A DNA stretch of 58,956 nucleotides from Aurantiochytrium sp. KH105 (lineage: Eukaryota; Sar; Bigyra; Thraustochytrida; Thraustochytriidae), in assembly GCA_003116975.1 (NCBI GenBank), contig BGKB01000256.1, positions 1-58,956 on the forward strand, given 5' to 3'. Below, one piece after another: positions 1 through 58,956 of this stretch (position 1 is the stretch's first letter; every line of letters begins with the position of its first letter). A program made the translations under genes and the position numbers. The notes beneath the pieces were generated by a model. That model did not search any database. It was given only the letters and a program-made list of their open reading frames with translations, and was not told where the DNA came from.

Positions 1-61
1 GAGGAAGTGAGCGAGAAGCAAGCGAGGCCGAACAGCCAGAACGTGCGACGGGCGAGGCGAA

Positions 62-200
62 TGGATGATTGACTATGAATGAATGGATGATCGACTGTGA
101 ATGAATGGATGATCGACTGTGAATGAATGGATGATCGACTATGAATGCATGAATGAATGAATGAATGAATGAATGAATGAATGAATGAATGAATGCATGT
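62..200. repeat. 22-bp tandem repeat running into a (GAAT)n microsatellite
   Basis: Three to four imperfect copies of a 22-bp unit beginning GAATGAATGGATGATCGACT are followed by about twelve GAAT units from roughly 147 to 194. An A-rich run follows near 366-400. Nothing gene-like is visible in the first 590 bases. Confidence 0.9.
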
Positions 201-591
201 GTGAATGGGAGTTCTGAGGAGAAACATTAATCGTTAATAGTGGACGCAAGCAAGAACTTGCTTAGGCCGAGCGGCACGGGCTGGAGGCACGGGCTGTTCG
301 ATGATTCGGGATTGGAAGGGGAGAACGATTTGAGGTAGCACGGATGTGACGCTCAGACAGCGCAAGAAAAAAATAAAAAAAATAAAAAAATAAAAAAACA
401 TATCCGTTGATGACCAAACAAACAAGCCCGGGGCGCTGAGCTGAGCTGTGCTGAGCGGCCTTGCTGAGGCAGATGAGTGGGCTGAGCTTGCAAGTCAACC
501 ATTGTGGGCAGTACGCATGCTTGGAACAGTTCTCATGCCAAAGCGTACACGTGTGTAGGATTTTTGAGACTTCTACGGGCAAGCCACAATT

Positions 592-592
<1 letters not shown>

Positions 593-625
<33 letters not shown>
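593..625. repeat. (CAG)n microsatellite upstream of the coiled-coil gene
   Basis: About ten CAG triplets lie 54 bases before the first ATG at 679. They probably fall in the 5' untranslated region. A short frame through them would encode polyglutamine but it stops at 643, before the gene. Confidence 0.85.
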
Positions 626-627
<2 letters not shown>

Positions 628-678
628 AAAGGACAAGGTGTAGGAGCAACACGGCCAGAAAGGACGGCTTGGCTGCCG

Positions 679-2145
679 ATGCAGATGGACCTTGATGAAG
701 CATGGCGGGAAAGCTTCGTCAAAAGACAAGAAGCGCGCGGTGTCGCAGCCATGCAAGCCGCCATGCAAGATGCCATGAACGCAGCAGGAGCAGCAACAAA
801 ATCAACATCAACAACACATACCTTGGTCCCATGGAGCCAAGGCGAAAACGCTGTCGCGGCAGCAGCGGCGGCAGCAGCGCGCAGCGCGCCATCACAAGCA
901 GCGGCCGTACGCGGTTTAGTGGAACGTCTTCTCGACGAGAAGGCATTATTGCGTCAAGAAATTGAGCGTCTGCAAGAGGAGCAAAGCCGCCAGCACCATG
1001 AAGTGATTCAGGTGCGCGGTTTGCTCCAGGACCGCAATCGTCTCGTCCTTGACCTCCAGCAAGAAAAAGACGTCTTGCAAGCACGTGTACGCCGTCTTGA
1101 AGCTGAAGCCCTACCCTTTGTGACCCAAAAGGATAGCGGATACCCATACGACCTACGGGAGCTGTACGCGACGCTTATTCAGGAAAAGGAGGGTTTCAAG
1201 CGCCGCGAGGCGCGCCTGCGCCACAAGCTCAAGGGAGAGCGCGCAGAAAACAAGCTTCTACGTCACGCTTTGCAGACCGACGTCACCTTTTCACAAGAAG
1301 AGGCAGAGGTTGAGCTCGCCAAAGCCCGAGACCGAATTCGCATACTTGAAAACGAACGCAACGAGGCAGCACAGCGCGCCATGAAGGCCTCCTTTGTCAA
1401 CGCCTTGCAGAAAAACGAAATCGACATGCTCAAAGACCAGATCAGCGGCGGCCGTAACAAAGCCAAAATGCCAGCGGATGCAATACCAAATCACCGACCA
1501 GCGGCGCTAGCCTTTTGCAGCGCGGCGTCTCCTGCATCGCCAGGAGCAATGTCCACACTCTTATTATCCCCAGGCACGCCTACTGACACAATTCATCAGG
1601 ACTCCATGTCCCCTCAAGCACAAGGCGGGGCACGCGCGCTGCGCGATGAGCTCAGCCTTGCCAAAAACCGACTCGAGCACCGCAAACACCAAATTACGCG
1701 CCTCGAGCGCCGGATGGAACGCCAAGCTCAGCGTTTGCAGCACGCCGAAGCTGCAAAGAATCAGCTCGAGGCAGACTTGGCGCAATCCAAATTGCAAGCG
1801 GCATCCGAGCCAGGCTCGCTCGTTAATGTGCTCTTGGCTAAAGCGAACCGCTTTGCCTTTGCCGAGGTCGAGCGCTTTCGTAAAATTGGCCTCAAGCTCG
1901 TCGACCAGCGCAACTCGCTGCTTAACCGCATCGAGGCCTTGGAGCTCGCCAAGGACCGCGTCGCTGCACTTGCCAAGGAGAAGCTTGCAGGTCAGGTCAC
2001 AGAAAACAAGGGTCTTTTGCGCACAATTCGCGCGCACGAACGAGGTGCGCTTGCCACCAAGTCACACCTTGTGCTCACGCAAGCGTCCATCCAAGAGTCC
2101 GACGGTGATCACGAACTATTCTACGAGGAGCAAAAGCTCGGCTAG
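679..2145 (+). CDS. coiled-coil protein, function unknown
   Basis: The frame encodes 488 residues from an ATG at 679; a second in-frame ATG lies two codons later and either could be used. An Ala-rich stretch covers residues 55-75. Heptad-like runs rich in Glu, Lys, Arg, Gln and Leu fill about residues 78-165, 175-290 and 340-455, with a Pro/Ser/Ala-rich linker near 275-325. No catalytic motif, membrane segment or targeting signal is visible. The composition is that of a structural or scaffold coiled-coil protein, for example a centrosomal or ciliary one, but I do not recognise the family. A possible polyadenylation hexamer (AATAAA) lies at about 2277. The next gene is on the other strand and converges on it. 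That it is coding is supported by length and regular heptads; function is not assigned. Confidence 0.75.
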   Translation: MQMDLDEAWRESFVKRQEARGVAAMQAAMQDAMNAAGAATKSTSTTHTLVPWSQGENAVAAAAAAAARSAPSQAAAVRGLVERLLDEKALLRQEIERLQEEQSRQHHEVIQVRGLLQDRNRLVLDLQQEKDVLQARVRRLEAEALPFVTQKDSGYPYDLRELYATLIQEKEGFKRREARLRHKLKGERAENKLLRHALQTDVTFSQEEAEVELAKARDRIRILENERNEAAQRAMKASFVNALQKNEIDMLKDQISGGRNKAKMPADAIPNHRPAALAFCSAASPASPGAMSTLLLSPGTPTDTIHQDSMSPQAQGGARALRDELSLAKNRLEHRKHQITRLERRMERQAQRLQHAEAAKNQLEADLAQSKLQAASEPGSLVNVLLAKANRFAFAEVERFRKIGLKLVDQRNSLLNRIEALELAKDRVAALAKEKLAGQVTENKGLLRTIRAHERGALATKSHLVLTQASIQESDGDHELFYEEQKLG

Positions 2146-2274
2146 ACGCTGATCAGCCTTCGCACCCGAGGGAGCGGGCAAGCTTTTCGGTTTTGCCGTC
2201 GCCTCAACCTCGTTTCTCCTTTCTTTTGGCGGCACGCGCTGCGTCCTTGCCGCCAGTGTTCCCGGCGCGCTGGA

Positions 2275-2790
2275 AAAATAAAACAAACAAACAGACGAAC
2301 AAACAAACCAACCAAACTTCGCGACAACAAAGTCGGGGTCGCGCCAACGCTGCCTGCGACGCTTGCATCGTGCAATGGTGAGCCCGCCCCTCGCGCAAGC
2401 GCATCGCTTCGCCGTGCATTTCCAAAAATAAGTAAACAGTCAAACAAAGCGAAGGGGCGTCATCTGCGCGAACAAGGCCACGTAGGTCACGTGTCAAAAA
2501 AAGAAATGAAATGCGATAGAAACGCAAGAGCTCCTCCTCCCCTTCCTTCAACGGGTGGGGGAGTAGTGGCAAAGAGGAAAAGATGCAAATGCTTTAAGCA
2601 GATCTATACTCATTTCGAAGCGATGCAAAAGACGCTTCATGAACTCAAGAAGGTGTCTGCGTTCACCGAGGAGAAAGTCAACATCTGAGTTAGATTCAAA
2701 GAAGAAAAGCAAATCGCGACTTTCTTTTCTAAAAAACAAAAAACAAAATTTGATTGATTGATTGATTGATTGATTGACTGTATGACCCGG
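2275..2790. repeat. convergent 3' intergenic region with AAAC and TGAT simple repeats
   Basis: Between the two convergent genes lie a run of AAAC-type units (about 2280-2318) and a (TGAT)n microsatellite (about 2749-2778). No other gene is supported between 2146 and 2828. Confidence 0.7.
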
Positions 2791-2828
2791 GTGTACCCGT
2801 ACCCACCCACGCACGCGTGCGATACTAA

Positions 2829-4754
2829 TCACTCCTCTAGGATAAAGTGTTCGTTGAAATCTTGGATGTCTTGCGCAAGCTCGACTGGCGTTGCTTTGAT
2901 TGTGGCGTTCCTGAAACGAGTCAGACGAACTTCTCCGTGGTCGTCCATGACGAAAGTGGAGGCCAGGTCTTTCGGCTCGTCCACGCGAAGAGCGACACCT
3001 AGCCCATGCACCATGAGAAGAGTCTCCCTCGCCTTGTCCACTACGGCCTTCGTGTATTGGCTGGGTTTTCTGAAGTGACTTTTCAGCGTCTGGCCCTCCC
3101 ACGTCGTTGCGACAATAAAGTCCGAAAAGAGGTGGCGACCTCCATAGAGAAACCAAGGCACGTGCCGCGACCCCCAGAGCGGTCGAAGAGTCTCGTACAC
3201 CTCAATCTCGTTCGTGAAAGCTTGAAGAAGCCTCATCTCTTCTTGTTCGGTTTCGTCGTCTCGCTCACGGTAAGGGTCGACTTCAGGCGTTTTCACAGCG
3301 ATCAGCTGCTCCAGGCCCCCGGTGTTGACGGACATGAGATGGCCGTACGCGTCCGAACCCTCCCAGAGAAGATCCTTCATACCCCCATAGTATGGGAAGA
3401 CCGAGTCGTCCAGAGGTAGGGTCTGACGGAGAAAATTCAGCCGCGCTTCGTCGCTGCCGTCAGATGGTGCTGGTCCCGCCGCACCACCACCACCAGACAC
3501 GTCTGCTGCCACACTACCAGGCTGCCCCGCGGAGACCTGGCGGGTAGTTGTTCCTCTTCCAACGCCTGCGGTGGCACCTGCGGTGGCACCTGCGGTGGCA
3601 CCTGCACCTGAGCCAGTTGCGGTGCCTGCGCGTGCTGCGACAATCTGGTCGTAAATCGCTCTCCACGGAGACCCCGCGACGTTGAGGTTTGCATTTCGTC
3701 CCAGGCGATCGAGAATTGCGCTGTCCAATGTAAGACGAGAACCTTTCGAAGCCTTGAGAAGAAGTCGGAAGTAGGCGTACTTCGGATTCGTAGCTTCGGT
3801 GTTGCCGGTACAGTCGTAACCATTAGTGATTTTCAGGGTGTTGTCCGGCTCTAACTTCAGGAACCAGGTGATGTTCGTAGTGCTGAGGACGCCAAAGCGG
3901 CAAAAGGTTCGCAACATGTATGCGTAGACCTGACGAATCGGGTAGAGGAGGTCGCGTTTCCTGCCTGTCGGAATGCTGGAGTCGCGGGCAACACTTTCAG
4001 AGAAGCCCACGAGGTCGTGTTCGGCGTAGTAATGATGCAGACGGTTGGCGATCATCCACGTGGCGTGCTGAGAATATTCCTCGTCCTCATCGAAATGTGG
4101 ATCCTCATCAACGAGAAAGTCGACCGCATCGTTCAGCATCTCGTCGAACGTTGCTTTGTAAGGGAACTTGAAAGGGGACTTGTGCTCATGAGCCAAGATG
4201 ACTCTTGCGCTTGCCCCGCGTCGGGTGCCAAACAAGTCCGGTGACAACGGCGCGCTATTTTCGGGATATAAAGACCTTGACCACAGAGCGTCAGGCCTCG
4301 CGCCTCTCTCCGTAGGCTGAGAATGAAATGTCACCTCCAACTCATCGAGACCAAAGTCCGGGTCTGCAAATACATACTCGCAGTTGATGATGAAACAGGA
4401 CCTAAGAAGATGGAGTGCATCTTCCTCGTTCGTTCGTAGAGGGATTGGTTGCCGCCTCGCGGTCTCGAAGCGAACTGGAGAAATGTGCCTTGCAAAGATG
4501 GCAGCCTCGGTAGGCTCGGGAGCCACATCGGCATCGAAGGTATCCCACAAAACCAACCTGCCGGGCTCAATGCCGCGTAATTGACCCCCAGCACTAGATA
4601 CAGTCATCATCATCTTCAAATCTTCGCGATTTGCCCTGGCCTCGTTTGGATCGGCCACTATTCTGACTTCATCTGTGAACGCGGAGTGCGCCATGGGCGT
4701 GCGAGCAAGCGCGTCGTACAGCGTGAACGCCGGCGTGTCTCCGCTTGCAGCCAT
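2829..4754 (-). CDS. Crinkler-type protein: PD-(D/E)XK nuclease-like domain plus degenerate protein-kinase domain
   Basis: The frame encodes 641 residues from an ATG at 4754. The middle region has the ordered motifs of the restriction-endonuclease-like fold described for Crinkler effectors: Asp155 in RPDALW, Glu190-x-Lys192 after a hydrophobic strand, and Gln275-x3-Tyr279 in a helix, followed by the strand-rich segment GVLSTTNITWFLKLE typical of this family. After a Gly/Ala/Thr linker (about 375-430, with a GATA-type repeat) comes a kinase-like lobe: AVK with Lys488, Glu516 or Glu519, hinge 549-557, and a catalytic-loop equivalent RVDEPKDLAS with Asp592. The DFG Asp position reads TRF, so the kinase is probably inactive or unusual. 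No signal peptide or LFLAK-type header is visible. It sits at the edge of a repeat-rich island, a common setting for such genes. The assignment comes from motif reading; an alternative is a fungal-type FunK1-like kinase. Confidence 0.6.
   Translation of the reverse strand: MAASGDTPAFTLYDALARTPMAHSAFTDEVRIVADPNEARANREDLKMMMTVSSAGGQLRGIEPGRLVLWDTFDADVAPEPTEAAIFARHISPVRFETARRQPIPLRTNEEDALHLLRSCFIINCEYVFADPDFGLDELEVTFHSQPTERGARPDALWSRSLYPENSAPLSPDLFGTRRGASARVILAHEHKSPFKFPYKATFDEMLNDAVDFLVDEDPHFDEDEEYSQHATWMIANRLHHYYAEHDLVGFSESVARDSSIPTGRKRDLLYPIRQVYAYMLRTFCRFGVLSTTNITWFLKLEPDNTLKITNGYDCTGNTEATNPKYAYFRLLLKASKGSRLTLDSAILDRLGRNANLNVAGSPWRAIYDQIVAARAGTATGSGAGATAGATAGATAGVGRGTTTRQVSAGQPGSVAADVSGGGGAAGPAPSDGSDEARLNFLRQTLPLDDSVFPYYGGMKDLLWEGSDAYGHLMSVNTGGLEQLIAVKTPEVDPYRERDDETEQEEMRLLQAFTNEIEVYETLRPLWGSRHVPWFLYGGRHLFSDFIVATTWEGQTLKSHFRKPSQYTKAVVDKARETLLMVHGLGVALRVDEPKDLASTFVMDDHGEVRLTRFRNATIKATPVELAQDIQDFNEHFILEE
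3566..3608. repeat. 12-bp tandem repeat inside the linker of the nuclease/kinase gene
   Basis: The unit GCGGTGGCACCT is repeated about three and a half times in frame. On the coding strand it gives repeated Gly-Ala-Thr-Ala residues in the interdomain linker, so copy-number change would keep the frame. Confidence 0.85.
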
Positions 4755-5219
4755 ATTGTTCTCCTTCTTTCTTTCTATCTACCGCCTCCCGACTCCCGCC
4801 CACGCGTGCTCGCGCGGCCTCGGCACCGTGCGTTTTGCCACCCGACCGCACCGACCGGGTTCTGGGTCTGCTCGCTCTGCGTTTGGTTTTGCTTGTGGCG
4901 CTGCCGGCCACGGCCGCCCGACCTGCGTGCACACTTTGAGAGCTACCCATTCGAGCGCGTTGCGCACGTGACACGACTTACTTATTTCTCGGGACCTCTC
5001 GCGCGCGTGCACACAACGACGACGCGGCACGCGCCTTGTCGGGCTCCCGCTCTCAATCGCAATCCATCAGGCGTCAGCTTGGAGCGACTGACTGCGGACA
5101 AGGGACTCCGCAAGTTGCATGCGACAGGCTGGTTGGCGAGGGAGCCTGGCAAGCTCGAACCCTGCCTGGTGTGTGCAGACGAGGAAGAGAGAGAGAGGAA
5201 GCCCGGCAAATGATAAAAA
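4755..5219. other. GC-rich intergenic region with one copy of a dispersed repeat
   Basis: This is the region upstream of the nuclease/kinase gene. Positions about 4955-5010 (starting GAGCGCGTTGCGCACGTGAC) recur directly after the N at 5923, so they are one copy of a dispersed repeat. Long open frames exist here only because stop codons are rare in GC-rich DNA. I see no supported gene. Confidence 0.5.
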
Positions 5220-5668
5220 TGAGCTCGTGATGGATGGATGCGGCGATCTTCGAGCGCAAAGGCTTGTCAGCGAACAGAAGACGATCAAGACGCGACGAAG
5301 TCTCTATTTGCGATGCTCTGCTCTTGCCCACGTACTGATGGTGTTGGGGAGTATGGTTGTTTCTTTGCTGAGGTTGCCCAGCAGAGAACTACGTCGAGAG
5401 CATCCACTTCAAAGATTTTCCAGGACGAGAGGTGACTGTGGTCCGAAATGACCTCAACAATGTTGGCCTTGAGTTGAACCAGCTCTGTAAAGATCTCCGG
5501 ATCGTCTGTGCTTGGCGGCGGGGATGGACGCACACTCTCGTTTACCTTGCGTCGTTTACTCGGTGGCTGATCTGGTCTAGGTTGGGTTCCAGAAGAAGGT
5601 GGTGACGTCTTCTTCTGGAGGAGCTCTCGCACGGAAGGCAACAAAAGAGTATCGTCGCCTTCTTGCAT
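5220..5668 (-). pseudogene. decayed copy of the NLS-bearing 163-residue gene at 7146-7637
   Basis: The first two thirds are nearly identical to the gene at 7146-7637, beginning at the same ATG (5668) with LLLPSVRELLQKKTSP and the basic KRRKV motif. Compared with the other copy it lacks 11 bases near 5305-5310, which shifts the frame and ends the protein early. The lost C-terminal sequence (SSRLDRLLFADKPLRSKIAA) is still readable in another frame just downstream, so this is a disrupted copy rather than a different gene. The change could be a real mutation, an allelic difference or an assembly error, because the copy lies against a contig join. Confidence 0.75.
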
Positions 5669-5921
5669 TTTCCCGACTAACTGACTGACTGACTGACTGA
5701 CTGACCTGCTCTGAAGGAAGTAATGCCTTCAGCGCCGCAAGTAGAACTAGGTATCCCAAATAAGCGACCACGAGCGTGACACCTCCAATCACAAGTGCGA
5801 AGTCTATCTGATAGGCAGATGTTTGAATAGCAGTGTTGTTGATGTAAGCTCCATTCCCTTTCCAAAGCGTCACAGCGCCGCAAGTGAATTCCTCAACTTC
5901 GTTGCGAAGGCACTCGAGGGA
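5669..5921 (-). pseudogene. truncated copy of the small membrane protein gene at 7689-8135
   Basis: The segment matches the C-terminal half of the gene at 7689-8135: SLECLRNEVEEFTCGAV, the NNTAIQTSAYQID segment and the membrane helix. It is cut at its 5' side by the N at 5922. An eight-base deletion relative to the other copy, just before the stop codon, shifts the frame and replaces YEFYLRR and the stop with a read-through into an ACTG microsatellite (5682-5705). It is therefore both truncated and frameshifted. Confidence 0.75.
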
Positions 5922-5922
5922 N
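5922..5922. other. single N: probable contig join inside a repeat
   Basis: The base is unresolved. On the left the sequence is a copy of the block at 7150-7890 and stops abruptly. On the right it resumes with a repeat also found at about 4955-5010. This fits an assembler joining contigs within a repeat, so the local order and copy number are not reliable. Confidence 0.8.
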
Positions 5923-5987
5923 AGCGCGTTGCGCACGTGACACGACTTATTTCTCGGGCTCCCTCGTGCGCGTGCGTGCACAACAAA

Positions 5988-6262
5988 GTGCCTTGTCGGG
6001 CTCCCTCGTGCGCGTGCGTGCACAACAAAGTGCCTTGTCGAGCTCCCTCGCTCGCCTCGTCGCTTGTCGGGCTCCCTCTTGCGCTCAGCTTGTCGGGCTC
6101 CCTCTCGCGCTCCACTTGTCGGGCTCCCTCGGTCGCTCCACTTGTCGGGCTCCCTCTCGCGCTCAGCTTGTCGGGCTCTCCCTCGCGCTCAGCTTGTCGG
6201 GCTCCCTCTTGCCGTCCACTTGTCGGGCTCCCTCGGTCGCTCCACTTGTCGGGCTCCCTCGT
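5988..6262 (+). repeat. 26-bp satellite array, forward orientation
   Basis: Tandem units begin with the constant core CTTGTCGGGCTCCCTC followed by about ten variable bases such as GGTCGCTCCA or TCGCGCTCAG. Around eight 26-bp units can be counted from about 6064 to 6262. Longer, variant units starting near 5990 precede them and include CGTGCGTGCACAACAAAGTG. The array is the mirror of the one at 6913-7063. Confidence 0.9.
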
Positions 6263-6364
6263 CCGTCGAACACCACAGTTCCACAAGCCATCTGCTGCTA
6301 TTGTGTGGGTATGGAATATACTATATAGCTTATCGGTTACCACATCAATTTCAAATGTGGTAGC

Positions 6365-6580
6365 AGGTGTGGGAGACTAAACTCCGCCTAGCCTCCGCTT
6401 AGCCTCCGCATAGCCTCTGCAAGGACTCCGGGAGGACTTCGGGAGGCTAGCCCGCCTTCCCTCCTTCACCTGGCATGCTGCGGAGTCCTTGCGGAGTCTC
6501 CGCAGAGGCTAGATGCGGGAGAATTTGCCCAAAATCAGCCTCCTAAAGCTAGACTCCTAAGCACGGAACACTACCCAGTG
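6365..6580. repeat. imperfect inverted repeat between the satellite arrays
   Basis: The left half carries repeated CCTAGCCTCCGC-type units and TGCAAGGACTCCGGGAGGA. The right half carries near-complements such as CGGAGTCCTTGCGGAGTC and CGCAGAGGCTAGA. The segment can fold back on itself. No gene is supported between 6263 and 6912; the AT-richer stretch at 6290-6360 and the G/T-rich stretch at 6775-6895 are otherwise featureless. Confidence 0.6.
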
Positions 6581-6912
6581 TTCCGTAAACCACACCTCCG
6601 AGCTAGACTCCGCGTGTGGGGTCCCTCAACACCAGTCTGTGTCGCCCTATGTTGCATTGATTTTCGATGTTGTGTGGGGAGGTTAAACTCCGCGCGACTC
6701 TGGCCTAACACCACAACATCGTGTTGTGTCGTGCAACATTCTCAGTGTTGTCGCATGCGGTTGTGAGGAGTAAACGGATGTGGGGGAAGTGTGGTGGATA
6801 TGGGGTGGGTGCTGTGGTATGTGAGGGGTGTAAGAGGTATATGGATGTGGGAAAGTGTGGTAGGCATGGAGTAGTTGCTGTGGGGTATAGGCTGTTCACC
6901 CACCCCCCTTGT

Positions 6913-7063
6913 GGCAAGGGAGCCCGACAAGCTGAGCGACCGAGGGAGCCCGACAAGTGGAGCGACCGAGGGAGCCCGACAAGCTGAGCGACCGAGGGAG
7001 CCCGACAAGTGAAGCGACCGAGGGAGCCCGACAAGCTGAGCGCAAGAGGGAGCCCGATAAGTG
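6913..7063 (-). repeat. 26-bp satellite array, reverse orientation
   Basis: About five to six units with the core GAGGGAGCCCGACAAG, the reverse complement of the core at 5988-6262, with the same alternating ten-base tails. The two arrays face each other across about 650 bp and form a large inverted structure. Degenerate half-units continue to about 7110. Confidence 0.9.
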
Positions 7064-7145
7064 TGTGCATGCAAGGTTGGGAACGGAGGGGAGCCCGGCA
7101 AGTGAGAGGGAGGAAACAATCATAGGTGTGTGCACGCACATTCAT

Positions 7146-7637
7146 TTAGTAGGCTAAGTCAATCGTGGTAGTGAGCTCGTGATGGATGAATGCGGCGATC
7201 TTCGAGCGCAAAGACTTGTCAGCGAACAAAAGACGACCAAGACGCGACGAAGTCTCTATTAGAATAGCATCGGCGATGCTCTGCTCTTGCCCACGTACTG
7301 ATGATGGTGCTAGGGAGTATGGTTGCTTCTTTGCTGAGGTTGCCAAGCAGAGAGCTTCGTCGAGAGCATCTACTTCAACGTTTTTCCAGGGCGAGAGGTG
7401 ACTGTGGTCCAAAATGACCTCAACAATGTTAGCCTTGAGTTGAACCAGCTCTGTAAAGATCTCCGGATCGTCTGTGCTTGGCGGCGGGGATGGACGCACA
7501 CTCTCGTTTACCTTGCGTCGTTTATTCGGTGGCTGATCTGGTCTAGGTTGGGTTCCAGAAGAAGGTGGTGGTGACGTCTTCTTCTGGAGGAGCTCTCGCA
7601 CGGAAGGCAACAAAAGAGTATCGCCGCCTTCTTGCAT
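7146..7637 (-). CDS. small protein with an NLS-like motif, function unknown
   Basis: The frame encodes 163 residues from an ATG at 7637. The N-terminal half is Pro/Ser-rich and contains the basic cluster NKRRKV, close to a classical nuclear localisation signal. The C-terminal half (about 65-160) looks folded, with alternating helices (FTELVQLKANIVEVI, EALCLATSAKK, SSRLGRLLFADKSLRSKIAA). No family is recognised. A decayed second copy lies at 5220-5668, and both copies are preceded on the same strand by the same small membrane protein, so the two genes travel as a block. Conservation of the block between copies supports both frames being genes. Function is unknown. Confidence 0.55.
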   Translation of the reverse strand: MQEGGDTLLLPSVRELLQKKTSPPPSSGTQPRPDQPPNKRRKVNESVRPSPPPSTDDPEIFTELVQLKANIVEVILDHSHLSPWKNVEVDALDEALCLATSAKKQPYSLAPSSVRGQEQSIADAILIETSSRLGRLLFADKSLRSKIAAFIHHELTTTIDLAY

Positions 7638-7688
7638 TTTTTCCCTGATTGGCTGACTGACCTGCTTTGAAGGAAGGAAGTAATGCCT

Positions 7689-8135
7689 TCAGCGCCGCAA
7701 GTAGAACTCATATACTAGGTATCCCAAATAAGCGACCATGAGCGTAACACCTCCAATAACAAGTGCGTAGTCTATCTGATAGGCAGATGTTTGAATAGCA
7801 GTGTTGTTGATGTAAGCTCCATTCCCTTTCCAAGGCGTCACAGCGCCGCAAGTGAATTCCTCAACTTCGTTGCGAAGGCACTCGAGGGAGCCCGCGCAGA
7901 GATGCACGAACGGATCGCATGCCCCTCCAGCAGCTGTCTGTACAGACAGACATTGTTTGCCAAGATTCTGCGTCTGAACGCAAGCGAGTCCGTCGTCACA
8001 TACGCGGTGGTGTCGAAGTTCGCTGTTCACTTGCGTGGTGATCCCACAGCTTTCCCCCTTGCCAACGTAGTCGATGCTTGCTTCAGACATTCTTTTGCGA
8101 CAGATCAAGGGATAATGAATAACATGGAGCAACAC
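7689..8135 (-). CDS. Cys-rich, single-pass membrane protein, 5' end uncertain
   Basis: The frame has a Cys-rich ectodomain (about eight Cys, including SCG, CDDGLACVQ, QCLSVQ, GACDPFVHLC, ECLRNEVEEFTCG), a possible glycosylation site NNTA, one hydrophobic helix (ALVIGGVTLMVAYLGYLV) and a short basic tail. The Cys spacing recalls Dickkopf/colipase-like or small surface domains. The codon at 8135 is GTG; the first ATG in frame is at 8090 (MSEASIDYVGKG). The hydrophobic residues before it (FGFVLLHVIHYPL) look like the end of a signal peptide whose start may lie in an upstream exon, since a stop codon precedes them closely. Only 52 bp separate it from the next gene on the same strand. A truncated copy lies at 5669-5921. 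Confidence 0.55.
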   Translation of the reverse strand: MLLHVIHYPLICRKRMSEASIDYVGKGESCGITTQVNSELRHHRVCDDGLACVQTQNLGKQCLSVQTAAGGACDPFVHLCAGSLECLRNEVEEFTCGAVTPWKGNGAYINNTAIQTSAYQIDYALVIGGVTLMVAYLGYLVYEFYLRR

Positions 8136-8193
8136 AAAGCCGAAAGAAGGAACGTGTGATTACTTTTGCTTTCTATTGGCTCTTGTTTTCTGC

Positions 8194-9120
8194 TTATGTA
8201 TGCTGTTCCTGTGTAGATTTGGGATCGTTGTATAATAATATGGCGAGGATAATGATCGCGAAAAAGACTCCGTCCAGCATCCGTCGAAAGAGGAAGTGTT
8301 CTAGACTCTCCCCGTCGTAATTGCCGGCTTGTTTCAACAGAATGGATTCTACTTCGTTCGGTAGCAGTTTAGTGGCGGCGTAGAGACTCATTGCAACTTT
8401 CATAAGAGTCAAGATGGCAATAACAACAGATGCTTGCCAGCGGACATTCCGAGCAAGGTTAATGCCCGCTTCCCACAATAGGGATCCGCTGTCACTGTCG
8501 ATCAGCAACTGGCCAATAAGGATTTGTGCAGTACCAAAGAGTGTGATGGTGCACACGCAATCAAACACTACGCTTGCATTTCCGGTCAATACAGACTCCA
8601 CATCGGACTCTCCGTCCTCACAAAGGATGAAGCTGGCAAAAATGGTTCTGAAAAGAAGAACAAAGCAAGGCGCGCCTGCTGGGGGGACAACCTTTTCACC
8701 GACGCTGGTCGATAAGGAGACTAACGCGCGAGGGGCAGCGAACATGACGAACAGGTATAAGGAGAGGGATAATGTAACGTCATTGGCAACAACGGCATCT
8801 ACTACGAACGCGGCAAAAAAGACCAACACCGCGACTATCATTCGCAGCGAGTGATACCACCTTTTAGCCTCCTCAACTAGCACTAGCTTCAGGACTGACG
8901 CGCAATGAACAATGAGCTCTAGTATAATACCTCTTTGCCGAATGCTGTTTTTGTTGTCGCCCACGGACGCAGGCTCTTCCTCTGACACGTCATCCTCTAA
9001 CACGCCTTCCGCTTGCACGATTTCTTCGGCGTCCACAATAATGCGCGCGACTGGGATGTTGTCTGGTGAATAGATTGTCATGCTTGTCGCACCCGTTCTT
9101 TCTTCGTTCGTCTGCTGCAT
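8194..9120 (-). CDS. multi-pass membrane protein, function unknown
   Basis: The frame encodes 308 residues from an ATG at 9120. A polar, acidic N-terminus (about 1-60) is followed by about six hydrophobic segments: near 63-80, 93-115, 118-135, 152-168, 183-205 and 230-250, plus a last one near 283-297 (GVFFAIIILAILLY). The C-terminus is short and polar. No transporter signature or catalytic motif is visible and I do not recognise the family. It ends 59 bp before the small membrane protein on the same strand. The hydrophobic pattern and length support a real gene. Confidence 0.65.
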   Translation of the reverse strand: MQQTNEERTGATSMTIYSPDNIPVARIIVDAEEIVQAEGVLEDDVSEEEPASVGDNKNSIRQRGIILELIVHCASVLKLVLVEEAKRWYHSLRMIVAVLVFFAAFVVDAVVANDVTLSLSLYLFVMFAAPRALVSLSTSVGEKVVPPAGAPCFVLLFRTIFASFILCEDGESDVESVLTGNASVVFDCVCTITLFGTAQILIGQLLIDSDSGSLLWEAGINLARNVRWQASVVIAILTLMKVAMSLYAATKLLPNEVESILLKQAGNYDGESLEHFLFRRMLDGVFFAIIILAILLYNDPKSTQEQHT

Positions 9121-9404
9121 TCCTCTCTCTGCTTTCTACTGTGTGTCTGTTTGCTGTCCATGATCGATCCATCATGCGAGTGACTTTACCCGCCTCGCCT
9201 CGCCAGCAGACCCGCAAAGAAAGCTGAGCTGGCAGACCTCTGCGCGCTCACAGGCTCGCACACGCTCGCACGGATACGCAGGCGCGCGCGTAGGCGCTAG
9301 CACGCCACGGAGAGCGAGAGAGCGAGGGAGAGAGAGATCAGGTAAGCGGGCGAACTTCCCTTGCTCGTACTTCTTCGCTAGCTAGCTCGCCGAAGCAAGC
9401 AGCC
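9121..9404. promoter_or_regulatory. divergent intergenic region, GA-rich upstream of the arsenite methyltransferase
   Basis: The 284 bp separate a gene on the minus strand from one on the plus strand, so both promoters should be here. A purine-rich GAGAGCGAGAGAGCGAGGGA-type run at about 9309-9338 precedes the plus-strand ATG by about 65 bases. No TATA box is visible. The promoter role is inferred from position. Confidence 0.4.
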
Positions 9405-10886
9405 ATGGACGAGTCGAAGGGCGCCGCCGCGACCAAGCCCAAGTGCTGCGGCCCCAAGAGCAAGACCGGGAACGAGACGAGTGAGCCCGTCGCAGCCCCG
9501 GAGGAAAAGAAAAAGTCGTCATGCTGCGGCCCCAAGAGCGCCAACGTTCAGGGAAGCAGCGAATCCGGTTCCAGCAGCACCAGCGGCTGCTGCAAGCCCG
9601 CCCAAAAGGACGAGAGTGACACCAGCTCGGGCTGCTGCAAACCCAAAAAGGAGGAAGAGAAGAAACCTTCGAGCTGCTGCAAACCTGCCGCATCGAGCTG
9701 CTGCAAACCTGCTGCATCAACTGGCTGCAAACCGGCCGCTTCGAGCTGCTGCAAACCGGCCTCCGTCACGCCTGCCATGCAGGCAGCCGACATGGACGGC
9801 GCCGATGCTGTCAAGGATGCTGTCAAGGAGTATTATGGCAAGACGCTGAGCAAAAGTGGTGACCTGAAAACCAACGCGTGCTGCACCTCGGGTGCTCCCG
9901 ATGAACGTCTCAAGGATGCGCTTCGCAACGTTCACGATGAGGTCCTCGCCAAGTACTACGGGTGCGGCTCCGTCGAGCTCGACGTCATTGAGGGTGCGCG
10001 CATTCTCGATCTTGGATCCGGAAGTGGGCGTGATGTCTACGTGCTGTCGCAGTGGGTGGGCCCCGAGGGCCACGTTGTTGGCGTCGACATGACTGACGAG
10101 CAGCTCGACGTCGCGCGCAAGCATCAAGAGTACCATCGCGAGCGCTTTGGATACGATTCGTCCAACGTCACTTTTTTGAAAGGATACATTGAACGCCTCG
10201 AGGAACTCGGACTTGAGGCTGGATCTTTTGATCTCATCACCTCAAACTGCGTGATCAATCTTTGCCCAGACAAGCGTGCCGTTCTCCGCGAAGCGTACAA
10301 GCTCCTCAAGACGGGAGGCATGATGGAGTTTTCCGACGTTTACGCAGAACGTCGTGTTCCGGACGAACTGAGAAAGGACCCGGTGCTTTGGGGCGAATGC
10401 CTCAGCGGGGCTCTTTACTGGGGAGATTTCGAGAACATGGCAGTCGAGTGCGGCTTTGGTCGTCCGCTCATTGTCAAGGACTCTGTCATCACCATTGAGA
10501 ACAAGGCCGTCGAGGCCAAGATTGGCCACATTCGCTTCTATAGTGTCACCTACCGTCTCACCAAGCTGGAAGAAGGCACATTCGAGGCCTCCGAAGAAGA
10601 CTACGGCCAAGCCGTTGTTTACAAGGGCACCATCGACGGCAACGAGCACGAGTATTGCCTTGGTCTCGGCGCCGAGTTCATCACCGGCAAGATTACGCCT
10701 GTAAGCGGAAACGTTTTTGCCACGCTCCAGCGCTCTCGCTTTGCGGAGCACTTTAGCTTTTACGGCGATACTTCCCGCCACTTTGGGCCCTTTTCGCGCA
10801 CGGGCCGCTCTGTGCCTTTCAAGTCTGCGCAGCAACTCGGTGCAGTCGACACCACCCCCGTTGGCGGCGACTCTTGCTGCTCTTGA
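9405..10886 (+). CDS. AS3MT: arsenite methyltransferase with Cys-Cys repeat N-terminal extension
   Basis: The 493-residue protein transfers methyl groups from S-adenosylmethionine to trivalent arsenic in the cytosol. The SAM-binding motif ILDLGSGSGRDVYVLSQ is at 200-216 and VVGVDMT at 224-230. The arsenic-binding Cys are present: Cys159/160 in KTNACC, Cys282 in SNCVINL and Cys332 in GECLSGALYW, matching the three functional Cys of animal AS3MT. The first 125 residues are an extension with Cys pairs at 14-15, 40-41, 62-63, 77-78, 91-92, 99-100 and 115-116 plus Cys108, mostly in CCKPA or CCGPK units; the protein also ends in SCCS. This looks like a metallothionein-like metal-holding tail. The ATG at 9405 is the first in frame and sits in a favourable GCCATGG context. 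The enzyme assignment is firm; the tail's role is inferred. Confidence 0.93.
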   Translation: MDESKGAAATKPKCCGPKSKTGNETSEPVAAPEEKKKSSCCGPKSANVQGSSESGSSSTSGCCKPAQKDESDTSSGCCKPKKEEEKKPSSCCKPAASSCCKPAASTGCKPAASSCCKPASVTPAMQAADMDGADAVKDAVKEYYGKTLSKSGDLKTNACCTSGAPDERLKDALRNVHDEVLAKYYGCGSVELDVIEGARILDLGSGSGRDVYVLSQWVGPEGHVVGVDMTDEQLDVARKHQEYHRERFGYDSSNVTFLKGYIERLEELGLEAGSFDLITSNCVINLCPDKRAVLREAYKLLKTGGMMEFSDVYAERRVPDELRKDPVLWGECLSGALYWGDFENMAVECGFGRPLIVKDSVITIENKAVEAKIGHIRFYSVTYRLTKLEEGTFEASEEDYGQAVVYKGTIDGNEHEYCLGLGAEFITGKITPVSGNVFATLQRSRFAEHFSFYGDTSRHFGPFSRTGRSVPFKSAQQLGAVDTTPVGGDSCCS

Positions 10887-11695
10887 AACAAAGAAGAATT
10901 TTAAAGAAAGAGCGCGACCGCCTCAACCTTCTCTCAATGTCCGTCAATCAATTCCATGTTGCTCATTCAGTTTCGTTCCCATCTGCTCTCACAGCTCAGT
11001 GACTGACAAAGCTCCTTTGGGGTGGTCGGTCTTTCACTTGGTTGATTGCTGGGTGGTCTTTCAATCGCTCGCGATTCGTGGCTCTTTTGTCAATTTCGAT
11101 CCTCGCCTAGGACCTAATGTCGAAGCGCATCCAGTGAGCAGAGCAGAGCAGATCACGAAGTTCATCAAGCCCGTTTCGTTGATGCCAATTCACCGTCTTG
11201 GCCAGCAATCGTTTTCTTGGTCCAGAGAAGGGGGGGGGGTGGGTCGTGAGGTTCCCGACCTGGCTGACAGCTTGTTTGCCTGCGGCTATGTCAATCAATC
11301 TATACCCTTGCGAAGACTTGCACGGCCAGGCAGGCCTGCTCGCCGCTCGACCTGCGCGATCGAGGCAGACGCGGGGAGACGAAGCTCGCGGCCGCAGACG
11401 GCCTTCCCGGGACGCAGCGCAGCAAGCAACACCTCCCCAAGATCGCAAGCCACCGAGCGGCCGGGGCCACGCAGGCGAGCCGTTGACGTGACTTGTGACG
11501 GAGTTCCGTGTCGAGTTCGAGTCAGCCGGAATCGCGCTTCGTCAAGTTCCGTGTCGCGAAGAAGTGCGCCGGGTTGTAGAGACAGACGCAGAACCGAGAC
11601 GCGGTGTCAGAGACGCAAACGCAGACGCACGCGCAAGCGCAGACGTGGACGTGGTCAGGGGTCTCGTCGCGCGCGTCGCGAAAGCGGTCAGCAGC
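10887..11695. other. intergenic region upstream of the NIPA gene
   Basis: About 800 bp between two plus-strand genes. It holds the 3' end of the methyltransferase transcript and the promoter of the next gene. A G-run occurs at about 11229-11237. Open frames through it begin at non-ATG codons and resemble no protein. The 67 in-frame codons before 11696 start with GTG, so I leave them out. Confidence 0.5.
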
Positions 11696-12751
11696 ATGGA
11701 GGACTACATCATCGGCGTGATTCTTTCCATCATCGCAGCAGCGGCAGCCTCTCTCGGAGACAACACCATCAAACTCGCGTACACGAGACGCGCGCGAGAA
11801 GAGGAAGACAGAGAACTTGCCAGCGACGATTACGACATTGTGGATAGCGGAGCAGAGCAAAGTGTCCGCGTGCCAGCAGAGCCAAGACCTATGTATCTTG
11901 ATCCTCTCTTTCTCTTTGGCAACTTTTGCCTTACCATCATTAATACCGTGCTCAATCTGGCAAGCATGGCCTTTGCCGATGCCAGCGTCACCATTCCCTT
12001 TGGTGGCTTGCATATTGTGCTCAACGTTCCGCTTGCGTACGCAATCAACCGAGAGCGCTCATCACTGCGGGCCCTCTTCCTCAATGGCCTCATCTTCGTC
12101 TCTGTTGTAATCATTCTTGTCTCCGGAAACCGCGAGTCCACCGAGATCACAGCGCGAGAACTCGCGGGAAATTTCTTTCAGCTTAGCTTCTTTGTCGTGA
12201 CAATGTGCATCGTCGCTCTCGGCCTTTTCGTTCGCATGTCCATGCTCTCTCCGCTTGAAAAAGCGCAGCGCCTCGGTATGACGATGGGTGCAGGGCTTAT
12301 TGGTGCACTTACGCAACTCTTTGCAAAGGCCATGTCGCTTTGTCTCAAAGACGGCGCGTGGGAGTCGCCCATTACTTACTTTTTCATCCTCACTACGATC
12401 ATCTCCGCCCTTTGCCAGGTTTATTCGCTCAATCGCTGCCTCGACCTTTTCAGTGCCTCCTTTACTGTTCCCATTGTCAATGCTGTCATCATTGTGGTCG
12501 GAAGTCTCTACTCTGCTGTATTTTTCCGCGAAGTGGAGCGGTGGGACACAGAATCTCGGATCTTTGTTCCGTTTGGCATCTTTCTTTGCGCAGCATCCAT
12601 TGCAGCCCTGTCCAACGAACCGGAGCCCACCGAGGTTCGCGAGCCGGCAATGTCCGAGCTCTCCTCAGCAGCCTTTGAGGAGGCCTTGATTGACCCGGAA
12701 GCGACGCAGGTGAGTATCGAAAATGCTCAACCTCTGCTCCTTCAATCATAA
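11696..12751 (+). CDS. NIPA-family magnesium transporter (DUF803)
   Basis: Starting at the ATG at 11696 the protein has 351 residues. It shows about nine membrane segments and the features of the NIPA group within the drug/metabolite transporter superfamily: IIGVILSIIAAAAASLGDN at the N-terminus, an internal FADASVTIPFGGLHIVLNVPLA segment read as the ASLAVVAPLG-type loop of the family, IGALTQLFAKAM, and a late SFTVPIVNAVIIVVGSLYSAVFFREVE repeat. A charged cytosolic loop (about 30-60) separates the first two segments. NIPA proteins carry Mg2+ across plasma or endosomal membranes. The C-terminal 45 residues are acidic and Ser/Ala-rich. The family call rests on pattern recognition of topology and loops; substrate is inferred from the family. 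Confidence 0.75.
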   Translation: MEDYIIGVILSIIAAAAASLGDNTIKLAYTRRAREEEDRELASDDYDIVDSGAEQSVRVPAEPRPMYLDPLFLFGNFCLTIINTVLNLASMAFADASVTIPFGGLHIVLNVPLAYAINRERSSLRALFLNGLIFVSVVIILVSGNRESTEITARELAGNFFQLSFFVVTMCIVALGLFVRMSMLSPLEKAQRLGMTMGAGLIGALTQLFAKAMSLCLKDGAWESPITYFFILTTIISALCQVYSLNRCLDLFSASFTVPIVNAVIIVVGSLYSAVFFREVERWDTESRIFVPFGIFLCAASIAALSNEPEPTEVREPAMSELSSAAFEEALIDPEATQVSIENAQPLLLQS

Positions 12752-13330
12752 CCTGCAAAGATGGAAAGCGTGTGAGTGATGTGCGCCAATCAATGAGGCC
12801 AAATTCTGTGACATGAAAGAAGAAGGAAGCGCACGTGAACACCTTACGAATTGGCATCCTGCAGCTGCATTATTGGTAATTGTAACGCGTTTGGCCTCTA
12901 CAATCACCGTGCTTTGAAACGAACAAAGAGAAGGTAGGCCTTGGTTTTTTGTTTGCACCTTCCACCGTAAAGTCTTTTCCTAATCGTATTTAAAATTCTC
13001 ACAAAACTGCACAAGATTCGTATTGAGACTATCCCTACGACCTGTGTTTGAAGATACTCTTTCCAAGTTACAAACCAGGAAGTCGATGCTCGCGCTGAGG
13101 GGACCATTTTCTCTTCTGAAGTGCAAGTAGGAAAGAAAGAGCTGTTCGAGCACGAGATGTAGGTCGTGGGTCCTAGTAGCTGAGGCGGACTAATCGTAAC
13201 CGCAAGAACTTATTCGCCTGATGGCTGCTGCAACTGCTCATTGGCCAGGATTGGCATTTCAACAACAACAAATAAAAAGAGTCGGTCATGTCATCACTCA
13301 CAGGTCAATGATCTCCAAATCAATATAGAA
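12752..13330. other. intergenic region, AT-richer
   Basis: This separates two plus-strand genes and is less GC-rich than the surrounding coding DNA. No gene, RNA or notable repeat is visible. Confidence 0.5.
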
Positions 13331-15136
13331 ATGGCAATGAAGTCCGCACGAAAGCGCGACACGCGCAAGGCAAGGAAGCCGCGCGGCGGCGGTGACGCGA
13401 ATGGCTTCGCGCGCACGCTCATCTGGGCCGCCTCCCTGCTCGTGCTCATGATGAACGTAAACGAATACCTCAAGCTGTCTGCCGACATCGCAGAGGCTGA
13501 GGCGACGTGGACCCGCGTCAACGAGGCCTTGGCGAGCGAGGCAACAGCGCTGAGAGTCAAACTCAACGAGACGCGACGCGCCGTCATGCGCGGGGCCCGT
13601 GCAAGATCAAACGAGCGCCAGGGGGAATCGGGAAGCCTCGACTTTGCAGAAACAAAAAGCCTCCTCGCCAGCGTTGGCGACCACCTCCGCGCCCCATCCG
13701 ATGCCAAGAAAGTGGTTATCATGGGCGTCAACTTCATCATGAACCGCGACGCGGCCATCTGGGACTACACCTTCGGCCAAGCAGGCTACACGACGTCCCG
13801 CTTGACAAAGAAGAAACTTATGCGCGGCCAGGACAATGACTTTCGCGCCCTCAAATGTCTCGATCTCTTCGACGGTAAACCTCACTGCTTCGATCCCAGT
13901 ATGCTCCTCTCTATTAAACGCTATCAACGCGTGTCCCGTCTCTACGGTCTGCGCGACACGTTGTGGAGCAAGGATAACTTTTGTGAGACCATGAGCGCGT
14001 CCTTGCGTGGTTTCACTGTGGAACGCGAATTCGTCTTTCCTTGCTGGATGCTCCCTCGTGACTACCCGATCCTCATGAAGCAAGTCAAGAACGAGTACGC
14101 TGACCGCTCCTTCATTCTCAAACCCACAGATCGTGGCGAAGGGTCCGGCATTGTCATCTTCGACAAGGCTTCCGAGCTCCCCCGATGGAAGAGATCCTTT
14201 CCTGATCTTGATGAAGTTGTTGTGCAAACATACCTTCCCAATCCGTATCTCATTGATGGCTACAAGTGGGATATGCGCACCTACGTTCTCGTTACGTCAA
14301 TCCATCCGCTCCGTGCCTACATGTTTCGCGATGGTCTCGTGCGTTTTGCTGGCACACCGTACGACCCCAAACGCAAGGCTGGCGCACTCACCAACACCTC
14401 GCTCAACAAGAACAAGACCAAGTCAGTCGAGGATCTTACATGGCCCTTTCCCAAGGTGTACCGCTGGCTCAAGCGAAAGGGCCACGACCCGGACCAGCTT
14501 TGGGATCGCATCGAGGCTGCGGTGACAATGATGCTTCTCAGCGCAGAACCGGGTTTTGTCAAGAAATTCCAAAAGCTTCAGCGCGGCTACGCATGCGCGA
14601 ATTGCTACCAGCTTCTTGGCGTCGACGTCATCGTGGATGACACCGTTACACCCCGCGTCATTGAGGTCAATGGCGAGCCATCGATGCAATTGTCAGGACA
14701 GGACGGATCTCAGTACGACCGCACGAAAAAGAGCATGACCCACGATCTGGTCCAGCTTGTCTACAGCAACGACGACTCTTCTCTGCAGCTCACGGCGGAC
14801 CTCATGGAACTTGAGCTCGACGGCGTTCGTCTTGGCTTTGAAGGGTCTGCAGCAGGCTGCCGCGCCGACGTCTACGATGTGTGTCTCTCCAAACGCGATG
14901 TCGAGTATCTCTTGGAGATGAAACGCGAGGAAGGCAAAATGGGTGGGTTCCGCCGCCTCTATCCGCGCGCAGACGGTGCGAGATTCGATACGCTCATTGA
15001 TCATCTTAAGACCAAGTTTCCTGGCGACGTCAACGAAGGGTCCTTTCGCATCCATCGCGTCGCGACTGCTCTTTCAAAGTTCACATCCCGCATTCGTTTT
15101 CAAAATTCCATCGATGATCCGGAATATGTAGAATAA
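13331..15136 (+). CDS. tubulin-tyrosine-ligase-like protein with N-terminal signal anchor
   Basis: The 601-residue protein starts at the ATG at 13331; the frame extends 30 codons upstream but begins there with TTG. A basic N-terminus is followed by a hydrophobic helix at about 26-45 (ARTLIWAASLLVLMMN) and a short coiled region, giving a type II membrane topology. The catalytic ATP-grasp fold has FILKPTDRGEGSGI at about 258-272, the family motif KWDMRTYVLVTS at about 311-323 and VIEVNGEPSM at about 443-452. TTL-family enzymes join amino acids to protein side chains or termini. Those acting on tubulin are cytosolic, whereas this one would place its catalytic domain in the secretory lumen if the helix is an anchor. 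The C-terminal 120 residues have no known match. The substrate is unknown. Confidence 0.8.
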   Translation: MAMKSARKRDTRKARKPRGGGDANGFARTLIWAASLLVLMMNVNEYLKLSADIAEAEATWTRVNEALASEATALRVKLNETRRAVMRGARARSNERQGESGSLDFAETKSLLASVGDHLRAPSDAKKVVIMGVNFIMNRDAAIWDYTFGQAGYTTSRLTKKKLMRGQDNDFRALKCLDLFDGKPHCFDPSMLLSIKRYQRVSRLYGLRDTLWSKDNFCETMSASLRGFTVEREFVFPCWMLPRDYPILMKQVKNEYADRSFILKPTDRGEGSGIVIFDKASELPRWKRSFPDLDEVVVQTYLPNPYLIDGYKWDMRTYVLVTSIHPLRAYMFRDGLVRFAGTPYDPKRKAGALTNTSLNKNKTKSVEDLTWPFPKVYRWLKRKGHDPDQLWDRIEAAVTMMLLSAEPGFVKKFQKLQRGYACANCYQLLGVDVIVDDTVTPRVIEVNGEPSMQLSGQDGSQYDRTKKSMTHDLVQLVYSNDDSSLQLTADLMELELDGVRLGFEGSAAGCRADVYDVCLSKRDVEYLLEMKREEGKMGGFRRLYPRADGARFDTLIDHLKTKFPGDVNEGSFRIHRVATALSKFTSRIRFQNSIDDPEYVE

Positions 15137-15160
15137 TTGAAGATACAGTTGGGACTATGT

Positions 15161-15615
15161 AGACGTGGTCAATACGCGCCAGCAAGTTTTAAGATCGCTT
15201 TTTCGTAGTGAGATTGTCTCCATCAGTCTGAACTGCAAGCATGAAACGAGTTCGTAACAATAAAAGGAGTAGAGAGGGATTCATGAGAGAGAATGTTAAA
15301 ATTGATAATAAAAAGCAAAGACTCTTCAAACAAAAATAAAATGGAATTGCAACTCTGCACCATCCAAGGTATGCCTGGCTGAGGTTGTGGTAAATTCGCG
15401 CCAGCAAACAGTAAATTCCCTTATTCGTTGGGAGATAGTCTCCATCAGCCTGAACTGCAAGCATGAAATGAGTTCGTAACAAGAAAAGGAGGAGAGAGGG
15501 ATTCAAGAGAGAGAGGTTATGTAAATTGATTACACAAAGACTCTTCAAACCAAAATAAAGTGAAATTGCAACTCTACCACACGCTGCACCATCCAAGGTA
15601 TGCCTGGCTGAGGTT
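15161..15615. repeat. 229-bp tandem duplication that includes the last codons of TOR
   Basis: Two diverged copies, about 15161-15386 and 15387-15615, share GTCTCCATCAG, CTGAACTGCAAGCATGAAA, GAGAGAGGGATTCA, GACTCTTCAAAC and CACCATCCAAGGTATGCCTG. The copy nearer TOR contains the real end of its reading frame (NLSQAYLGWC...). The far copy repeats the same codons (NLSQAYLGWC) in the 3' untranslated region. The duplication therefore copied the terminal coding exon end together with 3' flank. Confidence 0.9.
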
Positions 15616-18600
15616 CTCATGAGAGGTTGCCTGTACAATAAGCCGCTGCACCTGCAGAGAAACTGGCGCAGGGGACTCTTCCATTTCTTCGTCGTCTTCG
15701 TCTTTGGGAACCTGCTTGCCGCGGTTGAACTTTCTGGCTCCATTTTCTGCCGTACCTGTCTCACCATTGCCACCACGTGGTGAAAAGGGCGGGGCCGTCG
15801 CCGGCGCCGATGGTGCCTTGCCAAGTGGATCCCGTTTCGGTTTCTTCACGGCAAAATCACGACCGGTCAGCTTGTCGTGCACACGCTGCAAGACCGCCAA
15901 TGCACGCTGATTGAGCGCCTCAGCATTGGCGTCCGCGTGCATTTGCACGATGCTTGACTCGCGCGAGGTGCGACTCCGCGAGGGGGTCGCAGATCCAACC
16001 TCTTGCGTCGAACCGCGCGGGGATATGCGACCCTCCGTGCGAGCGCGTGGTCTCAGATTTAGACCTTCTCCGCCGTAGTGACGGTCGAGAGGCATCCCCA
16101 CCGAAGTCAGCCGCCGCCGCATGGGGCCGAGCATCGACGAATCTTCGCGTCCGCTGCGCATAGAGTCTGCGCCATTGCCTCGCCCCTGCGTGGACCTTGA
16201 AGCTTCCGAAGAAGACAAACTGCCTCCGTCGCGCTGCGCCAACGACTGGCCCGTAGAGGTTGTTGATACCGACATGCTCGATGGATCGCGGGCTGCAGAC
16301 TCGCTCTCGTTCTGCAGCAGACGCCAATTGATGAGCGGATCATGGACAAAGGCCTCCAACATCGCCATCACCGAATCACGGTTCGCACGGAGCACCCGCA
16401 TCACCGATTCGCACGTGTAGCGAAAATTGCCCTCCACACCGGAAACCTCCATGGCCGCAATCAGCATCCGTGTCAGACGAAATGGCACCTTTTCAGGAAA
16501 CTTCTCACGGTGCATTGCAACCTCGAAACAGTCGCCAAAGTCGATGTGAATAACTTTGCCCGACGAGCGGTCCAACATCAAATTGCTCGGGTGCCGGTCG
16601 CCAAGGCCCAAGACGTACCCGACCATTGACATTGTCGCCAGCGAACGCGTATAGTTGGTCCGGCGATCCAACCAGATCTCCGAGTTCCGGCTCTTGAGCC
16701 AGAGAACCTTGCCGAGGTCACCACCGTTCGTGTGAGCCAAGGCGTGGCAAAAGGCCTCCACCTTTTGAATCACCGTCAGCGACGTGTAGTCCGGCGCCAC
16801 CTTCTTGATGAGCCGCTGCTCGATATCCAACAATACGCTGCGCGAATTCCGGAAACGCTCAATGAGGGCGTGAAAGGTGTCCGTATTGGGAAGCCACTCC
16901 GAGATTCCGACATTGTGCGACAGAGGAATCACGGCAAAGCGTTCAATGTTCAGATCATAACGGTTCGTCTCGCGCTCCTTCTTCAGCAGTCGGTTCACGA
17001 GACCAAAGAGCTGCATGACACGTTCGTCCTGCCGCAAATCCTCATGGCCCTTGAGCAGAAACAAGTAGTCTTTGCCGTCGCTTCCGCGCAAGGTGATCTG
17101 GCGCGGTCTCTGTTTCGACACAATGATACGGATCATCGAAGCAAAACCGTCAATGCAGACAACGGGCCGTCCTGCTACATAGGTTCCTGGAACAGCCAGT
17201 TGCATATCGTGCGCATTTAAGAGTGCTGGCGAAACCTTGTCCAGCTCCAGCTGCTTGAGTTGTGATAGCTCGCGATTGATTTTGCGAAAAACCTGATGGT
17301 ATTTCTCCCAGGCTTGTAAAATCATTTCCTTTCTGCGCTCTGTTTGCATGAAACGCTCCTTGCATCGCTCCGCAACCTCCAGGTCACGACCGTAGGCTCG
17401 CACAAATTCGTGCTCGTGGATCGTTTCAAACTGTTCGCGCATGAGATCATGCTTGGCGTCCAGGATTTCGTTCATTGCGTCAATGTCCTCATCATCATTA
17501 AAGTACGCCCTGGAGGCCTCCTCGATCGCCTCGTACCACTGCTCGGGCCACAGAATGGCCACGCGAATGAGCTCGTGGCTTACGAGCTGCGCTTGGTCGA
17601 CGAGGGTCGCATTGCCTGGCGTGCGACGCAATTCGTCCAGAATCAGCTGCGCTGCTCTCTGCCGGTGAGGATTGATCGACTTGGCCGCAACTGTCAAGGG
17701 ATACACAAGGGCGTGCGGGTGCTCTTCGCCAAGCGTGACCAAGAGACGATGCAACGCAGCCTTGATGGTAGGTACACGCGTGTGGATGCGCGCAATCAAT
17801 TGCGGGACAACGTCCAACCACGTTCCAATGCTGACCATCTCAAAGCCCTTTTGAATGGCGACTTCTACTTCGGGACGCGCACCGTGGGAAAACCACAGCG
17901 TGAGCAGGCGCAGAATGTCCTGCAGCACGTTTCGCGAGTCCGACGAGGTTTGACCGAGGGCGATCGACTGGAAGAAGCCATAGATTGCGGGCACCACGTA
18001 TTGTTGCATCTTTTCCGAAATCTCTTGGCGACGGCGGTTCAGCGCGCGCTTACGGGCGCGCTTCTTTCGCCGCCGTGCTTCCTTAGCGGCCGCAGCTTGC
18101 GCCTTGAGGTCGCGAAGTTGGCTGCTGCCATCACGACGTTCGCCCTTTTTCAGGTTGCTGCTTTGAGTGGAGGTGGTGGTGGCATTTGTGCTTGCTGGAT
18201 TCTCTTTATCTGCTGAAGAGACGTCCTTCGAAACGGGCGGAGCAGGGATAGGGTGTTCAGAGTCCTTCTCAGTGTCGCTCTGATCTGGATCGGCGACCAC
18301 GTTTCCTTTTCCATTTGATGCGGAGGGACCGGCATCTTCATCATGATTTTGGCGTTGCATCATCGGTGCCGGGGTCGGCGTTGGCGTCAGAGACTCCGCA
18401 TCGTCCTCTTTACCATCGTCGCCTTCTTCGGCGGCGCTTGTCATATCGCCGTTGGGAACGGTGTCATCAGCATGTCCATTGGCGCCTGGCGTCGAGTTCC
18501 CGTCGTGCACTGTGCCACCATTTGCTGCAGCTGCAGCAGATTGTGGACCTCCGCCATTCGCGCCTTCAAGATGATCATGATCATGGTCATTATCTGCACC

Positions 18601-21600
18601 ATTTTCATCTTGTTCCTCGTCGTTGCCTTGCTTGCTCTCATCAATTTCCTCCTCATCGTTCTCTTCTTTCCTTGCGCCATTCTTGACCTTTCCTGCGTCT
18701 GTTACTGCGCCTGCGTCTGCTTCTTCCTCTTCCTCTTCCTCTTCTTCCTCCTCTTCCTCGAGGAGAATGCTGTCGGTCTCCTCCTTGATTGCATCGTGTG
18801 CGGAGGCAAGGTCCACAAAGGACGAGGCTGTGCTCAAATGATCGGGAGATCCAGGCGAAAGCGAGAGAAGAGCGCGGTTATAGAGCTCCACTGCGCGAAA
18901 GTTCATGAGTGCCCACGCGTGCCAAGCCTTGTAGTTGTCAGGCTCCATCTCCGTGGCTGCATAAAAGATGCAAAGAGTATCGGCAATGATATCTTCCCGC
19001 AGCTTGTAATCTTCAATGGCTAGCTTCCACGAGCCAAGCTTGAGGTAACAGCGCACCAAGAGTTTGCGATCGTTCTGCACAAGGGGACTCGCACGGTGCC
19101 GATGCTCGAGAATACCAATGACGCGCTCAAGGTTTTCAATGGTACTGCTTCGTCCTTCCCGGATCCGCAGATTCGTGGACTCCACCGCATTGTGAGCGGG
19201 CATCAGCACCTCCCGAGGCTGTTCAATCGGAACAACCGTGAAAGAAGTCCGGTACGAGGAACTGTACCCGCTCACCATATAGTGACTGCTTCGCAGCTGA
19301 TCGTCTTGGTGCGACTGCATGGACTGCTCCTTCAAAAGAGCCCAGCGATACTTGAGAAAGGCAAACGAGGTATGCGGATCAATATCCTCAAAGTCGTCGA
19401 AATTCTCGTCTGAAACGCCCAGACGCTGCAGTGTCATGAAGCAAATACGAAGGCGGTCGCTCTTGCGGCAAATTGTCGAGAACTTAATGTAGGTGTGGAG
19501 GTCCTCTTTGGGCTCGAGCACAAGTGAGTGAGCCCCAAGAATAGACTGCCACACGGCTACGTTCTCTTGGGATCCACGAATTCGCTTTGACCAAATCTTT
19601 TGCAGCTTGGCTTTGAGCTCGCCAATCTCTTCGACCGAGTGGACCCGGGACGCAACACGCTGTTTGTACTCGTAGATCTCGTCGAGCTCAGCAAATTGCT
19701 GCACAGTCACAATCTGCCGGTACGCACGATTGTAAGACTCGCCGACGAGCGCACCGAGCTGCTCGCCAAGCAAAGTGCGACCAGAGTCGATCATTTGACG
19801 CGAGGTGACGAAATCGTTGCGCTGCAGCGCGAGAACAGCTCGAAGCATGTAGCCATCGAGATTTTTCTCGGGGATGAACTTTGCAAAGCCCTCCATCGCG
19901 TTCCAATCGCCACACGACCACGCACTCTGGCAAAACATGGGTGCCATCTTGGCCAGAGCCCATTCCCTTGGCACGCGTTGCCAAATCTGGTCGGCGAGAG
20001 TCATGAGCTGATCGTACTCACCAAGATTGATCAAGCATCGTACCTTACCCATGGTGCTTGCGAGATCCTCTTCGCTCAACGTCACTGAGGGCTGCTCATC
20101 CAAGTGCTTGAGTTTGTCCTCGTACGACTCGAGCGCCTCTTCCCAGCGCCCAAGCTTCTCGAACCAAGTCTCCTTCAACATTATTGTACCGTCTTCGACA
20201 AGGTCGTCCATTTCAAAGGGTTCCACGGACGCGTTGCCGTTAGGCATCGACCCGTCATCGCGCGGACGTCCGCCGCGCGATTCCTGGTCAAATCCATCGT
20301 CCCCAAAGCTCGAGTGCGACGAGACGCGCGCAACCTCATCTCTGTGCGACTCGGAGCCGTCGACATCATCCATTCTCTCCATGCCAGAGTTTTGCCGCCG
20401 TCGCTGTTGCTGTTGGCGTTGCTGACGTTGCATTTGCTGCGTCATGTGATGTTGCTGCTGCTGTGACTGAAAGAATTGTTGTTGAGGCGATAGCGCGGCA
20501 GCTGCGACGCCAAAGTCGAGCATGTTGACTTCAGGGATGCGTTTCGTGGCCGGCTGACTGCAAGCCATTTGGTATTGCCGTCGCTGAAGCTGCTGTACGT
20601 AATGCAGGATTCCCACGGCAGCTTCTGGCTGCTCGAGCTTGTTGTTAATCGAAATCAGCCCCTCGGTGCATGCCCCAGGCAAATTGCGAAACACCATTTC
20701 CTGGTAGTGCAGCGCCTTGGCATACGCATGGCAACGTTGCGCGTAGTTACCCAAGTCACGAATACCAATGGGCAGGACACGGTCATCATGCTCCATGAAC
20801 TCGGCAAGATCAAGCAGCATCTGTAAGGTTTCAGGCGGCGTTCGAGATGATTGCAGAGCAACCTCCAGAGAGTAAATCAGGCTTCCCTGATATTGGTCCG
20901 CGAGAGAAGACCAGCACGAAACAAAGGCTGGGTTGAAGAGCTCTTTGGCCAACGGGTTGTAGACCTGCGCTACCGCCGAGCACGCTCGCAATGCCGGGCT
21001 CGGCGACTCACGCAAGAGCTCCACGGACAGACGACGCATCCACTCCTTCCATTCTTCTGCGGTCGCGCGCTCGCTCGCTTCCCAGGCATTTTGCAGCTTA
21101 TTCTGGTTCACGTGCAGCATCTTTTGCGTCGCGCCAAGATCGGCATCTGCGGAAGCGAGGCCATCCAGACCTCCCAGCACGCTTCCGGCGCGGGAACCAA
21201 GGTCCAGCATGGGAATACTCGGGTCCGTCGACGATGACTCGCCATGAAAGGCACGAAGAAGGGTGTCCAAGAAACGGTCACGTTCGATCGAGTGGCGAGA
21301 GTCGGCAATTCCGGCAAAATTGCTCGAATTACGCCCGTCAGAGTCCTGCAGGATCTCGGACCGAAGAATGCCCAAGGTGGTCTTGAAATGCTCGACGGCC
21401 AGCGGCGGCAATGCGCGCGCCCGAACAGTGTTTTCTACCGTCTGTTCAAACATGTAAAAGATAGATGGGAAACGCAGCGCAAAGATGCATAGGGTGTCGA
21501 CGGCCTGGCACTTGAGTGAGGCCACGACAGGTCTTCGGAGCAGACGCAAAAGGCACTGCATGGCGTGCAAAGCGTAATCGGCAAAGAAGGCATGGCTGCT

Positions 21601-24600
21601 CAGATGGCCGAGGGCATGGACGGCGTAGATGCGCACCTGACCGTCCGCTGACTCCGTTTCGACGAGTTCAATGAGGGCTGGGATAATGAGATAAAAGTAG
21701 CCTGTCAGGGTGAACCCAAGCACTTCAATCGTTTTGAAGACGCGTCGCGCCGAGGCCGGAGTAGCGTATTTGCCCATGGACAATTTCTGCTCCGCTGTTG
21801 CAGCGACGCGATGCGGCTTCGAACCTTGAGCACCCGAGGCAGCGGATAGAGCGTCAAAGGGGGGCCCTGCATTTGAACGCGACGCAGGCTGCCCTGCCAC
21901 AGCCGCGATCCCTGCCATGGGCCCGCCAATTGCCGACACGCCTAGATTGGCCAGCGAGGCCGTCGGGGAAAGTCCATTGGGGCCCGACGACTCCATCGGT
22001 CCATGATGAGGCGACCGTCGCCTTCCACCTGCTGTGGAGACCATCGCGGGTGAGGCGTATGAAGGCCCGAGTGCGCCCTGAGCGGTGACGTCTCGAGCGC
22101 TTTGTGCCGATCCTTGGACACCGCGGAAGAATCGATTGTCGGATGGGCTCCTCAATGTAAGAGCCCCAATGCCTTGCATTCCGAATTTAGTGACTTTGCC
22201 CGCTGCGCCAATCGATATTTTGCTGGGATCCATGTTGTTCGTGCGCATCATCTCGATCACAGCGAGAATATTAGGCAAGACCGATCTCGCATAGGGAACA
22301 AACTCTTCACGCAATGCACGCGAAATCTCCTCGATGAGTACAAAAACCTGGTCGAGGTTCTCGTACCAATACGTGTGAATGAGATGGAAGATATCCTCGA
22401 GATAAGGTCGAATGTGCTGCTTGGAAATCGACACAAGGACGCTAATGTTGAAAAAGAGCACTTTGCGCAGCTCTTGCTCGCAACTCGTCGCGACCTGAAT
22501 GATGCAAGGCATGATCTGTGGAAGAAAGGTGACACATGCTAGACCCAGACTGCGAAAGATGTGCGTCAGCGCCTGGATCACCATCGAATGATGGGTGGCG
22601 AGCGTACCATCTTGCAAAATGCGAATGAGCGCGTGGATGGCAACGGTTGGATAATAGTCCTCATCTTTGGGACCAAGCGGCTCCGAGTCTTCATCCAAGT
22701 GCGAATAACGCGGATCTCCCGCGTGAGCATGTGCGCGCGTATGTGCAAAATGTGGCCCGTGTTGACCGGTCGCCTGCGAAGATGCTGTCGAGGCCGTGTC
22801 AATGGTTCCGTGTCCCGCTCCGCGCCCGGTACCCGTCGTGCCTCCGGTCCAATCATTGGCTTGGCCTCCGCCGCCAGCGCCAGCGCCCCCGCCGCCACTG
22901 CGCGATGCGCCAGGATTCCGCGAACGAGAGCGAGAGCGTTGTTTGGTCTCAAAGGGATCCAGCGCACCAAGCGAGCCGAGGGCCTTTAACGCTTCTTCTC
23001 GAAGGCCCCAGGGCATGGTGCTCCCCCCTTTGATCACGCCAAGCAGGGTGTCAAGCAGGTTAGGGTACTCGAGAAGCGGAGTGATGACGAGACCTGTGCT
23101 TCTCACCAGCTGACCGAGCATCCAAAGCGCCCAGCGCCGCTTGTCCGGGGAGCCCTGATCCTGCAAAATGTCAATGGTCAAGGGAAGGAGATCGGACATG
23201 TAATCGCGCATGTCGACGCCGTGCATCGAGGCCACCTCACCCAGGGTGCGGAGGATGGCCGTGGACATTGTGTTGCGCGCATCGCGGAGCTTGGTAAGTA
23301 GAATCTTGATGAGCGGGACGATGATAGGCGAGATGAGGGGCGTGGCATGGCTCGAGCCGCCCTTCATGAGCCGCGAGCGGTTAAAGCCAGCCACAACGTC
23401 GCCAAGAAGAATAACTGCGCCTTCTTCGCGCTGATTTTGTGTTGGGGAAAATCGAAGCTGTGCCATGGCAGCCAAAATACACTTCCGCACGGCAGGATAG
23501 ATGAGTGCTGGGTTGCGCGGCGACAAGCGCGAAGCAACGGCCATACCGATTCGACGCACATAAAAGTCTTCATCATGAAGCGCCACAAATAAAGCCTGCA
23601 GAGTGTCTTCGTGGATGAGAAAATCATCAAAGCGGTCATTCTCCTTGAGGCAGGTGAGCACGGCTGCGCGAATGGCTGGCTCCGGATCCGAGACGCCAAG
23701 CATCAAAAGACGACGAACGCCTTCGGAGGTAAGTTTCGCGCTAACGCCCCAATTGTCAAGACGCGAACTTGATTCGGAGTCAGGCTTGGACAATGGCGCA
23801 AGAAGAGCTCCACAGGTGAGGGCAACTTCCTTGCGAATGAGTGGATCCGAGTCGTCCATGTATGGAATGACACTGTTGTGAAGGAAGGGAAGGAGATTGA
23901 CTGCGCAGAAATCAAATTTACGCAGCGTCTGGAGCGCGAGCAAAATGAGCCTTCGCTGACGAATAGATCGAGCACGTCCTCCGACAAAGGTATTGGTGGC
24001 CCCGTAGCTGTTGCTATTGCTGCCGCTGCTGCTGTTGCTGGCGACACCCGATCCGTTTCCTATTGATAAATCTGCGCTGAGACCGTATTGGTGCGGGTGA
24101 CTCGGACTTTGAAAGTGGTGGTGATAATGCGGGTGCGTCTGCGCAGGATATGACCCATGATGATCCACAACAGACGCCGCTGACCCTGGCGGCGCGCCTG
24201 AGCCTGCAGCACGACGCTGCACCCCGCCTGCGAAAAAGAGAAAGTATGAGGCTGAATGTGGCGAAGCCTGCGCGGGTGACTGCTCGGTCGGCCAGTTAAG
24301 ACGCGCGAGAGCATCGTCCTCCCCAAGTGTCGAACTTGTGAGCGTGATGGCGTGCGATACCGGTCCTGCAACACGGTATTGCACGCCACTTCGAGGGCCT
24401 GGTATTCTGGCCTCGAGGGCTTCGATCATGTCGAGATGCGAAAACGTTGTGGCCTCGAGCACGCCACCTCCAGGTGGCGCGCGAAACGGGCACCCGGAAA
24501 GCGTATAAGAGAGGCTGTGGAGGAGGTGTGACATGATGAGTTCACGCAAGGATGGAATGCGGCGTTGCAAATCTGTCACGGCGTCGATAAGCGGAGCGCT

Positions 24601-26040
24601 CAGCCCATTTCCAAACATTTCCCCCAAGAGTCCGTTCGCCATGTTGTGTTCGAGAAGTGCAGGGCCTACAGCTTGCGAGAGCATCGAGACGCAAGCGAGC
24701 GTTGCCTCGTAATGAGTCCTCGATCCGTCTGTGGTAAGATCGGTAACGCCCAGCGCCTCCCGCGCGGCTGCCTCGGATTGCATTTCAGGACGACTCAGCG
24801 CCTTTGCTTGGCGCGAGGGTTCGCTCGTGGCTCGCGGGACGCCGAGAGCATCCGGCGAGAGCCCTTCTCTGACGCGAAGCATGATTTCTGGCAGGTATGG
24901 CAGAATTTGATACGTGACCGCGATGGCGAGCTTGCCCAGAGCAACGAATGCCGCGTCGCGTTCTGACTTCTTCTCCACTGCCGAGAAAAGGTGTTGGATG
25001 CAGATTTCAAGGTAGCTGCGCACAAAGGCATCTGGGCAATAGGAAGCGAGCTCGGGAAGGAGACGGATCACAGTGCGCCGCACAAGGGCGTCGCGCTTGT
25101 AATCGCGGTACTTTAGCACGGTCTCGCAACATTCTGCGAATCGTGGGATCATAAATCGCCCTGAATGGTTCAGAAGCTCGCCGAGCGTGAGAAGGGAGCC
25201 ATGGATTGTCGCCGCTTTGCCCTGCGCAAAACCGAGACGCGCAATTTCAAAAACCTTGTAGTACCATTGAACGCAGAGGCGTGAGTCTTTCAAAAGGATG
25301 AGCTCAAGCGAGGCGCGCAGGGTGAGCATGGCTGCTGTACGCGTAAATTCTCGGTCATCGTGGAGGCCAGTTCGGATGTGGTCCAGCACCGTAGACACGT
25401 GTGAAATAAACAGCACGGGGCTATTCAATGCAAGCTCCCGAAGCACAAGGATAGCGGCCACTTTGCGCCTTCGCAAAAGAACAGGATCTGCAGTCTTGCG
25501 AGGTTTCCTGGAGTGCTCCAAAGGAGCAAAAATGGCAAAGCGCTGTGAGTTCTCCGACTTGCCCATGGCCACGGAGGTATCGTCGAGCTCTGAGGCTGCG
25601 AGAAGCCATTCAAAGGCGCGCTTAACCTCGAACTCTACAAAGTCGACCGTAAGAGGTCCGCCCGCGCGAGCGAGCGCGCCGAGGCTGAGCGCCGCGAGCA
25701 CGAGTGTGTGGACATCGACACGATCCTCAGGCTGCTGAAAAACGATGCGAATGTAGTTTGCAAAGCGGATGACCTTGACCTCATTTTCTTCGTACGATAT
25801 CTCGATGAGCTCTCGAATGGCCAAGACGCCGCCTCGAACCCGCCTGGTGTCAGCTGAGGAAACGAGCACGAAGATGCCCTCATAGACCTCGTTCATGAAT
25901 TTTACGAATTGCTCATTTGACAGTACATGGTGCTCAGCCTCGACGAGTTCGCGAAGACGGCACGCTGCCTCCAACTGGGTCGCTTCGTCGGGCCCGTTGC
26001 CCAGCGCCTGCAGCGTCTCACTGAGGTCAGCCACGGCCAT
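15574..26040 (-). CDS. TOR: target of rapamycin (TOR) serine/threonine kinase
   Basis: One frame encodes 3488 residues without introns, from an ATG at 26040. N-terminal HEAT-type helical repeats fill about 1-1500, and the FAT region follows from about 1600 to 2700. The FRB domain (ILWPEQWYEAIEEASRAYF, about 2825) keeps the Ser of EEAS and the Trp of QAWEKYHQVF, so it should still bind FKBP-rapamycin. The kinase domain has KGHEDLRQDERVMQLF (about 2995), GLGDRHPSNLML (about 3140) and IHIDFGDCFE (about 3170). The last 33 residues are a FATC domain ending ATSHENLSQAYLGWCSVW. TOR works in TORC1/TORC2 as the nutrient-sensing growth kinase. It is much longer than the usual 2400-2550 residues because of low-complexity inserts: a Ser/Gly/His-rich insert near 600-670, a Gln-rich run near 1850-1885, a Glu run and acidic block near 2425-2600, and about 220 residues between kinase and FATC. 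Confidence 0.97.
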   Translation of the reverse strand: MAVADLSETLQALGNGPDEATQLEAACRLRELVEAEHHVLSNEQFVKFMNEVYEGIFVLVSSADTRRVRGGVLAIRELIEISYEENEVKVIRFANYIRIVFQQPEDRVDVHTLVLAALSLGALARAGGPLTVDFVEFEVKRAFEWLLAASELDDTSVAMGKSENSQRFAIFAPLEHSRKPRKTADPVLLRRRKVAAILVLRELALNSPVLFISHVSTVLDHIRTGLHDDREFTRTAAMLTLRASLELILLKDSRLCVQWYYKVFEIARLGFAQGKAATIHGSLLTLGELLNHSGRFMIPRFAECCETVLKYRDYKRDALVRRTVIRLLPELASYCPDAFVRSYLEICIQHLFSAVEKKSERDAAFVALGKLAIAVTYQILPYLPEIMLRVREGLSPDALGVPRATSEPSRQAKALSRPEMQSEAAAREALGVTDLTTDGSRTHYEATLACVSMLSQAVGPALLEHNMANGLLGEMFGNGLSAPLIDAVTDLQRRIPSLRELIMSHLLHSLSYTLSGCPFRAPPGGGVLEATTFSHLDMIEALEARIPGPRSGVQYRVAGPVSHAITLTSSTLGEDDALARLNWPTEQSPAQASPHSASYFLFFAGGVQRRAAGSGAPPGSAASVVDHHGSYPAQTHPHYHHHFQSPSHPHQYGLSADLSIGNGSGVASNSSSGSNSNSYGATNTFVGGRARSIRQRRLILLALQTLRKFDFCAVNLLPFLHNSVIPYMDDSDPLIRKEVALTCGALLAPLSKPDSESSSRLDNWGVSAKLTSEGVRRLLMLGVSDPEPAIRAAVLTCLKENDRFDDFLIHEDTLQALFVALHDEDFYVRRIGMAVASRLSPRNPALIYPAVRKCILAAMAQLRFSPTQNQREEGAVILLGDVVAGFNRSRLMKGGSSHATPLISPIIVPLIKILLTKLRDARNTMSTAILRTLGEVASMHGVDMRDYMSDLLPLTIDILQDQGSPDKRRWALWMLGQLVRSTGLVITPLLEYPNLLDTLLGVIKGGSTMPWGLREEALKALGSLGALDPFETKQRSRSRSRNPGASRSGGGGAGAGGGGQANDWTGGTTGTGRGAGHGTIDTASTASSQATGQHGPHFAHTRAHAHAGDPRYSHLDEDSEPLGPKDEDYYPTVAIHALIRILQDGTLATHHSMVIQALTHIFRSLGLACVTFLPQIMPCIIQVATSCEQELRKVLFFNISVLVSISKQHIRPYLEDIFHLIHTYWYENLDQVFVLIEEISRALREEFVPYARSVLPNILAVIEMMRTNNMDPSKISIGAAGKVTKFGMQGIGALTLRSPSDNRFFRGVQGSAQSARDVTAQGALGPSYASPAMVSTAGGRRRSPHHGPMESSGPNGLSPTASLANLGVSAIGGPMAGIAAVAGQPASRSNAGPPFDALSAASGAQGSKPHRVAATAEQKLSMGKYATPASARRVFKTIEVLGFTLTGYFYLIIPALIELVETESADGQVRIYAVHALGHLSSHAFFADYALHAMQCLLRLLRRPVVASLKCQAVDTLCIFALRFPSIFYMFEQTVENTVRARALPPLAVEHFKTTLGILRSEILQDSDGRNSSNFAGIADSRHSIERDRFLDTLLRAFHGESSSTDPSIPMLDLGSRAGSVLGGLDGLASADADLGATQKMLHVNQNKLQNAWEASERATAEEWKEWMRRLSVELLRESPSPALRACSAVAQVYNPLAKELFNPAFVSCWSSLADQYQGSLIYSLEVALQSSRTPPETLQMLLDLAEFMEHDDRVLPIGIRDLGNYAQRCHAYAKALHYQEMVFRNLPGACTEGLISINNKLEQPEAAVGILHYVQQLQRRQYQMACSQPATKRIPEVNMLDFGVAAAALSPQQQFFQSQQQQHHMTQQMQRQQRQQQQRRRQNSGMERMDDVDGSESHRDEVARVSSHSSFGDDGFDQESRGGRPRDDGSMPNGNASVEPFEMDDLVEDGTIMLKETWFEKLGRWEEALESYEDKLKHLDEQPSVTLSEEDLASTMGKVRCLINLGEYDQLMTLADQIWQRVPREWALAKMAPMFCQSAWSCGDWNAMEGFAKFIPEKNLDGYMLRAVLALQRNDFVTSRQMIDSGRTLLGEQLGALVGESYNRAYRQIVTVQQFAELDEIYEYKQRVASRVHSVEEIGELKAKLQKIWSKRIRGSQENVAVWQSILGAHSLVLEPKEDLHTYIKFSTICRKSDRLRICFMTLQRLGVSDENFDDFEDIDPHTSFAFLKYRWALLKEQSMQSHQDDQLRSSHYMVSGYSSSYRTSFTVVPIEQPREVLMPAHNAVESTNLRIREGRSSTIENLERVIGILEHRHRASPLVQNDRKLLVRCYLKLGSWKLAIEDYKLREDIIADTLCIFYAATEMEPDNYKAWHAWALMNFRAVELYNRALLSLSPGSPDHLSTASSFVDLASAHDAIKEETDSILLEEEEEEEEEEEEEADAGAVTDAGKVKNGARKEENDEEEIDESKQGNDEEQDENGADNDHDHDHLEGANGGGPQSAAAAANGGTVHDGNSTPGANGHADDTVPNGDMTSAAEEGDDGKEDDAESLTPTPTPAPMMQRQNHDEDAGPSASNGKGNVVADPDQSDTEKDSEHPIPAPPVSKDVSSADKENPASTNATTTSTQSSNLKKGERRDGSSQLRDLKAQAAAAKEARRRKKRARKRALNRRRQEISEKMQQYVVPAIYGFFQSIALGQTSSDSRNVLQDILRLLTLWFSHGARPEVEVAIQKGFEMVSIGTWLDVVPQLIARIHTRVPTIKAALHRLLVTLGEEHPHALVYPLTVAAKSINPHRQRAAQLILDELRRTPGNATLVDQAQLVSHELIRVAILWPEQWYEAIEEASRAYFNDDEDIDAMNEILDAKHDLMREQFETIHEHEFVRAYGRDLEVAERCKERFMQTERRKEMILQAWEKYHQVFRKINRELSQLKQLELDKVSPALLNAHDMQLAVPGTYVAGRPVVCIDGFASMIRIIVSKQRPRQITLRGSDGKDYLFLLKGHEDLRQDERVMQLFGLVNRLLKKERETNRYDLNIERFAVIPLSHNVGISEWLPNTDTFHALIERFRNSRSVLLDIEQRLIKKVAPDYTSLTVIQKVEAFCHALAHTNGGDLGKVLWLKSRNSEIWLDRRTNYTRSLATMSMVGYVLGLGDRHPSNLMLDRSSGKVIHIDFGDCFEVAMHREKFPEKVPFRLTRMLIAAMEVSGVEGNFRYTCESVMRVLRANRDSVMAMLEAFVHDPLINWRLLQNESESAARDPSSMSVSTTSTGQSLAQRDGGSLSSSEASRSTQGRGNGADSMRSGREDSSMLGPMRRRLTSVGMPLDRHYGGEGLNLRPRARTEGRISPRGSTQEVGSATPSRSRTSRESSIVQMHADANAEALNQRALAVLQRVHDKLTGRDFAVKKPKRDPLGKAPSAPATAPPFSPRGGNGETGTAENGARKFNRGKQVPKDEDDEEMEESPAPVSLQVQRLIVQATSHENLSQAYLGWCSVW
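18713..18765. repeat. TTCCTC-type repeat encoding a Glu run in TOR
   Basis: Imperfect TCC/TTC triplets on the plus strand read as about fourteen consecutive Glu codons on the TOR strand, at the start of a long disordered acidic insert in the FAT region. Confidence 0.85.
20395..20485. repeat. Gln-codon-rich segment in TOR
   Basis: Degenerate GCTGTTGCTG-type triplets encode a Gln/Arg/His-rich run in TOR (about residues 1852-1882). The codons are mixed CAG and CAA, which suggests an old, stabilised repeat. Confidence 0.8.
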
Positions 26041-27363
26041 TGTGGTCCCCGTGCTCGTTGCTGCCGCTCAGCGGCGCGGCCTTGCCTGCTTGCACTCGTG
26101 ACGCAGCGTCGCGAGCCAGGCGGAGCGCGTGCGTTGTTGCTGCAGCCACAGCAGCAGCAGCAGCAGCAGCAGCAGCAAGAGGACGAGGACGAGGACGAGG
26201 TCGCGGACGGACGACGCCTTGCGCGTCACGTTTTCGTCACGTCTCGAGACCGGGTCGACTCGTACGCGAGCCGAGCGAGGCGAGCGAGTGAGCAAGCTCG
26301 CGCAATTTCCGCCTCTCGGCAGCGTGTGGCGTGGCGAGGCCTCGCGCCGCGCAGACTCTGGCCGCCGGCCTGTGGCGGCGGCAGGCAGACGGGTCCGCGC
26401 GCCGCGCCGCGTCAGGCCCCTCGCGCGGCCAGAGAAGGCTCTTTGGCGCGCGGCGCGCCTCGTAGGTTCTTTGATTTGGCTGCCTTCGTAGCCTCTGCTG
26501 CTGCTGTTGCTGCTGCTGCTTGTTTGTGCCGTAAAGTAAAGCAGGCAAACCCGATCTCCGCAACGCATTTTTCGATCGACTGAGTGTGACCAAAGCTGTG
26601 ATCACGATGCTGCAAGGGAAGCGCCTACCTAGGCCTAGCATTGCACGCGCAAGGGAAAGTTGGCTCAAGAGTCGAGCTTGGACGCTCGAAGGCGTTGCCA
26701 CGCAAAAGTAGAGCCGGAGATCTGGCTGCCTGAGCTAGCTAGTTGCATGCATTTCATTTTTTTTCTCCTCTTCCTTCCTCGTTCTGATTGAAGTCTTTGT
26801 CGATGGGCTGACTTGACTGGCTGCTTCGTTGCTTGGCTGGCTGAATGGTGATGCTGGACGTATGCAGCAAGCTTCAGAATCAGAGAGAGGAACTTGCAAG
26901 GATCCGAAAATGATGACGAGGATCCGAAAATGATGACGAGGACGGTGATGATGATGTAGCGAAGCGCTGCGGCGAGCCAAAACAGGACTTTCGTTTGGCT
27001 GCAGTGCCGCGATTTTCGACCTTTCGGGCAAGCAATCAAATCACATGTCAATGCGTGCGCGCACCAGCGTTACCGCAGGGAGGTCGATGTTCACCCACCA
27101 GCCGGGCGGCGGGTCTCCAAGGTGGAAACGAAGACTGATCCAGAAAAGAGGGAAGAGAAGCGCGGCAGTTGGCGGACCGCAACTCGAACTCGAACGAAGG
27201 AGGAAAAAGAAGAAAGGCAAAGCGAGAAGAAAGGAAGGGAAGGGAAAGCAAAGGAGGGAGAGGAGAGTCGAGCGAGTGGCGAAGAAAGAAACCAACAAGC
27301 AAGCAAAGCGGCATCGCGGCGAGGCCTTGAGCGGGCGGAGGAGCGGGTCGCCGCGCGGGCGCG
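26041..27363. promoter_or_regulatory. divergent intergenic region between TOR and the importin-like gene
   Basis: The 1.3 kb must contain both promoters. It holds a CAG run at about 26148-26175, a CTG/TGC run at about 26497-26521 and a 20-bp direct repeat GATCCGAAAATGATGACGAG at about 26902-26941. The part from about 27180 to 27290 is purine-rich. Several open frames cross this GC-rich stretch but none resembles a protein. Promoter function is inferred from position only. Confidence 0.45.
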
Positions 27364-30045
27364 ATGCAGGGCGCGGGCGCGGGCGCGGGCGCGTGGAGCA
27401 CGGAGCGCGCCCTGCGCACGCTGCGCGGGGCGCTGGCCGCGGATGCAGGGGTGCGGCGGAGCGCGGAGGCGGCGCTGGCCCAGGCGCTCGCGGAACCCAG
27501 GCACGACGAGACGAGCGCGCTCGCGGCGCTGCTGGCGCTCGTGCTGGAGCGCGCGCGCGGCGCGCAGGCAGGACCCGAGGCGCTCCTCGCGGCCGTGACC
27601 CTACGGCGCGCCGTGCGTCCGGGAGACGCAGACCAGGTGCTGGCAAGGCTCGTCAACGGGGGCGCCCTCGGGTGCCGCGACGCCCGCGCTCGGGCGGCGA
27701 ACGCGGCGCTCGTCTCGCACCTGGCGCTGAGCGGGACGGAACCCGAGATCGCCGCCAAGGTCGACGGCCTCGTTGCTCTCGGCTCTTCGCCAGAAGCGTC
27801 CGCCGAGACACGAAAGGGCTGTCTGAAATGCGCCAAACTCATCGCCATCCAGTCGAAATCGGTGGACGGCAAAAAGCTCGCGCTGCCGCAGCGCCTCTCC
27901 CCGCTCTTTAAGACCGCGCTTGCAAGTAGCAGCTGCGACGATGCCGCGGCCGCGGCTGCGGCATCACTCACCATCTCTGCCATCGCTCGAACAATGACGC
28001 TGCTGGCCAACACGGCCCTCATGCACTCGAACACGGAGCTGCCCGCTTGGTGGCTCTCTACCATGGTACGCTGCGCATCGCATCCGGACGTCCAGCTCTT
28101 TGCGCGTTGCAACGCGCTTCGCCTTGTGCACTCGGTATGGAAGCAGCGTCGGAGCATTCGTCAAAACGCTTCGCTTCGCGAAGACGCGAGCTCCCTCGCC
28201 ACCAATACACTTAGCGCAGTCTCCAGCGGAGGTCTGAACGAACAAAAGGATGAGACAGTAAATTATGATTCGGACGATGGAGAGCCACGCGGCCCGGTCG
28301 CCGCCGCTGCAGTCGCGTGCGAAATCTTGCGTGATGTGGTGGAGGAGCTCATTGACGAAACCCGGCAGGATGTCGACGTGGGCCCACTTGTGGAACTCGG
28401 ACTGCGTGCGAGCCGCTTGCGCACTGACATTCGCGTGCTCTTCACCGAGGACCCCAATGAATTCGTAGCTGTGCACGAGGATGAGACAGCGCTCAACGAG
28501 CCACGACATGCGGCCGTCGGCCTCCTCGAGTCCCTGTACGAATTCGCCCCCAAACCAGTCACTGCCAAGCTCACGTCAATTCGCATGGAGCATGCCAGCG
28601 AGCTTGATGTCGAGGCGCTGCTCTGGTGCACGGGTTGTCTGTTGCCAACTCTTGAGGAGTCATATGACGGTGCTCACAGTCTTTGTGCGGCAGAGTTGAT
28701 GCGCTCGCTTGATCTCTGGTGCGAGGCCCTCGCCGCACAAATGCATTTGGATCCTCTTTTACACGCTCGCCTTCTCTGGTGCATTTGGTTGCGTATGCGT
28801 CGGCCCGATGCTTCCTCAACGCCGGCCGAGCGCGCTCTCGTTCTTCGAAGTATGGCCGAAGCAGCCATCACGAGTGGGGGGCTCCTTCCGGGTGTCGGAT
28901 TACACGCGGCGCAGGCTTTTAGCCAGATTTTGCGACGAGAGCGGGCCCTCATGGACGGCCGCGGCGGCGTGCAGGCCTTTGTTGGCCTTGTTGGTATTCT
29001 CTCGTCAAGTTCCCCAGACACGGCACATATTGCCATCCAGGCGATCGAGGTCGCCCTCGACACTGCCAACGGCGTACCTGTTGGCGCACCGTGCCAAGAC
29101 CTTGTTCGCTACATCATTCGGCTGTGGTCCCTGGGCATTCGCAATGATCCCATGCTTAGTCAGACCTGCGGTCGCATCCTCTTGCACGTTTCGCGCCGTG
29201 TTACGGATCTTCTACAGCAGGTCTCGGAGGCAAGCCCGTCGCTCGCGGGTCAGATTTGCCGCGCCGACGTCGACTGTCGTCTGCATGCGCAAGCGCTTTC
29301 CCTTTTTGATCTGTTACACGCTGCGCCTCCGCCGCCTCTTCCTCCGTCGGCTTCGGCGTTGGGCTCGAATACGATGCAAAATGCTACAGAAGATCGATTC
29401 CTATGCATGGCCGAGTGTCTGCGCGTTGTGGCGCGCGTGCGGCCGGCTGAGGTCGCGAGTCGTCTCGTGTGGCTACGTGAGCAAGGCGCCGACGATTTGC
29501 CCGCCTACTCGGCTGCGGTCGTGTGCTGTCTGCGTGCGGCGCGCATGTCTTCCATGCCGGGCTTGCTGGCCAATCTTGGCAAGGATGTTGTGCGTTTTCC
29601 GTGTTCCAAAGAGGTCCTTCTCGAGGTGGCCCTTGGAAGTATGGCTGTTGGAGATGTGGCCTGGTTGCTGCAACTGCAGACCTTGCAGAGTCCTGCTGAC
29701 CTCGTAGCGTTCGTGATTGCCTCGGCTGGCCGTGCAGATTCTCCCGTTGGCATCGTTCTCGGCGCCTTTCTTTGCCTTTGCGCGCAGCATGCTCCACAGG
29801 TGTGGACTGATGCATCAGTCAAGCCCTTTCTTCGAGAGTGTCTCACATGGTCTGCCACTTCGAGCGAGCCTGACGTTGAGGACAATGACGACCTTTGGGG
29901 GTTTGCCCTTCCCGCGGAGCTCGATGGCGCGGATGATGAAGTCAAGAATGAAGACACACTCCTCGACGCTTTCGATGGCAACGCGCAGGACTATCAGCTT
30001 GCGCTTGCTACCGCCAAGGCTCTCATCTCGCGTCTCGCTGGCTGA
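27364..30045 (+). CDS. importin-beta-family karyopherin, importin-9/Kap114-like
   Basis: The 893-residue protein starts at the ATG at 27364 and is almost entirely alpha-helical, with HEAT-type paired helices. It begins with an N-terminal repeat resembling the importin-beta N domain (ALRTLRGALAADAGVRRSAEAAL). The segment LFTEDPNEFVAVHEDE (about 357-372) resembles the EDPN-F acidic motif found in importin-9/Kap114 proteins. The C-terminus is acidic (DEVKNEDTLLDAF). Family members carry histones and other cargo into the nucleus under Ran control. It is shorter than typical importin-9 (about 1000 residues) and divergent. The Gly/Ala repeats at the very start come from GCGGGC repeats in the DNA. 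The HEAT solenoid nature is clear; the exact subfamily is a moderate-confidence inference. Confidence 0.6.
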   Translation: MQGAGAGAGAWSTERALRTLRGALAADAGVRRSAEAALAQALAEPRHDETSALAALLALVLERARGAQAGPEALLAAVTLRRAVRPGDADQVLARLVNGGALGCRDARARAANAALVSHLALSGTEPEIAAKVDGLVALGSSPEASAETRKGCLKCAKLIAIQSKSVDGKKLALPQRLSPLFKTALASSSCDDAAAAAAASLTISAIARTMTLLANTALMHSNTELPAWWLSTMVRCASHPDVQLFARCNALRLVHSVWKQRRSIRQNASLREDASSLATNTLSAVSSGGLNEQKDETVNYDSDDGEPRGPVAAAAVACEILRDVVEELIDETRQDVDVGPLVELGLRASRLRTDIRVLFTEDPNEFVAVHEDETALNEPRHAAVGLLESLYEFAPKPVTAKLTSIRMEHASELDVEALLWCTGCLLPTLEESYDGAHSLCAAELMRSLDLWCEALAAQMHLDPLLHARLLWCIWLRMRRPDASSTPAERALVLRSMAEAAITSGGLLPGVGLHAAQAFSQILRRERALMDGRGGVQAFVGLVGILSSSSPDTAHIAIQAIEVALDTANGVPVGAPCQDLVRYIIRLWSLGIRNDPMLSQTCGRILLHVSRRVTDLLQQVSEASPSLAGQICRADVDCRLHAQALSLFDLLHAAPPPPLPPSASALGSNTMQNATEDRFLCMAECLRVVARVRPAEVASRLVWLREQGADDLPAYSAAVVCCLRAARMSSMPGLLANLGKDVVRFPCSKEVLLEVALGSMAVGDVAWLLQLQTLQSPADLVAFVIASAGRADSPVGIVLGAFLCLCAQHAPQVWTDASVKPFLRECLTWSATSSEPDVEDNDDLWGFALPAELDGADDEVKNEDTLLDAFDGNAQDYQLALATAKALISRLAG

Positions 30046-30650
30046 ATGTATTTTTCGGGGAGGGGTGGTGGAGGATGCAGTGATGCACAAAAGGTGCAGC
30101 GTATGTGACGGCCTCTTCAATGACCGAGTACATCACGATGGACTATCTGCGTGCAGTTCACGTTTCGCGCGCCGTGCCTCTGCCCTGACTGCAAAAGGAT
30201 TTCTTGCTCGAATTTCTAGTCAGCAAAGAAAGCTCAAGGCGTAATGTGACCAATGCGCCGAGCACGATGAATGTCGTAGAAGAAGAGGGACAGGGGGAGA
30301 CAGGGGGAATGCTTTGACGTTTTCCGGATTAAAAATAACACGATGTGTGCCATACCGGCAAATGGCATATAGGTTCCCGCGGCGCATCGCGTTTCCGTGT
30401 GGAAAAAGGCGAATTCTATGAAGAACGGAGGGAATGCAGTCAAGTCAGACTTCGATGGATGGTCGTCTGGCATCCAAGAACATGCGAAATATCTCTTCTT
30501 AGTGTTCTTCAAATGTGTGCATTTGTGTAAAAAAGAATTACCATTTTTGCGAGGCAAACACAATTTTCTCCTCTCCCGTTTATTGGTTATCTCTTCCTCT
30601 TTTAAGTTCCGCGTCAGCCCTTTGCACTGAATCAAAAACCCTGCAATTTG
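30046..30650. other. convergent 3' intergenic region
   Basis: The 600 bp lie between two genes that end toward each other. It is AT-richer than the flanks and shows no supported gene, RNA or repeat. Confidence 0.5.
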
Positions 30651-33047
30651 TTACCTTGCCGCCGTATCCCACCGATTCTGAATGGAGATGCGCACAAATG
30701 TATCTAGGTCGATCTCAAGGTCTACATTTGCAGACATGATCTCATCGATCTCTGTGTCAAAGAGTGGCCGTTCGTCCCACACTCGTTCGTTGCTGAGTTG
30801 ATTGATGTAATAGGGACGCCCCTTGTCCTCCGGACGTGTGCTTGCCGATTTAATCCACACGGCATCGCTGCGGATCTTCCGCCTCGTTGCAAGTCCATTC
30901 CGGGCCGTGGTGAAGAGAGTCGCAGCTTGACGCTTGTTTGCCGTCGAGCCAAGGGCACGGATAGCTTCACGAAAGCCTGCCACGTCCATGACTGTAAAGT
31001 AGCCCTGATTCTTATTTTCGTCTGCTTCGAGAACCGCTTTTCGTGCTGCCACGTCAGCCTTGGAAAGCTCTGTGCATGTTTGAACGCCCCCATAGCTAAA
31101 CTTTTTCACTGTGCAGTAAGAGAGGAAGACATCACGCAGACGGCCCTGCCAGCTCCGTTCGTGTGCAACCCACCCTTGTAAAATGATCAAAAGGACCTCG
31201 TCAAGGTCCACATAGGCAATGCTATCTGCATCGCCTCGGCTGATTGTCGATGTCTCCGAGACGGTGTCGTTCGTGTTGTCTGAATAGTTATCGAGCGGTG
31301 TAGACGCTTCAGCGGGCGGCAAACTCGTGGAGAGGTCCTTTGCAGCGAAACCTTTTCCTGATGCAAGTGAGACCTGCTTCACAGTAGTTCGCGCACCTTT
31401 GGCTCTCGACTTTGCAGCTGGCGTCCCCAACGCGCCTCCGAAATTTCCGCTGTTAGGATCGACCGGAATGATGCTGCCAATAGCGCGCAAAATATCAGCA
31501 GCGTTGACGACCTTCCATTGCTGCATGTGCGCACTGGCAATCTGGAGAGCAAGTGTCCTTGGCAAAACGGGGCGGTCGTCTTCAGAGGGCTGTAGGGCGC
31601 TCGTGCCAATCTCGCCTATCTCTGCAACCTTGTCAAGAAGGTCAAAGAGAAAGGCCACCGCAGCTGGGTCGTCCCTGTCAAAGGAAATTTGCTCAATTTC
31701 CTCACTCGTTAGAGCCTTTCTTGTCCACGAGCGAGTCTTCTTGGTGGCCATGCGCGATAAAGCGCCTCGAGCTTCCGACGAAGATGAGGTACCGACAGGC
31801 AATAATTTGGGTCCAGATCGTGTTTTGCAAAAGGCGTCTTCGCGGATCATTCGAATGAGATAGCCAAAGACAGCAACACGAGGATCAAGAGAGTGCTGCT
31901 GCACGCTATTGAGTAATTCGGTCACGTGCCAGTCCGTGAGCTTGTCGAGGCCGTAAAGATTAGAGAAGAATTGATGCGTGCAGATGGAAAGAGACACTGA
32001 TGTTGACGCGGCGATGTTGGACCCTTGCGCAGATCGTGTTGAAGAATACTTGCTCTGATTTAGAGCGCCGTCTTTTCCGCCACTGGTTTTGATAGGGTTG
32101 TTACGGCTTGCATAGATGCTATAAATGTGTTTGCGGGCAAGTCCGATTTGCAGGACTCGCTTGTTGACCTGAAAGGTGGACATTTGCTGGCGAAGCGCAA
32201 AGGGAATGTTCCAGCCGATTCTCCAGCGCTTGGGAATGGCAACAGGAGGGTCAAGGTCCGGTCCTCCGTGTGAAACACGCCCGCGTGCTTCTGCGAGTGC
32301 CTCCAAGGCGCTCGGAGGAGCTGTCGCGTCCGTTGCACATGCCACTTCAGCGGAGGGCATTTGTAGGCGAAAATTGTTGTTGGAAAGGGCCTGCAAGTGG
32401 TCCATGCCAAGTTTGGCGACGAGCTTGTCAAGGTCGCGCAAGCTTTTTACTTTGCGACGCTGCTCCTGCTCGAGGTTCGACAAGGCATCATCGAGAGCAG
32501 CGTCTGAGCTGGCGGCAATGCTCCACTCCAGCTCTTGAGCACTGTTATCGCTGATACGCTGAATCACGTTAGCGTAGTCGTTTGCTTGTTGCCGCAATTG
32601 TGCATGTTCTTCTCGCAACACACGCATGGAGACCATGGTGTCGTCGCACTCTTCTTTGGAGGTAGCTGCACGCTCGGTCGCGAGTTCGGCCCTGAATTTT
32701 GCCCTTCGAAGCTGGCGCTCCGCAAAAGTGACAAGCTTTTGCATGCGTTCCGCAAGCTCTTCAGTATTCCGCAGCTGTGCTCGATAAGCGCTGAGACTGT
32801 CGTCTACGACTTTGGTGTGTCGCTCAAAGACTCTCTCCAGGAGGGAGCCAAGTTTGGGCGATAAGGCGCTGGCTTGATCGAGAAGGGGGCACATGCATGC
32901 TTGTGCGAGTTTGGCGCGTTGTTCGAGGTCTTCGCGTCGTTTTCGTGCGGCTTCTGACCTCGCCTGCGGTGCAAAGACGTCATCGGTGAGCATTTCTTGC
33001 AGCCATTTCTCTAGCACCTGGAACTCGTGCGTTTTTCGACGTTGCAT
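30651..33047 (-). CDS. coiled-coil protein with C-terminal WW-like domain, possibly ciliary
   Basis: The 798-residue protein starts at the ATG at 33047. Residues 1-210 are mostly coiled coil (RKRREDLEQRAKLAQ, ELAERMQKLVTFAERQLRRAKF). A middle region has a basic helix near 290-320 (LARKHIYSIYASR) that could be IQ-like. A Ser/Thr-rich linker lies around 560-620. An EF-hand-like segment (LEADENKNQGYFTVMDVAGF, near 675-695) has a partial Asp-x-Asn-x-Asn loop. A WW-like segment is at about 729-761: an opening Trp, GRPYYIN in the middle and VWDERP at the end. The combination of coiled coil, EF-hand-like and WW-like parts is frequent in flagellar and cytoskeletal proteins, but I do not recognise a specific family. 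Confidence 0.65.
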   Translation of the reverse strand: MQRRKTHEFQVLEKWLQEMLTDDVFAPQARSEAARKRREDLEQRAKLAQACMCPLLDQASALSPKLGSLLERVFERHTKVVDDSLSAYRAQLRNTEELAERMQKLVTFAERQLRRAKFRAELATERAATSKEECDDTMVSMRVLREEHAQLRQQANDYANVIQRISDNSAQELEWSIAASSDAALDDALSNLEQEQRRKVKSLRDLDKLVAKLGMDHLQALSNNNFRLQMPSAEVACATDATAPPSALEALAEARGRVSHGGPDLDPPVAIPKRWRIGWNIPFALRQQMSTFQVNKRVLQIGLARKHIYSIYASRNNPIKTSGGKDGALNQSKYSSTRSAQGSNIAASTSVSLSICTHQFFSNLYGLDKLTDWHVTELLNSVQQHSLDPRVAVFGYLIRMIREDAFCKTRSGPKLLPVGTSSSSEARGALSRMATKKTRSWTRKALTSEEIEQISFDRDDPAAVAFLFDLLDKVAEIGEIGTSALQPSEDDRPVLPRTLALQIASAHMQQWKVVNAADILRAIGSIIPVDPNSGNFGGALGTPAAKSRAKGARTTVKQVSLASGKGFAAKDLSTSLPPAEASTPLDNYSDNTNDTVSETSTISRGDADSIAYVDLDEVLLIILQGWVAHERSWQGRLRDVFLSYCTVKKFSYGGVQTCTELSKADVAARKAVLEADENKNQGYFTVMDVAGFREAIRALGSTANKRQAATLFTTARNGLATRRKIRSDAVWIKSASTRPEDKGRPYYINQLSNERVWDERPLFDTEIDEIMSANVDLEIDLDTFVRISIQNRWDTAAR

Positions 33048-33666
33048 GATGGTGGGTGATGATCTCGTACGGCGCCTTGGCTGTGCCGAGGAATATAATC
33101 TCGTTTTACTTTGTCTTCTGTACGTCGCGGACTACACAGTCCGCGTCGCTCGCTCCCTTCAGAGCTCGAGGACTTTTACACTTTTGCCTTGTCGCTGCAG
33201 CTCTCTCTTGGCAAGCCGGGGTTCCTAAGCTTGCAAGAGATTTCGACTGCCGTCAAGGCTGCTTTACTGCTACGAGTACTACTCTCAACGCTCGCTCTCT
33301 GCGCCTTATTTTTTCTTTAACAAGCTTGTTTGATCTTTCATGGGAAAAGTTCTTCTTCACCAAGTCATGCTGGCAGTGAAGCCTGCCTTCAAGTTGTAGC
33401 TATTGAGAACTTGAATGTTGTCAAAAAAAAAATAGACCGCTTTTTAGTGCGCACCGGATCTATTTTCTTCTGGTGGCACTTCCATACAAGTTTGACTGTG
33501 AGGAAGGAGGCCTTGGGCCTGCGCAGGGCTAGCTTGTGAGTGAGTCACACATGAACGGGAAAGGCACTGTCACGTCCAAGCTTTCAATGACGCAACACGT
33601 GAGCAAGTGCCACTCGAGATGGTAGAACAGGCACGCACCAGTGCAGCCTGAGAGGTTAAAAAATCA
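33048..33666. other. intergenic region between two minus-strand genes
   Basis: It should contain the promoter of the coiled-coil/WW-like gene and the 3' end of the next one. Pyrimidine-rich on the plus strand near 33160-33310. No gene is supported. Confidence 0.45.
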
Positions 33667-35844
33667 TCAGCTAGTGCCAGAAAAGAAGTGATGACGTATG
33701 TTTCTGCAAGGCGGAAAGTCTTGACGCGTGGCAAGAAGTTCGCTGCAGAGGGTTTTGTAGTCGTCTTCTTCGTCAACATCCCTGAAGACGCGACGGCCAA
33801 CTTGAACCTGAACATCACAGCGCATGACGGCTGCAAGCTGTGTGGCAAATGCAGCGCCCGTGGACCATGCCACGTCAAAGAAAGCAGGCTTGCCCAGCGC
33901 ACCAGGAACCGCCAAAAGCGCGTAGCCTCCATCAAGAGCAGGAGCCAAAAAGGCTTGATGCGGATCGCGTAATGGGACCGCAAGTGCTTCGCAAAGTTGA
34001 TCAACGCCTAGATGCGGTGTGTCCATGCCCACAAAAGCGACAGCGTCTGTGTCGGCGCTTTCGAGAGCAGCGCCAAGAGCGCTACCAAGCTTTCCGAGAC
34101 GTACATCCGGATCAGCCGTGGCTGGCATGCTTTCGAGGTCCCATTTCGAGCTCTCCGCGGGCCAATGGGCGTCCAGCCATGCACGATACTCGTCCCGATC
34201 TTCCGCGGGACTAAAGAGAATGACGCGCCTGACGCTAGCGTGCAGCGCTTCCTCAAGACGGGCCGAGCCAAGTTCCGTGACAAGGTCGCCAATGCAGGCG
34301 CGCGCAAAGTCGAGAGCGGTCTCTTGGCCGATCGTTGCTGCGAGACGCGTCTTGCAGGTTCCGAGTCGCGGGAAGCGAGCGACAAGAAAGACTGTTGCGC
34401 AACGCGGTCTTGCGCGGTATCCACTGACGCCAAGGTTGGCGGGACCTTCGCTTTGCCCTTGCCCTTGCAAGCCTATTTCAGCATTGCAGCATTCGAGAAG
34501 GGCTTCAATGGACGTGAGCTTTGGTAGAGAACGTCTTCGGTCCCGCAAGATGACCTGGGCAATGCGCAGCGCCGCAGATTCTGCCTGCGCGCGCGTGGAG
34601 TCGTCTTGCATTCGTTCGAAGTCCTCAACATGTGCGACGCCAATTGTCCGTCGGACTAATTCGACTGCGGCAAAGCCCATTGCATCGATGCAAACGTCGC
34701 GGAGCAAGGACCGCAGGGCGAACTGAGGCGGGACATTTTCATCCGGTAAGTACATGCTGATACGGCCCTTTTCCTTGCTGCCGGCGAGACGCGAGTTCTG
34801 GAGTATATTACGTCGCTCCGCTGTCCACTGTTCCTGCAATGCCATGGCAAAAGCTAGCCAGAACTCGCGAAGCTCTGCAAGCGCGAATCCAGATTTATGT
34901 GCGCACGCAGAAATAATAAGATTACCCATGAATGTACCCACGTCAAAGGCCATTGGGCCCATGAGGGCAAATTCGGAGTCAAAGAAGCGGAGACGATCTG
35001 GACCAGCATTTATTCCGCCAAGATGATCAAGGCTCACAAGGATGGATCCTGTGTGAAGGTCTCCGTGAAGAAGACATTCGGCATGCGAGGTGAAGCGCGC
35101 TTTGAGATCGGCGACCGCGAGGAGAAGATCCGCGTCGTGACGAATGGTGCGCACCTGATCATCGAGAGCAGGGCTTGTCCAGCGGCTCGGAAAGGTTGGG
35201 TTCTCGACAAAAGGGGACGTAAAAAAGGCTTCTTCCGTCGCCACGCAAAGATCGTCGTTGCCCGCAAAGTACTCGATGAGACGCCGCCGCTCGGATGCAT
35301 CGAGACCCCAGACAGAAGTTGCAAAAAGTAAGTTCGCGAGAGCTTCTCCAGCTAGTGCTCCAAGGCCTCTTGGCTTGGCACCGCGCGCAAGCGCAGGCCG
35401 GAGCACTTCGAAAGGAGCGGGCAGATATTCCATGAGTACACAAGCATAATGTTCATCAAAGGCCAGCACGCGAGGAACAATAGGACGGGCGCTCGGATGG
35501 CGGGCTGCAATACGCGCAAAAACCTGCAGCGATGCATGTTCAAAGTATATACGCTGACAAGCCATCTTGAAGTCTTGATTCATGCGCATGTACGGAAGCG
35601 CTTGCTTGATGCAGATGCGTTGATCCGGTTCGGCGCCTTCGACCTCGAACACATGGTTCAAGTTGCCGTCGGAGACCTCCCGGACGGTTTGGACGCGACC
35701 GCCAAGAGCTGCAGTCACGATGTTTGCGTGTCGACCACAAAGGAAGCTTTCGACAGATTCAACTTGGAGGGGCTGGAAACCTTCTGGTACGCTGCCGTGC
35801 TGTGGAGCCGGGAGGAGCACGTCAGACCACGAGAGGTCCTCCAT
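33667..35844 (-). CDS. fusion of methylthioribose kinase (MtnK) and DUF2064 GT-A-type transferase
   Basis: The 725-residue protein starts at the ATG at 35844. Residues about 25-440 are an S-methyl-5-thioribose kinase: VSDGNLNHVFEV at 58-69, CIKQALPYMRM at 78-88, HGDLHTGSILV at 260-270, DSEFALMGPMAFDVG at 289-303 (DPEFA in relatives) and RRTIGVAHVEDFE at 398-410. Such kinases phosphorylate carbon 1 of 5-methylthioribose in methionine salvage. Residues about 482-710 are a DUF2064 (TIGR04282-type) transferase with ARFPRLGTCKTRLA at 489-502, FVGMDTPHL at 604-612, APALDGGYALL at 634-644 and FFDVAWST at 655-662. This family has a nucleotide-sugar-transferase fold and bacterial members are linked to arsenosugar loci. 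Both halves keep their motifs in one frame, so this is a true fusion. No targeting signal is seen. The joint substrate is unknown; see findings for the arsenosugar hypothesis. Confidence 0.92.
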   Translation of the reverse strand: MEDLSWSDVLLPAPQHGSVPEGFQPLQVESVESFLCGRHANIVTAALGGRVQTVREVSDGNLNHVFEVEGAEPDQRICIKQALPYMRMNQDFKMACQRIYFEHASLQVFARIAARHPSARPIVPRVLAFDEHYACVLMEYLPAPFEVLRPALARGAKPRGLGALAGEALANLLFATSVWGLDASERRRLIEYFAGNDDLCVATEEAFFTSPFVENPTFPSRWTSPALDDQVRTIRHDADLLLAVADLKARFTSHAECLLHGDLHTGSILVSLDHLGGINAGPDRLRFFDSEFALMGPMAFDVGTFMGNLIISACAHKSGFALAELREFWLAFAMALQEQWTAERRNILQNSRLAGSKEKGRISMYLPDENVPPQFALRSLLRDVCIDAMGFAAVELVRRTIGVAHVEDFERMQDDSTRAQAESAALRIAQVILRDRRRSLPKLTSIEALLECCNAEIGLQGQGQSEGPANLGVSGYRARPRCATVFLVARFPRLGTCKTRLAATIGQETALDFARACIGDLVTELGSARLEEALHASVRRVILFSPAEDRDEYRAWLDAHWPAESSKWDLESMPATADPDVRLGKLGSALGAALESADTDAVAFVGMDTPHLGVDQLCEALAVPLRDPHQAFLAPALDGGYALLAVPGALGKPAFFDVAWSTGAAFATQLAAVMRCDVQVQVGRRVFRDVDEEDDYKTLCSELLATRQDFPPCRNIRHHFFSGTS

Positions 35845-36210
35845 GGCGGCGCGCAGCTTCGCTTTTTGGTGTTTGTCAGCCTTGGTCTAGGCTTACCCAC
35901 TTGACTCGAGTTTTGTTCCCTCTCCTTGCCTCACGCGTCGACCTGCCGGGGTCTGTCTGAGCGACTTGACTGCCTGTCTGTCCGTCTACCGACGCGGTGT
36001 TCTCTCCGTGCGTGCGTCAAATGCAGCGTGTCTGTGCGCATGCGTGCGCGCTCGAGCAAGATTGGAATCATTGGGATTGGGAAAAAAAAAAAAAAAACTT
36101 GACTTTCATTTCACTCTTTTCTGAGGTCTCCTTCTATCAAGCTCGACTGTCGTCGAAGTTATGGCTCACACACGTGCAAGTTGCGAGATGACCCAGCCCG
36201 CGTGCGAATC
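35845..36210. other. intergenic region with poly-A run
   Basis: The 366 bp separate two minus-strand genes. A run of about fifteen A at 36083-36097 is the only notable element. The 5' part should hold the promoter of the fusion gene. Confidence 0.5.
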
Positions 36211-37488
36211 TCATCGGCGCAGGAAGCGAAGAGCGTGCTGCGAGTAGAGCATTGTGGTCCAGAGAGTGAGCGCGCCCGCCTGATGCGCAGCGCCGAGCTC
36301 GACGGGAACGAACATCATGAGCGTGGAAATACCCAAAAGAACCTGGCAACAGACGACAACAACCATGGCATTGTATCCTGTGCGCATGGCTGGGCTGAGC
36401 ACCTTCCAGTTGGGAGAGCGCCGAGCAATGCGAAAGAGAGCAAGCGTGGAAAACAGTGTCGTGTAAGCCAGATTGCGGTGATCGAATTGAACGGTGGCAG
36501 TGTTCTCGAAAATGTTGCGCCATGCGGGTTCGAGGCGGCTGTCCCAGAACTCGCGCGGGATCCACTCGCCGGCGTAAAAGGGCCAATCGTTGTAGGCACG
36601 ACCTGCGTCATTTCCCGCGACAAAGGCACCGGAGACGAACGTGATGCCAACGAGACCGAGCACCGCGGCACCCCACGAACGCAAACGCAGGACGCGCGGA
36701 TCAACGGCCGTGGAGAGAAGGGGCTGCGGGTTCAATGCGGTGAGCCCGGTCCAGACGAGACCCGTAAAGACTCCGAGCGCGACCGTGAGATGTGCAGCAA
36801 GTCTGTACGGGCTGACGCGGGGCTCTTTCCACTCGTTCGTGGGCTCCTCGAGACCACTCTTTACCATCCACCATCCGACGAGACCTTGGCCACCACCCAA
36901 GGCGAGTAGACCAAAGAGCTTGGGCGTCATGCCTGGCAGACGCTGGATGCGGCCACGCGCCATGAAATAGAGAAAGGGAACGCCAAAAACGAAACCGAGG
37001 CCGCGTCCCCACATGCGATGAAACCATTCCATAAAGTAAATGTGCTTGAACTCGTCCAGCGACATGCCCTGGTTAAGGCGCTTGTACTCAGGGAACTGCT
37101 TGTACTTTTCGAACTCAGCAGCCCAGGCCTCGTCGGTCTGCGGCAGCATCGAACCCTGCGGCCGCCAGTCAACCATGGAGAGGCCCGAGCGCGTGAGCCG
37201 CGTCACACCGCCCAGGACCACCATGCCAAAGACGGCACCCGAGACGCCCAGGAGCCATGCTCCGACGCCGCGGTCGCTCATAATCGCGGCCTGCATCCGC
37301 GGAGCTGCTGCGCCGCCCACGTTCGCTCCGGCCCGCGTCGCCGCGGCTGCTGCGGCCTCGCCGCCCAGTCGCATTGCCGCAGGGCTCATGCGCAGAGGGC
37401 CTGCAGCCGCCAGCCGCGCTGCGGACGTCGCCGCGGCGGCCGGCCGCGCCAGGCCGGCCAGCCGGCGCGTCGCCGCTGCTGCCAGCAT
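36211..37488 (-). CDS. COX15: heme A synthase, mitochondrial (COX15/CtaA)
   Basis: The 425-residue protein starts at the ATG at 37488. The first 65 residues are rich in Ala and Arg without acids, a mitochondrial targeting sequence. About eight membrane helices follow. Family landmarks are GGVTRLTRSGLSMVDWRPQG (about 92-111), a long loop ending MEWFHRMWGRGLGF with the first His, PYRLAAHLTVALG, QFDHRNLAY and ELGAAHQAGAL, giving the four conserved haem-binding His. The enzyme oxidises the methyl group of heme O to make heme A for cytochrome c oxidase in the inner membrane. Length is typical of eukaryotic COX15. The gene is intronless. Confidence 0.96.
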   Translation of the reverse strand: MLAAAATRRLAGLARPAAAATSAARLAAAGPLRMSPAAMRLGGEAAAAAATRAGANVGGAAAPRMQAAIMSDRGVGAWLLGVSGAVFGMVVLGGVTRLTRSGLSMVDWRPQGSMLPQTDEAWAAEFEKYKQFPEYKRLNQGMSLDEFKHIYFMEWFHRMWGRGLGFVFGVPFLYFMARGRIQRLPGMTPKLFGLLALGGGQGLVGWWMVKSGLEEPTNEWKEPRVSPYRLAAHLTVALGVFTGLVWTGLTALNPQPLLSTAVDPRVLRLRSWGAAVLGLVGITFVSGAFVAGNDAGRAYNDWPFYAGEWIPREFWDSRLEPAWRNIFENTATVQFDHRNLAYTTLFSTLALFRIARRSPNWKVLSPAMRTGYNAMVVVVCCQVLLGISTLMMFVPVELGAAHQAGALTLWTTMLYSQHALRFLRR

Positions 37489-38740
37489 TCTTTTGCTACC
37501 CGCTCACGCGATTCTCGCTCGTCCGTTCGCGCGCAGTTGCCTCGCGCGCCGCCTCCGGGACGGAGTTTTGCAAATTTGCTTTGCTCTTTCGTCTTTCGCG
37601 CGCTCTTTCTCTTGAAGCGAAAAAAGCAACGCAAGCTATGCGGTGGCGAGTGACCACGGACGCTCGCGTTGCGTTACGAGGCGTGCATTGAAGGGTAGGT
37701 CGAGGGAGCAGAGGATGCGATGACGTCCGCTACGCCTAGCAGGAGCCATGGTGGCCACGCAGACAGGTATAGGTCTCGATGAGCAAGACGAGGAATCTCG
37801 GGCGCAAGCCTCCGTTTGTAGCAAGGTCGCGAGATAAACGAGGACGATGATGCTTTTTTTTTTAGCGAAGCAAGTTGCCGAAACGATGCCCCGGTTCATT
37901 CAGGCTGGGCTGGCCTTACCACAGAACGCGTTGGTTGATCATGCGCATGGCGTTGATGGACTCATTTTGTATGTTTCGCGGAATGCTCAGAATGAGAGTC
38001 AAGTTTCTGATCCTTCTTTCTTCATTCACTCGTTGGTGGAGAGGTCCAAAATAGATGCAAATCGATTGTGATTCATCCGCCTTCCCCAAGCCAACATTTT
38101 CGCGAGTCGCATCGCTGTCAGCTCGATGATAAGAGCAGCAGCAGCTCGGGAATGTCCTAGTTTATGAAACTGCTGCACGAGACCGCTCGCCTTACTGATT
38201 ACTTATCAAGTTGGCTCGGATCCTGAATGTCGCTGTCATGAATTTTGCCGAGGAGGCAAGCTCTCCACATTGCAGTCTTTACCACGTTTGATTTCAGTCA
38301 GCGCTCAAGAATATCGAATCTGTCATCGTATTGCAAAAAGAGGACATTCTCTTTTCGAAGGTAGACAATGTCGCCCCGAGTCACCATCTGCAGCTCTGTT
38401 GACTTCAGCGTCACGATGCAGTACTACGTCTGAAGCTGGGTCAATGAGGTCCGCACTAATGAATGACGCTGAGCTTTGCCCCCTCCGGGTCAGGAGATCG
38501 GAGTCAGGAATCGGGTCATTGCTGTTGGACCGGTTAAAACTCGTTCTTTGATAGGCTGTCAAAGGCTACGAATGACCTTGTGCCCATTCGCTGTTCCCTT
38601 GCTCTTCATTCGCTGTTCCATGGCTCCATGATCATGATGAGAAGTAGGTCCCTAGCCTCTGCAAAGTCGACGCGCTGACAGCCAGTGAGAGATTTGGATT
38701 GCTTAACTGTTGCAAGGAGAGAACCAAATAGGCCTAGACA
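37489..38740. other. intergenic region upstream of COX15
   Basis: About 1.25 kb between COX15 and the transposon. GC content falls steadily toward the transposon. No open frame here resembles a protein. Confidence 0.5.
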
Positions 38741-40475
38741 ATATCCCGATGATTTGATAAAAATTAGACAATTGTCTGAGTTAAGGAATTATATGGCAAA
38801 TTTCCTATCAATTGAAAATATTTTTTGGGGGTAAAAAAATGGAAAAATAGGCTAACTGTAAGTTAGACAATTGTCTGATTTATTTATATAGGGAAAAGGA
38901 GGGAATTCGGTTAAAAAGAATTTTAAACTCTTTTTAGTCTGATGAGTTGCTTCTTGGGCCACCCTTCTTTTGATAATCTCTACGCTTCACGAATTGATTC
39001 CTGTGCCACTGGTCCCAGCATGATACAGCCTGATTGACAGAATGGCGGAGCTGACGATGCAGAACGACATTACAAAAGGTACAACGGGTCCGGGCTCCTT
39101 TGCCACAGACAACACAATTTGGAGCTGTCTTGGAACTCTCATGATTATGAATGTTGCTCGAGAGACGTAGACGCTTGAGCGCTGTCGTGTTAGCTAACCC
39201 GATGATCCCACGTTTTCCATTTGGAAGTCGGAGCTGCTCGTGTTCTTCTTGGGATAAGCTATATCCTCTGGAAGCGTTTTGAATGCCTGAGAACGTCGTC
39301 GAAGCTCCCACGTCAGGCTCCGGCACCGCCATGTCGCGAGATTTTAATTTCTCAGCGTTTGCGAGAAGACCGAGGACAACCTTTTCAAGGAAGTCGGTCA
39401 GACGAACTCTTCGCGAGCGCAATGTGAGGAATTTTCGCAAGTCAACCCACATGAAGGGGTCATAAACCTTGCACATCCGCCAGACAACCAGCGAATTGAT
39501 AAACACGTCAGTAATAAGCCCGAAAATTATGCTGTCGAGCACCTGCATTTATGCCACAAACCTCGCTGGCTTCTTCGCGAGACAAAAGCTCTGGATCCAA
39601 TGTTTGTGAGTTATTGCCAAGCTGCATGAAATGCCTTGGAACGAGCAGAGCTTTGCCCGGAAGGCGATCTTGTGTTTTCGCCCGTTTCGCTCGAGTTGCT
39701 CTGTGAGGCACTTTGCGAAGCAAGGGAAAAGTCACTTTGCGAGCTGTTCTGGGACGAGCATGGGGCACGCGTCGAAAAATCATTTGTCGAAGTGCTCCTG
39801 GCTGTTGCACTTGAGCTACTCTGAAAGCTGTTTTGCAGCGCCGAGCGACCAGGATCTTGCAAGGTACCATGCGACGAGCTTGCGTTTCGAGACCTATGCT
39901 AATAAAAATCGCAGTCCCTACTCGTAACCCGTAGGTGGCCAAACTTGTGGCATGCACTGCACTGTTTAACTTGCGCCCCCAAAGTTGTGCTTGCGCGCTA
40001 ACGTGAGACCTGGCTCAACGTGTCTCGGGACGATGATCAGGTTGCCTCTCGGTCGTACTGCTCACGTCGTGGCCAGGCTGGTGGCCAGGCTGATGACTTG
40101 AGGCATCAGACATAGGGACCTCACCATGCGCGACCTCTGTGACCCACCCTTCTCACGTGCACTGCAACAACGTTCGCTCTTTGCCTCCGCGTGCCGGTTT
40201 GGTGGTTAGGTGCCATCACTGAAGATCACGAATCACCGAAATTCACGAGCTTCAAACCACCTTACTTGGAGGGACGTTGCAAGCGTAATGCCTGCGTGTC
40301 AGGGGACCCAGTAAACCAGGTTTTAAGGCGGACCGACGTCTGCAGCACGAGAGACACAAGAAAAGGGTGACCTAAGTCAAACAATTGTTTGACTTAAGCA
40401 CTCAATCTCCTTTTAACCTGTTAAAATTTATAGCTTAATTCAAACAATTGTTTGACTTACAAATTATCGGGATAT
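38741..40475. mobile_element. decayed piggyBac-like DNA transposon with terminal inverted repeats
   Basis: The ends are inverted copies: ATATCCCGAT followed by GATTTG at 38741-38756, and the reverse complement ATCGGGATAT at 40466-40475 preceded by the complement of AATTTG. Further in, each end has a palindrome centred on ACAATTGT: at 38764-38779 on the left and 40440-40455 on the right, then a second one on each side (38865-38876 and a perfect 24-bp palindrome at 40373-40396). Ends starting CCC are typical of piggyBac elements; the flanking ATAT on both sides would be the target duplication, although TTAA is usual. The element is 1.7 kb and AT-rich compared with its surroundings. Inside, on the minus strand, is a transposase C-terminal remnant. 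Confidence 0.7.
38934..39548 (-). pseudogene. C-terminal fragment of a piggyBac-like transposase
   Basis: The 204-residue frame starts with VLDSIIFGLITDVFINSLVV, a helix like the end of a DDE_Tnp_1_7 catalytic domain, continues with DLRKFLTLRSRR, and ends in a Cys-rich zinc-binding segment: CVVCGKGARTRCTFC, then H, then SCWDQWH. Such a Cys-rich C-terminus is characteristic of piggyBac transposases. A stop codon lies directly before the first Met and the catalytic Asp residues upstream are not recognisable, so the enzyme is not intact. The overlapping frame 39508-39957 may be the shifted remains of preceding sequence. Confidence 0.5.
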
Positions 40476-40715
40476 GCAGCGGTGCTCAGAATGGCCCGAA
40501 ATCGTGCATTTTTTCCTTATCTACCCCCCTCCTTGACGGATTAACTACTTAAAAGCAGGGGGAGGGCCTTGTGAGGAAATCGATCAGAGCTGCACCTTAA
40601 CCGTAGCAGATTGCCTGCGCGCTGTCTGCACGTGCGCAGGTGCGTACGCGGGCGCAAAAGCAGCAAGCGCGCAGGAGTCGGAGTGGAGAAGCCAGAAGCA
40701 TACTCTCGTGTTGTC

Positions 40716-41000
40716 ATGGGCGTTACGGAGCTGCTCAAGCAACTACGTTCGAAGCAACGCAACGTTCAGCTCTACGAACTCTTGCGCGACAAGGATGTTG
40801 GTGGCCTTGCGTACGCGTTACTTGTCGATTCGGACCACCACAACTTGAAAGGCGTTGGGGCAGAGACGGCACTGTTCGTCATGGAGCTGCTCTTACATCG
40901 CAGGGTCACGCTGGAAAGCTGGAAAGACCCGGATCAGCTCGCGGACATTTCATCTCGCGCCTTGCTTTCGCGAAGTGCTGCTGCATCCGTTCTCTTATGA
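40716..41000 (+). CDS. short hypothetical protein or gene fragment
   Basis: From the ATG at 40716 the frame gives 94 residues with helical composition (VTELLKQLRSKQRNVQLYEL, ETALFVMELLLHRRVTLES, LADISSRALL). The sequence looks protein-like rather than random, but it ends abruptly and may be an exon or a fragment. It lies just outside the transposon. I do not recognise it. Confidence 0.3.
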   Translation: MGVTELLKQLRSKQRNVQLYELLRDKDVGGLAYALLVDSDHHNLKGVGAETALFVMELLLHRRVTLESWKDPDQLADISSRALLSRSAAASVLL

Positions 41001-41719
41001 CGATTGCTCCTATATATCGCGGAAGTGCGGAATGGACCTTGTTTGCGCTGGCACCATTGAAGAGAGCATGAACATTTCGTATTGCTAGGCCATGTCACAG
41101 CCGACAGTTGCTCTGCAGGCGCGCCCGGCATCAGGCTCACGACGTGCGCGCAACCTAACCACCACTACGAAGGTAGACTTCGTCGAATATCAATATCTTG
41201 GGCTCTACACTCGGGACGGTTGGGAAACCCCGCAAGGTACTAGCCTAACCGATGTCCTTTCCAAGCCTCGACAATCCCACCGCCGCGCAGACCACGCAAG
41301 GTCGACTTCGCGCGAAGGAAATGGTTATGTATAATATGGCAACAATGTCCAAATCCTCCCAAGACGTATAGACCACTTCGCCCAAGTTTGGAGCGAAATA
41401 GGGCACTTTCAACGATGCATATTGTCTATTCCCAAATCCTACCACCCAGCGACATTACCGCACGTGTTGTGCTGCAAAGGCCAGCTTTCAGAAATCACGA
41501 AGGGATCTCCGTTGAGCACAGTCAACGTGGTTTTCGCGATTCCAAAGTAGCAAAACCAAGAGCGTCAGACAGATTGTCTTGTCATAGAGTGAAGACGTTC
41601 ATTCTAGACAGGTATTCGATCTTCAAGGAACGGATTTCCCTTTTGTGGTAGAGTTTGTGTCTTCGATCAAGTCATCGAGACATGCGCGATATTCATCTTT
41701 TCCCCTTCCATGTAATGTG
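41001..41719. other. intergenic sequence without a supported gene
   Basis: Only short open frames occur and none resembles a protein. No RNA gene is evident. Confidence 0.4.
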
Positions 41720-42043
41720 TGCAATGCATTTGAATCGCTGCGCCCCAAAAGACAATCAACAAGAATCAGCCATTCTCGATTGACAACATTGCGGAGGACA
41801 GACGATCATACTACCAATTCGCTTGCACTAGGAGGCCTGGGCTAGGCCTGGTCATTATCTGTGCACGGCGTGACGTAAGTATGCAACACATTCGACTCGC
41901 TGCGCCCCCAAAGACAATCAACAAGAATCAGCCATTCTAGGTTGACAACATTGCGGAGGACAGACGACCATAATACCAACTCGCTTGCACTAGGAGGCCT
42001 GGGCTAGGCCTGGTCACTGTCTGTGCACGGCGTGACGTAATAT
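41720..42043. repeat. 162-bp tandem duplication
   Basis: Two copies, about 41720-41881 and 41882-42043, share GACAATCAACAAGAATCAGC, TTGACAACATTGCGGAGGAC, CACTAGGAGGCCTGGGCTAG and GTGCACGGCGTGACGTAA with a few substitutions. Each contains the palindrome-like AGGCCTGGGCTAGGCCT. No coding role is visible. It may be a degenerate transposon end or promoter-region duplication. Confidence 0.9.
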
Positions 42044-42650
42044 GCAAAAGAAAAAGTGAAAACTGGAATGTAACTAGTTGAAAACTATGCACTGAGCACT
42101 CTCCATGGATGCAGCCGAGTCTACCGCGCACATTCAATTCTGGCAACGAAGCGGTCTTCGCGCGCGCCTGCGGCCGCGCAGACCTTGGCGCGAACGCCCG
42201 CCCACGAGGCGCGGCGGCGGCGGCTTTGCCTCTTTCGTGCGGCGTATAGTCGCTGACGCCCGGGCGCCAAAGGCGGCAGTAGCACAGCGAGATTGAGAAG
42301 AAGCTGCGCGAACGGGGCAGCGGGGCAAAGACGGCTTGAGTCGGCGAAGGCTCGCAGAGCGCTGCGACAAGAAGGCGCGGGAGTCCGCGCCGCTGTGACG
42401 CGTGCGGACACGCTTGCCCGCTTGTTTCTGCAAGCAGACGCAAGGTCGGCGCGCTCGCGCAAAGGCAATCTTTGTGTGAAGCGCCCAGCGGCGCCAAGGG
42501 CGACATGCTGTCCGGGTACGTTTTCGTCAGCAGGATCGAGGCAGACCTTGCCTCAAAAAATAACTTGCTACGAAGGATGCGACGAGCACGAGATACTAAC
42601 GTTGTGTTCTTGTCTTGCGGCGTTTTTGCCTTGCAAGGGCGGGTGTTCAC
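42044..42650. promoter_or_regulatory. region upstream of the CAF1 gene
   Basis: About 600 bp, GC-rich from 42150 to 42470. It should contain the promoter and 5' leader of the deadenylase gene. No TATA box or gene is apparent. Confidence 0.4.
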
Positions 42651-44072
42651 ATGCACAGAAATCAGCCAAACGGTCTGGGCAGCAGCGGTGACTATGGCAG
42701 CGGCGGCGGTGGCGGGTACATGGGTGGTCTAGGAGGGCTCGGAATGGATGCTGGAAACTCGTACAGTGGCGCAGGAGACTCTGGTGGGTACCAGAATGCT
42801 GGCGGGGGTGGCGGGGGTTACTTGGGCGGACACAATGGCTACCAGCAAATGCCGGGCCTCGGCGGCTCAGATAGCAGGTACGGCCCGGATGGAGGCCTCG
42901 GTAGCGGAGGCGGCGGTATGCTCAATCAAATGCACTTGCAGCGAGCGAGTTCGTACGGTGCCCAACAACACTATCAACAGCAGCAACCGCAGCAACAACA
43001 CATGCAGCACCAGGCGCAGCAGCAGAGCATGCTGCAGCAGCACCAGTCTGCTCCGCAATCGAGACACCACTTTCAGCCGCAGACTCCTCCACTCGCTCCT
43101 CAACAGCAGCAGCAAATGCAACATATGCAGCCGCAACACCAGCATCAGCACCAGGCGCCACACCTTCAGGGCCCGACGGCGTCGCCAGCGCTCCCCCCAC
43201 CGCCAGGCGCGCGGCCGGGCTTGGAAGACCCAGAAATGAGCAAGCTCATTAAAACGCGCGGACACGTTTACGACTACAAGGGAAGGAAAGTGGAAATTCG
43301 AGATGTTTGGTGCGACAACCTCGATCAAGAGATGGCTGTGATTCGGGAAGTTGTGCAAAAGTACAATTACGTTGCAATGGATACGGAGTTCCCGGGCGTG
43401 GTGGCGCGTCCCATCGGGTCCTTTGAGAGCTCGGAGGACTTTCAGTATCAGACCTTGCGTTGCAATGTGGACCTTTTGCGTCTCATCCAGCTGGGCATTG
43501 CGCTCGCCGACGACGATGGCAATTTTGCTGAAGGCTGCCCCTGCTGGCAATTTCACTTCAAGTTTAGTCTAACGGACGACATGTACGCGCAGGACTCGAT
43601 TGATTTGTTGGTGCGCAGCGGCATTGATTTCGACCTGCACGAGAAAATGGGCATTGACGTGCAAGATTTCGGCGAGCAGCTCATGTCCTCGGGGCTGGTG
43701 CTTCTCAAGGAGGTCAAGTGGATTACCTTTCATGGCGGCTTTGACGTGGCCTATCTGCTCAAGCTGCTCACCTGTGCCCCGCTACCGGACCGGGAGGCCG
43801 AATTCTTCAACTTGCTGCATCTGTACTTTCCCTCAATGTTCGACATCAAGGCTATCATGACCAAGCTCGAGTCAGCTCCTTTCAAGAGCGGCCTGTCCAA
43901 GCTTGCCGAGGACCTCGGGGCCGAGCGTGTCGGCCCCATGCATCAGGCAGGATCTGACTCGCTCCTCACGGCCTCGGTCTTTTTCGCGCTACGTAGACGC
44001 TTCTTCAATGATGCCTTTGATGAGGGCGACTACGTTGGTATCATGCATGGACTCGGCAAGGGTCGTGTGTAG
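42651..44072 (+). CDS. CAF1: CCR4-NOT deadenylase subunit CAF1/POP2 (CNOT7/8 family)
   Basis: From the ATG at 42651 the protein has 473 residues. The frame continues 12 codons upstream but starts there with TTG. Residues 1-90 are Gly/Ser-rich and 90-195 are Gln/His/Pro-rich. The ribonuclease domain starts near 215 (VEIRDVWCDNLDQEM). The DEDD catalytic set is complete: Asp244 and Glu246 in DTEFPG, Asp365 in FHGGFDVAYL, and Asp436 with His431 in HQAGSDSLLT. CAF1 shortens mRNA poly(A) tails as part of the CCR4-NOT complex in the cytoplasm. Most relatives are about 280-300 residues without such an N-terminal extension; the Gln-rich part may drive condensate formation in P-bodies, which is inference. 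Confidence 0.95.
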   Translation: MHRNQPNGLGSSGDYGSGGGGGYMGGLGGLGMDAGNSYSGAGDSGGYQNAGGGGGGYLGGHNGYQQMPGLGGSDSRYGPDGGLGSGGGGMLNQMHLQRASSYGAQQHYQQQQPQQQHMQHQAQQQSMLQQHQSAPQSRHHFQPQTPPLAPQQQQQMQHMQPQHQHQHQAPHLQGPTASPALPPPPGARPGLEDPEMSKLIKTRGHVYDYKGRKVEIRDVWCDNLDQEMAVIREVVQKYNYVAMDTEFPGVVARPIGSFESSEDFQYQTLRCNVDLLRLIQLGIALADDDGNFAEGCPCWQFHFKFSLTDDMYAQDSIDLLVRSGIDFDLHEKMGIDVQDFGEQLMSSGLVLLKEVKWITFHGGFDVAYLLKLLTCAPLPDREAEFFNLLHLYFPSMFDIKAIMTKLESAPFKSGLSKLAEDLGAERVGPMHQAGSDSLLTASVFFALRRRFFNDAFDEGDYVGIMHGLGKGRV

Positions 44073-45701
44073 CTCAAGAGCTAGGATCCGGTGCAAGCAT
44101 CTTCTCTTTATCTTCTTCTTCTTCTTCTTCTTCTTCTTTTTGCTTACCTCTCCTTGTTACCTCACCTCGTTGTTTCTTGAGATGTTGCTCGACAAGGCGA
44201 GGCATGGCAAGCCCGCTGCACTTGCTTGCTGCTACGCTTGCATGCTCACTTGCCTAGTCATCATACCTTCGAGGACGTGTTTCTCTCCTCCTCGCTAGTA
44301 GTTGTGCTAGATGGTCGCTTCCAGGCTGGCCAGGACTCCTCCTGTCGCGCTTGCCCTCGGCCCAGAATCGCACTGCGTCGCCATGGCCCTTTCCTTCGAG
44401 AAGAAGAAGACACCCAAGATTTTTCCATGATGTCAGGGTGGCCGCTGCAGCTCCAGCTGTAGTATAGTCTAGTAAGCAAGCTGGCAGGCTGCTCTGCCTG
44501 CTCGTCTTCCCACCCAGCCGGGCCGCCGCCTCCTGGTAGCGAGGGCCTAGCGCGTCCTAGCGCGGGGGACTATGCATGGCAGAGCGAGGCGGCTCCAAGA
44601 CCCAGCGCGTGTGGACGGACCCGGTTTCGAGAAATCTTGGCGGCAAAGCCCGAGCCCGGCCAGCGCGACAGAGACTCGAGCGCGATTGAAAAGAGGGGCA
44701 GAGAGAGCATTGGGAGAGGCGCGAGCAGCAGCGCAGCATCGAGGAGAAGACTGGCGGTCTAGACTGGCTGGGGTTCTGTTGGCGGCAATTCGCAGTCGAG
44801 ATATAATTGGTGTTCCAGTTGACGTGGATCAGAAGGGAAGGCCAGTCAGCAAGCCAGCGAATAAACAAGCAAGCAAGCAAGCACGCACGCCATTCAAGCA
44901 AGCAAGCACGCCATTCAAGCTGACGCGAACTATATATTCAAGTGTTGTCGTAGAGAGACGTAGAGAAAGGCAACAATTGCTGTCACTCATTGCTGTCAAC
45001 TATTGCTTTCCAACAAAGATCAGGATCCCAACGCGTTTCCATTCTAAAATAAATCGTGGCACCTCGCTCCTCTCGACCATAGGCTACGTGGCTCGCTCCC
45101 TTGTGAATGCTCCTTTCCGCTCCTTTCCGCTCCGCTCATTCCATTGCATTGCGTGGCATTGCGCGGAATTGCGTTACGCGAACTCCGAAGAACTACGCTG
45201 CGGTCGCTCTTCCCGTCATTCCGCAAGCACGTGCACGTCGGCTGCGCCTCGGGCAGCTCGCTGGCGGTCATCAATTCCTGGGAATCCGAGGCCGAGTGGC
45301 GACAGTGAGAAGGTGACGCGTGCTCCATACATTTCGTTTTCCGGCAGAGCCGAGAGGGGCCCGTGCGCAAGCAGTGAATAAGAAGCAGCAAGGAGCAAGG
45401 CGCAAACCCGGATTGGCTCGAGTCGCGCGCAGCCCCGAGTCGCAGAGCGCTCGCGGCGGCGGCGCGCTCGCAGCGGCGCGCTCGCGGCGCGTGGCGCTCG
45501 GCGCCCGCGCTCGCGGCCCCTGCCCGCTGTGAGTGGGCTCCCTCCCTTCTTCGTGGCCAGCAAGCGCCCGAGACCCGGGGCGCGTGAAACCGACGGAGGA
45601 GCAAGCAGGCGAGCGAGCGAGCACGTGCCCGCCTGCCCGCCCGTGTAGCTCCTGCACGGGCACGCACGCACGCGAGAAGAGGGAAACGGGAAAGAGGAGC
45701 C
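44073..45701. other. long intergenic region with TTC and AAGC repeats
   Basis: The 1.6 kb hold a (TTC)n run at about 44109-44138 just after the deadenylase stop, AAGC/CAAG-type repeats at about 44860-44925, and GC-rich sequence from 45400 on that probably forms the promoter of the protease gene. A 269-codon frame (44572-45381) is repeat-derived in composition and I do not accept it as a gene. Confidence 0.5.
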
Positions 45702-48431
45702 ATGGTTGCGCGAGAGGCGGCGCCGCTGGGCAGCAGTCGCGAAAGCGATATCAAATCGCGCAGCGAGACGCGAAGAACATGGGACGTGCTCATGGTGTCC
45801 TCGGACCCGAGTGCGCATCAAAGACTTAAACTACAGGCTGAGGAAAGAGCGATTCGGCAGTCCATCTCGCTCGCGGAGCATGGGCGACATGTCGACATCA
45901 ACTTGGATGTTTTGCCTGCAGCGACAGCAGATGATTTGGCCAAAAGACTCTTGTGGAAATCGTCGCAGGGCTCCTCGTACGACGTCATCCACTTTAGTGG
46001 TCATTGCGACGTGGATAACCACTTGGTGCGTCTCATCTTCTCGGAGCTGCACCGACAGCATGGGCCCGAAGTCGTCCGACGCTTTCAGTCCAGCAGCGCC
46101 AGTGTTTCCGGCATTCATGAGCTTGCAGCCCAGGTCACTAAACATCTTGAGTCGCAAGCAATGTATTTCATGGACGAAATCGACGTGCCTAGTCTGTCGT
46201 CTTCGGCGCGGTCAAGTTCGACGGGGCAATCCTCCTCGTCAAACTCGTCGGTACCCGGCCCAGCTGCAGATTCGGCGGCAGGAATGGGCCTTGGCACTGC
46301 TGGCTCACCCCGGCGGCCACTTGGTCGCGAAACGAGAAGGAGCGGCGCTCTTCCCGCTATGGGCCGTCGCGGCGATGAGGACAGCGACAGTGACTCACGA
46401 GCGGGCGACGAGGAAGAAGAAAGGGGCGAGGAGCGGAGAAGCTCTTTCGCTCAGAAACAGCACAAGAGAGGAAAGGGGGAAAATGTCCATGATGGGAAAA
46501 AAGACAAAGAAGGAAAATCAGACGAGGAGCAGGACGAAGACGACTTTGCCGCAATGTCCGCCGCGGCCGCCACGCGCGAACGCAGCAAAAGCTGCAGCGA
46601 TGCGGTAGCCCCCGCGTGCGACGAGACGCCGACACGAGGACGCACACACGCGAAACGTGCCGATGTGGTCGCAACAGTAACTGCAGCCGAGTCCTCCATC
46701 GAAGCAGTTGTCGAGACGCACAGCAAATCACGGTCGTTGACGCCCGATTTTCGACTTATTCACAGAGCGCAGACCAAGGCCATTATTCCAGCCGATGCGG
46801 AGCAGCGTGTCGGCGAACAGCGTTTGCTTGTATTTTCCCAAGCCTCAGAGGGGCCTGCAGACCCATCGCAAATGGCGGGCAACGGCGGGCCCTCGCGCCC
46901 CGGCACGCCTGATTCAACTTCTGTGGAAGTATGGAACGATCACGATCCATTGGTGCTCCGTCTTCCGGACGGAGGGCCACATGCGACCAAGGATATCGTG
47001 CTGACCAAGAGTCAGATTCTCGACGCTGGTGTCGGTTCCCTCGCCTTTGAAATGGGTGGTGGGCCAGGGATGAACTTTGTGAGCGCCAAGGCCTTTGCTG
47101 ATCTCGTGTCGCCATATGCTCTCGATCTTCAGTGCATATTACTAAACGCGTGTCACTCGCAGCTCGCGTGCGAGCAATTGCTCGCGGTCGGCATTCCCCT
47201 TGCTATTTGCGCACGAGGTAAAATGTCAGACGCCAGCGCGCTGCATTTTTCCCGTGGGTTCTACGAAGCCTTGGCATACGGCGAATCCGTCGAACGCGCC
47301 TTTGTGGAGGGCCAAAACCGAATGTCGGTCAATGATCGTCGAAGGTATCATCCTGGCCCAGCGGGTCACCCGACGACTGCGCTTGCCCAGCAACATGCAC
47401 GCTTTGCGCACGCCATGCCTCATCCGCACCCACACCCGGACCATGTTGACGTAGTTTGTCTTTTTCGCGCGAGCGGCAGCATGAGGCTCAGTCCCGTTTC
47501 GGTGCGGCGACACCACGACATGGACTCAGAGAACAAGAGTTTGAGACGCATGATTCAAGAAGGTATTTGGCTGCTTGGAACCAAGGATCGAGAGATTCAA
47601 GAGCTTCGCGAGCTCGTTGAAGAATTTAAGGAGCGCGAAAAGGCCCAGAGCGCCCGCGCAAAGACACCATCGAGGGCCAAGACGCCAGCGCGATCCGATG
47701 CGACGACCCGCCGACGAGAGTCGAGCGGGATTCGCATAAACCCTGCTCGGGCAGGATCGCGCCGCGCTTCGGCCAAGACGAATTCAGCAAGTAAACAGGG
47801 CTCGCAGAGGTCACAACGGGATGGCGAACCTAAGCTGGCCACAAATGCGCGCGCGCGCGCAGCAAGGCCTCGTGCTGCTGCATCTAGCAGCGGCACCAAA
47901 TCGCGCGTCGCCACGGAATCGTCCTTTGCTGGCGCCACGGCCTCGACCGCTTCTTCTCGGCGAAAGTCATTCGAACCCCAAGACAGGCCGCAAGACAGAG
48001 CCAAGGTCGGTGTCGAGTCCTCAATGGAGACGCCGCCAGCGGCATCAGGTCCATCCATCAAGCCCTCATCGCCATGGAAACTGAAGACGGGCAGACGCGC
48101 CGAGGCGCGCGACCGCATTTTCACTTCTGCGACATCTTCTGCGACAGTGAAAGGCGGTAGGGACAAGGATAAGGAAAACAGATCTGGCTCGCAAACACAA
48201 CAGGCCCCGCGAACGCCGACTCGACCTCGTAAGATCTTCACGACGGCGTCTGCCACCGCTGCGCAATCTCATGCGCAGTCGAATGGAAGTCCACCTGGAC
48301 AACAAGGAGGACAAGCTCAGCCGAGCTACCATGGCTTTGGCTCAAGCGTGCCTCGTTTCTCGACAACTTCCGTTCCTCACAACCCTGGCAGGTACGACTG
48401 CGCGTCGCCAAAGACTCGCACCAAGTTTTGA
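45702..48431 (+). CDS. CHAT-domain (caspase-like) peptidase with large insertion and disordered tail
   Basis: The 909-residue protein starts at the ATG at 45702. Residues 27-110 are the first half of a CHAT domain: WDVLMVSSDPSAHQRLKLQAEE, then YDVIHFSGHCD with catalytic His101. The second half resumes near 455: LDLQCILLNACHSQLACEQL with catalytic Cys484, then GIPLAICARGKMSDASALHF and SRGFYEALAYGESVERAFVEG. Between them is an insertion of about 300 residues, low-complexity and charged, where relatives have a few dozen. After about 600 come a short coiled coil (KDREIQELRELVEEFKEREK) and about 270 disordered residues rich in Ser, Arg, Ala and Lys. CHAT proteases belong to clan CD with caspases and separase; bacterial ones act in regulated cleavage, for example CRISPR-linked proteases and gasdermin activation. 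Substrate here is unknown. No N-terminal TPR is present. Confidence 0.82.
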   Translation: MVAREAAPLGSSRESDIKSRSETRRTWDVLMVSSDPSAHQRLKLQAEERAIRQSISLAEHGRHVDINLDVLPAATADDLAKRLLWKSSQGSSYDVIHFSGHCDVDNHLVRLIFSELHRQHGPEVVRRFQSSSASVSGIHELAAQVTKHLESQAMYFMDEIDVPSLSSSARSSSTGQSSSSNSSVPGPAADSAAGMGLGTAGSPRRPLGRETRRSGALPAMGRRGDEDSDSDSRAGDEEEERGEERRSSFAQKQHKRGKGENVHDGKKDKEGKSDEEQDEDDFAAMSAAAATRERSKSCSDAVAPACDETPTRGRTHAKRADVVATVTAAESSIEAVVETHSKSRSLTPDFRLIHRAQTKAIIPADAEQRVGEQRLLVFSQASEGPADPSQMAGNGGPSRPGTPDSTSVEVWNDHDPLVLRLPDGGPHATKDIVLTKSQILDAGVGSLAFEMGGGPGMNFVSAKAFADLVSPYALDLQCILLNACHSQLACEQLLAVGIPLAICARGKMSDASALHFSRGFYEALAYGESVERAFVEGQNRMSVNDRRRYHPGPAGHPTTALAQQHARFAHAMPHPHPHPDHVDVVCLFRASGSMRLSPVSVRRHHDMDSENKSLRRMIQEGIWLLGTKDREIQELRELVEEFKEREKAQSARAKTPSRAKTPARSDATTRRRESSGIRINPARAGSRRASAKTNSASKQGSQRSQRDGEPKLATNARARAARPRAAASSSGTKSRVATESSFAGATASTASSRRKSFEPQDRPQDRAKVGVESSMETPPAASGPSIKPSSPWKLKTGRRAEARDRIFTSATSSATVKGGRDKDKENRSGSQTQQAPRTPTRPRKIFTTASATAAQSHAQSNGSPPGQQGGQAQPSYHGFGSSVPRFSTTSVPHNPGRYDCASPKTRTKF

Positions 48432-48976
48432 TTCAAGTGCGCGTGTGTGAGTGTATGTATTGGTGTGATGACAACACAATTGTACTTGGGGTAAGCAAGG
48501 GCAACAGGAGCGAAGCGAGGTGTGCGTATCATGAATTGTATGTATGTAGTTATTCCTTTACCCTAGCTCAGCATAAGATCATATAGTTTTGTCGCCGATT
48601 TCGGAATTTTGTTCGCTCATTTTCGAGAATCATGGTCACAGCTGTCGGGCCTAGCCGCTCTCGCTGCGTTAAGCCAGACTTGAACGAAAAGTGTACTGCA
48701 TCTATCTATCCAAAGAAGGGGGACGTGCAGTCTCAACAAATTTGCAAATATCCATTCGTCTACCCGTTCGTTTCGCTCGCCATAGCAGAATTCTTGTGCA
48801 ACGCCTGCCTACCCACTAATTTCTTCTCTTTTTTTTTTCTCTTTCCTTCTTTCGCGGAAGACGGGCTTGACGACACGCAAGGAGATATTGCATTTTTGGG
48901 GGTTTTCGGACGGGGACCGAGGTGGTGATGGGCGTCCCGATGGAAACAGGCAGGCCCAAAAGAGAGAAAGAGTGTT
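48432..48976. other. convergent 3' intergenic region
   Basis: The 545 bp lie between the ends of two genes. A T/C-rich run at about 48821-48856 is the only notable element. No gene is supported. Confidence 0.5.
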
Positions 48977-50495
48977 CTACTTGCGCGAGGCGTACACAAG
49001 GACGGCAATAAGGATAATGACGATGCGGGCGTACCACACTCTCCTTGGGTAAGGAACGGGCTCATACGTGGGGGTCTTGAGGCCATACGGAGGATCGTAC
49101 GCGATGGCATCCTCGGGCTTGCAAGAGTAAGCATCTTCCCAAGTCTCCACAAACTGTTCGCGCACAGCCTCGACAAAGGCTTCAAAAGACTCGAACTTGT
49201 GAGGCTCGAGAGCCGGGGAAATGCTCGTCACACACGAAACGTTGCGCTCGTAGCTCAAATCCTTTTCATTGGCAACCCTCTCCTTGTTGGTGGTGATGAC
49301 TGCCTGCACTGGCCGCTGGTAGTCAAAGGCCATCTTGAGAACACCGGTTTTCAGTCGCAGCGGCTCCATTTTCAAGTTCCGCGTGCCCTCCGGGTACACG
49401 ATGAGGCCCTGGTTCGGGCGGGCGAGCCACTGCGATTGAATGTACTCGCCCAGCGCGTCGCGGTCAATGCCCTTCTTCCGGTTGAAAAACCAGGTCGAGT
49501 GCGCAATGTAGGCGTACAGGCTCGACATGGGGCAGCCGATAATAACGAGCAAGCGCGAGAGGTACGCGCCGCCGTTGCAAATGGCCTGGTCCATGAAGAA
49601 GTCGCCCCAACTTCTGTGGTTGCACAGGTACATTGCGTTTTTGTGCAGGGACTTGGACCCAGGTGTGCGCTTAAAGCGGACCGCCATCGCATCGCAAATG
49701 CTCTTGGTGCATGCGTACGGGTTCGCGCATCCTGTCACGAGGGCGTACAGCGTGTGTGCCGGGCTGTTCAATTTGGATTTTTCGCGCGTTATTTTTTTTT
49801 GTCCATGCGGTATTCGTTGGTCAGTTCATCAAGTCATGTCTCGCTGTGTTCGTCTCCCGCTTCTGCTCTCGTTTCCCCTCCTCTTCTGCTCTCCTCTCCT
49901 CTTCTGCCCTCCTCTCCCCTCGCGTCGTCCCGGTTTCGTCCCCTTCGCGGACTTTGGCGCCGCCAAGAGGACCAAAGGCAGGCAGAGCGTGCACGGGTGC
50001 GCGCCTTTTAGGAAGCACGGAAGACGCAACGTAGCGACGCGTGTTTTCGTGCCCTTGCGCGGCCGCCTCCGCCGCGGTATTCTCCGCCCGCCTCCGCTCG
50101 CGCTGCCTCGATCCGCGCGGCTGCGCTGGAGCGCGCGCCCTCCTCGCCCCGCCTTCTCCCTCGCGTCCGGGCTCCGCGAGGCGCGCCCGGGTCGCCGTCG
50201 CCGCGGCCGTCGTACTCGTCGCGGCAGCGCGTGTCGTGCCGTACCCGGGGCGCCATCTCCATCCGCCCGGAGGGCGGCGACTTCCCGCGCCCTCGCGGCG
50301 CGCAGCTCTCCTGCGCGCACGCGGGCTGCCTCCGCGCCGGGCTCCGCGCCGCGCCCCGCGCGCGCGCGCGCTCCCGCTGCGCGCGCGCGGGCGGTCTTGC
50401 CCGCGCGCTCGGTCTGCCTGCTGGCATCGCACGTACCATATCAAGAACTGCACGTAGGCGTACAGCACCGCGAAGGCCGCCAGGCTGCGCGCCAT
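48977..50495 (-). CDS. PlsC-family lysophospholipid acyltransferase, two exons
   Basis: The 3' exon (49763-48977) carries the acyltransferase motifs: NHRSWGDFFMD (HX4D catalytic box) and LIVYPEGTRNLK (acyl-acceptor box), plus a C-terminal membrane helix (ARIVIILIAVLVYAS). It has no ATG at its 5' end; the codon at 49771 is TTG. A short 5' exon (50495-50437) begins ATG and encodes MARSLAAFAVLYAYVQFLI, a membrane-anchor helix. Joining it across a GTACGT donor at 50436 and a CAG acceptor at 49764 keeps the frame and gives 281 residues. Such enzymes acylate lysophosphatidic acid or other lysophospholipids at the ER. The CXLPLAT subclass with a long gap (LCLAT1/AGPAT-like) is likely. The family is secure; the splice is predicted from sequence only. 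Confidence 0.8.
49764..50436 (-). other. predicted 673-bp intron of the acyltransferase gene
   Basis: On the minus strand the intron starts GTACGTGCG and ends ATTGAACAG, with a possible branch site CTGAC near 49819-49823. It joins a membrane-anchor exon to the catalytic exon in frame. It is the best supported intron in the window. The acceptor lacks a strong pyrimidine tract, which lowers confidence. Confidence 0.6.
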
Positions 50496-51400
50496 CGCTC
50501 CTCTCCTCTCCTCCGTCGCCGCTCCTCGCCGCGCACGGCCCGCGCGCTGCTCCTCGCGGCCGGCTCGGGCTGCGCGTCTGCTGCCGCTCGCTCGCCCTTG
50601 CTTGCTCGCTTGCTCGCTCGCTTGGGAGTCTGTCTGTCTGTCTGCTGTCTGTCTGTCTGTCTGCTGTCGTCTGCTGTCTGTCTGTCTGCTGTCTGCCTGC
50701 CTGCCTCTGTACGTCGCCGTCTCTGTCGCCCAACTGTGAGTCCGCGTTTCTCCCTATTCCGCGCGTTTCCCCTTTCGCCCTCCGGGGTTTCCCTTCCGGC
50801 CTCCTTACCTCACGCAGGCTGCCGGGGCGCGGGAGGGAGGCCTGTATCCTCTCCGCGTGCCGCTGCTTGGGCGCCTCTCCGAGACGCTGCGGCCCCGTCC
50901 AGCTCGTGGCTTGCGCGCTTGTTGCTCGCGCGGAGCCGAGCGACGATCGCGAGGCCGCGTACGTGCGTGGCACGCGCGTGCGTACGTACCGCCGGCCCCT
51001 GGCAGGCGGGAGGCGGGCGCGGCGAGGGGACAGGGACGGGGGAGGCTGGCGAGGCCGCAGACGTCGCAGGGAGCTGACGCAGGCAGCAGCGGGAGCAGGC
51101 CCAGGAAGAGGGAGCAGCGGGAGCAGGAGGGAGCCGCGTGGGCTTGGCTTGGCTTGGCTTGGCGGCGGGCTGGCTTGGCTGGCTTACGTAGCAGATGGAG
51201 GTCGGGGGAATGGGCGCGTGCGGGAGAGCACATGCAGCGAGAATGTCGAAGGCATGCGAGAGACTGGACTGCGAATGGGGCCCAGCCGGTCCAACCAACC
51301 CCCTCTCCCGCCACCGCCGCGGACGTGGATTACGAGAAAATTGATTTACATGTTACTGCGTGAACGTTGCTCGCAGTGACTGACTGGCCTAGGCCCAGGC
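50496..51400. repeat. intergenic region with TCTG and TTGGC microsatellites
   Basis: A (TCTG)n-type microsatellite spans about 50628-50703 and a (TTGGC)n run about 51139-51185. The part nearest 50500 should be the promoter of the acyltransferase. Open frames across this GC-rich stretch are repeat-derived and not accepted. Confidence 0.65.
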
Positions 51401-54400
51401 CTACTGCAGACGAAGAGAAGACGTGTCAGCGTCGACGACCTTGGTGCTCTTCTTGGTCCTCATTGCGTCGCACTCGCGCGCAGCAGAGCTCGTTTCAGCC
51501 TCATCATGAACAAGAGTGGCACTCACAAGAGGAATTACGGTATTGTCAACTTCGCCAGAGTCCGAGGACTGGGCGCCTTCGCTGGCTTCCTCGAGATTTG
51601 AGGCAGGTCGCGAGGTGCTATCAGCCACGCGGGAAGAAGACTCCGAGCCGTGAGGAGCGACAGTGTCGTGGCCCGGGCCGCGAGCCATCGTAAGACCCTC
51701 ACCGATTCCGCCTGCACCTTGTCCATGTTGCTGATAAGATCGCTGTCGCCTCTCTTTGAGCCTTTTGCAAATGACGACGAGCGCTAAAGGGACGCTCGAG
51801 AAAAGCATTAAGGCCACGCACAATTGAAGGATCATGACGTTCTTGATTACAGTCGTGACGAGAAGCCCGCTCAGCAAGAGAAACAGCTGCACATGCACAA
51901 CGGTAGCAAGAACATTATCGTCATGCTCCCCGTACGGTTGCGAGGCAGCCTGAAGAATTGCTGCAAAGAATGTCACACACATTACAAAGGCAACCTGACC
52001 GACCGTGCCATCCGCAACGAGCAGCACCACTGACGTGAGAAGAAACTTGCGCAGGAGCTCGATAATCTCATAGTACCGCTCCAAGTGCCATTTTCCATCC
52101 TGCGAACTCGTCTGCTTCTCGTAAAACTCATAAAGGAATGCCGCACCTTGCAGCGTGGGATTTTCGCGTTGTCGGACCAGCGTGACGAAGAGCACAATGG
52201 GCCCAACGGTGTACACCCAAACCATCAGTATAGCATACCAGAAGATCCAGCCTCTCGCGTCGCAGTCCGTGGCATAGTCAAAGCGTAGCGCGCGCGATCC
52301 ATCCTCGAACGTGTCGCACACAAAGGTCTGCACAATCGTCGTGTTAACGGATGGAAACACGAGAAACAAGAGCATCGCAACGAGGTAAGTCGAAGCCGAG
52401 GCAAGGCGAACGCGTCTCTGTCGCGACCAAGCGAAGAGACAGCGCGTCACAACGTGCATGATGGCTAGTATGGCCATCAGAAGCACTGGCAAAAGCGTCG
52501 CCATCAACAGTCTGGTCGTATGAGTATTATCCACGATACAACCCGTCAATGCAGGCAGACCGGTGGGGTCTGCATTTGTCCACGCAAAAACAGTGGGAAG
52601 CCACGACCAATCTTCCATCCACGGGTACGTGGACCCAAAGACACGTTGAAAACCCACTAACACCTGGATGAAACCAATCATGATGGCCCTTGGGCCATGA
52701 AGACTTTGCATTGCCGAGTGCGATTCTGACAAGGCTATCGCGACCGAATTGTACGCTTTGGTGACGCCACGAACCTTGGGCACAATACTGCATTTCGAAC
52801 TTTGCTGCTTCTCATCTCCAGCACGAAGCATAAAGTAAAATTTTGCCGCGATCAAAACCGACCATCCCAAGCCGATAACAGCAGCAGTCACACCGAAGAC
52901 TTTCCATTCTCTTTGGAGCTTCTCTGGAGTGCACGCTGAACAAAGTCCGTCGCCATCTTTGCTGTAGCCACTTTGGCACACCGAGCAGTATGGTCCAGTG
53001 TGACCCTCCCGGCAATACACTGGCGAAGTCCACAGTGACAGCTCACGCCGTCTCGAAGCGTCCGATTCCGAAGTGCCATTCCCACCGACGCATGCACTTG
53101 CTTGCGGGCACGCAAGCACAGTGCTCGAGAGCAAGGAAGGTCGCCAAAACCCAGGCTCGAGCACAAGTGCATCCAGCGTCTGCCCTGGGTCCTCGCATTG
53201 CGCTCCGTCACTGCAAGAAAGCACCTGCACCTCCTCTTGGCCCTCATCGTCGAGTGCCACAATCTGATAAAAGCCGCGCGGCGCCACGCAGTCTTCTTCG
53301 CTCGTGGCCACGCCCAAGGTCGTCTGCAGCTCGTTCGGACATGCAACGCACCCCACCGTGCTGTCCTCCACGTAGGTGCCGCGGGGACACTCCTCGCAAG
53401 TGAATACACCGTCTTCCAGCGCTGGAGTCTGCTCCGAGCCCACATCACAGATGATGGACGCCGAGCTCATCGGGTCGCTCTCCGCGCTGTCTTGGCCATT
53501 GACGACTGCGATGACGCGGAAGAAGCTCGACACGTTGAAGCGAAGGCCAAGCAAGGCCGACCGCGCAGAAGGATCCTCGATCTTGACGCAAGTTTGCACT
53601 GAAGTCGCAGCCTCCTCGACATTGGCACAAGATGCCCACGCATCCGCAGACGTGAGCGTGCTCGAGCGATCAGAAGTACGGTATACCACAAAAAAGTCAA
53701 CGTCGTCATCTCCGTACTCCCACGTCCACGTCACCGTAGCAGTTCCATCAGCAATGACTTCGCCAGCAGCTGCAGCAAGAGAGTCATTGCTGTCGCCGCC
53801 GGACTCATTGACAACAGAGCTGCTTGCCCGAACGTCCTTGACCCTTCGTCTCGTGCAGCCGCCCTCATCGTAGCTGTTGCCCCCCTCGAAAGCGCCCGCG
53901 CAAGTGCATGCCACACTGGGAAAGTCCTGCCCATCACCCGAACACGTTCCCGTTGACGAACACGTCTTGGGACATCCCATCACGGCCGTTGACGGCGCAA
54001 AGGCTTCTGCACCACCATCGAAGCTGGTTTCGGAGAGACGGAAACGAGACGCAGCGTACACGTGCTTTCCTGCCTCGGCCACAAAGAACTTCGTGTTGCC
54101 AGTCGCATCCGAGTATGAGGCCCCAGCGTCGATGCTGGGCAGTGGGTCGCTTGCAGCAAAATTGCACTTGTGAATGTGCGCCGTCACGCCTGCAGCGAGA
54201 TAGATGCTGCCACCGACGCCTTTAGTACAGCCAAGAGACATGGGCGCCTCACCTGCCTCGTTGAGCACGGCCACCATGCCATTACTGGCCTCGCAGGGCA
54301 TTCGACTTCCGGACACCGTCTTTAGGTTGCAGACTGTGTACTCGCGACAGGTAAAGCTTGCCGCGTTGTTGGTGAAGCTGGTGCTTTGAATGTTTGCAGA

Positions 54401-57400
54401 AGACCCCGCGCCAGCGTAGAGGGCTCCGCCCTGCTCTTGCGCCGTATTTGAGTCGAAAACGACCTCCTTGAAATCCACTTGCGCTCCAGCGTCGAGTGCG
54501 ACGGCTCCTCCGGCCGCGTATGCTTGGTTGCCCGAGAAGTCTGACCCTGTCACGCTGATCACGGTGGCTCCAGTGGCGAGAATTGCACCGCCAGAACCGA
54601 GCGAGACTTCATTGCTGCGGAAACTCATGTTGGTCATCTGGAAGGAATCGATGGACGGATTCTCGTCAAAGTGAAACGCGCCTCCGGAAGTGCCCGCATT
54701 TCCTTCAACAGTAAGCTCTTGGAAGCATACTGTTCCAGATTCGCAGTCCTCATGCACAACGCGTGGGGGCAGAACGCCCGTCGCGTAGATAGCGGCGCCC
54801 CCAAGAGCTTTGTTGTTGCTGATCGAACCGCCGCGCCACAGAGAAGGCATGCGACTGCCAACATTGAATTGCACGGCCCCACCGTATAAACCAGCTTTGT
54901 TGTCGACGAAGTCAGTGTCGACGATGCGCTCGATCACTCCACTATCTTCGACAGCAATCGCGCCCCCACCGCCATTGCAGCGGTTTCCGCGGAACGTTGT
55001 ACCTGTGATGATACCGATTTTCCCGAAAACGGCAACTGCGCCCCCGAGTCCTGCACGGACGTTGCTTTGCCTGTTGTTGGCGAAGGTAGAATTCTCAATG
55101 GTTTGAATGTGTCCTTGCACGGTGACTGTCATGGCGCCACCTTGAGTTCCGGACATACTTTGAAAAGTAGTGCCAACAATGGCATCAATTGTGCCGTCCA
55201 CCAAGAGACCTCCGCCAACTTGCATGACGAGAAAACCGAAAGCCTTGGAATTTAGAAATGAGCAGTACTCAATTCGCCCAGCATGGCCTTCAACAAGAAC
55301 TAAGCCACCAAAACGTGCTTGAACCTCAATGTCTTCTTCTTCCTCCTCCTCCTCTTCATCCTCTTCCGTTATTTTCACGTCACTTTCATCTTGGCCCCAA
55401 TTTTGCTCGTAGGGATCGACAAGTGTGTTGTTATCCGCAACACTCGATGCACTAGTGCTGGGAGCTCTACGCGAAAACGTAATTCCGCGCAAGTGCCACA
55501 ATACTGCTCCTCGCTCAACGCGCAAGATGTCGTCGCCCTGGAAATACACATTGATACCTTCGTCGGCGACGAGTGAGATGTTGGTGTTTTGCCGAATGAC
55601 AAGCTCCCGAGTCACGTTTATGTAGCTTGATGTGATCGTGACCTGTCCATGAGCAAACGTATCGTCCAAAAGGTGGCCGCGAAGCGCTTCAAATGAATCA
55701 GCCGACCGCTCCTCNCTGCTCCTCGCTCAACGCGCAAGATGTCGTCGCCCTGGAAATACACATTGATACCTTCGTCGGCGACGAGTGAGATGTTGGTGTT
55801 TTGCCGAATGACAAGCTCCCGAGTCACGTTTATGTAGCTTGATGTGATCGTGACCTGTCCATGAGCAAACGTATCGTCCAAAAGGTGGCCGCGAAGCGCT
55901 TCAAATGAATCAGCCGACCGCTCCTCGAAGGCAGGACTTTCTGTGTCGATAGGCAGATTTGTGTCGCTCGGTGTTGCCCACGCCTCGAGCGCCAGTGGTG
56001 CTGCACTTCGATTCTCTCCAGAAAGGCCGCGCTCACCGGCATTCATAAATACAAAGAGGGATCCAGCTGCGACGCGAATGTCCTCATGGCGCTGAGCGGC
56101 GCAAAGACGCCTGGACAGAGTGTCTGCATCAGCAAGGCCGAAATCGCCGCTGTTCATTGTGTTCTCTTCTCGAATTCCGATAAAGTTGAACGGGCACAGA
56201 TCCAAGTACGCTGCCATCATCTCGAGATCAAAGAGTACCTCGAGGTTCAAATGAATGACGGTGTCTGACGTGGCTTCAGGCACGACGATCTCGATGCACC
56301 GTACCATGCTGGGCACGACGCTTCCAATGTACTCGCCAAGGCTCAGATGAGAACCGTTTCGCGGCAGTTCGATGGCGAGACAAGAATATGCTGTGCCAGA
56401 CTCTTCGTAGTCCACGATCGGGACTTTCTGGCTTGCAGAGTTCGCTGCTGTGTCATACAAGGCAGTGCCGGTGGTATTGACTGAGAATACATTTTCAGGT
56501 CCATGCACTACGACCATGTACTCGTCGAGCGGGCTTTTCAGTGCGACCGGGGCGAGACGACCATAGTCTGAGCTGGACTCGCTGTCGGCAAAGTACGCAT
56601 CGGACCAGGTCTGGCCGTCGTCTTTGCTCAAGCGATACACGAGATGAAACTTTCGCTCAGCTTCATCCTCGCCAGTTCTGTACCGATAGAAGACCGCCCA
56701 GTGCTGGTCCCTGTTTGGGTCAGCAACTAAGACGACCTGTTCATCGCCTTGCGTAAATGGGAATGCGATTTCTGCAATGAAACCAAGCGACTCGACGACG
56801 AGGTTGTCGTTTTCATCAGGTGTGAGTCGGGCATAGCGAATGCCGATGGATTTGTGCTCCCATGCCGCGATCCACAGGTCTTTGTGCGGGCTTGCGGCCA
56901 AGGTGACGTCGGCATCCTTGCCGTCAAAGTTTGTGACGCGCAGACGATCGTTCCAGGCACAGACATCAACCTTGGTCTCACTCACAAAAATATCTGCGAG
57001 ACCGCCGGCGATGCTTGCCGTGGACCCAAGAACAAAACGTTGATTAAACGGACTGGTGTAAAGGACTGGGTCTCTGTCCTGGTAAACATCAGTTTCGATA
57101 CCAGAAAATACGCTCACGACTTCAGTAAGGTCGCTCTCCGCAATTGGATTTCCGTCATCAATCGTGAAAGAGGCAGAGACAAGGTCTTTGTCAGTTCCAA
57201 TGTTGATGTCATCACCCAGTGTGAATGCCGAGGATGTTTCCCATATGAGAACTACGTTATTTGCGTCATCTGCAGTGATCGTAGGGTATCTATTTGCGTT
57301 GCCAGCTTTGAGACTTTGAGATATCTGCAGCGGCACGCCTCTGCTGGAACCCGTCCACTCGGACCCGGAGCTCGCGTCACTTTTGGTAATGTACGCGACT

Positions 57401-57798
57401 CTTATGCTGCGCCACTTGGTTCCGCTGACTTTGGTAACATCACGAAAAGCGAGGACCCAGCCCTTGTTTCCACCGTAGACAGCCACCTGCACTTGTTCTT
57501 GTTTATTGGTATCACCGAAAGCAACATTCACGGTGCCCCACGATCCTCCTGCCGGGCGAAACTTGTATTTGATCCTGTTTCCTATGTAAGAGTATGCAAC
57601 CAAACAATCATTGTCGGAGTCACAAGCCACCGCCGGGTTAAAGTTGCCCCGATCAGATTGCGGAGATGCAAGAATCTCGCGAGCTCCCCATCCACTTGCC
57701 GCTTCGCCCGTTGCGTTGCTTGCCGCCAGCGCGAGAGTAATGACTGCCGCAAGCCATTCCCAAAGCCGCGCATTTGACCGTAACGTTTGCTTCATCAT
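51401..57798 (-). CDS. giant surface protein: sialidase-like propeller, beta-helix, EGF/GCC repeats, multi-TM C-terminus (split by assembly error)
   Basis: The gene reads as two frames only because 211 bases are repeated exactly across the N at 55715; without the 212 extra bases one frame of 2061 residues runs from the ATG at 57798 to 51401. That ATG starts a signal peptide (MMKQTLRSNARLWEW, then LAAVITLALAASNA). Residues about 30-450 form a sialidase-like propeller with an Asp-box (SKDDGQTWSD near 395). About 640-1190 is a right-handed beta-helix with GGAI/GGAV and FxxN repeats as in chlamydial Pmp proteins. Then an EGF-like unit (CPKTCSSTGTC), a fibronectin-like stretch, ephrin-receptor-type GCC repeats (CEECPRGTYV) and CREGHTGPYCSVC. 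About eight membrane helices fill 1565-1935, followed by a cytosolic tail. It is probably a cell-surface receptor or adhesin. Function is unknown; the C-terminal half resembles large TRP/GPCR-like stramenopile proteins. Confidence 0.8.
55504..55926. repeat. exact 211-bp direct repeat flanking an N: unmerged contig overlap
   Basis: Positions 55504-55714 and 55716-55926 are identical as far as I can read, separated only by N at 55715. The extra 212 bases are not a multiple of three and break the gene. Removing one copy and the N restores a frame of exactly 2062 codons. This is the pattern of two contig ends that overlap but were joined with a spacer. Confidence 0.95.
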
Positions 57799-58956
57799 AC
57801 CTGACACGCTGACGCGTCTCCTGTCCTTGCCGAAGTTATTCTCGGTTCTTGGCATCTTCGTGCTGCAATTAAGGTTTTGGCGCCAACTGTAATCGTTGCT
57901 CGCACACCAGGCTGACGAGCGCAACCAACCACTTCTTCTTGTCCTCGTTTTTCCAAAAACTTCTCAACTCGTTTTTGCTGTTATTTTGGTTTGGACAAAT
58001 AGCGAGTGCTCAAAGGCATGGATTGTACCGAACAAAGCCTGGATTGGTTGGGCTACGCTTGGTGAATTGCCGGGAGAAATATCCGTTTGCAATGACGCAG
58101 AGGTGCGAGAGCTTTCCAGAGGACTGACCACTTGAGGTTTTTGTTTGCTTTGAGACTGGTCAGTACAACACTGAATTGCTGCTCGCGGTCTGGAAGTTGG
58201 CACTGCAATGTCTCTAGCTCCGTTCAACGCCAGAAATCCGTTCATTGAATTACATGTACTCTTTCGTTTCTCTTTAAAGATACCTTTCAAAGCCTCGCCG
58301 CACGTGAGACCACCGAGTCCCCGCGCACATTCACATTGTGAAGTCTTGAAATGAGCAAGCCGTTCAAGTTGCGACTGAGTCACAATGGCCCTGATGCTTT
58401 CTCGCTCACGGCTTCTGCATGCTTGTAAAGGACGGCAAATCTTCATTTCAAGACGTCAGGTCGGGTATGCTTCCCATTTTCAGCAAAAGTGTCCTTACGT
58501 GTCGCCTCGACCTGCTTCTTGTGCTTTGTCTTGCATGGGTCTGCTCGTAGAGGCAAGGCGTATCATCTTCCAACGGACCGCGATTGCACAGCCAAGGTTG
58601 AATGCTTAAAAGCTTGAATAGAAAGTCGCTCTATTCAACAACACAAAGACTCGCGACCAGGACACTGGATCAGTCAACGGTGACCAAATTTGGGACACAT
58701 TGGTTGTGTCTTGATCGGTTGACAGTAGTATAATTTTGTAGGAGTATACGGAGGCGACATCGGAATCGGTGTGTCGAGTCTGCGCTCCATCGTAACGGTA
58801 TTGCTGTCTTTTTTGGACCTCTAGAAAGGTAATAGATGTTCGCGACGAGGAGGTCAAAATCAAGTAGGGAGGGAGTTAGCGGCGCACTGATGCATTGCAA
58901 CGAGCGGATTGCATCTGTACTGGGCGCGAATGAAAAAAGGACAATATATATAATTT
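57799..58956. other. region upstream of the surface protein gene
   Basis: It should contain the promoter of the minus-strand surface protein gene. A 160-codon minus frame (57964-58446) has one EGF-like Cys cluster (CECARGLGGLTCG) but otherwise no recognisable fold; it could be chance or an upstream exon. AT-rich sequence follows to the end. No other gene is supported. Confidence 0.4.

Follow-up and report, generated by a model that had tools for sequence, protein, structure and literature searches.

A methylthioribose kinase-like protein fused to a DUF2064 domain in Aurantiochytrium, a candidate sugar-activating enzyme of arsenosugar biosynthesis

The window, a stretch of 58,956 nucleotides from a contig of Aurantiochytrium sp. 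KH105, carries an MtnK-DUF2064 fusion gene at 33667..35844 of the minus strand, where a single open frame from ATG to stop encodes a protein of 725 aa; the position and single frame agree with those given by an earlier sequence-only reading of this DNA. The N-terminal part of the protein is an MtnK-like kinase half (residues 24-438; 34531..35775, minus strand), distinguished by a TIGR01767 match and by HGD, DxE and RR motifs, whereas the C-terminal part is a DUF2064/TIGR04282-like half (residues 487-695; 33760..34386, minus strand), delineated by profile matches, predicted-structure matches and conserved motifs. The three motifs quoted in that reading are indeed found, namely the catalytic loop HGDLHTGSI of the kinase at residues 260-268 (35041..35067) and, within the DUF2064 half, FVGMDTP (GxD; 34015..34035) and ALDGGY (DGG; 33922..33939), all on the minus strand.

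A second copy of the fusion, identical in 711 of the 725 aligned columns, is located on contig C15 of the genome assembly (76 Mb in 367 contigs), which was searched with profiles in six frames, ignoring introns. Since COX15 adjoins the fusion on both contigs, the two look like haplotypes. Between the copies, dN/dS is about 0.08 for the kinase, 0.08 for the DUF2064 half and 0.31 for the linker, values derived from a total of 31 synonymous and 12 non-synonymous changes, and the fusion, including its DUF2064 half, is under purifying selection. Given the near-identical C15 copy and the low dN/dS of both domains, the fusion appears not to be an artefact of assembly. The protein has no match in phage records.

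The same two-domain order is seen in two further proteins, P0002 (56% identity over 99%) and P0004 (33% over 95%). As the genome has no PF00504 light-harvesting match, algae, among which the earlier reading proposed to seek the fusion, may not be the appropriate comparison. Non-exhaustive searches with the DUF2064 part and with a four-fusion alignment gave no fusion beyond P0002 and P0004 among the matches listed; the alignment search listed 120 of 1944 matches, P0002 itself not being among these, and a separate search listed 120 of 521. In a tree of domain-cut DUF2064 ORFs, from which one short row (L076) was left out, the three fusion domains group as a single clade (99/98), in which P0004 is long-branched. 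In a kinase tree of the three fusions and 60 of 204 MtnK rows picked at random, a branch supported at 89/38 separates the three fusions from the other rows, but long branches meet there, and when the kinases were built apart with 40 rows, the nearest rows differ among the fusions. Taken together, the trees suggest that a single origin of the fusion is likely.

The kinase half exceeds both the cut-off of the MtnK equivalog TIGR01767 (residues 24-438; 293.1 bits against a cut-off of 275) and the gathering threshold of Pfam APH (32.7 bits, gathering 23.2). In addition, the catalytic Asp within the HGD loop, the DxE Mg motif and the RR substrate motif are all retained, as set out for MtnK in the available text of PMC2194712. 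While these features are shared with MtnK, the protein differs in its fusion to DUF2064, in the changed W-loop and pocket cap, and in the absence of a detected MTA nucleosidase from its genome. As phosphorylation of methylthioribose would be only a putative activity, we term this half MtnK-like. It retains only 86 of the 119 positions that are near-invariant in MtnK, such that the kinase activity may be altered or lost. MtnK is also joined to PF01008 (MtnA-type) or PF00702 (HAD) domains in P0151, P0092, P0124 and others, and fusions of MtnK are thus recurrent.

The tryptophan of the W-loop in MtnK (Arabidopsis W76), described as semi-conserved, caps the 5-methylthio group, according to the accessible portion of PMC2194712. 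In the alignment with MtnK rows, this residue is replaced by F92 (35569..35571, minus strand) and the second capping residue (Arabidopsis V184) by A206 (35227..35229, minus strand), such that two of the three 5-methylthio-capping residues are smaller in the fusion of this genome. Among the 204 MtnK rows, which are matches of 400 to 470 aa to our own queries, the W76 position is Trp in 203 and the V184 position is Leu, Val or Met in all; the corresponding residues are Ile and Ala in P0002 and Trp and Val in P0004, and the V370 position is Val in all three fusions. A roomier pocket, as these substitutions would predict, fits a dimethylarsinoyl group, whereas the canonical residues of P0004 would count against the arsenic-sugar reading. 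The pocket change was rejected as proof of an arsenic substrate, since P0004 keeps both the Trp and the Val, other conserved positions of the kinase are lost as well, the comparison rows were drawn by our own queries, and MtnK accepts bulky 5-extensions, methylthioribose (MTR) analogues of this kind being substrates or inhibitors in the part of PMC2194712 available to us.

The DUF2064 half exceeds the gathering threshold of Pfam DUF2064 (PF09837; 40.9 bits, gathering 25.8), but lies below the cut-off of TIGR04282 (80.6 bits, cut-off 134, residues 487-695) and by profile score is a relative, rather than a member, of the latter family. A six-frame search of the genome yields no TIGR04282 matches other than the fusion and its C15 copy. 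Within an alignment of 19 of the 32 DUF2064 ORFs from bacterial ArsS loci with both copies of the fusion, the residues common to the bacterial ORFs (RL, A, LG, GxD, DGG, DxD and D) are all present here, as are a Lys and a Thr that are nearly invariant. The domain and motifs are those of the DUF2064 ORFs at 32 of 80 bacterial ArsS loci, TIGR04282 being named "arsenosugar biosynthesis glycosyltransferase", although here the score is below the cut-off, the partner is a kinase rather than an adjacent or fused GT2, and the fold suggests nucleotidyl transfer. Indeed, the predicted structure shares the fold of the CofC/FbiD guanylyltransferases over the domain, and its matches of named function are 7p97, which acts on 3-phosphoglycerate, and Rv2983, which was solved with PEP. 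The predicted fold looks nearer to CofC-type guanylyltransferases than to glycosyltransferases, making a nucleotidyltransferase the more likely of the two activities. In contrast to the CofC/FbiD-type phosphate guanylyltransferases, the domain scores below the cut-off of TIGR03552 (26.2 bits, cut-off 105) and its expected substrate would be a sugar-1-phosphate.

An ArsM arsenite methyltransferase of 493 aa, identified by PDB and profile matches, is encoded elsewhere in the window (9405..10886, plus strand), with arsenite methyltransferase 5evj as its best PDB match (337.7 bits) and a score below the cut-off of NF008823 (177.3 bits, cut-off 263). The distance to the fusion is 22.8 kb, in line with the approximately 23 kb noted earlier, and the chance of such spacing in a 38 Mb haploid genome is about 0.0013, a post hoc figure. 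Besides this gene and its copy on C15, at 179 bits, the genome has no clear ArsM, the next place reaching 41.7 bits among the 26 of 39 candidates scored. ArsS is present on contigs C191 and C239 (407 bits, cut-off 300), such that the co-occurrence of the fusion with ArsS, checked within this genome only, is upheld. A TIGR04283-like GT2 is also present, matching over the full profile at 133 bits (cut-off 182), and the contigs of ArsS and GT2 differ from that of the fusion. By profile match, the genome has each of the four families that make up the arsenosugar set of bacteria, the TIGR04282 member being found only as the fusion. The TIGR04282, TIGR04283 and NF008823 matches of the genome all fall under their curated cut-offs, which counts against the explanation that we favour. 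The eukaryotic ArsS (L003 850-2418) is extended at its N-terminus by a long segment in which a hydrophobic stretch is visible by eye, and which may serve in membrane anchoring or targeting.

With respect to methionine salvage, the sequence-only reading had advised looking for MtnA, MtnN and a separate MtnK; the genome contains MtnA (387 bits), no MTA nucleosidase among its PF01048 matches and, in six frames, no MtnK match outside the fusion and its C15 copy. The PF01048 superfamily comprises three genes, each present twice, namely an inosine/guanosine PNP, a uridine phosphorylase and an MTAP/MTIP-like gene. The MTAP/MTIP-like domain scores below the cut-offs of both TIGR01694 (164 bits, cut-off 274.85) and the MTIP model (138 bits, cut-off 223), and has a TRZ/ATZ-type hydrolase (PRK09045, 581 bits, cut-off 540) as its fusion partner. 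The phosphorylase-like and MTA/SAH-deaminase-like parts stand in one frame in L019 1267-3513 (contig C20) and also in L020. Such a protein could provide a possible one-protein route from MTA via MTI to MTR-1-P; with MTA deaminated and then phosphorolysed directly to the 1-phosphate, as we infer, free methylthioribose, the substrate of MtnK, would be left without an evident source. Thus, since an MTA/MTI-phosphorylase-like protein is present and no MTA nucleosidase was found among the PF01048 matches, the fusion kinase may not be needed for methionine salvage, while MtnA, being present, could still consume MTR-1-P. A nucleoside hydrolase (255 bits) is a weakly supported candidate for freeing the arsenoribose, as such enzymes are common.

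Bacterial ArsS neighbourhoods provide a separate view of the DUF2064 family. A scan with the ArsS core yielded 98 confirmed places, the best 80 of which were kept, with many flanks ending at contig ends. DUF2064 occurs in 32 of these 80 loci, and in 30 of the 32 a GT2 lies beside it or is fused to it. Five ORFs contain both domains, each detected by NCBIfam profiles, including that of L028, which is below both cut-offs (159.2 of 182 and 133.7 of 134); a sixth long ORF, L086, has DUF2064 alone. MTAP-like genes are found in or right after the ArsS operons of four of the 80 loci (L029 8365-9210; L034 12011-12853; L080 1855-2706; L093 9083-9865) and are candidate phosphorylases of the ArsS product. 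In L029, L034 and L080, ArsS, ArsM-like, MTAP, GT2 and DUF2064 follow one another in this order on one strand, with MTAPs that exceed the cut-off (294.6, 290.6 and 278.2 bits, respectively), and in L093, a locus without DUF2064, the MTAP-like gene (171.6 bits) directly follows ArsS. The genomes of L029 and L093 encode a second, better-scoring MTAP elsewhere, but no second high-scoring MTAP was seen in those of L034 and L080, where the operon gene may thus be the ordinary MTA enzyme. Across 50 ArsS genomes, an MTAP exceeds the TIGR01694 cut-off in 22, reaches at least 240 bits, a threshold of our own, in 35, among them 26 of the 32 genomes that have DUF2064, and is matched at some level in 48. 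Genuine operon members also fall under their cut-offs, as seen for the DUF2064 of L029 (118.3 of 134), the ArsM-like protein of L034 (194.2 of 263) and the GT2s of L029, L034 and L080 (165.7, 171.8 and 153.6 against 182). MtnK lies beside ArsS in none of the 80 loci, many with truncated flanks, whether a profile of our own is applied at E 1e-5 or at E 10, and exceeds its cut-off in none of the 50 ArsS-bearing bacterial genomes, nine of which have weak matches (best 108.5 bits); thus, no bacterial neighbourhood in this sample backs the kinase itself.

MTAP converts an adenine nucleoside into a sugar-1-phosphate, and MtnK generates the same type of product from a free sugar. With MTAP tied to DUF2064 by operon and an MtnK-like kinase tied to it by fusion, DUF2064 would be expected to take a sugar-1-phosphate; this double tie, drawn from three operons and a single fusion family, is the strongest argument for such a substrate. 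The DUF2064 half could instead act in a CofC-like manner on the acceptor, for which glycerol phosphate, phosphoglycerate or a similar three-carbon phosphate would serve, with the kinase separately making arsenoribose-1-phosphate. The use of three-carbon phosphates by 7p97 and Rv2983 speaks for acceptor activation, yet we regard it as improbable, since DUF2064 is coupled to GT2 in 30 of 32 bacterial loci and in three to an MTA phosphorylase from which a sugar-1-phosphate would come, and is here fused to a sugar-1-kinase. Ordinary methionine salvage, with the kinase serving MtnA via methylthioribose and DUF2064 being a passenger or having an unrelated role, would account for the passed TIGR01767 cut-off, the retained HGD, DxE and RR motifs and the presence of MtnA. 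It is nevertheless an unlikely explanation of a protein with altered pocket cap residues and a DUF2064 half that is both under purifying selection and the sole TIGR04282 match in a genome that shows no MTA nucleosidase among its PF01048 matches and does have, below its own family cut-offs, a phosphorylase-like route to MTR-1-P. The kinase might also recycle arsenoribose or 5-deoxyribose by-products for disposal rather than assembly, for example from the 5'-deoxyadenosine that radical SAM enzymes release, but this seems a very remote prospect, as it leaves unexplained a fused domain whose family adjoins ArsS and GT2 in bacteria, even if the bulky 5-extensions tolerated by MtnK (PMC2194712, in the portion available) would permit it.

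We suggest instead that the protein is probably bifunctional and serves to activate the sugar in arsenosugar biosynthesis. Arsenosugars contain 5-dimethylarsinoyl-beta-D-ribofuranose (PMC10456119, in part), and their biosynthesis involves adenosylation of arsenic by a radical SAM enzyme (available text of PMC12159101, citing Cheng 2021 on ArsS). In the proposed route, ArsM would dimethylate arsenic and ArsS would then add a 5'-deoxyadenosyl group, in keeping with known chemistry, before a nucleosidase, for which the genome's nucleoside hydrolase is a candidate, would remove adenine to leave 5-dimethylarsinoyl-5-deoxyribose. The MtnK half would phosphorylate this sugar at C1 to the alpha-1-phosphate, the anomer that MtnK produces, and the CofC-like DUF2064 half would transfer a nucleotide, perhaps GMP, to yield NDP-arsenoribose. 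An inverting GT2 would convert an alpha NDP-sugar into a beta riboside, and the separate TIGR04283-like GT2 could in this way transfer the sugar to a glycerol-type acceptor to give the known beta-riboside. In some bacteria, phosphorolysis by the operon MTAP would supply the same 1-phosphate, with kinase and phosphorylase being alternative entries to one DUF2064-GT2 module. We give even chances to the wider scheme, in which arsenosugars arise via NDP-5-dimethylarsinoyl-5-deoxyribose and DUF2064 and GT2 are fed by unrelated enzymes, an MTAP paralogue in some bacteria and a pocket-enlarged MtnK-DUF2064 in some eukaryotes. The earlier proposal of a kinase acting at C1 and a transferase preparing the sugar gains from ArsS, the GT2, the sole MtnK and TIGR04282 matches, the absence of an MTA nucleosidase among the PF01048 matches and the three MTAP operons; preparation of the sugar for attachment is retained from it, but the transferase is more likely a CofC-like nucleotidyltransferase, and attachment more likely the task of a separate GT2.

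To our knowledge, NDP-5-dimethylarsinoyl-5-deoxyribose would be the first arsenic-carrying nucleotide sugar. The first steps of the pathway have enzymes, ArsM and ArsS, but we know of none for adenine loss, sugar activation or attachment, nor was one found among the matches listed in the open-licence literature searched (subscription papers being outside its scope); the available parts of PMC12608789 and PMC13171826 name no enzyme for the later steps. In the same literature, "arsenosugar" and "methylthioribose kinase" never occur together, "DUF2064" is absent and, among the matches listed, a single paper mentions both thraustochytrids and arsenosugars, each apart from the other. The architecture is reminiscent of L-fucokinase/GDP-fucose pyrophosphorylase (FKP), where a kinase and a pyrophosphorylase in one chain convert a free sugar into a GDP-sugar (PMC11982464, in part), although here the sugar is a different one and an MtnK/APH-type kinase is combined with a CofC-like domain. 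Algae convert most inorganic arsenic into arsenosugars, as stated in the available text of PMC5387034, and the fusion together with the bacterial operons leads to an ordered proposal for the later steps. It suggests that nucleotidyl transfer, rather than the glycosyl transfer of its label, is the activity of the TIGR04282 family, and that methionine-salvage enzymes have been recruited twice for arsenic.

Elsewhere in the window, an mTOR-like kinase of 3488 aa is encoded in one uninterrupted frame (15574-26040, minus strand), which indicates an intron-poor genome, and a 909-aa protein (45702-48431, plus strand) exhibits a weak match to the CHAT domain (34.4 bits, gathering 24).
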